In this document: positions 1-32,091 of the stretch, piece after piece
Position numbering within the stretch: the stretch's first letter is position 1
Layout of the letters: every line of letters starts with the position of its first letter
Assembly (NCBI GenBank): GCA_015065075.1
Contig: SVRA01000012.1
Span: forward strand, 1 to 32,091
DNA from: Oscillospiraceae bacterium
GTDB taxonomy: Bacteria; Bacillota; Clostridia; Oscillospirales; CAG-272
Reading direction: 5' to 3'
DNA: 32,091 bases
Notes under the pieces: model-generated
Told to the model about the DNA's origin: nothing
The model's database searches: none
Seen by the model: the letters and a program-made list of their open reading frames with translations, nothing else
Made by a program: the position numbers and the translations under genes

Positions 1-68
1 GAGGGAAACTTTTTGAAAAAAGTTTCCCTCTCCCCCTGCACCCCCTCACCCTTCAAAAACTTTCTTGG
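1..68 (+). repeat. Palindromic terminator-like repeat, copy 1
   Basis: The first 30 bases form a perfect inverted repeat (GAGGGAAACTTTTT, GA, AAAAAGTTTCCCTC) that may continue off the left edge. A C-rich tail follows and ends in TTCAAAAACTTTC. The same architecture recurs at 2245-2312 and, inverted, at 2704-2781. It probably lies downstream of a plus-strand gene outside the window and acts as, or replaces, a transcription terminator. Confidence 0.75.
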
Positions 69-118
69 ATATAAAATAAGAGGGTCAAAGTACTACTTTC
101 TACGGGAAATAAAAAGAG

Positions 119-159
119 AAGGCAGGGCTGTTCGTTCAGAACGGCTCTGCCTTTTTGTT
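119..159 (+). terminator. Rho-independent terminator of an off-window upstream gene
   Basis: AAGGCAGGGCTGTTC pairs with GAACGGCTCTGCCTT over 15 positions, two of them G-U, around a GTTCA loop, followed by TTTTGTTT. It closes transcription from the left and isolates the spoIIA operon. Confidence 0.8.
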
Positions 160-487
160 TATTCGGTTTCTTTGGGTGTTTTAATTTTTATAGACGTCAG
201 GCCGCTTTTCATTACGAGCTTTCGCAAGAGCTTATTATACATAAAGGGTCTTTTTATGCAACGCATAGCGACCTTGGTTTTAAGCTTTTGGGTTTTTCTA
301 GGTTATATTTCAATTATGCCACCCGAGGCCGACCTTGTCCACGGCATTTGGCGACGAGCAGCTCGACATTGTAAAAAATTTCATTCGACAGCCCGTTATG
401 ACAAAATTTGCACGCAGAGCGTGATAAAATGTATAAGAACACACCCTTAAGGGAGAAAAAGAAAACTTAGAAAGGAAAAATTACAGA
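160..487. other. Intergenic region upstream of spoIIAA
   Basis: No convincing gene is seen in these 328 bases. The 145-codon ORF that crosses them starts inside the repeat and runs through the terminator. The region must hold the spoIIA promoter. In Bacillus this operon uses sigma-H, but I could not find a well-spaced AGGA...GAAT pair here. A weak sigma-A-like pair (TTGCAC, 18 bp, TATAAG) lies near 411-440. AAAGGA at about 470-475 is the likely ribosome binding site, somewhat far from the ATG at 488. Confidence 0.5.
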
Positions 488-949
488 ATGTGTGCGGCGA
501 GAGACAGAAAGCCGGGATTTGACAGCGAATTTACGGGAACGGTACTGAAAATAAAGCTCAGAGGGGAGATAGATCATCACAGCGCGGTCGCAGTGCGATC
601 CGCTATCGACGATATGATCCGAGCGAAGCGCCCCGCTGAGCTGATAATAGATATGTCGGCGGTTGATTTTATGGACAGCTCGGGGCTCGGGCTGATCATG
701 GGCAGATACAACACGATAAAGGAAATCGGGGGCACGGTAAAGGTTGCCGACCCTTCTCCGTCGATAGAAAAGATAATGAAGCTGGCGGGTCTGGAGAGGA
801 TAATCAAAATAGTTCGCTTAACGCAAAAAAATCAAGAAGCGGCGGCAGCAAAGGCGCCTGCGGCGGCAGTCGCGACAAATGCTACGCAGTCAAGCACGGC
901 TTACAATGAAAGCAAGAGAAAAAACGTAAAAGAGGTAGACGAAAAATGA
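488..949 (+). CDS. spoIIAA: Anti-sigma F factor antagonist SpoIIAA
   Basis: This is a STAS-domain anti-anti-sigma factor. In the forespore the unphosphorylated protein displaces sigma-F from SpoIIAB, and SpoIIAB inactivates it by phosphorylating a serine. The diagnostic motif DFMDSSGLGLIMGRY lies at about residues 60-74; the phospho-acceptor is by homology the second serine (about S65). The STAS fold fills roughly residues 15-115. The protein is 153 residues, whereas family members are usually about 110-120. The excess is a C-terminal Ala-rich, then charged, tail without a recognisable domain. Its stop overlaps the spoIIAB start (ATGA), so the two are translationally coupled. Identification is secure from the motif and gene order. 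Confidence 0.95.
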   Translation: MCAARDRKPGFDSEFTGTVLKIKLRGEIDHHSAVAVRSAIDDMIRAKRPAELIIDMSAVDFMDSSGLGLIMGRYNTIKEIGGTVKVADPSPSIEKIMKLAGLERIIKIVRLTQKNQEAAAAKAPAAAVATNATQSSTAYNESKRKNVKEVDEK

Positions 950-1407
950 AAAAAGGTAGATTTTCCGGCGCGGTCATAAACAAAATGCAGCTCAAGCTGC
1001 CCGCGCTCTCTGCAAATGAAGGAATGGCAAGGGCGGCGGTTGCGGCGTTTTGCGCCCAGCTTGATCCCGCCGCGGTCGAGATCGCAGATATAAAATGCGC
1101 GGTATCGGAGGCTGTGACCAACTGCATCGTTCACGCATACAAAAACCGAGATGGCTGGATATATATAACAGCGTCCTTGCTTGAGGGCAGGATCGCAAAG
1201 ATCGAGATAAAGGACCGCGGCTGCGGAATTGAGGACGTCAAGGAGGCAAGGCAGCCTCTCTTTACCACCGATGCGGCAAGTGAACGCAGCGGCATGGGCT
1301 TTACGGTCATGGAGAGCTTTACCGATGCCATTCGCGTGACGTCAAAACCCGGGCGGGGAACTAACGTGATAATGTACAAGGCGTTCGGCGAACGCGGAGA
1401 TCTGTGA
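946..1407 (+). CDS. spoIIAB: Anti-sigma F factor / serine kinase SpoIIAB
   Basis: This is a GHKL-type ATPase that binds sigma-F and keeps it inactive, and that phosphorylates SpoIIAA with ATP. The N-box lies in SEAVTNCIVHAY, the G1 box in DRGCGIED and the G2 box in RSGMGFTVMESF. The length of 153 residues fits the family (about 145-150). The start overlaps the spoIIAA stop by four bases. The end abuts sigF: a GTG codon overlaps the stop, but the better sigF start lies 50 bases further on. It is the middle gene of the canonical spoIIA operon and acts in the cytoplasm of predivisional cell and forespore. Confidence 0.95.
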   Translation: MKKGRFSGAVINKMQLKLPALSANEGMARAAVAAFCAQLDPAAVEIADIKCAVSEAVTNCIVHAYKNRDGWIYITASLLEGRIAKIEIKDRGCGIEDVKEARQPLFTTDAASERSGMGFTVMESFTDAIRVTSKPGRGTNVIMYKAFGERGDL

Positions 1408-1457
1408 GTTTACATAGTCGGGCTTTTTGTCTGACGGATCACTCCGCGGAGGAAAAA

Positions 1458-2231
1458 ATGGAAGAAATTACAAAGATTTCAGATCAGATATCGCCCGAAG
1501 CCAAGGACGAGAGATTTTTGCGCAACAGGGATCTTATTTGTCGGGCGCAGGCGGGAGACGAGGGTGCCGCCGAGACGCTTATTGTCGAAAATACTGCCTT
1601 AGTCAAAAGTATAGCACTGAAATTCCGAGACAGAGGCACGGAATTCGAGGATCTTATGCAGATCGGAACCATAGGTATGCTCAAGGCGATCAGGAGCTTT
1701 GATATAGAGCGCGGTACGGCTTTTTCGACATACGCGGTACCTTTGATAATCGGAGAGATACGGCGACATCTCCGCGACGACGGACTTATTCGGGTCAGCA
1801 GGGGATACAAGCGCACGGGGATCACTATTATGCGCGAAAAAAATCGGATCATGACCGACGAGGGCAGAGAAGCAGGCGTTGCCGAGCTTGCCGCGTTTGC
1901 CGGAGTTTCCGTCGAAGAGGCGGCGATCGCGATCGATGCGGTCTCACCAATAACTTCGTTATCCGACAACGTGTACGGTGAGGACTCCAAAACCTACGAT
2001 TCGGTCATTCCCGATCGCGAGGCAGCCGCCGAGTTCGAAAATCTCAACGATCGGATTGCGCTCGGACAAGCTATCGCCAAGATGCCGTCCGATTGGCGCA
2101 AAATAGTTCTGCTTCGATATTACCGCGATATGACGCAGCAGCAAGTTGCCAATCTGCTCGGGCTCTCTCAGGTCAAGGTCTCGCGAGAGGAGAAAAAGAT
2201 CATGTCCTTTTTGCGTCAGGAGATGGCGTGA
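1458..2231 (+). CDS. sigF: RNA polymerase sigma-F factor
   Basis: This is a sigma-70 family group 3 factor that directs early forespore-specific transcription. Region 2 is clear (DLMQIGTIGMLKAIRSFD, then TAFSTYAVPLIIGEIRRHLRDD), region 3 follows (ISRGYKRTG-like), and region 4 contains the helix-turn-helix TQQQVANLLGLSQVKVSREEKK near the C terminus. The ORF track starts at a GTG (1404) overlapping the spoIIAB stop. I prefer the ATG at 1458 because GGAGG sits five bases before it and the resulting 257 residues match the family length. It is held inactive by SpoIIAB. The palindromic repeat at 2245 closes the operon. Confidence 0.93.
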   Translation: MEEITKISDQISPEAKDERFLRNRDLICRAQAGDEGAAETLIVENTALVKSIALKFRDRGTEFEDLMQIGTIGMLKAIRSFDIERGTAFSTYAVPLIIGEIRRHLRDDGLIRVSRGYKRTGITIMREKNRIMTDEGREAGVAELAAFAGVSVEEAAIAIDAVSPITSLSDNVYGEDSKTYDSVIPDREAAAEFENLNDRIALGQAIAKMPSDWRKIVLLRYYRDMTQQQVANLLGLSQVKVSREEKKIMSFLRQEMA

Positions 2232-2244
2232 GGATATGAGGACT

Positions 2245-2314
2245 TGCAGGGGGAGGGGGAAACTTTTTGAAAAAAGTTTCCCCCTCCCCCTGCACCCCCC
2301 ACCCTCTTCAAAAA
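2245..2314 (+). repeat. Palindromic terminator-like repeat, copy 2
   Basis: TGCAGGGGGAGGGGGAAAC and five T pair perfectly with the complementary 24-base arm around a GA centre (2245-2294). A C-rich tail ending in CTTCAAAAACTTTCA follows, as in copy 1. It begins 14 bases after the sigF stop and points away from it. The hairpin is very strong, but there is no U-tract directly after the stem. Confidence 0.85.
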
Positions 2315-2380
2315 CTTTCAATAAATATTTTTTTGTTTATTGGGAAGAATATTTACAGACGGTTTGTTTTTGGAGGGGTT

Positions 2381-2608
2381 ATGGAAAAAAACAAGAGAAA
2401 AAAGACAAGACAAGGCAGGACGTTTGACGAGGGCACTCATCCCGGGGCGTATACAGAAAAATATGATATAGATAACGACAAATTGGACTTCGTTGATTCG
2501 TCCGACGACGTGTTTATTGAAGACGACGGAGATCGCGAGCCGGCAAATCACGCAAGTCCGCCTGCCTCTGATCCGCCCGTGCCCAATCAGGCACACGTGG
2601 CGATGTAA
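2381..2608 (+). CDS. Small acidic hypothetical protein
   Basis: I do not recognise this gene. The ORF track starts at 2267 inside the repeat. A better start is ATG 2381, which has GGAGG at 2372-2376, giving 75 residues. The N terminus is strongly basic (KNKRKKTRQGR) and the middle is very acidic (residues about 28-50, with IEDDGDRE). The C-terminal third is rich in Pro, Ala and Ser. No membrane segment or signal peptide is seen, and the protein is probably disordered. It lies 149 bases after sigF, beyond the palindrome, so it may have its own promoter. A spore-related role is only a guess from position. That it is coding rests on the good ribosome binding site and a clean frame. Confidence 0.5.
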   Translation: MEKNKRKKTRQGRTFDEGTHPGAYTEKYDIDNDKLDFVDSSDDVFIEDDGDREPANHASPPASDPPVPNQAHVAM

Positions 2609-2684
2609 AAAAGCAAGCGGCAGGTTTATAATCTCTGCACTCGCCTTAAAATCACTTTTCAAAAAATTGTTTCCCGTTGTGTAG

Positions 2685-2712
2685 GCAAAGAGTGTTTCTC
2701 TTTTTGTTTTTC
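2685..2712 (+). terminator. Possible weak terminator after the small acidic ORF
   Basis: AAAGAG, TGTTT, CTCTTT is followed by TTGTTTTT. The stem is short and A/T-rich, so this is a tentative call. Confidence 0.3.
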
Positions 2713-2781
2713 GGGAAGGTTTTTGAGGGATGGGGGCATGGGGGAAGGGTGACTTTTTTCAAAAAGTCACCCTTCCCCCAT
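2704..2781 (-). repeat. Palindromic terminator-like repeat, copy 3 (tyrS terminator)
   Basis: ATGGGGGAAGGGTGACTTTTT and its exact complement form 21-base arms around TC (2738-2781). The C-rich tail, CCCCCATCCCTCAAAAACC when read on the minus strand, extends leftwards. The element therefore has the same build as copies 1 and 2 in inverted orientation. It lies six bases past the tyrS stop and points away from tyrS. Confidence 0.8.
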
Positions 2782-2786
2782 ATATC

Positions 2787-4013
2787 TTAACTATTAAGAA
2801 CAACTTTCATGTAAGACTTTTTACCCTTACGGAGAAGCTTGCCTTCGGCGAGGTCCTCCTTGGTGTAGTAGGTCTTGATGTCGCTGATCTTTTCGCCGTC
2901 GACGGAGACGCCGCCCTGCTGCACAGCCTGACGAGCCTCGGACTTGGACTTAACGAGCCCGCTTCTTACAAGCATTGTGAGGATGTCGGTCTTGCCCTCG
3001 ATGTAGAAGTCCTCGTCGAGCATTTCCGCGGTAGGAGCATCGGCTTCGCCGCCTGCACCGAAGAGTGCCTTTGCCTGAGCCTGTGCTTTGTTTGCCTCGT
3101 CGTCGCCGTGAACGAGCTTTGTGAGCTCGTATGCGAGGATCTCCTTTGCGGTGTTGAGCTGGCTACCCTCCCAAGAGTCCATCTCGTTGATCTGCTCGAT
3201 AGGCAGGAAGGTCAACATTCTGATGCACTTGAGGACGTCGGCATCGGCTACGTTTCTCCAGTACTGGTAGAAGTCGTAGGGGGTGGTCTTGTTGGGGTCG
3301 AGCCACACTGCACCCGATGCGGTCTTACCCATCTTCTTGCCCTCGGAGTTGAGAAGCAGGGTGATGGTCATAGCGTGAGCGTCCTTGCCAAGCTTTCTTC
3401 TGATAAGCTCTGTTCCGCCAAGCATATTGGACCACTGGTCGTCGCCGCCAAACTGCATATTACAGCCGTAGGTCTTGAACAGGTGGTAGAAGTCGTAGGA
3501 CTGCATTATCATATAATTGAATTCGAGGAACGAAAGTCCCTTTTCCATTCTCTGCTTATAGCATTCCGCGGTCAGCATTCTGTTGACGGAGAAGCACGCG
3601 CCGACCTCGCGGAGAACCTCGACGTAATTGAGGTCAAGCAGCCAATCGGCGTTGTTGACCATTATTGCCTTGCCCTCGCCGAAATCGATGAATCTTTCCA
3701 TCTGCTTTCTGAAGCAGTCGCAGTTGTGCGCGATGGTCTCGGTCGTCATCATCTGACGCATATCGGTTCTGCCTGAGGGGTCTCCGACCATTGCCGTACC
3801 GCCGCCGATCAGGACTACGGGCTTATTTCCTGCCATCTGAAGTCTCTTCATAAGGCAGAGTGCCATAAAGTGTCCTACGTGCAGCGAGTCTGCCGTGGGG
3901 TCAAAACCGATGTAGAAGGTCGCTTTGCCTTCGTTGATCATATTTTTGATCTCTTCTTCATTCGTTACCTGCGCGATAAGTCCGCGGGCAACAAGTTCTT
4001 CGTAAATTTTCAT
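2787..4013 (-). CDS. tyrS: Tyrosyl-tRNA synthetase
   Basis: This class I synthetase activates tyrosine with ATP and charges tRNA-Tyr. Visible signatures are the HIGH-type HVGH in the N-terminal Rossmann fold, GGDDQWSN in the active site, KMGKTASG as the KMSKS loop, and a C-terminal S4 RNA-binding domain (VRSGLVKSKSEARQAVQQGG). The ORF track extends to 4082, but the real start is ATG 4013 (MKIYEELVARG): AAGGAAAA precedes it and the extension would read through the leader. The protein has 408 residues, normal for the family. Expression is controlled by a T-box leader behind a consensus promoter, so it should rise when tRNA-Tyr is uncharged. The gene is monocistronic. Confidence 0.96.
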   Translation of the reverse strand: MKIYEELVARGLIAQVTNEEEIKNMINEGKATFYIGFDPTADSLHVGHFMALCLMKRLQMAGNKPVVLIGGGTAMVGDPSGRTDMRQMMTTETIAHNCDCFRKQMERFIDFGEGKAIMVNNADWLLDLNYVEVLREVGACFSVNRMLTAECYKQRMEKGLSFLEFNYMIMQSYDFYHLFKTYGCNMQFGGDDQWSNMLGGTELIRRKLGKDAHAMTITLLLNSEGKKMGKTASGAVWLDPNKTTPYDFYQYWRNVADADVLKCIRMLTFLPIEQINEMDSWEGSQLNTAKEILAYELTKLVHGDDEANKAQAQAKALFGAGGEADAPTAEMLDEDFYIEGKTDILTMLVRSGLVKSKSEARQAVQQGGVSVDGEKISDIKTYYTKEDLAEGKLLRKGKKSYMKVVLNS

Positions 4014-4235
4014 GGTTAGTTTTTCCTTTCTTTTTTCTTCACACCTTTCTTGAAAGAAAGGTGTGCCAAAGAACTTCCACAAGGATAGTCGGTGATGTAG
4101 ACGTTTTACGATATAAAACGGTGGGGTATCCTTAAGTTTAGCTCTTGGCTTTATTTTTACTTAAATTTTTAACAAACAACGTTCACGCAGTGAACATATC
4201 ACGCTTCGCTTGCGTGGCATCTCTCGCTCTGCGAG
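4014..4235 (-). other. Long distal leader between T-box terminator and tyrS
   Basis: These 222 bases of tyrS 5' UTR lie after the T-box terminator. Next to the terminator are three small perfect hairpins: GCGAGA/TCTCGC (4222-4236), CACGC/GCGTG (4200-4216) and GTTCAC/GTGAAC (4181-4195). Nearer tyrS is a 12-base-arm palindrome, CACACCTTTCTT-GA-AAGAAAGGTGTG (4040-4065). No coding frame is convincing. The hairpins may be repeat elements or may affect read-through mRNA stability. Confidence 0.6.
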
Positions 4236-4506
4236 AAAAAAAGCGTCCGCGGGCAATAAGCCCAAGGACGCGTTATGCGTGGTACCACCTTAATTCACCC
4301 ACAAGTCGCCTTATGAGTCTTAAAACTCCCAAAAGAGTCGTTTGATATAACGGTCAATCCCGCCGCCGCCTACACATTCCAACGGAACTTCGGGACGGTA
4401 CTCGCGAAGGTATTCGAAAACGGCTCTCACGCGCCTCTCATCAGCCGGCTGCTTTCTGTCTGACAGTCTCGTTTTCTACTTGTTTCGGTCACTGTATTTC
4501 TTATGA
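4236..4506 (-). promoter_or_regulatory. T-box riboswitch leader of tyrS
   Basis: Read on the minus strand, the conserved T-box AAGGTGGTACCACGC (4277-4292) is followed by the terminator GCGTCC-TTGGGC-TTATT-GCCCGC-GGACGC and seven T (4236-4271). The 5' part (about 4340-4500) is the expected position of stem I. Two UAC triplets (near 4397-4403 and 4409-4415) are candidate tyrosine specifier codons; I did not resolve which one is used. Uncharged tRNA-Tyr would pair with the specifier and the T-box bulge and stabilise the antiterminator. Confidence 0.92.
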
Positions 4507-4512
4507 TGTTAC

Positions 4513-4541
4513 ATTATAGCAAATTTTTTCGGGGTTGTCAA
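4513..4541 (-). promoter_or_regulatory. Sigma-A promoter of tyrS
   Basis: On the minus strand TTGACA (4536-4541) is followed by 17 bp and TATAAT (4513-4518), a perfect consensus. The start would lie near 4506, at the beginning of the T-box leader. Confidence 0.9.
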
Positions 4542-4610
4542 CCTTTTTTTCGGAGTTTGCCGTTATTTTTCGGAAAACGGGAATTTTACCGTGATTTTTT
4601 TGCCTTGCTC

Positions 4611-4639
4611 TTGTCAAACATCGGGAAATAGGATATAAT
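4611..4639 (+). promoter_or_regulatory. Sigma-A promoter of pgeF
   Basis: TTGTCA (4611-4616), 17 bp and TATAAT (4634-4639) lie 39 bases before the pgeF ATG. With the tyrS promoter about 95 bp away it forms a divergent promoter pair. Confidence 0.85.
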
Positions 4640-4677
4640 TTACATAGTGACAACAAACCAATAAAAAGGGTGAAGAT

Positions 4678-5472
4678 ATGTTTATAAAATCCAAAATTTT
4701 GCGCTCTGTGCATGCCTTTTCGACGCGCGAGGGCGGAGTCAGCTCGCTTGAGCATACAAAATCTCTCAATCTGGCATTCGGACGCGGAGACAGCGACGAG
4801 ATCGTCTTGAAAAATCTTAAAATATTTGCCGAGGAGATCGGAATCGATCCGCACAGCGTTATTTCCGTGCCGCAGATACATTCCGACGTTATTTACAGGG
4901 TGGGGCGCGCCGATGCGGGCGAGGGCTACTACCAAAGAGTAAATATTCGAGAGGGCGACGGCTATATTACTGACGAAAAGGGGATCACTCTCGGAGTCAA
5001 GGCCGCGGATTGCGTTCCGATTCTGTTTGAGGCGGAAAAGCGCGGAGAAGTAATTGCCGTTGGCGCGGTCCACGCAGGGTGGCGTGGCTCAGTTGCAGGA
5101 ATTGCCGCAAAGTGTGTAAGTATGCTTTGCGGAGAATATGGCGTTTCTCCAAGTGATATTCGCGCGGTGATCGGCCCTTGTATCCACAAGTGCTGCTATG
5201 AGGTCGGCGAGGATCTTCGCAAAGCAGTCGAGCGGCAGCTCGGCGGCAACATAGCGGACTTGTTTGTAATTCCGAGGGCTGACGTTGAGAACAAATATTT
5301 TTGTGATCTTGTCGGGTTGAACCGTCATCTTTTGCTTGAAGCAGGGATACTGTCCGAAAACCTCGAGGTCATTGATCTTTGCACCTGCTGTCACCCTGAG
5401 ATTTTCTTTTCTCACCGTTTTTCAAAGGGGAAGAGGGGAACTATGCTTAACGTTATATCCATTGGTTTGTGA
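4678..5472 (+). CDS. pgeF: YfiH/PgeF-family (laccase-domain) purine nucleoside phosphorylase
   Basis: This is a member of the multicopper-oxidase-related YfiH/YlmD family. Characterised members are zinc-dependent purine nucleoside phosphorylases or adenosine deaminases, and E. coli PgeF has also been linked to peptidoglycan editing. The zinc ligands are visible: His in PQIHSD (about 68), Cys in AADC (about 112) and His in HAGWRG (about 132). GPCIHKCCYEVG follows, and a Cys-rich CTCCHPE near the C terminus is typical. At 264 residues it is full length. It has its own promoter and the start follows AAGGGTGAAG. The biochemical role in this organism is inferred from the family. Confidence 0.88.
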   Translation: MFIKSKILRSVHAFSTREGGVSSLEHTKSLNLAFGRGDSDEIVLKNLKIFAEEIGIDPHSVISVPQIHSDVIYRVGRADAGEGYYQRVNIREGDGYITDEKGITLGVKAADCVPILFEAEKRGEVIAVGAVHAGWRGSVAGIAAKCVSMLCGEYGVSPSDIRAVIGPCIHKCCYEVGEDLRKAVERQLGGNIADLFVIPRADVENKYFCDLVGLNRHLLLEAGILSENLEVIDLCTCCHPEIFFSHRFSKGKRGTMLNVISIGL

Positions 5473-5509
5473 CTTTTCATTAAATTTTAGTCAAACTCGG
5501 CTCTGTATA

Positions 5510-5538
5510 TTGACTTTTTCACCAAATAATGTTATACT
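5510..5538 (+). promoter_or_regulatory. Sigma-A promoter of the O-acylation module
   Basis: TTGACT (5510-5515), 17 bp and TATACT (5533-5538) lie 55 bases before the MBOAT start. The leader contains a small GCGTGTCG/CGACGC imperfect hairpin. Confidence 0.75.
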
Positions 5539-5593
5539 TGGTTAAGGCGTGTCGCTTGCCGACGCTTTAATCTGAAAAAATGAAGGTTTATAT

Positions 5594-7096
5594 ATGCTTT
5601 TCAGTTCTATGATATTCCTATGGGTCTTTTTGCCCGTAGTGATAGCCGGCAACTTTTTGTTCACGGCATTACCGTTTAAAAAGGAATCCTCGCGCATTCG
5701 CGCAAAAAATATTTTTCTGCTTATAGCGAGCCTTATATTCTACGCTTGGGGCGGAATCTACTATCTGCTTATCATGCTTTCGTCTATCCTGCTCAACTTT
5801 GCGGGTGGATACGTGATCGAGAAAGGTGTGAAAACCAAAGGAGCAAGACGCGCGGCGTTTATCGTTATAGTCGTGCTCAATATTGCGATACTTTTCTTCT
5901 TCAAGTATTTCAATATGCTTATCGCGATCATTGAGTCACTGATGCAGACCGGCGCGGGCTTCCGCGAGGTTTGGCAGACTATGCTGAGCATGGAGGGCAC
6001 GGGCACGCTCAACCTCGCCCAGATCGTACTTCCTATTGGCATATCCTTCTTTACCTTCCAGGCAATGTCCTACGTTATGGACGTTTATATGGGCAAGGCG
6101 AATCTACAGGAGAACATTATCGACTTTGCACTCTACGTTTCGCTTTTCCCCCAGCTTATCGCAGGCCCTATCGTCAAGTACAGCGACGTTGACCTTCAGC
6201 TTCAGACCAGAAAAGAGACCCTTGATCTTTTCATCTCGGGTCAAAAGCGATTCTGCTACGGTCTCGGCAAAAAGGTGCTGGTCTCAAACGTGCTTGCAGA
6301 GGTCGCAGACGACATCTGGGCGCTTGAGATCGAAAATCTCGGTGCACCTGTCGCGTGGCTTGGAATCATTGCTTATACCCTGCAGATCTATTTCGATTTC
6401 TCGGGATACTCCGACATGGCGATCGGTCTTGGTCGAATGATGGGCTTCGAGTTCAAGGAGAATTTCGATTACCCCTACACGTCGCTCTCTATTCAGGAAT
6501 TCTGGAGAAGATGGCATATCTCTCTGTCTTCCTGGTTCAAGGAATACATATACATTCCTCTGGGCGGAAACAGAAAGGGAAAATTCCGAACGTATATCAA
6601 TCTGTTCGTCGTATTTATGCTGACGGGTATCTGGCACGGTGCGAACTTCACGTTCATATTCTGGGGCTTGTTCCACGGTGTGCTTCAGATAATCGAGCGC
6701 CTCTTCCTTGGAAAGTGGCTCAAGAAAAACCCCATTAAGATCTTCAACTGGATATATACCATTTTTGCCGTTATGATCGGTTGGATATATTTCCGTTCGG
6801 ACAACATTTTCCAAGCGAACGAATACGTCCGACAGCTCTTTAACTTTACGTCGGGTAATTATTCGATCGTCAGGTTCCTTTCTATGAACGTTATTATCGT
6901 TGTCATTTTCGGATTTTTGTTCTCGGGTCTTGTGCAAAGATTGCTCAAGTCGAGCTATGAGAAGCTCTGCGCGGACGTGGTTTCGTCCCGCATGATCTTC
7001 ATTGCAGACTCGATAGTACAGTTTGCCATTCTCGCGCTCTCTATGGCGGCGCTCGTAGGCGGCACATACAACGCGTTCATTTATTTCCAATTCTGA
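5594..7096 (+). CDS. MBOAT-family membrane O-acyltransferase (AlgI/DltB-like)
   Basis: This is a 500-residue polytopic membrane protein of the AlgI branch of the MBOAT family. Such proteins move acyl groups, usually acetyl, across the membrane to surface polysaccharides or cell-wall polymers with an SGNH partner. Hallmarks are FWRRWHISLSSWFKEYIYIPLGG (about 303-325, quoted in part) and LTGIWHGANFTFIFWG, with the catalytic His at about 348. Ten or more hydrophobic segments are spread over the chain. GAAGG precedes the ATG. The AlgJ/DHHW-like gene follows after 55 bases and is the expected partner. The acceptor polymer cannot be told from sequence; D-alanylation is less likely because no dltA or dltC is nearby. 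Confidence 0.9.
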   Translation: MLFSSMIFLWVFLPVVIAGNFLFTALPFKKESSRIRAKNIFLLIASLIFYAWGGIYYLLIMLSSILLNFAGGYVIEKGVKTKGARRAAFIVIVVLNIAILFFFKYFNMLIAIIESLMQTGAGFREVWQTMLSMEGTGTLNLAQIVLPIGISFFTFQAMSYVMDVYMGKANLQENIIDFALYVSLFPQLIAGPIVKYSDVDLQLQTRKETLDLFISGQKRFCYGLGKKVLVSNVLAEVADDIWALEIENLGAPVAWLGIIAYTLQIYFDFSGYSDMAIGLGRMMGFEFKENFDYPYTSLSIQEFWRRWHISLSSWFKEYIYIPLGGNRKGKFRTYINLFVVFMLTGIWHGANFTFIFWGLFHGVLQIIERLFLGKWLKKNPIKIFNWIYTIFAVMIGWIYFRSDNIFQANEYVRQLFNFTSGNYSIVRFLSMNVIIVVIFGFLFSGLVQRLLKSSYEKLCADVVSSRMIFIADSIVQFAILALSMAALVGGTYNAFIYFQF

Positions 7097-7151
7097 TATC
7101 AACACCTATTTGTCGATTTTGTTCTGACAATGAAACAACACGAGGTATTTT

Positions 7152-8984
7152 ATGGATAAAGATAAAAACACTCCTCAAAACGAGAATCCGATCGAGAGTT
7201 CTCGGACACCAAAGCTCCCCAAGGGATTTGCGCTGACTTATATCGGTATTTTTGCAGCTATGCTGATCATTCCTACTATAATCTGGGGCGCTTTGATGAT
7301 AGCGTGCAGATTCTCGCCCGAGCTTTACGACACCATCAATCCCCCCGCAGATGAATCGCAGGGTATGGCGGGAGAAAAGATCGCAGAGTTTCCCACGACC
7401 TTCAAAATTAAGACGTATACCGCCGAGGTTGAGGCGTGGTACGACGATCATCTGCCTTTCAGATCCTTGATACGTAACTCGTACAGCGATCTTAAGGGTG
7501 CGGTCGAGCAGCCGTATGAATCGACCATTCGCCCCGCACTCATTCAGCTTTTCCACGGAAATAAAACCGTCGACGGCGGAGTTGCCGAGGTCCCCGAGAT
7601 CCCCATATTCCCCGAGGAAACATTTCCCGACATTTTTGACGAAACCACCCAGCAGTACCCCGAGGAGAGCGAGGGGAGCAAGGAGAGCGAGGAGGAGACC
7701 GTTCCCAGCTTTGAAAATGAGGAGACCTCGTCCACGGCTTGTGAGCACGTATACGACGTAGGCGTGATAGAGGTCGAGCCGACCTGCACAGACTGGGGCG
7801 TTATGAAATATTCCTGCACGAAATGCTCTCACAGCTACCGTGAATATACCGCAAAGAAATCACACGAATACGCGACCGCAATCGACACCTTCGATCTCGT
7901 AACCTGCGGCTCAAGATATGAGCGCGTTTTTAAGTGTAACGGTTGCGGACAAGAGAAGGACGAGTCGGGTATCAAGCAGCACAAAAACCACAAAAAGATA
8001 AAAACTGTCCAACCCTCTTATACTTCATACGGATACGTCTTAGCAAGCTGTAAATATTGCGGCGGAGAATACAGAACCGAGATCAAGGCCAAACCCTACG
8101 ATACCTCTTACGCTGTTGAGCGCGTTTGGAACAACCAAGCCATCGAGGGCAGACATCAATGGCTGTATTATCTCGGCGACAGCAGCATGGCGTACTATCA
8201 AGGCACGAATCTATTGAGCGACTCCGAATTAGAATATTACAAATCGATCCTCGTTCAACTTGACGAAATATGCAAGGCAAAGGGTATCACTCTTCAGATA
8301 TGTATCTGGCCAAATAAAGAGCAGGTATATCCCGAATATTATCTAGGTGCCGACGTTATAAACGAATATAAGCGCGTCGAACGACTTGTGGATTATATAC
8401 ACGACAACTCCGAGGTCAAGATCGTTTATCCTTTAGATGAGTTGACGGCTGCCAAGCCCTATTGGGACGTATATTACAAATTCGATACCCACTGGAATAG
8501 AGCAGGGGCGTTTATCGGATATCAGGCAATGATGGAAAGCTTGGGTCTTGAGACTATGAATCTTTATCGGCTTCCCGTAAAAGAATACGAGTACAACGGG
8601 GGAGATCTTTTCAGTATTGGTAAAATTAACAGCGCTTACTATTCAGGAGGAGTTGACTACGGCATTACATATCGCTCGAATATAACGACAGATTCGTATT
8701 TTGGAGCAGACGGCGCGGGCGACATCAGACACACGACCGCGGCAAACGCTACGAACGATTGCAATTTCGTTATGCTTGCCGATTCCTACAGATGCTTTCA
8801 GTTAGACCTTCTCCAAAGGGATTTTTCGGATTGCTATCTCTGTCACAGAAATCAGGTTGGTGATCCGATGACGGTAGAGGCGATAAAGAATGCCGATATT
8901 CTCGTTCTTGCCGCTGTTGAGCGATACGATTACGATATCTTCGCCACGGCTCAACATATTATAAATATTCTTTCTCAAGAATAA
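7152..8984 (+). CDS. AlgJ/DHHW-like SGNH acyltransferase partner with inserted CxxC modules
   Basis: This 610-residue protein has one N-terminal membrane segment (about 25-52) and an extracellular remainder. A DHHW-like motif (YDDHLPFRS) lies at about 97-104. The SGNH hydrolase-like half (about 330-610) shows block I GDSSMAYYQG, the DTHW motif (D445, H447) and a late ADSY serine, as in AlgJ/AlgX-type acetyltransferases. Between the two parts are an acidic stretch (about 166-195, EESEGSKESEEE) and a segment with three CxxC modules: CTKC at 222, CNGC at 262 and CKYC at 300. Ordinary family members lack this insert. With the MBOAT protein upstream it probably O-acetylates a surface glycan. AGGTATTT gives only a weak ribosome binding site. 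Confidence 0.82.
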   Translation: MDKDKNTPQNENPIESSRTPKLPKGFALTYIGIFAAMLIIPTIIWGALMIACRFSPELYDTINPPADESQGMAGEKIAEFPTTFKIKTYTAEVEAWYDDHLPFRSLIRNSYSDLKGAVEQPYESTIRPALIQLFHGNKTVDGGVAEVPEIPIFPEETFPDIFDETTQQYPEESEGSKESEEETVPSFENEETSSTACEHVYDVGVIEVEPTCTDWGVMKYSCTKCSHSYREYTAKKSHEYATAIDTFDLVTCGSRYERVFKCNGCGQEKDESGIKQHKNHKKIKTVQPSYTSYGYVLASCKYCGGEYRTEIKAKPYDTSYAVERVWNNQAIEGRHQWLYYLGDSSMAYYQGTNLLSDSELEYYKSILVQLDEICKAKGITLQICIWPNKEQVYPEYYLGADVINEYKRVERLVDYIHDNSEVKIVYPLDELTAAKPYWDVYYKFDTHWNRAGAFIGYQAMMESLGLETMNLYRLPVKEYEYNGGDLFSIGKINSAYYSGGVDYGITYRSNITTDSYFGADGAGDIRHTTAANATNDCNFVMLADSYRCFQLDLLQRDFSDCYLCHRNQVGDPMTVEAIKNADILVLAAVERYDYDIFATAQHIINILSQE

Positions 8985-9051
8985 ACAAAAAGCAATGCCG
9001 ATCTCTACGTGTCGCGTTCTTGCTGTAGAGATCATGAAAACCAAATAAACC

Positions 9052-9090
9052 AAAATCCATCACGGGCGGATGCCTGTGATGGATTTTTCT
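9052..9090 (+). terminator. Rho-independent terminator of the O-acylation module
   Basis: AATCCATCAC and GTGATGGATT pair around GGGCGGATGCCT, which can itself extend the stem (GGC/GCC), and TTTTCTTT follows. The rest of 8985-9266 holds no gene; it is A/T-rich towards the next ORF. Confidence 0.85.
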
Positions 9091-9266
9091 TTATACTCTG
9101 CCTCCCAAAGATCATGTCATCATAAACAGTGATAATATTCATCAAATATCCCGATTTTTTGTTGTCAACCTCGGTTTTATAACATTTCGTAAACATTTCA
9201 CAAAAAAATCAAAAACAATCGGATAATATAATAAAACTGCAAAACGACATAAAGGAGAATTTTAAA

Positions 9267-9632
9267 ATGGCAAAGAATACTAACAACAAACCCCTTATCA
9301 TTGCAGGTATCTGTGCAGGCGTTGCCGCTCTCGCAGTAGGGCTTGGCAAGGCATTCAAGAGCATGAAGGCAACCGCAAAGGCACAGCACGAGGTAGACAA
9401 GGCGGAGTTTGAGGCGGCAAAGGCCGAGGCAAAGGCAAGTTTTGAGGAAAACAGAGGTCACAACACTTATGCAAAGGCAAAAGCTGATGCAAAGAAAAGC
9501 TGGGACGATGCTCATATGAGCCCCTCCGAGAGATCCGCTAAAATGCAAGAGGAGTGTGCCGCAAAAACTGCTGAAGCAAAGGCAAGAACCGAGGCAGCAA
9601 ACGCTCGTTACGAAGCGGCAAAAAAGAAATAA
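9267..9632 (+). CDS. Small membrane-anchored Ala/Lys/Glu-rich helical protein
   Basis: I do not recognise a named family. The 121 residues begin with a short basic stretch, then a hydrophobic segment (about 8-26, LIIAGICAGVAALAVGLG). The remainder is almost entirely Ala, Lys and Glu, with many AKAEA-type repeats predicting a long helix or coiled coil. It resembles YtxH-like or other envelope-associated helical proteins only in general character. AAAGGAG precedes the ATG. A TATAAT (9227-9232) lies upstream without a good -35. It lies 84 bases before the ABC cluster in the same direction and could be its first gene. Confidence 0.75.
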   Translation: MAKNTNNKPLIIAGICAGVAALAVGLGKAFKSMKATAKAQHEVDKAEFEAAKAEAKASFEENRGHNTYAKAKADAKKSWDDAHMSPSERSAKMQEECAAKTAEAKARTEAANARYEAAKKK

Positions 9633-9683
9633 AAAACAAACGACATAAGCGAGGCGCGAAAATGCGGCTCGCTCGTGTTGCGT

Positions 9684-9704
9684 TTTATATAAACGTTATA
9701 TAAA
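9684..9704. promoter_or_regulatory. 21-bp palindrome, possible operator for the ABC cluster
   Basis: TTTATATAA-ACG-TTATATAAA is a perfect inverted repeat with 9-base arms. It directly abuts the AAGGAG ribosome binding site of the first ATPase gene. It is too A/T-rich and too near the start codon to be a terminator, so a regulator binding site is the simplest reading. Confidence 0.45.
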
Positions 9705-9716
9705 AAGGAGAAAGCA

Positions 9717-10619
9717 ATGAACGCAATAGAAATAAGAGATCTGTCCAAAAGCTTCCGCGGAATGTATGCGGTGGATCACCTGAATATGACGGTTCCCGTC
9801 GGCGCGATCTACGGTTTTATCGGTGAGAACGGCTCGGGAAAATCGACGACCGAAAAGCTGATCTGCGGTCACCTTGTTGCCGACTCGGGCTCGATCAAGC
9901 TCTTTGGCAAGGATTTTACCGACGCAGGTGTCCGCGTGAGAGTCGGCGCACTCATTGAAAACGCGGGTTGCTTCCCGAATTCGAGCGTATATCAGAATCT
10001 TCGTATGCAGACCATCAACCTCGGGCTTGAAAATCCCGACGAGGAGATCAGAAGAGTGCTTGAGATCGTGCGTATGGAGGACAACGCGAACCTCAAATTC
10101 AAAAAATGCTCGCTTGGCATGAAGCAGAGGATCGGCATCGCAATGGCGCTGCTCGGCGATCCCGCACTCCTCATTCTCGACGAGCCGATCAACGGTCTTG
10201 ACACCGACGGCATGAGAATTATGAGAGAAATTCTCGTTGATATTACAAAAAATTACGGCTGCACCGTTCTCATTTCCTCGCACATCCTCGGCGAGCTTGA
10301 AAAGATCGCGACTCACTACGGAATCATCCGCCAGGGCAGAATGATCATGGAGCTTTCGGCAGAGGAGATGGATTCGAGAGCGCAGGTCTTCGTGTCGCTC
10401 AAAACAAAGGATATGCAGGGTGCAAAAGAGGTGCTTCGGGCAAAATTTGACACCGTCCGCGAGGAAGACGGCTATCTTCGTGTCTACGACGTCGACGATA
10501 CCGCCGCGATCGTGGATACGCTGATGAAAAACGGCCATATCCCAAGCGAGATCAAGAAAAATAAGATCGGACTCGAGGAATATTACGTCGAGCTGATGAG
10601 CGAAAAGGAGGACAAATGA
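9717..10619 (+). CDS. ABC transporter ATP-binding protein, BcrA/lantibiotic-immunity type (copy 1)
   Basis: This 300-residue ATPase energises the permease encoded two bases downstream. It has Walker A GENGSGKST, a signature CSLGMKQR in place of LSGGQ, Walker B LLILDEPINGLD and the switch His in ISSHILGELEK. The MKQR-type signature and a C-terminal extension ending in GLEEYYVELM are typical of BcrA and NatA-like ATPases of bacitracin and lantibiotic resistance exporters. AAGGAG precedes the ATG. A close paralogue of the same length lies at 11478. The substrate is unknown; export or extraction of an antimicrobial peptide is inferred from the family and the adjacent two-component system. Confidence 0.88.
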   Translation: MNAIEIRDLSKSFRGMYAVDHLNMTVPVGAIYGFIGENGSGKSTTEKLICGHLVADSGSIKLFGKDFTDAGVRVRVGALIENAGCFPNSSVYQNLRMQTINLGLENPDEEIRRVLEIVRMEDNANLKFKKCSLGMKQRIGIAMALLGDPALLILDEPINGLDTDGMRIMREILVDITKNYGCTVLISSHILGELEKIATHYGIIRQGRMIMELSAEEMDSRAQVFVSLKTKDMQGAKEVLRAKFDTVREEDGYLRVYDVDDTAAIVDTLMKNGHIPSEIKKNKIGLEEYYVELMSEKEDK

Positions 10620-10620
10620 G

Positions 10621-11457
10621 ATGACGCGCGAACTGAATTTTGAATCGCCAAGCTTTATCAAAAGACTCAAGGGAATGCTCGGTGTAGATTTTTACCGACT
10701 TTTCCATACGCCCCTGTTTTACATTTTCATTGCTATCGCGGCGATAATTCCCGCGATGGTGTCGGCAATGACGATGATGCCCGACCAGAACGGACAGATG
10801 ATGGAGCCTCTTTATTCAAACGTCTGGCAGATCATCGCCGCGAGCAAATCGCTTTACGTTATCGAGGGAATCGCCGACTACGCAAATATGAATATGGTAT
10901 TCATCTTCGGCGGAATCATGGTCTCGATCTTCATCGGACACGACTACAAATCAGGCTACGTCAAGCAGCTCTTTACCACCCACGCGAAAAAGCAGGATTA
11001 TATGATCTCAAAGACCCTCGCTTGCGCTTTCGCAATGGCTTGTATGTGCATAACCTACCTTATAGGCGGCACCGTGGGCGGTCTGCTCGTGGGCTACGAG
11101 ACCGACGTCAACGTCGGCTCGCTGATAATCGCGATTCTCGGTAAGATCATAATGTCGCTCGGCTGGGCAAGCCTTTACACATTCCTCAACGTCATTTTCA
11201 GAAAATACTTCGGTGTTTCGATCGCCTCGTCCTTCTTCTTCGGCACGGGAATTCTGATCATCGGTGTGGCGGCGATAGTTGAGAGTCTGTCACTCCCGAC
11301 CTCCTTCCTCAATATCTTCCTTTACGGCGCTTCGGTCAACGCCAACCTCTCAAGCAATTTCGGTGCACTGATCGTCTGCTTGCTCGTCTCACTTGTCTGG
11401 ACAGTTATCTATAACCTTGCGGGCACGTTGATACTCTCGAAGTGCGACGTATATTAA
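10621..11457 (+). CDS. ABC-2 type permease of the BcrB/lantibiotic-immunity type (copy 1)
   Basis: This is a 278-residue membrane protein with about six hydrophobic segments and a cytoplasmic N terminus (KRLKGMLGVDFYRLFHTPLF). The residue pattern GHDYKSGYVKQLFTTHAKKQDY after the second segment (quoted in part) is typical of ABC-2 permeases next to BcrA-like ATPases. It starts one base after the ATPase stop, so coupling is tight. Permease 2 (12377) has the same plan: KRLRSMLRVDFRRMW at the start and SEDFRSGYSKNLFTVRAKKGDY. The substrate cannot be read from the sequence. Confidence 0.85.
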   Translation: MTRELNFESPSFIKRLKGMLGVDFYRLFHTPLFYIFIAIAAIIPAMVSAMTMMPDQNGQMMEPLYSNVWQIIAASKSLYVIEGIADYANMNMVFIFGGIMVSIFIGHDYKSGYVKQLFTTHAKKQDYMISKTLACAFAMACMCITYLIGGTVGGLLVGYETDVNVGSLIIAILGKIIMSLGWASLYTFLNVIFRKYFGVSIASSFFFGTGILIIGVAAIVESLSLPTSFLNIFLYGASVNANLSSNFGALIVCLLVSLVWTVIYNLAGTLILSKCDVY

Positions 11458-11477
11458 TGAAAGGATCTTCACAGAGT

Positions 11478-12380
11478 ATGAATGCAATAGAAACCAAAAA
11501 TCTTTCAAAAAACTTCGGCGTAAAGCAAGCCGTTTGCGGTCTTGATATGACCGTGCCTATGGGCGCGATCTACGGCTTTATCGGCGAGAACGGCTCGGGC
11601 AAATCGACCACCGAGAAGATGATATGCGGACTTATTCCCGTCAGTAGCGGCTCGATAAAGCTTTACGGCAGAGATCACACCGACGGCGACGTAAGAGCCA
11701 AGATCGGAGTGCTTATCGAAGCCCCCGGATGCTTTCCGGGACTTACAGTCTGGGATAATATGATGCTTCAGGCGGCAAATCTGGGCATTGAAAACCCCGA
11801 AAAAGAGGTCATAAAGGTGCTCAAGACCGTGAGAATGGAGGGCGCGGCATCCAACAAATTCAAAAATTGTTCGCTCGGTATGAAGCAGAGGGTCGGAATC
11901 GCGATGGCGCTCCTTGGCGATCCCACTCTGCTCGTTCTCGACGAACCCCTTAACGGACTTGATGCCGACGGTATGAGAATTATGCGAGAGGTCTTTCTCG
12001 ATATAGTCAAGGACGGCAAGCGCTCAATCGTCGTGTCCTCGCACCTGCTCGGCGAGCTGCAAAAGGTCGCAACTCACTACGGCATTATCCGCCACGGAAA
12101 AATGATTGTCGAGATGACCGCAGAGGAGCTTGATGCAAGCTGTCGCACCTACGGTGCGCTTCAAAGCGCAGACGTAAACAGAACGAAAACGCTTCTCGGC
12201 TGCAAATATTCGCGAGTTGAGGAGGACGAGGCGGGATTTTTGCGCGTGTACGACGACGTGACTCCCGAGGAGATCGTGTCCTATCTTTACGAAAACAATA
12301 TTACACTCACCGAGCTTAAGACCGACAAGATCGGACTTGAGGAGTACTATATAGATCTGATGAACGGAGGCAAGAAATGA
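11478..12380 (+). CDS. ABC transporter ATP-binding protein, BcrA type (copy 2)
   Basis: This is a paralogue of the 9717 ATPase with identical length (300 residues) from the ATG at 11478. The ORF track starts earlier, at 11442, inside permease 1. I choose 11478 because MNAIETKNLSKNF aligns with MNAIEIRDLSKSF of copy 1 and AAAGGA lies about 12 bases upstream. Walker A GENGSGKST, signature CSLGMKQR, Walker B LLVLDEPLNGLD and VSSHLLGEL are intact. Its stop overlaps the start of permease 2 (ATGA). Two complete ATPase-permease pairs in tandem point to duplication; they may form two exporters or one heteromeric complex. Confidence 0.88.
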   Translation: MNAIETKNLSKNFGVKQAVCGLDMTVPMGAIYGFIGENGSGKSTTEKMICGLIPVSSGSIKLYGRDHTDGDVRAKIGVLIEAPGCFPGLTVWDNMMLQAANLGIENPEKEVIKVLKTVRMEGAASNKFKNCSLGMKQRVGIAMALLGDPTLLVLDEPLNGLDADGMRIMREVFLDIVKDGKRSIVVSSHLLGELQKVATHYGIIRHGKMIVEMTAEELDASCRTYGALQSADVNRTKTLLGCKYSRVEEDEAGFLRVYDDVTPEEIVSYLYENNITLTELKTDKIGLEEYYIDLMNGGKK

Positions 12381-13198
12381 TGGAAAACAGCGTAAAATTC
12401 GAGTCGGTTGGATTTAGCAAACGACTTCGCAGTATGCTTCGAGTCGATTTTCGCAGAATGTGGAGATCGAGATACTTCTATATTCTGATCGCTTGCGCGC
12501 TCCTTATTCCGATCGTTATGACGGTCATGATGAACATGATGGACGGTACTGAGAGTATCGATCAGCAGACGGGAGAAACAGTGATAATGGAGGGCCCCGA
12601 GAGTGCTTGGCAGAATCTGGGCACGCTTCCGAGCGAGGAGAAGGTCAAGGGTGCTGAAATATTCGCTATGTGTAACATAAATATGGCGTTTATGGGTGTT
12701 TCGGTGTTTGTTTGCCTCTTTATTTCGGAGGATTTTCGTAGCGGATATTCGAAAAATCTATTTACAGTCCGCGCAAAAAAGGGTGATTACGTAACCTCAA
12801 AGACGCTCGCGGGATTTATTTGCGGTGCGCTTATGCTGATAGCTTATTTTATCGGCACGATCCTCGGCGGAGCTATCGCAGGTCTGTCCTTCGACCTGTC
12901 GGCTTACAACCTGACCGCGATGAACATCGTGATGAGCATGATCGCAAAGATCCTTCTGATGCTCGTGTTCGTTTCAATCTTCACACTGATCAGCGTGGCG
13001 GCAAAGCAGAGGACATGGCTTTCGATCTGCGGAAGCCTTGGCGGCGGTATGCTGCTCTTTATGATGATCGATCTGGTCGCCGCGCCCGTCGGCTCGACCG
13101 CGATAAACGTCGCACTCTGCCTCTTTGGAGGAGCATTGTTCGCGCTCGGACTCGGCGCATTCAGTAATTTGGTGCTCAAAAAGACGAGTTTAGTGTAA
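12377..13198 (+). CDS. ABC-2 type permease of the BcrB type (copy 2)
   Basis: This 273-residue protein has about six hydrophobic segments. It shares plan and local motifs with permease 1 but is more divergent than the two ATPases are from each other. An extracytoplasmic loop of about 50 residues (about 55-100) after the first segment is rich in Met, Glu and Gln. Its ATG overlaps the ATPase 2 stop. It is the last gene before a short intergenic region with the two-component system promoter. Confidence 0.83.
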   Translation: MMENSVKFESVGFSKRLRSMLRVDFRRMWRSRYFYILIACALLIPIVMTVMMNMMDGTESIDQQTGETVIMEGPESAWQNLGTLPSEEKVKGAEIFAMCNINMAFMGVSVFVCLFISEDFRSGYSKNLFTVRAKKGDYVTSKTLAGFICGALMLIAYFIGTILGGAIAGLSFDLSAYNLTAMNIVMSMIAKILLMLVFVSIFTLISVAAKQRTWLSICGSLGGGMLLFMMIDLVAAPVGSTAINVALCLFGGALFALGLGAFSNLVLKKTSLV

Positions 13199-13224
13199 AA
13201 AAAGCGAAAATGCAAACAAAATCT

Positions 13225-13244
13225 TAACATTTAGGTGTTATAAT
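13225..13244 (+). promoter_or_regulatory. Extended -10 promoter with inverted repeat for the two-component system
   Basis: TGTTATAAT (13236-13244) is an extended -10 element. No good -35 is seen. TAACA-TTTAGG-TGTTA (13225-13240) is an inverted repeat that overlaps the -10 box and could be an operator. GGAGGA precedes the ATG at 13276. Confidence 0.55.
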
Positions 13245-13275
13245 ACAGTTAAAGCTGACAGTCGGAGGAAAAATT

Positions 13276-13947
13276 ATGTTTAAGATACTTGTAGTTGAGG
13301 ATGACAGAGACCTCAATCGCTCGGTCTGTTCATTTTTGAATAACAACGGCTACGAGGCGGTCGGCAGCTTGTGCGCCGAGGACGCCTACGACGAGATGTA
13401 CAAGACCACCTTTGACCTCATCATTTCAGATATTATGATGCCGAATATAGACGGATTTGAGTTTGCGAAAACAGTTCGTTCGCTCAACAACGATATCCCG
13501 ATACTTTTCGTCACGGCGCGTGATGATTTCGCTTCCAAGCAAAGAGGCTTCAGAGTCGGCGCGGACGATTATATGGTCAAGCCGATCGACCTTGACGAGA
13601 TGTTCTTGCGAATTGGCGCGCTTCTGCGCCGCGCGAAGATCGCGTTGAGCCGCCGTCTTGAGATCGGCAGCTTCGTTATGGATGCCGACGAGAGAACTGC
13701 AAGCCTTGGCGACGAGGAGATCGCACTGACCACAAGAGAATTCGACATTCTCTATAAGCTTTTGTCCTACCCGAAAAAGACCTTCACCCGAACACAGCTT
13801 ATGGACGAATTTTGGGACGTGGATACGCAGTCGGGCACTCGCACGGTCGACGTCTATATGACCAAGCTCCGCGCAAAGCTTTCGGATTGCGATTCCTTTG
13901 AGATAGTGACTGTGCACGGACTGGGCTATAAGGCGGTGCTCAAATGA
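13276..13947 (+). CDS. OmpR/PhoB-family response regulator
   Basis: This 223-residue regulator has an N-terminal receiver with the acidic pair in VEDDRD, phospho-acceptor D52 (IISDIMMP), T80 and K102 (MVKPID). A C-terminal winged helix follows (TREFDILYKLL, then RTVDVYMTKLRAKL and VHGLGYKA). It binds DNA when phosphorylated by the kinase encoded next; the reading frames overlap by four bases. Given its place directly after the ABC cluster, that cluster is the likely target, as in Bce, Cpr and lantibiotic-immunity loci. The target is inferred. Confidence 0.92.
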   Translation: MFKILVVEDDRDLNRSVCSFLNNNGYEAVGSLCAEDAYDEMYKTTFDLIISDIMMPNIDGFEFAKTVRSLNNDIPILFVTARDDFASKQRGFRVGADDYMVKPIDLDEMFLRIGALLRRAKIALSRRLEIGSFVMDADERTASLGDEEIALTTREFDILYKLLSYPKKTFTRTQLMDEFWDVDTQSGTRTVDVYMTKLRAKLSDCDSFEIVTVHGLGYKAVLK

Positions 13948-15056
13948 GTAAGGAGACGAAAGCCAAAAGGATAGTCGCGCGGATACTTCGCGTGCTATAC
14001 CGTTATTTCACCTATTTTTTGTTCGTCGCCTTCGTTATAACCTGTAGCGTTATGCTTTTTGTCACTCTGCTTGAACGGGAGCTGGGAATCGAGCTGACGG
14101 GCGAAAATATATCATTTGCGGCAAAGATCACGTTCTGGAACGTCTTGTTCATCAGCCTTCTTATAATGGTCGTTGAAACGGTAAGGAGACGGTATATGTT
14201 CGAGCGTCCGCTGAAGCAGATCGCCAAGGCGGCAGAGCAGATGATGCTCGGCGACTTCAGCGTGCGGATACCGAGAGTTTCGGGTATCACGACCGATGAG
14301 AGCTTCAACGAGATGATAGCGAGTATAAACAAAATGGCAGAGGAGCTTGAGGGAGTTGAGACCTTGCGCTCGGATTTCATCGCAAACGTGTCTCACGAGA
14401 TGAAAACTCCGCTTGCAGTAATGCAGAATTACGGGAAATTGCTCCAAGAGAGCGATCTGACCGACGAAAAAAGGCTTGAATACGCCGCGGCTGTGAGCGA
14501 GTCCTGTCGCCGCTTGTCCGATATGATGACGAATATTCTCAAGCTCAATCGGCTTGAAAATCAACAGATTTACCCTAAAAATGAGAAATTTGACCTCTCC
14601 GAGCAGCTCTGCGAGTGCTTTTTGCAGTACGAGAGCGTCTGGGAGAGCCGAAATATCGAGATCGAGACCGAAATCGAGGACGGCGTGAGCGTCACGGGCG
14701 ATTCCGAGCTTCTCTATCTTGTCTGGAGCAATCTTTTCTCCAACGCCTTTAAATTCACCGACGACGGCGGCAAGGTCGCACTCACACTCCGTGCCGACGA
14801 AAAATACGCGACGGTCTCGGTTCGCGACACGGGCTGCGGAATGAGTGCCGAGGTCGGAGCGCACGTCTTTGAAAAGTTCTATCAGGGAGATAGCTCGCGC
14901 GCGACTCAGGGCAATGGACTCGGACTTGCACTTGTCAAGCGAGTCGTCGACATAGTCGGCGGTGAGATAAGCGTTGAAAGCGCGGTCGGTGAGGGAAGTC
15001 TGTTTACCGTCAAAATAAGGAGATTTGCAAATGGAATTCTGGAAAAAGCTCGGTAA
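13944..15056 (+). CDS. Membrane sensor histidine kinase
   Basis: This is a 370-residue HAMP-HisKA-HATPase kinase. Two membrane segments (about 21-43 and 63-80) enclose an extracytoplasmic loop of only about 20 residues, so there is no real sensor domain outside. A HAMP linker follows (about 85-135). The H-box is FIANVSHEMKTPLAV with H151, the N-box LVWSNLFSNAFKF, the G1 box DTGCGMS, the F-box FEKFYQG and the G2 box GNGLGLALVKR. The short loop fits kinases that sense within the membrane or through a partner transporter. The start overlaps the regulator stop. The 3' end overlaps the next gene by 26 bases. Confidence 0.92.
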   Translation: MSKETKAKRIVARILRVLYRYFTYFLFVAFVITCSVMLFVTLLERELGIELTGENISFAAKITFWNVLFISLLIMVVETVRRRYMFERPLKQIAKAAEQMMLGDFSVRIPRVSGITTDESFNEMIASINKMAEELEGVETLRSDFIANVSHEMKTPLAVMQNYGKLLQESDLTDEKRLEYAAAVSESCRRLSDMMTNILKLNRLENQQIYPKNEKFDLSEQLCECFLQYESVWESRNIEIETEIEDGVSVTGDSELLYLVWSNLFSNAFKFTDDGGKVALTLRADEKYATVSVRDTGCGMSAEVGAHVFEKFYQGDSSRATQGNGLGLALVKRVVDIVGGEISVESAVGEGSLFTVKIRRFANGILEKAR

Positions 15057-15921
15057 GAGCTTGCTATTTCCGCATATTGCGATAATGATAATTCTCGTTC
15101 CGATAGCAACCGTCTTTCTGGTTTGTTCGATGGTGTTTTTGGGAACCGAATCGCCGCTTGCGATAGTATCTTACGTATTGGCGGCGTATACCTTGACGGT
15201 ATGGTGCTTCAAAATACCGTATCTTATCAGATTTTTCAGAAATTTTAAAAACGAGAATAAATACGCTCGGCGCTGGCTTGAGGACGACCGCCTCCGCGTA
15301 AACGTGTCGCTCTTCGGCTCGCTTATCTGGAACGTAGCCTATGCGGCGCTTCAGCTCTGGCTTGGCTTTTTGCACAGGAGCTTCTGGTTTTACTCCTTCG
15401 CGGTCTATTATATTTTCCTCGCCGTTATGAGATTTTTTCTGGTGCGGCACAACGTGGTGCACAAGCCGGGAGAGAGGATGCGCGAGGAGCTGATAAAATA
15501 CCGCGCTTGCGGTTGGATATTCCTGGTGATGAATCTTTCGCTTTCGCTGATCGTGTTCTTTATGGTTTATTGGAACAGGACGTTTATTCATCATCAGATC
15601 ACGACTATCGCCATGGCGGCGTACACCTTTACGGCGTTTGCGGTCGCGATCGTAAATATTGTAAAATATCGCAAATATAACAGTCCGATCTATTCTGCGT
15701 CCAAGGCGATCAGTCTCGCGGCGGCTTGTGTTTCTATGCTCACGCTGACCTCAACGATGCTGACGACCTTCAGCGACGGCACGATGGACGCTTTTTCGCA
15801 AAAGCTTATGCTTGGCGGAGTAGGCTTTGCGGTCTCGGTCGTGATCGTGGTAATGGCAATAAATATGATCGTGCAGAGCACGAAGAAATTAAAGCTTTTG
15901 AATGAGGATAAAAATGGATAA
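15031..15921 (+). CDS. Polytopic membrane protein of unknown function
   Basis: I recognise no family. The 296 residues hold about eight hydrophobic segments joined by short loops, with a basic C terminus (QSTKKLKLLNEDKNG). No catalytic or transporter signature is visible. The ORF track starts at a TTG at 15025. ATG 15031 is better because AAGGAG lies eight bases before it. It overlaps the end of the histidine kinase gene and the start of the next small membrane protein gene, so it belongs to the same operon. A part in signal perception by the short-loop kinase, or in the detoxification complex, is possible but only inferred. Confidence 0.8.
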   Translation: MEFWKKLGKSLLFPHIAIMIILVPIATVFLVCSMVFLGTESPLAIVSYVLAAYTLTVWCFKIPYLIRFFRNFKNENKYARRWLEDDRLRVNVSLFGSLIWNVAYAALQLWLGFLHRSFWFYSFAVYYIFLAVMRFFLVRHNVVHKPGERMREELIKYRACGWIFLVMNLSLSLIVFFMVYWNRTFIHHQITTIAMAAYTFTAFAVAIVNIVKYRKYNSPIYSASKAISLAAACVSMLTLTSTMLTTFSDGTMDAFSQKLMLGGVGFAVSVVIVVMAINMIVQSTKKLKLLNEDKNG

Positions 15922-16312
15922 CAACGAAAATAAATTTCAGTACACCTACTCGGTCAATGAGCAGGAGGAGCTCCGAAGGATCAGAGAAAAATACACGGCG
16001 AAGGAGGAGACCAAGCTCGACAGACTCCGCCGACTTGACAAAAGCGCCTCAAACAAGGCGCAAAGTGTCGCTATAACGGTGGGTATCATCGGTGCGCTCA
16101 TTCTCGGAATGGGTATGAGCCTTGCTATGACTGATATAGGCGCGGTGATCGGACTTGCCGAGAGCCTTGCAATGATAGTCGGCATTGCGGTCGGATTTGT
16201 CGGCGGTGCGCTTGTCGCACTCGCACACCCGATCTATAGGGGAGTTCTCAAGAGCGAAAGACAAAAGATCGCACCCGAGATCCTGCGCTTGACAGATGAA
16301 TTGATGAAATAA
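15914..16312 (+). CDS. Small two-TM membrane protein with charged N-terminal helix
   Basis: The protein has 132 residues from ATG 15914 (GAGG six bases upstream); the track start at 15902 lacks a ribosome binding site. Residues 1-50 are highly charged (EEQEELRRIREKYTAKEE-like), then two hydrophobic segments (about 55-77 and 85-107), then a tail ending in KIAPEILRLTDELMK. From memory, proteins of this pattern in clostridia are often auto-annotated as dihydropteridine reductase. No nucleotide-binding motif supports that name here. It overlaps the previous gene by eight bases and is the last gene before a strong terminator. Confidence 0.78.
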   Translation: MDNNENKFQYTYSVNEQEELRRIREKYTAKEETKLDRLRRLDKSASNKAQSVAITVGIIGALILGMGMSLAMTDIGAVIGLAESLAMIVGIAVGFVGGALVALAHPIYRGVLKSERQKIAPEILRLTDELMK

Positions 16313-16328
16313 AGAGCAGACGTAAAAC

Positions 16329-16375
16329 AGACACACCCAAAAGGATTAACTCCTTTCGGGTGTGTCTTTCTGTTG
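16329..16375. terminator. Bidirectional terminator between the TCS operon and the ABC-F gene
   Basis: AGACACACCC (16329-16338) and GGGTGTGTCT (16358-16367) are exact complements; the loop contains a further AAAGGA/TCCTTT pairing. T-rich sequence follows on the plus strand and GTTTT on the minus strand. It can serve both convergent units. Confidence 0.85.
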
Positions 16376-16455
16376 TTTCTCCGTCAAGAACAGAGAAAGA
16401 TATCGTTCTGGGCTTTTAGATCTGATCGGGTTATCCTCATCGCGAGCCAGCGGAG

Positions 16456-18402
16456 CTATCCTTCCAGATCCTCGTATATTTCCATAAGACGATCCTCGAT
16501 CTCGTTTTTTCGGTTGTCCAGCTCGGCAAGCTTTTTGTAATCTGTGGCGGCGTCTCCGTTCATCTGCTCGGTGATCTGGTCAAGCTCGACTTCGAGTTTT
16601 TCCATCTCCGCTGTAAGACGCGCGATTCTGTTCGCCTTTTTTCTTGCCTCCGACGCTTCTTGCTTTGCCTTAAGATACTGCTCTTTTCCGCTTGGCGCGG
16701 TCGTCTTTTGCGGCTGCGGAACTTCGGCGGCTACCATGCGCTCTTTTCTTGCCGAGGTGAATTCTCGGAATTCGGTATAGGCTTCTCCCGATCTCGTTAT
16801 CTGATAGTCGAACATATCTCCGTCAACGTATCCGTCGGGCTTGAGCTCGATTATGCGGCTTGCCAGCTTTTCGATGAAATAACGGTCGTGCGAGACGGCG
16901 ATGATCGTGCCGTCAAAATCCTCAAGCGCGGATTCGAGCGCCTCTCGGGAGTCTATGTCGAGGTGGTTGGTCGGCTCGTCGAGGATGAGAAGGTTCATTC
17001 TCGACAGGATGAGCTTGGAGAGTGTCAGACGCGCCCGCTCTCCTCCGGAGAGCATTTTTACGGTCTTGAATACGTCCTCGCCGAAGAAATTGAACCAGGC
17101 GAGAGTGGAACGAATTTTTTGCTCGGGAAGGGTGGGGTAGTGATCCCAAAGCTCGTCGATGACGGTTTTATCGGGGTCAAGATTTTGGTTTTCCTGATCG
17201 TAGTAGCCGATCTCGACGTTGTATCCCTCCTCGATCTTGCCCGCCGTGGCGGTCAGCTTTTTCATCATCAGTTTGATCAGGGTGGATTTGCCGCAACCGT
17301 TCGGTCCGATGATGAGCAGGCGGTCGTTTCGTTTGACGAGGAAATTGAGGTCGGTGAACAGGCGCTTGTTTCCAAAGCCCATTGCTAGTCCTTTGACGTC
17401 AAGCACGTCGTTGCCGCTTGCGATGGCGGACGTGAATTTCATTCGGATCGCTCTCTGCTCTGTTTCGGGGGCCTCGAGCTTTTCCATTTTATCAAGCAGC
17501 TTTTGGCGCGACTCGGCGGCGATTATATTTCTCTCGCGATTCCATTGGCGCTGTTGGGCAATGTATGCCTCCTGCCTTGCTATTTCCTTTTGCTGCTCCT
17601 TGTAGTGCTTTTCGTATATCTCGCGGTCGATCTTTCTTTGCTCCATGCTCTTGGTGTAATTCCCGTTATAGAGCTTGGCGCGATGATGCTCGATGGCGAG
17701 TGTTTTGTTTGTTATACGGTCGAGAAAATAACGGTCGTGGGAGATTATCATTACGCACTTTTTGTACTGCGAGAGATAGTTTTCAAGCCAGCCGAGCGTT
17801 TCGATGTCAAGGTGGTTGGTCGGCTCGTCAAGCATCAGTATATCGGGCTCCTGACAAAGCTCGATCGCAAGGGCAAGGCGTGTTCTTTGTCCTCCCGAGA
17901 GCAGAGAAACGTTCATATTTATCTGGTCGTCGTCAAAGCCGAGCTTTTGAAGAATTGAACGGCACCTGCCTCTGAACTCAAGACCGCCGTCGCGGATAAA
18001 TTTATCGTTGAGCGACATATATTCATTGGTATATATGCTATGCTTTGCGTCAGTGTGGTCGGCGAGCAATATCTCAAGCTCCGAGAGGCGCTTTTCAGCC
18101 GCAAGCAGTGCGGGGAAGGCAGCGTACATGTGCTCAAGTGCAGTTGAGCCCTCCGAGGCATCCGCCTCGGAGAAAGCGCCGTACTGCGAAAGTATGCCTA
18201 CGGTCTTTCCCTTGGATATATAGATTTCTCCCTCTTCCGCCTCGTATTCACCCGTTATGAGCTTGAAAAGCGAGGTCTTGCCGCTTCCGTTCGCGCCAAT
18301 GATACCGAGCTTATCGTTTTCCTCAAGAGAAAACGAGACCTTTTCAAGTATCGTGGTCGTTCCGAAGCGGAGGGTCAGGTTGTTTGCGCTTATTGCTATC
18401 AT
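16456..18402 (-). CDS. ABC-F family ATPase (ribosome-associated, Uup/YdiF-like)
   Basis: This 648-residue soluble protein has two complete ABC domains and no membrane segment, the ABC-F pattern. Domain 1 has GANGSGKTSLFK, LSGGQRTRLA and LMLDEPTNHLD. Domain 2 has GPNGCGKSTLIK, LSGGERARLT and LLILDEPTNHLD. The linker (about 240-320) is long, charged and helical (EQQKEIARQEAYIAQQRQWN), as expected for the P-site tRNA interaction arm. A C-terminal coiled coil (about 560-645) is present. ABC-F proteins act at the ribosomal E site to relieve stalls, and some give antibiotic resistance. The sequence alone does not show resistance; a housekeeping role is more likely. A TTGACA/TACAAT promoter lies about 95 bases upstream. 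Confidence 0.9.
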   Translation of the reverse strand: MIAISANNLTLRFGTTTILEKVSFSLEENDKLGIIGANGSGKTSLFKLITGEYEAEEGEIYISKGKTVGILSQYGAFSEADASEGSTALEHMYAAFPALLAAEKRLSELEILLADHTDAKHSIYTNEYMSLNDKFIRDGGLEFRGRCRSILQKLGFDDDQINMNVSLLSGGQRTRLALAIELCQEPDILMLDEPTNHLDIETLGWLENYLSQYKKCVMIISHDRYFLDRITNKTLAIEHHRAKLYNGNYTKSMEQRKIDREIYEKHYKEQQKEIARQEAYIAQQRQWNRERNIIAAESRQKLLDKMEKLEAPETEQRAIRMKFTSAIASGNDVLDVKGLAMGFGNKRLFTDLNFLVKRNDRLLIIGPNGCGKSTLIKLMMKKLTATAGKIEEGYNVEIGYYDQENQNLDPDKTVIDELWDHYPTLPEQKIRSTLAWFNFFGEDVFKTVKMLSGGERARLTLSKLILSRMNLLILDEPTNHLDIDSREALESALEDFDGTIIAVSHDRYFIEKLASRIIELKPDGYVDGDMFDYQITRSGEAYTEFREFTSARKERMVAAEVPQPQKTTAPSGKEQYLKAKQEASEARKKANRIARLTAEMEKLEVELDQITEQMNGDAATDYKKLAELDNRKNEIEDRLMEIYEDLEG

Positions 18403-18450
18403 TTTCTTTCCTTTTGTAGCAGAGTTTATTTTATTTCATTTTTGTTTCAC

Positions 18451-18479
18451 TTGACTTTTGATCAAATATAAGCTATAAT
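18451..18479 (+). promoter_or_regulatory. Sigma-A promoter of gpsA
   Basis: TTGACT (18451-18456), 17 bp and TATAAT (18474-18479). The start would be near 18486. It is interleaved with the minus-strand promoter at 18498-18526. Confidence 0.85.
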
Positions 18480-18497
18480 ATAGCGAAGACACTTAAT

Positions 18498-18526
18498 ATT
18501 GTATCATTTTTAGTGATTTTTGTCAA
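18498..18526 (-). promoter_or_regulatory. Sigma-A promoter of the ABC-F gene
   Basis: On the minus strand TTGACA (18521-18526), 17 bp and TACAAT (18498-18503). The start would be near 18491, so the transcript runs leftwards through the gpsA promoter. Confidence 0.85.
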
Positions 18527-18583
18527 TGCAGGCTAATAAATTAGTTTTTGCAAGTTAAAATGAAAGGCTTTGATCTTATTTAT

Positions 18584-19546
18584 ATGAAAATTTGTGTTGC
18601 CGGCTGCGGTCGCTGGGGTTCTCTCATTACCTGGTATCTCGCCGAAAAGAAAAATTTTCCCGTAACTCTTTACGGTCGTCCCGATTCCAAGCATATTCAG
18701 AGATTCTTGAAGGAACGAAGAAACGATCTTCTCATTCTTCCCGAGTCGGTGGAGGTTTCTACAGACCTTTCTTGCTTTGAGCATGCTGACGTTATTATTA
18801 TTTCGATAAATTCGCAATCTCTCGATTCATTTTTGCGCGATCTTGCTCCTCTTGGGCTGAAAAACAAGATCTTCGTGCTTTGTATGAAGGGAATCGAGAT
18901 CTCTACGGGTCGTCGACTCTCCGAGATCGCCAAGGCAAACGTTGATCCCTCGAACAAGATCGCCGTTTGGCTCGGTCCCGGTCACGTTCAGGAGTTTTAC
19001 GCGGGAATCCCTAACTGTATGGTCATCGACAGCGAGGACGAGCAGACCAAGCATCTGCTTGTAGATTCGTTCTCAAGCGAGCTGATAAGATTTTACTACG
19101 GCGAGGATATGATCGGAAACGAGATCGGCGCGGCGGCAAAAAACGTTATCGGTATTGCTGCGGGAATACTCGACGGTAGTGAGCTTTCTACCCTTAAGGG
19201 TGCTTTGATGTCCAGAGGAACGAGAGAGGTAGCTCGCCTTATCTCTGCTATGGGAGGAAATCAGCTTTCGGCTTACGGCCTTTGCCATCTTGGAGACTAT
19301 GAGGCAACAGTTTTTTCAAAATTCAGCCACAACCGTGAATTTGGAGAAAAGATCGCCAAGGGAGAGTCGTTTGACAAGCTGGCGGAGGGATATTACACCG
19401 TCAAAGCGATTATGCTTCTCTGCGAAAAATATTCGGTTGATATGCCGATCTGTAACGAGGTCTACAGGGTTATTTACGAGGGCAAGAGCTGCCGCGCGGC
19501 GATCGACAGTCTTTTCGTCCGAAGCATCAAATCGGAATTTAATTAA
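18584..19546 (+). CDS. gpsA: NAD(P)H-dependent glycerol-3-phosphate dehydrogenase
   Basis: GpsA reduces dihydroxyacetone phosphate to sn-glycerol 3-phosphate for phospholipid synthesis. The N-terminal Rossmann motif is GCGRWGS (residues 7-13), CMKGIE holds a conserved Lys (about 102), and GAAAKNVIGIAAGILDG holds the catalytic Lys (about 186). LGDYEATVFSKFSHNREFG matches the family LGD...S.NR.FG block. The track start (18548) adds 12 residues. I prefer ATG 18584 because MKICVAGCG aligns with the usual N terminus, giving 320 residues, but no strong ribosome binding site precedes it. The glycine-rich motif has Cys and Arg at usually small positions. A terminator follows directly. Confidence 0.88.
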   Translation: MKICVAGCGRWGSLITWYLAEKKNFPVTLYGRPDSKHIQRFLKERRNDLLILPESVEVSTDLSCFEHADVIIISINSQSLDSFLRDLAPLGLKNKIFVLCMKGIEISTGRRLSEIAKANVDPSNKIAVWLGPGHVQEFYAGIPNCMVIDSEDEQTKHLLVDSFSSELIRFYYGEDMIGNEIGAAAKNVIGIAAGILDGSELSTLKGALMSRGTREVARLISAMGGNQLSAYGLCHLGDYEATVFSKFSHNREFGEKIAKGESFDKLAEGYYTVKAIMLLCEKYSVDMPICNEVYRVIYEGKSCRAAIDSLFVRSIKSEFN

Positions 19547-19556
19547 AAATATTAAG

Positions 19557-19591
19557 AAAGCACCGAAATCTTCAGACTTCGGTGCTTTTGT
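19557..19591. terminator. Terminator between gpsA and the CHAP gene
   Basis: AAAGCACCGAA and TTCGGTGCTTT form a stem around ATCTTCAGAC, followed by TGTTTATTT. It lies between the two convergent stops and can act in both directions. Confidence 0.8.
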
Positions 19592-21064
19592 TTATTTGAA
19601 TTTGCGTTTTTGGATTGCAAAGCATACTGATAGCCCAAGCGCGATCAGACTCGGCAAGATGCTGACAGCCACGCTTGATCTGCAACCGAAGGCGTTTGGC
19701 TTTTCGGAATATACCGCAGTATATACTATGCTTTCGGTTATTTTCGCGGGGATCTCATCGACTCCCCAGCCCTCAAAGCACTCGTCGTCGACCTCGGGCG
19801 GCTCGACAAGGTCTCCGTAATATCCTTTGATCTCCTTGAGCACTTTTCCGTCGGAATCCGCAAAGGTGACGGTATATAAGGTCTCATCCCACTGGGCAAC
19901 GAGGATTGTTTTTTTATCAATATCGCTAAGCGTATCGCCCGATTGCAAAAGCTCGCCCGTTTCGATCACCTTCCAACCGACGAAGCCCGAGGTCTCTCTT
20001 GTGATCTCGGGATCGGGAAGGGCGATCGTGGTAGACGGGAGCACGGCAAATCTCGTGACATATTCATTTTCCGCATCGTGAATGAGCTCTATCGCCTCGG
20101 TTGCTCCGTCAGATGATATCTGGACGGCCTTTTTTGCCGCTTTCGCATAGCCCCCGTAAGTTTTCCCGTCTTTTTGATAGCTGATTTTAAAGCAATCGCC
20201 GTATCTCTCTTTTACCGTAAGAAGCTCGTAAGCGCCCAGGACGTCGGAGTTTTCACTCATTTTTTCATCTGAATAGACGTTTATTTCGCCTTTTGAGATA
20301 TACAGTCCCGAGGACATTTCCTCACCTGAATGATCCACCTTCAAAGCCGTTTCGTCTGTCTTGTATTTTGGCGATGCGTACCCAACTATGTATTTGTCCG
20401 ACAATTTATACGAGCGAAGGCAAACGTAATGTCCTGCGGTCGACAGAGCGCTGCCGCTTGATGCGTTTCCTTCGATCGTATACACGCGGTTTTCGTCCGA
20501 ATAAAGAACCATACCTATATGAGTGGAGGTCACCGAGCTGCCCGCGTCCTTGAAAAAGATAAGGTCTGCTGTTTTGGGAGCATAGTTTTTCTTTTCAACG
20601 TATATTCCCATATCCTTGCAATCCGCAAGCCAGCGGCGGCAGCTAACCTCGGATCCCGATGCGGTCTTTTCTACTCTCGATTGGCGTAAGCACCAATTCA
20701 CAAACGAGGCGCACCATGCGTATCCGTAGCTCAGTCCATTACCCTCTTGGTTGTCGAGCTTGCCGTAAAGGACGTTGTATTCGACAAAATTTTTCGTGCC
20801 CGAGGAGTTCATTCCGTCAAGGTCAGAATCTCCGTCTCCCTCGTGATATCCGAGCTGTGAGAGCGCTATTGCGATAACGTCGGTTGCCTGATCGCCCGTC
20901 AGCTCTATTCGCCCAAGATGCTCGTAATATTTACTGCTTTTGTATTCCTCGGACACCTGATAGGTCTCGGTCACTGCTGAGGTCTCAAGTGTGCACAGCC
21001 CCGATGTCGTAGTGATCATCAAAGCAAAAAGGACAAGGCACGCTAATGCTTTTTTTATATTCAT
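19592..21064 (-). CDS. Secreted, membrane-anchored CHAP-domain peptidoglycan amidase
   Basis: The 490 residues start with a signal peptide (about 1-30). A CHAP/NlpC-type domain follows (about 60-235) with the likely triad Cys118 (YAWCASFVNWC), His182 (THIGMVLYS) and Asn200 (IEGN). An SH3-like segment (about 250-315) and two InlB-type B-repeats (about 325-395 and 395-450, with TVTFADSDGKVLKE and FEGWG) come next. A C-terminal hydrophobic stretch (about 465-484) and basic tail QKRKFK suggest a membrane anchor; there is no LPXTG motif. It probably cleaves peptidoglycan peptides or amides at the cell surface. GGAG lies upstream of the ATG behind a consensus promoter. Confidence 0.87.
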   Translation of the reverse strand: MNIKKALACLVLFALMITTTSGLCTLETSAVTETYQVSEEYKSSKYYEHLGRIELTGDQATDVIAIALSQLGYHEGDGDSDLDGMNSSGTKNFVEYNVLYGKLDNQEGNGLSYGYAWCASFVNWCLRQSRVEKTASGSEVSCRRWLADCKDMGIYVEKKNYAPKTADLIFFKDAGSSVTSTHIGMVLYSDENRVYTIEGNASSGSALSTAGHYVCLRSYKLSDKYIVGYASPKYKTDETALKVDHSGEEMSSGLYISKGEINVYSDEKMSENSDVLGAYELLTVKERYGDCFKISYQKDGKTYGGYAKAAKKAVQISSDGATEAIELIHDAENEYVTRFAVLPSTTIALPDPEITRETSGFVGWKVIETGELLQSGDTLSDIDKKTILVAQWDETLYTVTFADSDGKVLKEIKGYYGDLVEPPEVDDECFEGWGVDEIPAKITESIVYTAVYSEKPNAFGCRSSVAVSILPSLIALGLSVCFAIQKRKFK

Positions 21065-21110
21065 ATATTTTTTCTCCGTGTGTACAGGATCGTTTTTCCA
21101 TTACAAGAAT

Positions 21111-21139
21111 ATTATATCATTTCTGCTTTTCTTTGTCAA
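21111..21139 (-). promoter_or_regulatory. Sigma-A promoter of the CHAP gene
   Basis: On the minus strand TTGACA (21134-21139), 17 bp and TATAAT (21111-21116), a perfect consensus about 47 bases before the start codon. Confidence 0.9.
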
Positions 21140-21242
21140 GTTGCTTGATTTGAGGACAGGCGTTGAAATTAATCGTTTTTGATATAAGATTTGTGGGCGA
21201 ATGTTAAAGATTGAAAGTCGTCTAAAATCAACCAAAGGTTTA

Positions 21243-21271
21243 TTGACAAATTGCAGTCTCGGTATTATAAT
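21243..21271 (+). promoter_or_regulatory. Consensus sigma-A promoter of the structured RNA and XRE gene
   Basis: TTGACA (21243-21248), 17 bp and TATAAT (21266-21271), a perfect match. The start would lie near 21278. Confidence 0.92.
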
Positions 21272-21277
21272 AGGATT

Positions 21278-21490
21278 ATCGGTCTGTCGGCATAGACCCC
21301 GACGGAGCGAAATTTTATGAAAAGGAGGCGACTTTAATGATTTCTACACGCTATGGATACTGCAAACTCGCCTCGGAGTCGGTCTAAGGCAAAAAAAGGA
21401 TGCTGACCTTGGTTTGCCGAGATTCTTTGCGGCGATTTATCCCAAAAACCGAGCGTGCTTATTGCAGAGGTGCGCTCGAGCGAATTGCAG
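21278..21490 (+). ncRNA. Putative structured RNA or leader upstream of an XRE regulator
   Basis: About 210 bases between a perfect promoter and the XRE ribosome binding site fold well by eye. Helices are AGACC(CC)GAC (21294-21303) with GTCGGTCT (21378-21385); GAGGCGA (21325-21331) with TCGCCTC (21368-21374); GGCAAA (21388-21393) with TTTGCC (21413-21418), plus inner AAGG/CCTT; and CGAGCGTGC (21450-21458) with GTGCGCTCG (21470-21478). CTGCAA (21360-21365) can pair with TTGCAG in the last hairpin loop (21462-21467), forming a pseudoknot, or with a second TTGCAG at 21485-21490. The 5' end offers competing pairs GGTCT/AGACC and GTCGG/CCGAC. A 16-codon ORF (21337-21387) behind AAAGGAGG is included in it. 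Size and host recall the clostridial raiA-motif RNA class, but this was not checked. Confidence 0.6.
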
Positions 21491-21504
21491 CAAGGAGTTA
21501 GCAG

Positions 21505-21747
21505 ATGATAGACACAAACAATTTGGGCAGGAAGATCGCAGATGCCAGAAAGCGCTCGAAGCTTACGCAAAATGACCTTGCGCTTCGGGTCGGCGTTACG
21601 GCGCAGGCGGTCTCCAAGTGGGAGCAGGGAAGATCCTGCCCCGATATTGCCATTCTCGATGAAATTGCCGACGCCCTTGGCATTTCGCTCTTTGAGCTTT
21701 TGGGAATGGATGAACGCGATGCGTTTCTGTCAAAACATAGCTCGTAA
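21505..21747 (+). CDS. Short XRE-family transcriptional regulator
   Basis: The 80 residues consist of a single Cro/C1-type helix-turn-helix domain (about 7-65): LGRKIADARKRSKLTQNDLA, then VTAQAVSKWEQGRSCPDI and IADALGISLFELLG. The SKWEQGRSCPD block is the typical recognition helix of this family. There is no effector domain, so it either acts as a small DNA-binding protein or needs a partner. AAGGAG (21492-21497) lies seven bases before the ATG. It is co-transcribed with the structured RNA upstream and ends at a terminator. Its target is unknown. Confidence 0.88.
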   Translation: MIDTNNLGRKIADARKRSKLTQNDLALRVGVTAQAVSKWEQGRSCPDIAILDEIADALGISLFELLGMDERDAFLSKHSS

Positions 21748-21806
21748 CCTTCTTCCTTTCGGGCCTTTGGCTTGAGCTTTGATTGTCAATTGCGTACGCG
21801 AAAATC

Positions 21807-21840
21807 AGTCTCACCTATAACGGTGGGGCTTTTTTTCTTT
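21807..21840 (+). terminator. Rho-independent terminator of the XRE unit
   Basis: AGTCTCACC and GGTGGGGCT pair (9 bp with two G-U) around TATAAC, followed by TTTTTTTCTTT. Confidence 0.85.
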
Positions 21841-21859
21841 GAAAATATTTGAAAAGGTA

Positions 21860-21888
21860 TTTACTTTTTTTATTTCGGATGGTATAAT
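21860..21888 (+). promoter_or_regulatory. Sigma-A promoter of the phosphatase gene
   Basis: TTTACT (21860-21865), 17 bp and TATAAT (21883-21888), 73 bases before the ATG. Confidence 0.7.
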
Positions 21889-21961
21889 TCAGGTAGAAAT
21901 ATTCCACTTGTTGGCGGTCGCGCTCTCGGGCGGATTGCCGACCGGCACACGGAGGTATGAC

Positions 21962-22681
21962 ATGATACTTTACTACGTCAGACACGGAGATCCGATCTAT
22001 AATCCCGACAGCCTTACTCCTCTCGGACACCGTCAGGCCGAGGCGGTTGGTAGGCGCTTTGCCGTTCACGGACTTGACAAAATATATTCGTCTCCCTCCG
22101 TGCGCGCGAGGCAGACCGCCATGCCGACCTGCGAAATTCTGAAGCAGGAGATGACCGTGCTTGATTGGTGCTGCGAGTCGCTTGCGTGGAGAGATATGAC
22201 GGTTGAATATGAGCCCGGCAAGCTCACCTGGGCATTCTTCCACCGTCCGACGAGAGATCTTTTCACCTCGCCCGAGGTCAGAGCGCTCGGCGATAAATGG
22301 TACACCTATCCCGCGTTTGAAAATACCCGCTTTGAAGCGGGCGTGAAGCGGGTGCGCGAGGAGGCTGATAAATTCATGCTTTCTCTCGGCTACCGTCACG
22401 ATGCGCTTCGAAGCGGCTATATTGCCGAGGAGCCGACCGACGAAAGGGTCGCTTTGTTTGCTCATCAGGGATTTGGTCTTCTGTTTCTGAGCACGATACT
22501 TGATATCCCGTACAATGATTTTTCCACCCGATTTGACATCGGGCACACCGGCGTTTCGGTTATTGAGTTTTCTGCATCGAAGGGCGGATTTTGTATCCCA
22601 AGGCTTCTTCAGCATTCCAACGATTCGCATCTTTACAAGGAGGGGCTTGGCACTCGCTATCAGAACGAAATTTTTATATAA
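21962..22681 (+). CDS. Histidine phosphatase family protein (phosphoglycerate mutase-like)
   Basis: The 239 residues carry the branch-1 signature RHGDP near the N terminus (His at about 8), PLGHRQAEAVGRR, SSPSVRARQTA with the phosphate-binding Arg, and a late His in FAHQGFG. The track start (21839) lies upstream of the promoter -10. ATG 21962 has GGAGG six bases before it and gives the normal MILYYVRHG N terminus. The substrate is not evident; such proteins act on phosphosugars, nucleotides or cofactor precursors. Residues about 80-130 (CESLAWRDMTVEYE and TWAFFHRPTRDLF) are longer than in the minimal fold. It is monocistronic between its own promoter and terminator. Confidence 0.88.
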   Translation: MILYYVRHGDPIYNPDSLTPLGHRQAEAVGRRFAVHGLDKIYSSPSVRARQTAMPTCEILKQEMTVLDWCCESLAWRDMTVEYEPGKLTWAFFHRPTRDLFTSPEVRALGDKWYTYPAFENTRFEAGVKRVREEADKFMLSLGYRHDALRSGYIAEEPTDERVALFAHQGFGLLFLSTILDIPYNDFSTRFDIGHTGVSVIEFSASKGGFCIPRLLQHSNDSHLYKEGLGTRYQNEIFI

Positions 22682-22703
22682 ATTCCCTTTGGGAAGCTTC
22701 CTT

Positions 22704-22762
22704 GAGGCTTGCGCGGACAGCTGACGCACAAGCCTCATTTTTTTGCCTTTATCGGCAAAAAA
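22704..22762 (+). terminator. Terminator after the phosphatase gene, with second hairpin
   Basis: GAGGCTTG and CAAGCCTC (22704-22736) pair, followed by ATTTTTTT. The T-run is itself the left arm of a second hairpin, TTTTTTGCC-TTTATC-GGCAAAAAA. Confidence 0.75.
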
Positions 22763-22776
22763 TATGGCGATTTCTA

Positions 22777-22832
22777 TTGATTTTTTTTCATATATATGAT
22801 ATACTTACTCTGTGTGAGTATGCTCACACAGA
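22777..22832 (+). promoter_or_regulatory. Promoter of the rhamnosidase operon with overlapping palindrome
   Basis: TTGATT (22777-22782), 17 bp and TATACT (22800-22805) place the start near 22812. TCTGTGTGAG-TATG-CTCACACAGA (22809-22832) is a perfect 10-base-arm palindrome right at the start site. It could be a repressor operator or a 5' mRNA hairpin. Confidence 0.65.
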
Positions 22833-22862
22833 ATAATTTCCTTGAGAAAGGCTTATGATACT

Positions 22863-24548
22863 ATGGCTAAGGTAAATGAAATTTTTAACGAATTGAACGG
22901 CTCTCAGACCGACCCCAGAGTCAGAAGATATATTACTCCCAAGAGAATCATTTTCACTCAAGGCAACGTAACCAATGCAGATGTGTTGCTTAACGAATGC
23001 CCGAATCAGTTAACCTTCCATCCCGCAGGCGTTTGCGGAATGCAGAACAACACAGATAAGAATGCGGCTATTCTTATAGATTTCGGCATCGAATTTGCCG
23101 GATGCATGCGTATTCTTTGTCAGGGTGCCAACACAGGCGGAGAAAACAGAGCAGATCTTCGCATTCGCTTCGGCGAGAGCGTTATGGAGGCGTTGACTCC
23201 TCTTGGCGTCAAAAACTCCACCAACAACCACGCAAACCGAGACATTGCAATGAGCATCAGCGGACTGTCGGCAAACGAGACCAACGAATCGGGCTTCCGC
23301 TTTGCATATATCGAGCTTCTCGGTGACGGCGCGATAATGAATCTTGCCGGAATCAAGGGTGTATTCTGCTACAACGACGTTGAATACAAGGGTAGCTTTG
23401 AGTGCTCCGATGAAAGACTCAACAAGATCTGGCAGGTAGCGGCTTACACCGTTCACCTCAACATGCAGGAATATCTTTGGGACGGCATCAAGCGCGACCG
23501 CCTCGTATGGATAGGCGATATGCACACCGAGGTGCAGACCATTCTCGCGGTATTCGGCAACGATCCCATTATCAAGAGGTCTCTCGACCTGATCAGAGAT
23601 GACACGCCCGTTGATCAGTGGATGAATAACATTACAACCTATTCGCTCTGGTGGCTCTTTATGCATCACGATCTTTACCGTCAGGTTGGCGATCTTGATT
23701 ATCTGATGGAGCAGAAAGAATATATGGTTGAGCTGATCAAGCGCTTTTTGCCTCTCGTTGACGAGAACGGCTCCGAGGTCTTGACCGGTCACAGATTCCT
23801 CGACTGGCCCAACGAAAGCTATGAGGAGGGCAAGCACGCGGGACTTCAGGGAATTCTCAAGATAGTTCTTGAAAAGAGTGCCGATATGCTTCGTGTATTT
23901 GGAGAGAACGAGCTTGCCGACGAGTGTGCGGCAAAGGCGGCGCTTATGACAAAGCACGTGCCCAATCCCGGAACATCCAAGCAGGGTGCTTCTATGCTTG
24001 CTTTGTCTCGCATCGTTGATCCCAAGGAAGTAAACGAAAAGTGGCTCGCTCCCGGCGGCGCTCACGGTTACTCGACCTTCTTCGGTTATTATCTGCTCGT
24101 TGCAAAGGCTATGGCGGGAGATTTCGCGGGCGCTCTTGACGACATCAAGGCGTTTTGGGGCGCTATGCTCGACTTTGGCGCAACTACCTTCTGGGAGGAC
24201 TTCAATCTCGATTGGACCGTAAACAGCGCGCCCATCGACGAGATCGTGCCCGAGGGCAAGAACGATATTCACGGAGATTTCGGCGCATATTGCTACAAGA
24301 ACTTCCGTCACTCTCTCTGCCACGGCTGGTCTTCGGGTCCTTGCCCCTATATGACTCAGTACGTTCTCGGTATCCGCGCGATCTCCGCAGACACCTACGA
24401 GATAGACCCTGAGCTTGCTTATCTTGACTGGGCAAGGGGCGAATATCCCACCGAAAAGGGAATGATCTCGGTCAGCGCGAAAAAGACCCCCGAGGGTACT
24501 CTCGTTGAGGTCTCTGCTCCCGAGGGAATCAAGATAATCAGAAAATGA
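22863..24548 (+). CDS. GH78-type alpha-L-rhamnosidase
   Basis: The 561 residues match the catalytic core of GH78-like enzymes, which release terminal alpha-L-rhamnose from glycosides. The acid-rich motif WDGIKRDRLVWIGDMH lies at about 206-221. The (alpha/alpha)6 barrel core follows with NNITTYSLWWLF, RFLDWPNES, GTTSFWED-like ATTFWEDFN and CHGWSSGPCPYM. A beta-sandwich portion precedes it (about 30-180). There is no signal peptide, so the enzyme is cytoplasmic and would need imported substrate. It is shorter than multidomain GH78 enzymes. I use ATG 22863 (GAAAGG upstream) rather than the TTG at 22842. trkA follows 27 bases later on the same strand. The sugar specificity is inferred from family. 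Confidence 0.82.
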   Translation: MAKVNEIFNELNGSQTDPRVRRYITPKRIIFTQGNVTNADVLLNECPNQLTFHPAGVCGMQNNTDKNAAILIDFGIEFAGCMRILCQGANTGGENRADLRIRFGESVMEALTPLGVKNSTNNHANRDIAMSISGLSANETNESGFRFAYIELLGDGAIMNLAGIKGVFCYNDVEYKGSFECSDERLNKIWQVAAYTVHLNMQEYLWDGIKRDRLVWIGDMHTEVQTILAVFGNDPIIKRSLDLIRDDTPVDQWMNNITTYSLWWLFMHHDLYRQVGDLDYLMEQKEYMVELIKRFLPLVDENGSEVLTGHRFLDWPNESYEEGKHAGLQGILKIVLEKSADMLRVFGENELADECAAKAALMTKHVPNPGTSKQGASMLALSRIVDPKEVNEKWLAPGGAHGYSTFFGYYLLVAKAMAGDFAGALDDIKAFWGAMLDFGATTFWEDFNLDWTVNSAPIDEIVPEGKNDIHGDFGAYCYKNFRHSLCHGWSSGPCPYMTQYVLGIRAISADTYEIDPELAYLDWARGEYPTEKGMISVSAKKTPEGTLVEVSAPEGIKIIRK

Positions 24549-24575
24549 TCCGAACATTAAATTTCGAGGCCAATT

Positions 24576-25943
24576 ATGAAAATTGTTGTTATTGGAAACG
24601 GTATCGTCGGAGAGGCTCTGATCTCGGCTCTCTGCGAGGAGGGTCACAGCGTTACCGTTATTGACGAGGATGCCGAAACGGTTGCCGCCGTTGTAAATAA
24701 ATACGACGTGCTTGGCGTAACCGGAAACGGCGCCTCGATAGATATACAGACCGAGGCGGGCGTGCCCGAATGCGATATTATAATCTCGGTCGCGCAGAGC
24801 GACGAGCTCAATCTGCTCTGCTGTATGATCGGCAAGCAGCTCGGCGCAAAGCGCTCTATCGCGAGAGTAAGAGATCCCGACTATCTCAAGCAGGTGTCGT
24901 TTATGTCGAGAAATCTCGGAATCGATATGATCGTCAATCCCGAGTACGAGGCGGCTCGCGAGGCGGCAAGACTTATCCGATTCCCTGCGGCGATGAAGCT
25001 TGAAAAGTTCGCCAACGGTCAGGTTGAGGTCGTTGAGATACATATTGGCGCAAATCATCCCTTTATCGATCTTGCGCTTAAGGATTTTAAGAGCCGTTTT
25101 GGCACAAACACGCTTATCTGCACCGTCGTGCGCGGCGACGAGTTCTTTATTCCCGGCGGTAATTTTGTCATCCGCGAGGGTGATATCGTTTCTATTGCCG
25201 GCTCACGCATCGACATAAACGAGCTTTTCGTTAAGATCGGTCTTATAGGAAAGCAGCTTAAGAGAATTTTGCTTATCGGAGGAGGAAGAATTACGAGATA
25301 TCTCGTCGGTCCTCTTCGCGAGAGCGGATATAAGATCAGAATAATTGAAAAGGAGCTTGCCGTCTGCGAGGAGCTTGCCGATATTTTCCCGAACGTCAAG
25401 ATAATTCACGGCGATGCGACCGACCCGACTCTTCTCGACGAGGAGGGGATCAAGGATGCGGACGCTTGCGTGGTTATGACCTCGAGCGATCATACCAATC
25501 TGATCATTTCGATGTTCGCACAGTCCAGAGAGGTTGACAAGGTTATTGCCAAGATCGCTTCTCCTTCCTTTGTCAAGCTTTCCGAAAACGCCGGAGTTGA
25601 CTCCAACATCACTCCTCAGTTCATAATCACGTCCAAAGTCTTACAGTACGTGAGAGGTCAGGCAAACAAGGACGGCAAGGGAGCTAAGAGCTCTATCGTC
25701 GCCCTTCATAGGATCGCGGACAATCGCGTCGAGGCACTTGAATTCGACGTAGCAGAGGACTTTAAGCAAGCGGGCGTTCCGCTCAGCAAGCTGAAGCTCA
25801 AGCAAAACGTACTCGTTGCCGCAACGATTCGCAACGGTGCGGTCAACTACGCGCACGGCAACACTACGATAGAGGCGGGCGACAAGGTAATAGTGCTCAC
25901 CTCCAATCCTCACGTTTGCTATCTTAACGACGTGCTTGAGTGA
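24576..25943 (+). CDS. trkA: Trk system potassium uptake regulator TrkA
   Basis: This 455-residue cytoplasmic protein has two tandem RCK units. Each has a Rossmann RCK-N domain (GNGIVGEAL at about 7-15; GGGRITRYLVG at about 230-240) and an RCK-C domain. It binds NAD(H) or nucleotide and gates the TrkH channel. The acidic ends of the second strands (VIDEDAETV and IIEKELAVCEEL) fit nucleotide binding. TTTCGAGG precedes the ATG, a ribosome-binding-site context also found before trkH. The trkH gene follows 28 bases later. Confidence 0.93.
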   Translation: MKIVVIGNGIVGEALISALCEEGHSVTVIDEDAETVAAVVNKYDVLGVTGNGASIDIQTEAGVPECDIIISVAQSDELNLLCCMIGKQLGAKRSIARVRDPDYLKQVSFMSRNLGIDMIVNPEYEAAREAARLIRFPAAMKLEKFANGQVEVVEIHIGANHPFIDLALKDFKSRFGTNTLICTVVRGDEFFIPGGNFVIREGDIVSIAGSRIDINELFVKIGLIGKQLKRILLIGGGRITRYLVGPLRESGYKIRIIEKELAVCEELADIFPNVKIIHGDATDPTLLDEEGIKDADACVVMTSSDHTNLIISMFAQSREVDKVIAKIASPSFVKLSENAGVDSNITPQFIITSKVLQYVRGQANKDGKGAKSSIVALHRIADNRVEALEFDVAEDFKQAGVPLSKLKLKQNVLVAATIRNGAVNYAHGNTTIEAGDKVIVLTSNPHVCYLNDVLE

Positions 25944-25971
25944 TCTTACAATTCGATTTCGAGGACGTACA

Positions 25972-27477
25972 ATGAATTTAAAAATGTTGAGATATATCAC
26001 CGGTCAGCTTTTGTTGGTGGAGGGGGCGCTTATGCTCATCCCTCTTATCACTATGCTGATATACGGTGAGTTTGGAATGCTTTATTCCGTTCTTATTCCT
26101 ATTGGAATGTTACTTGTTCTTGGCGTTTTACTTTCCCTGCGCAAGCCGGAAGGGTCTGCGCTTGGTGCCAAGGACGGCTTTGTGGTGGTCGGATTGTCAT
26201 GGATCATCCTATCCTTTTTCGGCTGCTTGCCGTTTGTGCTTTCGGGGCTTATTCCCAATTTTATCGATGCTTATTTTGAAACGGTATCCGGCTTTACCAC
26301 CACGGGCGCGAGCGTGCTTTTCCCACAGCAATACGGTATGCTTTGGAATCCTGTTGATCCCTCAATGGGTATGCGCGGAATCTTTTTGTGGCGCAGCTTT
26401 ACTAACTGGATAGGCGGCATGGGTGTGCTTGTCTTTGTGCTTGCCATTATGCCTCAGCAGGATATGAAATCGTCAAGACTGGTTCATATCATGCGCGCCG
26501 AAATGCCCGGACCGAAGGTTGACAAGATCGTTGCTACGGTCAGAAAGACCGCGGCTATCATGTACGGCATTTACGTTGGGCTGACACTTGCTCAGGTAAT
26601 TTGCCTGATGTTTGGCGGTATGGATCTTTACGAGGCGTTATGTGTTTCTTTCTCAACGGCAGGCACGGGCGGATTTGCAATATGGAGCGACAGCATGGTG
26701 ACCTTTGGAGGCACCGTGGCGCACATTGAATACTGCCAGTGGGTAGTTGCCATATTTATGTTTATATTCAGTATCAACTTCAATCTTTATTACCTGATCC
26801 TGACCGGAAAGGCACTTGTGGCACTCTTTAGCGAGGAGCTTCGCTGGTTCACCGGAATCACGGTCGCGGCAACGGCGCTTATTACCTACAATATTTATTC
26901 TGCTTACGGCAACCTTGGAGATGCACTCAGGAACGCGTTTTTCCAGGTGAACACCGTGATATCGACCTCGGGATTTGCCACCAGCGACTTTAATCTCTGG
27001 CCGAATCTTTCGAAAACGCTTCTGCTTGTGCTTATGTTTATTGGTGCATGCGCGGGATCGACGGGCGGTGGTGTCAAGGTCAGCAGGCTTGTGATATCGG
27101 TCAAGAGCACCTGGGCGGAGATCAGACACATGACCGACCCAAGACAGATAAAAAAGGTCATGTTTGAGAAAAAGAGTGTGGACAAGGACACGGTGCGCGG
27201 AGTTTTCGCATATATGGTCGCTTACATTCTGATCTTTTTCGTTTCCTTCTTGGCGATCGCCGTTGCTGACGGGCAGAGCATTGAGACATCGTTTTCGTCG
27301 GTCGCCGCCTGTCTGAACAACGTTGGGCCCGGTCTCGATGCGGTAGGGCCGAGCGGCAACTTCGCGTTCTACTCACCTATATCGAAGGTCGTTCTGACTC
27401 TCGACATGCTTTTGGGCAGACTTGAGCTCTTCCCGATACTCTTGCTTTTCTCTCCCTCCACCTGGAAAGAGAAATAA
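25972..27477 (+). CDS. trkH: Trk potassium uptake channel TrkH
   Basis: This 501-residue membrane protein of the SKT superfamily forms the potassium-conducting pore with four pseudo-repeats. Selectivity-filter regions are visible as SGFTTTGASV, FSTAGTGGFAI, ISTSGFATSDF and LNNVGPGLDAVG. There are about ten hydrophobic segments. The track start at 25936 overlaps trkA. I prefer ATG 25972 with GAGG seven bases upstream. It works with TrkA, encoded just before. The C terminus (GRLELFPILLLFSPSTWKEK) is typical. Confidence 0.94.
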   Translation: MNLKMLRYITGQLLLVEGALMLIPLITMLIYGEFGMLYSVLIPIGMLLVLGVLLSLRKPEGSALGAKDGFVVVGLSWIILSFFGCLPFVLSGLIPNFIDAYFETVSGFTTTGASVLFPQQYGMLWNPVDPSMGMRGIFLWRSFTNWIGGMGVLVFVLAIMPQQDMKSSRLVHIMRAEMPGPKVDKIVATVRKTAAIMYGIYVGLTLAQVICLMFGGMDLYEALCVSFSTAGTGGFAIWSDSMVTFGGTVAHIEYCQWVVAIFMFIFSINFNLYYLILTGKALVALFSEELRWFTGITVAATALITYNIYSAYGNLGDALRNAFFQVNTVISTSGFATSDFNLWPNLSKTLLLVLMFIGACAGSTGGGVKVSRLVISVKSTWAEIRHMTDPRQIKKVMFEKKSVDKDTVRGVFAYMVAYILIFFVSFLAIAVADGQSIETSFSSVAACLNNVGPGLDAVGPSGNFAFYSPISKVVLTLDMLLGRLELFPILLLFSPSTWKEK

Positions 27478-27513
27478 GAAGATTAAACAACTGTTTTTTG
27501 GGAGACAATTTTA

Positions 27514-28143
27514 ATGAATAATAATCCAAAATTTATCGTCTTTGAGGGCATTGACGGCGCGGGGAAGACGACGCAAATAAATCTTCTCCGAGAAGAGCTT
27601 GAAAAGCTCGGTATCTTGTGCGAGGTTACCGCCGAGCCGACAGAGCTGCCGTCGGGAAAGGCGATTCGTCGCGCGCTTGCCAAGGAGGTAGACAAGACTC
27701 CGCTTGAGATGGCAGAGATGTTTACCTTTGACCGAGAGCTTCACAACACCGATGCTAAAATAGGTATTAAAAAGATGCTCGCAGAGGGAAAAACCGTTAT
27801 CTGCGACAGATACTATTATTCTTCTCTTGCATATCAAGGTACCGTGTTGGGATACGACGCCGTTGCAAAATTAAACCTTGAAAATCCCAAAATACTGAAG
27901 CCCGATATGTGCATATTCCTTGATCTTTCTCCCGAGGAAAGTCTAAAGAGGATAGGTAACAGAGGAAACACCGTTGAAATATATGAAAATCTTGAATATC
28001 TTACTCGCACTCGCAAGACATTTTTCGAGGTTTTCGAACATTTGCGCAAGAGAGAAGAAAACATAGCAATTATAAATGCGTGCGGCAGCATTTCCGAGGT
28101 CTCTTCGCTCATTCTTGCCGCCGTTTTAGACGTTTACAAATAA
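27514..28143 (+). CDS. tmk: Thymidylate kinase
   Basis: The 209 residues convert dTMP to dTDP with ATP. The P-loop is EGIDGAGKTTQ (about 10-20), the DRY motif region is CDRYYYSSLAYQG, and the lid region contains RIGNRGNTVEIYE. Length is normal for the family. GGGAG lies upstream of the ATG, 36 bases after trkH on the same strand. Usual clostridial neighbours such as holB are not here, so the location in a transport and sugar operon is unusual. Full-length and apparently functional. Confidence 0.92.
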   Translation: MNNNPKFIVFEGIDGAGKTTQINLLREELEKLGILCEVTAEPTELPSGKAIRRALAKEVDKTPLEMAEMFTFDRELHNTDAKIGIKKMLAEGKTVICDRYYYSSLAYQGTVLGYDAVAKLNLENPKILKPDMCIFLDLSPEESLKRIGNRGNTVEIYENLEYLTRTRKTFFEVFEHLRKREENIAIINACGSISEVSSLILAAVLDVYK

Positions 28144-28159
28144 TATTTCGGGGGTTTTG

Positions 28160-29074
28160 ATGAAAATCAAGTTCAGCAGATCTGAAATCCTTAATTTTTT
28201 AAAAAATACGCTTTTAGTTATAGTTGGAACGATAATACTTTCGTTTGGTTCGGCCGTATTTATAATACCGTTTGATCTTGTTACCGGCGGAGTTTCGGGA
28301 ATAGCGATCGTTCTCCACAGGATTATTCCTCTTGATTTTCTTACGGTAGACCTTATAATCACCATTGTTACCTGGCTTTTGTTTTTCGTGGGTTTTTTCG
28401 TTCTGGGGAAATCGTTTGCCTTGAAGACCCTTATTTCAACCATAATCTACCCTCTTGGTATATCCCTTTTCATGAAGCTTTCCGACCCCTCTTTTCTAAA
28501 CGGATTTTTCTGTTTACAGGCGTCTCAATACTCGGAGATATCTCTGATTCTTGCCACCGCGCTCGGCGGAGCTTGCGTTGGCGCGGGGTGCGCAATAACC
28601 TTTCTTGGCGGTGGCTCCACGGGTGGCGTAGATATAATTTCGTTTTCTATATGTAAGGTTTTCAAACGCCTGAAAAGCTCGGTCGTAATTTTCATCGTTG
28701 ACGCAAGCATCGTAGTTTTTGGTATGTTTGTTATTGGGGACTTTGTTCTTTCGCTTCTCGGCATTTTTTCCGCCCTTGTCGCAGCGTTTATGGTAGACAA
28801 GGTGTTTATAGGAAGCTCCAAGTCATTCATTGCTCAAATAATCAGCGAGGAATACAAGGCGATCAACGCAGAGATCATAAAGAAGATCGACCGTGGCTCT
28901 ACTATAGTCGACGTAGTGGGAGGATATACGGGAGAAAACAAAAAAATGATAATGGTCTCCTTTACCGTTAATCAATATGCGGAGATATTGAACGTTATAA
29001 ACAGAAATGACAAAAATGCGTTCGTAACCATTCACCAAGCACACGAGATCAACGGTGAGGGTTGGACGAGATGA
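28160..29074 (+). CDS. YitT-family membrane protein (DUF161 + DUF2179)
   Basis: The 304 residues have five to six N-terminal hydrophobic segments with the glycine-rich family motifs VTGGVSGIAIVLHR and GGGSTGGVDIIS. A soluble C-terminal DUF2179-type domain (about 220-300) contains RGSTIVDVVGGYTGENKKM. The family is widespread in Firmicutes and its function is not firmly known. I use ATG 28160 instead of the TTG at 28157. The ribosome binding site is an unusual CGGGGG. It starts 16 bases after the tmk stop and is probably the last gene of the rhamnosidase-trkAH-tmk run. Confidence 0.87.
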   Translation: MKIKFSRSEILNFLKNTLLVIVGTIILSFGSAVFIIPFDLVTGGVSGIAIVLHRIIPLDFLTVDLIITIVTWLLFFVGFFVLGKSFALKTLISTIIYPLGISLFMKLSDPSFLNGFFCLQASQYSEISLILATALGGACVGAGCAITFLGGGSTGGVDIISFSICKVFKRLKSSVVIFIVDASIVVFGMFVIGDFVLSLLGIFSALVAAFMVDKVFIGSSKSFIAQIISEEYKAINAEIIKKIDRGSTIVDVVGGYTGENKKMIMVSFTVNQYAEILNVINRNDKNAFVTIHQAHEINGEGWTR

Positions 29075-29103
29075 CCGCAAGGGTCTAATAATACGAAGTG
29101 ATC

Positions 29104-29134
29104 GATAAAGGGCGGTTTCTTTCGTCCCTTTATC
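29104..29134 (+). terminator. Hairpin after the YitT gene, possible terminator
   Basis: GATAAAGGG and CCCTTTATC are exact complements around CGGTTTCTTTCGT. No T-run follows, so intrinsic termination is doubtful. A TATAAT at 29165-29170 lies before the next gene without a clear -35. Confidence 0.45.
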
Positions 29135-29198
29135 AGATTACAGCGCAAATGAAAACTTGGCTTATATAATAATATCTGCATATACAAGGAGTTAAAAA

Positions 29199-31460
29199 AT
29201 GAAAATCAACCGAATTATTGCTGTGCTTCTCGTTTTGGTCTTGATCGGCTCCGTGGTACTGACGGCTTGCGAGGGCTCATCCAAAAAAGAAGAAAACCAG
29301 TCTACCGAAACAACAACCAACGAAGAGGCCTCTAAAGGTGAAGAAAGCTCATCCAAGATTGAGGAAAGTTCTTCAAAAAGCGAAGAAAGTTCTTCAAAGA
29401 GCGAGGAAAGTTCTTCAAAGAGCGAGGAAAGCTCGTCCAACAGTGAGGACACCACATCCGAAAGAGAGGAAGAGACAACGGTGATAATCGACATTATGAT
29501 AGGCGAGACGCTCGACGCCGAGCCCGCGGCAGACTTCTCGGTATCGAAAGTATTCTCGGACTACATGGTCGTTCAGAGAGGCGAGCACATTCGCGTTTGG
29601 GGCTTTGCTCCCGAAAGCGAGAACGGCAAGAAGGTATCGGGTGAATTCAAGGGTATGTTTGCCGAGGCAATTGTCGAAAACGGCGAATGGTGCATTACCT
29701 TCGGCGCAAGACTTGAAGCCGACACTGTCGGAGCAGAGATGTCCATATATGCAGGTGATAATAAGACCGTCACGTTCAAGGACGTGCTTGTCGGCGACGT
29801 TTATCTCGTTCTCGGTCAGTCCAACGCGGCGCTCGCACTCAGCGAGTCGGTCAAGGGCGGAAACACTGTCGACATCGACGAAAACTCAATAATCAGACTT
29901 AACTATCTCAACGGCAGCGGTGGCACATACGCCGAAAAGGGAACAGATTACGTTTACAAGGATCTCGAAAACACGACCTTGTGGACAAAGACCACTCAAG
30001 CTTATGCACTCCGTTTCTCCGGTATCGGATACCATTTCGCACAGGAAATGGTTGCAAGATCGGGCAATTCTGTGCCCGTAGGTCTTATGGAGGTTGCTTA
30101 CGGTGGCGCACCCTTGGCGTCCTTCCTGCCTAACGATCTCGCAGAGCTTTACGATTCTGATTACTATAGTGCGGACACGGGCAAATATATTTCTATGAGA
30201 GATACCACGCATTTTGGAAGATATCTCTACAATTGCTATCTCGCTCCCGCGAGCAGATACGCGGTTGCGGGTGTGCTCTGGTATCAGGGAGAGAGCGATA
30301 ATCCTCTGAATTTCGCACAGGTATACGGTGACGAGTTCGGTGATTTCGTTGAGCATCTCAGATCTACTCACAACGTGATCAACAAGGAATTCCCCGTATT
30401 CGTCGTTGAATTCCCCACACAGTATCAAAAACCCGCGGATTACAGCGGAAGCGACCCTTGGCACTATATGGAGGTTGGCACTATCCGTACCTTTATGGGT
30501 CTTCTTCCCACGGTTATTGACGGCTGCTATCTTTCGGCGTCCAGCGATCTGTGGACCGACACAAGCTTCCCCAACAGTCTACACCCAAATTGCAAGCCCG
30601 GTCAGGCAAAGAGACTTGCCGATATTGCGGAGTTTGTGATATTCGGAAAAGGAACGCTTGATGATGCTATGGGTCCGATCTTCAGCAGCGCTGCGCTGAG
30701 CGAGGACAAGAAGACAATTACCGTTACCTTTACGAATGTGGGAGAGGGTCTTACCACCGCCGACGGCGGAGCTGCCGTAAAGGGTATTTGCGGATTTTCG
30801 GAAAAGACATTTGGTCTTGCCACGCCCCTGACTCCTGTGAGCGCAGAGATAACCGCAAAGGACCAGATCACCGTGACCTTTGACGAGGCGGTCAAGGCGG
30901 TAGCATACAACTACAACACCACCGACGTTTACGGCGAGACCCTGAACCTTTGCAACAGCGCGAAGATTCCTGCGCTGGCATTTATCACTCCTTATGAGGA
31001 TATGGATCTCAGTGGATTTTCGGAGGATGAGTTCGTTTCAAGAAAGAACAAGAACCTCCGCTTGCAAGGAGCTTTCATTGACAGACTGATATCAGACGGA
31101 GCAGATATATTTACTCCCGGCAGCGTTGAGCCGGGTCTCAACGCAGGTGGAAACAAGATAGAGATAACAAAGGGATCTTCGTCTCTCAGCTGCACCGGCT
31201 GGATTGGCTACGGATATCCTACATTGGCGTTTGGCTATTCACTCGACGGCAGCGATGCTATTCTGAAAATCGCTCCGACCGCACCCGAGGCGGCGGTTCT
31301 TACGGCGGGCGGTGAGCACGCGGTGAGATTTGCAATCAACATTGACGTAAGCGATCTTGAGGTCGGTGAGCATACCGTTTCGTTCCTCGCGTTTGTTGAC
31401 GCTAATGACGGAACTGTAGCAAAGCTTCTTTCCTTTACCGTTGTCGTAGTTGAAAAGTAA
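29199..31460 (+). CDS. Lipoprotein with sialate-O-acetylesterase-like SGNH domain
   Basis: The 753 residues begin with a lipoprotein signal peptide and lipobox LTAC (Cys24). A Ser/Glu/Lys stalk follows (about 25-95), built from five heptads of the type EESSSKS. The SGNH/SASA esterase domain (about 110-480) has the nucleophile in LGQSN (Ser208), the block GVLWYQGESDN (about 359-368) and the catalytic His in SLHPNCKPG (about 462), as in carbohydrate 9-O-acetylesterases. A beta-rich C-terminal part (about 490-753) is unassigned. It probably deacetylates host or plant glycans outside the cell. AAGGAG precedes the ATG. It is monocistronic, closed by a 16-bp terminator. Confidence 0.87.
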   Translation: MKINRIIAVLLVLVLIGSVVLTACEGSSKKEENQSTETTTNEEASKGEESSSKIEESSSKSEESSSKSEESSSKSEESSSNSEDTTSEREEETTVIIDIMIGETLDAEPAADFSVSKVFSDYMVVQRGEHIRVWGFAPESENGKKVSGEFKGMFAEAIVENGEWCITFGARLEADTVGAEMSIYAGDNKTVTFKDVLVGDVYLVLGQSNAALALSESVKGGNTVDIDENSIIRLNYLNGSGGTYAEKGTDYVYKDLENTTLWTKTTQAYALRFSGIGYHFAQEMVARSGNSVPVGLMEVAYGGAPLASFLPNDLAELYDSDYYSADTGKYISMRDTTHFGRYLYNCYLAPASRYAVAGVLWYQGESDNPLNFAQVYGDEFGDFVEHLRSTHNVINKEFPVFVVEFPTQYQKPADYSGSDPWHYMEVGTIRTFMGLLPTVIDGCYLSASSDLWTDTSFPNSLHPNCKPGQAKRLADIAEFVIFGKGTLDDAMGPIFSSAALSEDKKTITVTFTNVGEGLTTADGGAAVKGICGFSEKTFGLATPLTPVSAEITAKDQITVTFDEAVKAVAYNYNTTDVYGETLNLCNSAKIPALAFITPYEDMDLSGFSEDEFVSRKNKNLRLQGAFIDRLISDGADIFTPGSVEPGLNAGGNKIEITKGSSSLSCTGWIGYGYPTLAFGYSLDGSDAILKIAPTAPEAAVLTAGGEHAVRFAINIDVSDLEVGEHTVSFLAFVDANDGTVAKLLSFTVVVVEK
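29340..29444 (+). repeat. Five 21-bp tandem repeats in the lipoprotein stalk
   Basis: Five in-frame units of the form GAGGAAAGTTCTTCAAAGAG plus C encode EESSSKS-type heptads. Units 2 to 4 are nearly identical at DNA level, and units 1 and 5 are more diverged. Such repeats can change copy number by slippage without a frameshift. Confidence 0.9.
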
Positions 31461-31500
31461 TAATTCAGATGCCGTCGTTCATGCGGTGTTTGAAAACTGA

Positions 31501-31536
31501 AAAAGCGGGACTATCCTTGGGGATAGTCCCGCTTTT
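31501..31536. terminator. Strong bidirectional terminator
   Basis: AAAAGCGGGACTATCC and GGATAGTCCCGCTTTT are exact 16-base complements around TTGG. The A and T runs at both ends let it serve the lipoprotein gene and the convergent spoVT-like gene. Confidence 0.92.
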
Positions 31537-31541
31537 GTGTT

Positions 31542-32091
31542 TTAGCTCTCGAGCTGTCTGCCAAGAAAGCTTGCGGCGGTCTGGACGAGCTTGGTTTCAA
31601 CTGCTTCGGGGAAGGAGTCGGTGTCGTTGGGGGTCAATGCCGCGACGCAGCCGACTACATCTCCTTCACTGATGATAGGCATGGCACAGCTGACGTAATG
31701 ACTTCCTCCGTCCGAGATGGCGCTGATCTTTTGTTCTCCCTGACGGTAAGCGTACATTCCTCTTGATTCGCATACGGCTTCAAGCTCTGCAGACAAGGAT
31801 TTGTCCGAATATTCTTTCTTTGATACTCCCGCACAGGCGACAACAGAGTCGCGATCGCAGATAACGACCGAGAGGTCGCAGGTCTTGTGCAACGTCTCGG
31901 CATACTGTGCTGCAAATGCGGTCAACTCGCCGATAGGGGAGTACTTTTTGAATATCACCTCGCCATCGCGATCGGTAAATATTTCCAGCGGGTCACCGCC
32001 ACTGATAACATTGACACTAAAAACCTTGTCGAGCTGGTTTTTAGCCGACTGAACTGCCACAGAATGGTATTTATCTGCGACTTTTTCGATA
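31542..32091 (-). CDS. SpoVT-like stage V sporulation regulator, partial (atypical N terminus)
   Basis: The frame is open to the right edge. From the block GGDPLEIFTDRDGEVIFKKY onward it follows SpoVT closely: SPIGEL, the GAF-like domain with SVVICDRDSVVACAG and SKKEYSDKSLS, and the C-terminal AASFLGRQLES. SpoVT is a sigma-G-made forespore regulator with an AbrB DNA-binding N terminus and a GAF domain. Here the part before GGDPLEIF reads IEKVADKYHSV, then AVQSAKNQLDKVFSVNVIS, and lacks the RVVIPKEIR-type AbrB core. The track start is a GTG at 32060 without a ribosome binding site, so I treat the gene as running off the window. Function as a classical SpoVT is therefore uncertain. Confidence 0.75.
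   Translation of the reverse strand, partial: IEKVADKYHSVAVQSAKNQLDKVFSVNVISGGDPLEIFTDRDGEVIFKKYSPIGELTAFAAQYAETLHKTCDLSVVICDRDSVVACAGVSKKEYSDKSLSAELEAVCESRGMYAYRQGEQKISAISDGGSHYVSCAMPIISEGDVVGCVAALTPNDTDSFPEAVETKLVQTAASFLGRQLES

Follow-up and report, generated by a model that had tools for sequence, protein, structure and literature searches.

Gene content of the window

The window, by which we mean the whole stretch of 32,091 nucleotides that was analysed, contains two adjacent forward-strand genes, one for an MBOAT membrane O-acyltransferase and, directly downstream of it, one for an SGNH acyltransferase that bears an insert of three CxxC modules (Table 1). From their sequences, the two are best interpreted as a pair that forms a surface O-acyltransferase of the MBOAT-SGNH type, since the MBOAT protein ends in FIYFQF and the motifs of its neighbour are kept in HSGN order. 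The terminal FIYFQF (7076–7093) fits the acyl-shuttle motif FXYXXF, the Tyr of which is acetylated by PatA before the acetyl group is passed to PatB (PMC12148441). A directly upstream MBOAT with the same ending was found here and in every ortholog checked. The MBOAT partners of the more distant homologs L169–L172 and L174 end in SIYGNF or SIYQNF, with the Tyr kept and the first Phe replaced by Ser.

Table 1. Features of the MBOAT-SGNH gene pair (window coordinates; residue numbers refer to the product of 7152–8984).
Feature	Coordinates	Strand	Evidence
MBOAT membrane O-acyltransferase, partner gene	5594–7096	+	Pfam MBOAT 3.4e-30
AlgJ/DHHW-like SGNH acyltransferase bearing the insert, 610 aa	7152–8984	+	Pfam ALGX 7.1e-11, DHHW 1.7e-6; PDB PatB1, AlgJ
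N-terminal membrane helix, residues 26–52	7227–7307	+	Sequence; helix 26–54 in low-confidence AF2 model
Conserved helical segment with DHLPFR, residues 75–136	7374–7559	+	Kept in orthologs, L040 and L169–L174
Acidic low-complexity linker, residues ~137–194	7560–7733	+	Sequence
Module 1, residues 197–237: cap C197-E-H199, C212 (PTC), C222-x-x-C225	7740–7862	+	HMM 34.7 bits; AF2 pLDDT mostly ~95
Module 2, residues 238–279: H238, C252, C262-x-x-C265; diverged	7863–7988	+	HMM 4.7 bits; in register in alignment; AF2
Module 3, residues 280–316: H280, Y290 replacing PTC Cys, C300-x-x-C303	7989–8099	+	HMM 15.7 bits; alignment; AF2
SGNH domain, residues 331–610	8142–8981	+	Pfam, PDB sequences, motif comparison; motif order from PMC9487903

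The SGNH protein passed the curated Pfam cut-offs for ALGX (42.7 bits vs 26.5; match over residues 331–478) and DHHW (28 vs 25), and its closest solved sequences were B. cereus PatB1 and AlgJ. Its catalytic domain contains PNKE (387–390), KFDTHW with D445-T-H447-W, and D544-S545. The PNKE, DTHW and later DS motifs are kept in homologs, and D445 and H447 precede S545, as in the AlgX/DHHW group, which has PxK and TDTHW-type motifs and a Ser-His-Asp triad in HSGN order (PMC9487903). A preliminary description of this DNA, made from the sequence alone, had already named the protein an AlgJ-like acyltransferase, and these matches bear that out. The nucleophile motif (residues 543–545; 8778–8786) reads ADS; it is SDS in L013 and GDS in homologs outside the genus.

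The preliminary description had also placed an acidic linker between membrane anchor and modules, and the SGNH domain after them; we recovered this layout and add to it a conserved helical stretch between membrane helix and linker. The full-length AF2 model (610 aa, four sequences) had a pLDDT of 34.7. By analogy with PatB, the helical segment is expected to dock on the MBOAT protein; the N-terminal region of PatB was modelled as associated with PatA and is reported to be dispensable for in vitro catalysis (PMC12148441).

Three other regions of the window were annotated. Genes for a STAS protein, an anti-sigma-type ATPase and a sigma factor lie in a row at 488–2231 and resemble the spoIIAA-spoIIAB-sigF operon of spore formers, a CHAP-domain protein is encoded at 19592–21064 (-), and a SASA-type acetylesterase-like protein at 29199–31460 (+).

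The insert consists of three related modules

The insert (residues 197–316, DNA 7740–8099) comprises three copies of a module of ~39 residues with the pattern H-x-Y...PTC...G.....CxxC. The CxxC units on which the preliminary description was based, CTKC (222–225), CNGC (262–265) and CKYC (300–303), lie where it had put them; to these we add a PTC-type Cys in modules 1 and 2 and a C-x-H opening of the array. A test HMM built solely from modules of other proteins matched residues 199–238 (34.7 bits), 251–272 (4.7) and 284–314 (15.7), for a total of 44.7 bits (E = 3.7e-16), compared to a maximum of 10.9 among 2000 shuffled versions of the segment. Module 2 was weak alone, yet it kept its register when aligned to 50 stretches of three modules from other loci.

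All orthologs within the genus (73–79% and 43% identity) carry the insert; the named relatives are Clostridia MAGs of ruminant-gut origin. C197, H199, C212, C222, C225, H238, C252, C262, C265, C300 and C303 did not vary among five orthologs with identities as low as 43%. The earlier proposal of conserved His and Tyr spacing stands for the His residues, with H280 of module 3 slightly shifted in the 43%-identity ortholog, and in part for Tyr. H227 and H277 fall outside the predicted ligand sets, as do one or two His in L169, L174 and L177. The insert has nine Cys and most homologs have five or three, i.e., odd numbers throughout.

AF2 of the insert (54 sequences; a metal-free model, read from its confidence and strands) gave a mean pLDDT of 88.5 and nine strands, three per module, with a pTM of 0.51 that leaves the relative placement of the modules uncertain. 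In this model the insert is a beta fold independent of the SGNH fold. Foldseek against the PDB returned no solved structure matching the fold at E ≤ 0.001; the zinc-ribbon protein NrdR appeared with a probability of 0.57, a weak resemblance, and the sole strong Foldseek matches were predicted phage proteins bearing S-layer-homology and leucine-rich-repeat annotations. The ligand pattern and AF2 strands correspond to what defines a zinc ribbon, namely a small beta unit on which two knuckles supply four Cys/His ligands.

Copy number in homologous enzymes

We searched for the insert in other DHHW/AlgJ proteins, as the preliminary description had suggested. Family and order searches pointed to an insert confined to one genus, an idea that was dropped when a search of the class found one- and two-module versions elsewhere. 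SGNH homologs in other families of the class had 0, 1 or 2 modules at the insert position. A single module, with a cap and CxxC and without a PTC Cys, is present in the enzymes L172 (ligands H,H,C,C) and L177 (C,H,C,C and an additional His), and is in each case by sequence one complete zinc-ribbon-type unit; L169, L170, L171 and L174 combine two modules with one PTC Cys; the window enzyme and L013 have three modules and two PTC Cys. L013, L170, L171 and L172 contain exactly 4N Cys plus His for N modules, and none besides. In some homologs that share the anchoring helices, the SGNH domain follows directly or after a low-complexity linker alone. Linkers at this position vary in length and are P/T-rich (L169–L174, in place of the acidic linker) or P/D/E-rich (L040).

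The module is a repeat of surface proteins

The module was found in 82 of 98 genomes of this bacterial family, often many times and with up to tens of matches each, and, at a stricter threshold, in 3 of 150 genomes phylum-wide. At least four other proteins of this genome carry it. The preliminary description had likened the modules to repeats of gut Firmicutes surface proteins; the same module indeed recurs across surface proteins of this family's genomes, including many large ones of widely different make-up and length. HMM, alignment and ligand order all relate the window modules to an uncatalogued gut Clostridia repeat, GHxYxxxVTxPTCTxxGYTTYTCxxCG, from which they differ in the divergence of module 2, in numbering only three, and in lying inside an acyltransferase rather than a large surface protein.

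In four proteins, an array that follows an N-terminal lipobox or membrane helix stands ahead of a GH25 lysozyme domain; one of the four belongs to this genome, and the combination of GH25 with arrays recurs in three other genomes. Arrays also accompany Amidase_3 and SLH domains. The GH25 protein of this genome (L008:934-2565, G000:C107) is a lipoprotein with seven modules, the first with a CKH cap and the last with PTV replacing PTC. An open frame of 27,536 aa containing modules (G021:C18) is an exceptionally large surface protein. Single CxH...NGDGTH...CxxC units lie beside arrays in L096 and L117; these look different and have a similar layout as small Cys/His units.

Pfam and NCBIfam models gave nothing above cut-off on canonical arrays, PDB sequences gave no credible match to the module, and open-access papers yielded no description of the repeat strings or of tandem zinc ribbons, although an earlier description elsewhere is possible.

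A ligand rule across arrays

Modules were written as H_i ... C1_i (PTC) ... C2_i-x-x-C3_i, and the cap as [C/H]-x-H. The PTC Cys (C1) went with the His of the next module, which was present after 396 of 419 modules having C1 vs 9 of 30 without it (p = 3e-17); it was not coupled to the His of its own module, which was present either way. Array starts were capped in 41 of 78 cases vs 21 of 380 internal positions in a first set, and in 49 of 87 vs 4 of 255 in held-out loci, where 38 of the 87 starts had no recognised cap; the module finders were based on regular expressions, and some array starts and ends misfit, part of them visible mis-splits. The last module lacked C1 in 53 of 70 arrays vs 80 of 413 other modules (first set), and C1 was absent from 47 of 69 array ends vs 13 of 255 followed modules (p = 9e-28; held-out loci). 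Among the 255 held-out linked modules, 242 had a preceding C1 only, 4 a cap only, none both and 9 neither, some of the latter being visible mis-parses. These p-values come from related sequences and overstate independence, and the copy-number series and held-out set are the better evidence. An earlier test of cap vs preceding PTC Cys, using a loose regular expression, lost sharpness owing to short variants of the module within giant arrays; the start/end and held-out tests took its place.

The window array fits the rule for starts and ends, opening with C197-E-H199 and closing with a module that has Y290 in place of the PTC Cys. At the cap, His may replace Cys (HEH, HVH, HTH) while CxxC is unchanged. 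Taken across hundreds of modules, the sequences are consistent with N modules giving 4N Cys/His ligands.

Discussion

We propose, with a probability of about 0.6, that the insert is a set of three zinc-ribbon-like modules with neighbour-shared metal sites that forms a semi-rigid stalk between the membrane side and the SGNH domain. Each module would be an extracellular three-stranded beta unit, and each metal site would consist of {cap or C1_(i-1), H_i, C2_i, C3_i}, i.e., the His and CxxC of the module itself plus one outside ligand, supplied to the first module by the residue that opens the [C/H]-x-H cap and to later modules by the preceding PTC Cys. The predicted tetrads in the window are C197-H199-C222-C225, C212-H238-C262-C265 and C252-H280-C300-C303, with Y290 standing where a further site would begin. 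The three-stranded meander would bring H_i and CxxC_i together at one of its ends and put C1_i and the next His at the opposite end, from which the following module starts, so that the metal site would fall at the joint between modules. Consecutive modules may thus be pinned by shared sites into a metal-zippered ladder, the last module of which needs no PTC Cys. The computations establish the identity of the modules, their independent beta fold, the ligand rule, the variation in copy number and the association with the MBOAT. We infer metal binding by the ligands (probably of Zn2+), the bridging of modules by the sites and the role of the array as a stalk.

Other readings of the Cys and His residues were weighed against this one. 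That the segment simply belongs to the SGNH/DHHW fold, the finding that the preliminary description said would overturn it, is refuted by DHHW/AlgJ homologs in which the helical segment leads straight into the SGNH domain, by the match to an HMM from unrelated proteins and by the separate beta fold in the AF2 model. The preliminary description had left the choice between zinc-ribbon-like and disulfide modules, and its zinc-ribbon-like option is favoured. Disulfides are the usual cross-link of extracytoplasmic proteins, of which the host protein is one, but modules stabilised in this way are most improbable given the odd Cys counts and the Cys-His coupling, which is a prediction of shared metal ligation; metal is favoured because His replaces Cys at the cap while CxxC stays. 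Only slightly less improbable is a metal site within one repeat unit, made of the PTC Cys, the CxxC and the His opening the next unit, with no cap ligand. Such a site equally explains why the PTC Cys is coupled to the following His, but it leaves the cap and the last CxxC partnerless, and the one-module L172 and L177, without PTC Cys or following His, nevertheless keep cap and CxxC.

As for the use of the array, the preliminary description proposed that the modules could anchor or position the enzyme at the wall. Binding to a wall polymer or another surface protein, the most serious of the alternatives although itself unlikely, draws on the presence of the same arrays in proteins that all act at the wall, namely GH25 lysozymes, one Amidase_3 protein and one with SLH. 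Against it, the enzyme is already membrane-anchored, some homologs have one copy or none, disordered linkers occupy the same place, and arrays occur in large surface proteins of varied make-up and length, as a spacer predicts. A semi-rigid spacer is the most likely use and a somewhat better fit than wall binding, because 0–3 modules or disordered linkers share one position and the order anchor, array, enzyme recurs with GH25. Placed between the docking helices and flexible acidic linker, on the membrane side, and the SGNH domain, such a stalk would lift the catalytic domain off the membrane, so that it could pick up acetyl at the membrane from the C-terminal Tyr of the MBOAT and still get to glycan acceptors that lie farther out in the wall. 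A stalk beyond the PatB-like N-terminal region need not disturb acetyl transfer, because that region of PatB is dispensable in vitro.

PatA/PatB, PatA1/PatB1 and AlgI/AlgJ share with the present pair an MBOAT with an FXYXXF C-terminus beside a membrane-anchored SGNH protein, DxH before DS (HSGN order), and the PNKE and DTHW motifs. Compared to these systems, the window enzyme adds a linker and a zinc-ribbon-like array between anchoring helices and SGNH domain, and its genus has ADS rather than GDS as nucleophile motif. Zinc ribbons such as those of NrdR and TFIIS are likewise small beta units in which a CxxC knuckle is paired with CxH or HxH; the window modules differ in being tandem and extracellular, with one ligand per site apparently contributed by the preceding repeat.

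The repeat occurs in most genomes of this family, yet no Pfam/NCBIfam model, solved relative or paper was found for it. On balance, and with a little less conviction than for the insert itself, we lean towards regarding it as an undescribed and very abundant extracellular metalloprotein architecture, in which tandem zinc ribbons, zippered by neighbour-shared ligands between a start cap and an end module, would form stalks for wall enzymes and giant surface proteins of gut Clostridia. The cap/PTC/CxxC rule offers a simple, testable structure and would let annotators recognise where arrays start and end, and the 0–3 modules within one enzyme family are a graded natural series for spacing effects in MBOAT-SGNH acylation. 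If the proposal is true, the surface of anaerobic gut bacteria would have extracellular zinc among its structural components.

Follow-up and report, generated by a model that had tools for sequence, protein, structure and literature searches.

Translational attenuation of the ermC type relies on a leader peptide and on mutually exclusive hairpins that mask a downstream Shine–Dalgarno sequence. A 2017 survey of bacterial intergenic RNAs reportedly described the HTH-XRE RNA motif, a candidate cis-regulatory RNA of Clostridia that lies upstream of XRE genes. Structured RNAs predicted in human microbiomes, with candidates of 27–219 bp, have HTH-XRE genes among their commonest neighbours (PMC8040213). 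The raiA RNA has an enclosing P1 helix, helices P1–P8 and two pseudoknots, pk-1 and pk-2, that both meet in one pk-loop (PMC11751092; PMC11706538).

The window analysed here, a stretch of 32,091 nucleotides from an Oscillospiraceae bacterium, contains a leader of about 227 nt (21278–21504, + strand) between a promoter and the gene for an 80-aa XRE regulator (Table 1). Scanning the leader with cmscan against all 4227 Rfam 15 families gave no match at E ≤ 5. The original prediction had likened it in size and host to the clostridial raiA-motif RNA without confirming membership; raiA RNA (RF03072) was ruled out by the lack of a covariance-model match, of an enclosing P1 and of a shared pk-loop, and the RF03072 model found no match in the 12 genomes of the genus, a scan in which no positive control gave a signal. 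A T-box identity (RF00230) was likewise rejected for the leader. The sole T-box in the window, which is also its only Rfam match, lies at 4261–4501 on the − strand, scores above the gathering score and precedes what appears to be a tyrosyl-tRNA synthetase ORF (2787–4082, −). Elsewhere in the window, a dispersed palindromic repeat, REP- or MITE-like with the core GGGAAACTTTTTGAAAAAAGTTTCCC and GC-rich arms, occurs in three copies (3–45, 2245–2299 and 2732–2789), and 21-nt tandem repeats at 29331–29477 code for a linker rich in Ser and Glu within a protein that looks secreted.

Table 1 Features of the XRE gene and its leader, in order of position (the pairing partners of P2 and P3 are given together)
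Feature	Position	Strand	Remarks
Inverted repeat AACCAAAGGTT, probable XRE autoregulatory operator	21230–21240	+	Abuts −35 box; in 8/8 leader loci
Promoter TTGACA-17-TATAAT	21243–21271	+	−35, 21243–21248; −10, 21266–21271; 17-nt spacer; 12/12 consensus, sigma-A type
Hairpin P1	21279–21310	+	Loop holds AUAGACC; in 7/8 homologues, absent in G011
PK2 5′ half, AGACC in P1 loop	21294–21298	+	Invariant in 7/7 sequences having P1 while stem diverges
Shine–Dalgarno of uORF, AGGAGGCG	21323–21330	+	Strong; 8/8
uORF, MISTRYGYCKLASESV	21337–21387	+	16 codons plus stop
PK1 5′ half, CUGCAAA	21360–21366	+	Invariant 8/8
P2	21367–21372 with 21431–21436	+	5′ strand CUCGCC, 3′ strand GGCGAU; homologue alignment
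P3	21376–21380 with 21421–21425	+	Double changes at 2/5 pairs (MAFFT alignment)
PK2 3′ half, GGUCU bulge between P3 and P4	21381–21385	+	Kept in 7/8
Hairpin P4	21388–21418	+	Double changes at 4/6 pairs; 0/2000 shuffles on cells paired
(C/U)UCUUUGC, complementary to XRE Shine–Dalgarno	21423–21430	+	Paired at 8/8 positions in 7 sequences and at 6/8 in G011
Hairpin P5	21450–21478	+	Compensatory double changes at 9/9 pairs; 98.5% of cells paired
PK1 3′ half, UUGCAG in P5 loop	21462–21467	+	Invariant 8/8 though P5 stem diverges completely
Shine–Dalgarno of XRE gene, GCAAGGAG	21490–21497	+	
XRE/HTH_3 regulator, 80 aa	21505–21747	+	PF01381, E = 9.7e-17; 61.2 bits against a gathering score of 23
Intrinsic terminator 3′ of XRE gene	21807–21838	+	

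Promoter, operator and XRE gene

The perfect consensus promoter of the original prediction was confirmed, and its hexamers are retained in nearly all homologues. The regulator belongs to the XRE (HTH_3) family, scoring above the PF01381 gathering score. Leader and gene share this single promoter, and no strong terminator was seen between them. In one species (L011 / G006:C7) the XRE start codon is AAG rather than ATG, with leader and Shine–Dalgarno sequence intact; this could be a decayed start, an alternative start or an assembly error. A second promoter with 12/12 consensus positions (21111–21139, −) diverges from that of the leader and drives a gene for a CHAP-domain protein (19592–21064, −). 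The CHAP-domain gene adjoins the XRE locus in several species, and this divergent neighbour may also be controlled by the XRE protein.

The probable operator, which overlaps the promoter region and was absent from the original prediction, keeps its symmetry in G002 as AACTnnnAGTT. The general form AACYnnnRGTT (CAACCnnnGGTTG) occurs at most 250 nt upstream of 43 of 78 more distant XRE homologues, compared with 1.2 expected in shuffles. Because of this enrichment and the presence of AACCAAAGGTT at all leader loci, the XRE protein is very probably a regulator of its own promoter, and CAACCnnnGGTTG is an apparent family-wide operator of related XRE genes. Upstream of such genes (L013–L090), the palindromes often occur as two copies about 22 nt apart. 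When we searched for a wider XRE regulon with the operator plus the −35 box, sites with 0 mismatches were leaders only, and sites with a single mismatch occurred elsewhere.

The leader occurs in one genus

The leader is strictly linked in cis to its XRE gene. By DNA and protein searches it is present in 8 of the 12 species of this uncultured gut genus of Clostridia, each time (8/8) immediately 5′ of the tiny XRE ortholog, and in the draft assemblies, which all genomes here are, of the remaining four species both leader and ortholog are missing; the best XRE matches in those four are domains of much longer ORFs (269–374 aa). Two covariance models each gave one strong match per leader-bearing genome and no credible match elsewhere, whether in around 380 further genomes of the family or in 391 genomes sampled from the class. 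Weak model matches outside the genus proved on inspection to be unrelated coding sequence or terminator-like and to be without the motif. The leader had no match in phage and plasmid collections, and its core had no exact copy in viral contigs; a search across the order with the 13-mer CTGCAAANTCGCC was uninformative, the query being too short. Near other XRE relatives, the only Rfam families found were T-boxes and tRNAs. Six species have the locus flanked on one side by a pair of genes for glycerol-3-phosphate dehydrogenase and the CHAP protein and on the other by a trkA/trkH cluster, and because of this common neighbourhood it looks vertically inherited.

Covariation supports a folded leader

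Comparative analysis establishes the leader as a conserved folded RNA with helices P1–P5 and two long-range loop pairings. The layout, in 5′ to 3′ order, is the P1 hairpin, a short upstream ORF (uORF), P2 enclosing P3 and P4, and then P5, with one pseudoknot (PK1) reaching to the P5 loop and the other (PK2) to the P1 loop. The original prediction of a structured RNA with at least four helices is borne out both by folding, in which the 227-nt leader is more stable than its shuffles (z −2.4), and by the homologues. In a hand alignment of the eight sequences, four of which are near-identical so that the effective depth is about five, the 38 pairs are 91.8% paired and contain 32 double-change cells, compared with 10.4 when shuffled (0/2000); the helices covary strongly. 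Sliding the structure along this alignment as a control dropped pairing to 34–47%. As the hand alignment had been fitted to the structure, we added a count for the P2–P4 core on an independent MAFFT alignment, which gave 11 double-change cells against 4.4 (0/500), with 0–4 in slid controls. P1 and P5 rest on the hand alignment because a single MAFFT run of all homologues failed at P5, and P2 taken alone is nearly invariant, offering complementarity rather than covariation. The linker between P2 and P5 tolerates insertions, since G003 (L136) carries an extra hairpin there (ATTGCA/TGCAAT). The GTCGG/CCGAC pairing originally proposed at the 5′ end is real and forms the inner part of P1.

PK1 pairs CUGCAA (21360–21365) with UUGCAG in the P5 loop. 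The original prediction had matched CTGCAA to two TTGCAG segments; the hairpin-loop copy is the one that is kept, and the second, near 21484–21490, is not conserved. A proposed GGTCT/AGACC pairing fared similarly: AGACC has a retained partner in the downstream GGTCT that forms PK2, and the upstream GGTCT (21281–21285) reads GGACT, GGCAA or GTTTG in relatives. Both halves of PK2 are lost together in G011. Both pseudoknots are nearly invariant and so yield no covariation; they are instead supported by complementarity, retention and joint loss.

A uORF and two predicted exclusive folds

The uORF, which had gone unremarked in the original prediction, starts with ATG, GTG or TTG 7–8 nt after GGAGG in 8/8 homologues, is 16–26 codons long, and stops −1 to +11 nt from the end of GGUCU, again in 8/8. 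Its span covers one strand each of P2, P3, PK1 and PK2. Most uORFs encode (G)YCKLASE or a near variant, but G003 uses a well-spaced uORF in another frame (MFFIDFRILQTRLGAGL) with the same end point. As the frame differs in G003 while start spacing and end are the same, what appears to be conserved is the translated span rather than the peptide, and the shared YCKLASE apparently follows from the bases that make up PK1, P2, P3 and PK2. The early uORF codons are not conserved between species, which makes amino-acid-specific stalling in the uORF unlikely.

The sequences permit two predicted folds that exclude each other. Fold A consists of P2 and P3, with or without P4, together with PK1 and PK2. 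In fold B, GAGGCG (21325–21330), part of the uORF Shine–Dalgarno sequence, is paired with CGCCUC (21369–21374), and GCAAGGAG with CUCUUUGC. The two compete because the anti-Shine–Dalgarno segment of the uORF overlaps the 5′ strand of P2 and CUCUUUGC overlaps the 3′ strand of P3. Complementarity of GAGGCG and CGCCUC is 6/6 in all eight sequences, and both helices between Shine–Dalgarno and anti-Shine–Dalgarno segments are nearly invariant and consequently show no covariation. With pseudoknot energies left out, the nested minimum is fold B in five of seven species, by 6–13 kcal/mol, and fold A in G003, with the two within 1 kcal/mol in G002. On this folding model the RNA would look like a bistable leader. 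The switchable 5′ leader with a pseudoknot in the original prediction thus gains support from covariation and from the exclusive alternative folds; masking of both Shine–Dalgarno sites had not been part of it.

How these folds might act together can be outlined as follows. In fold B both Shine–Dalgarno sites would be masked and XRE translation would be off. In fold A, CGCC would pair with GGCG and the CUC of the anti-Shine–Dalgarno segment would be held in P3, leaving the XRE site free and translation on. While a ribosome is at the uORF start or still within the early codons, it would cover the first Shine–Dalgarno sequence and release CGCCUC, favouring fold A and the on state. If ribosomes travelled as far as the uORF stop, P2 and P3 would be melted, so that CUCUUUGC could mask the XRE site and turn translation off; masking of the first Shine–Dalgarno sequence would likewise make CUCUUUGC available against the XRE site. 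In this way the regulator would receive a signal of the initiation or elongation state of ribosomes through the leader, as a second layer of control, restricted to one genus, in addition to the XRE protein's autoregulation at the DNA level. Switch direction and signal are both put forward on these grounds. Of all the steps, direction is the one to treat with most caution, as UUUGC might still pair with GCAAG within fold A, masking the XRE site.

Discussion

We consider it somewhat probable that the element acts in cis as a structured 5′ leader, through which translation of an autoregulated XRE regulator is coupled to that of a short uORF. We take this to be the best reading because of the covariation, the uORF placement in 8/8 homologues, the alternative minima, the co-occurrence with the XRE gene (8/8), the single promoter without a strong terminator and the operator enrichment. 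More tentatively, and with rather less than even confidence, we propose a new family of RNAs whose double-pseudoknot fold competes with peptide-independent uORF translation for the same bases, such that ribosome traffic, rather than a peptide or metabolite, would set the level of an autoregulated XRE protein.

A ligand-binding riboswitch would assign the same features differently: fold A would be the aptamer, with its two pseudoknots and the invariant internal-loop bases UCG and UUUGC, and a small molecule would free or mask the XRE Shine–Dalgarno sequence, the uORF being incidental or a second input. The compact pseudoknotted layout, the highly conserved core and the exclusive folds, with the Shine–Dalgarno sequence as expression platform, are consistent with such a switch; we nevertheless regard it as unlikely, because the leader is found before one regulator gene in one genus and never before a transport or metabolic gene, because pairing accounts for most of the conservation of the core, and because the uORF is conserved in 8/8. 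The original prediction had also offered a stand-alone ncRNA processed from the XRE transcript, which as an abundant species might behave like raiA RNA. A size of about 200 nt, a strong promoter, a complex fold and the lack of a detectable raiA RNA in the genus would all suit that proposal, for which we found no positive evidence: all eight copies end at the XRE Shine–Dalgarno sequence without a strong terminator between leader and gene, the pairings incorporate both ribosome-binding sites, and Rfam gives no raiA match, so that we judge it improbable.

Inheritance of leader and XRE gene as a unit could also reflect autogenous control of XRE translation, in which the folded RNA would be a binding site for the XRE protein, or else for a ribosome-associated or metabolic protein. 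Given that HTH_3/XRE proteins are DNA binders and that a good DNA operator is present, this seems a shade less probable than the stand-alone RNA. Least credible of all is that the conserved element mainly encodes a functional small peptide (YCKLASE...). The recurrence of that peptide in most uORFs fits the idea, but G003 keeps the nucleotides while using its other frame at optimal spacing, the codons that are conserved coincide exactly with the bases of PK1, P2, P3 and PK2, and helices outside the uORF covary; we rejected a conserved peptide as the main constraint on account of the G003 frame.

If coupling to uORF translation is correct, ribosome status would be tied to a transcription factor by way of a uORF that can drift freely in both frame and peptide. 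The leader adds a covariation-supported RNA family without a match in Rfam 15, tied to a family of small XRE regulators with the probable operator CAACCnnnGGTTG.

Among described RNAs, the HTH-XRE motif is reportedly similar in being a clostridial RNA upstream of XRE genes; our leader matches no family of Rfam 15, a library in which this motif may or may not be represented. The human-microbiome candidates are alike in being structured RNAs near an XRE gene, and relatives of the leader may be among uncurated candidates of that type (PMC8040213). The raiA, or ModT, RNA (RF03072) shares a length of about 210 nt, occurrence in Clostridia, two pseudoknots and a consensus promoter, whereas the XRE element is the leader of an mRNA, contains a uORF and lacks an enclosing stem. 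With ermC-type attenuators the leader shares a short uORF with a strong Shine–Dalgarno sequence, exclusive folds and a masked downstream Shine–Dalgarno site. A translatable uORF with its own Shine–Dalgarno sequence precedes the regulated gene in 8/8 homologues, and exclusive folds, one masking the downstream site, are found at the sequence level, with complementarity to the XRE site in 7/8 and minima that alternate across species. Unlike those attenuators, it has two conserved pseudoknots and an XRE target, and its early codons and frame are not conserved, leaving no evident drug- or peptide-specific stalling. By this analogy, leader-peptide translational attenuators would be the closest functional match for the XRE leader, whose architecture with two pseudoknots is unusual and whose uORF tolerates a change of frame.
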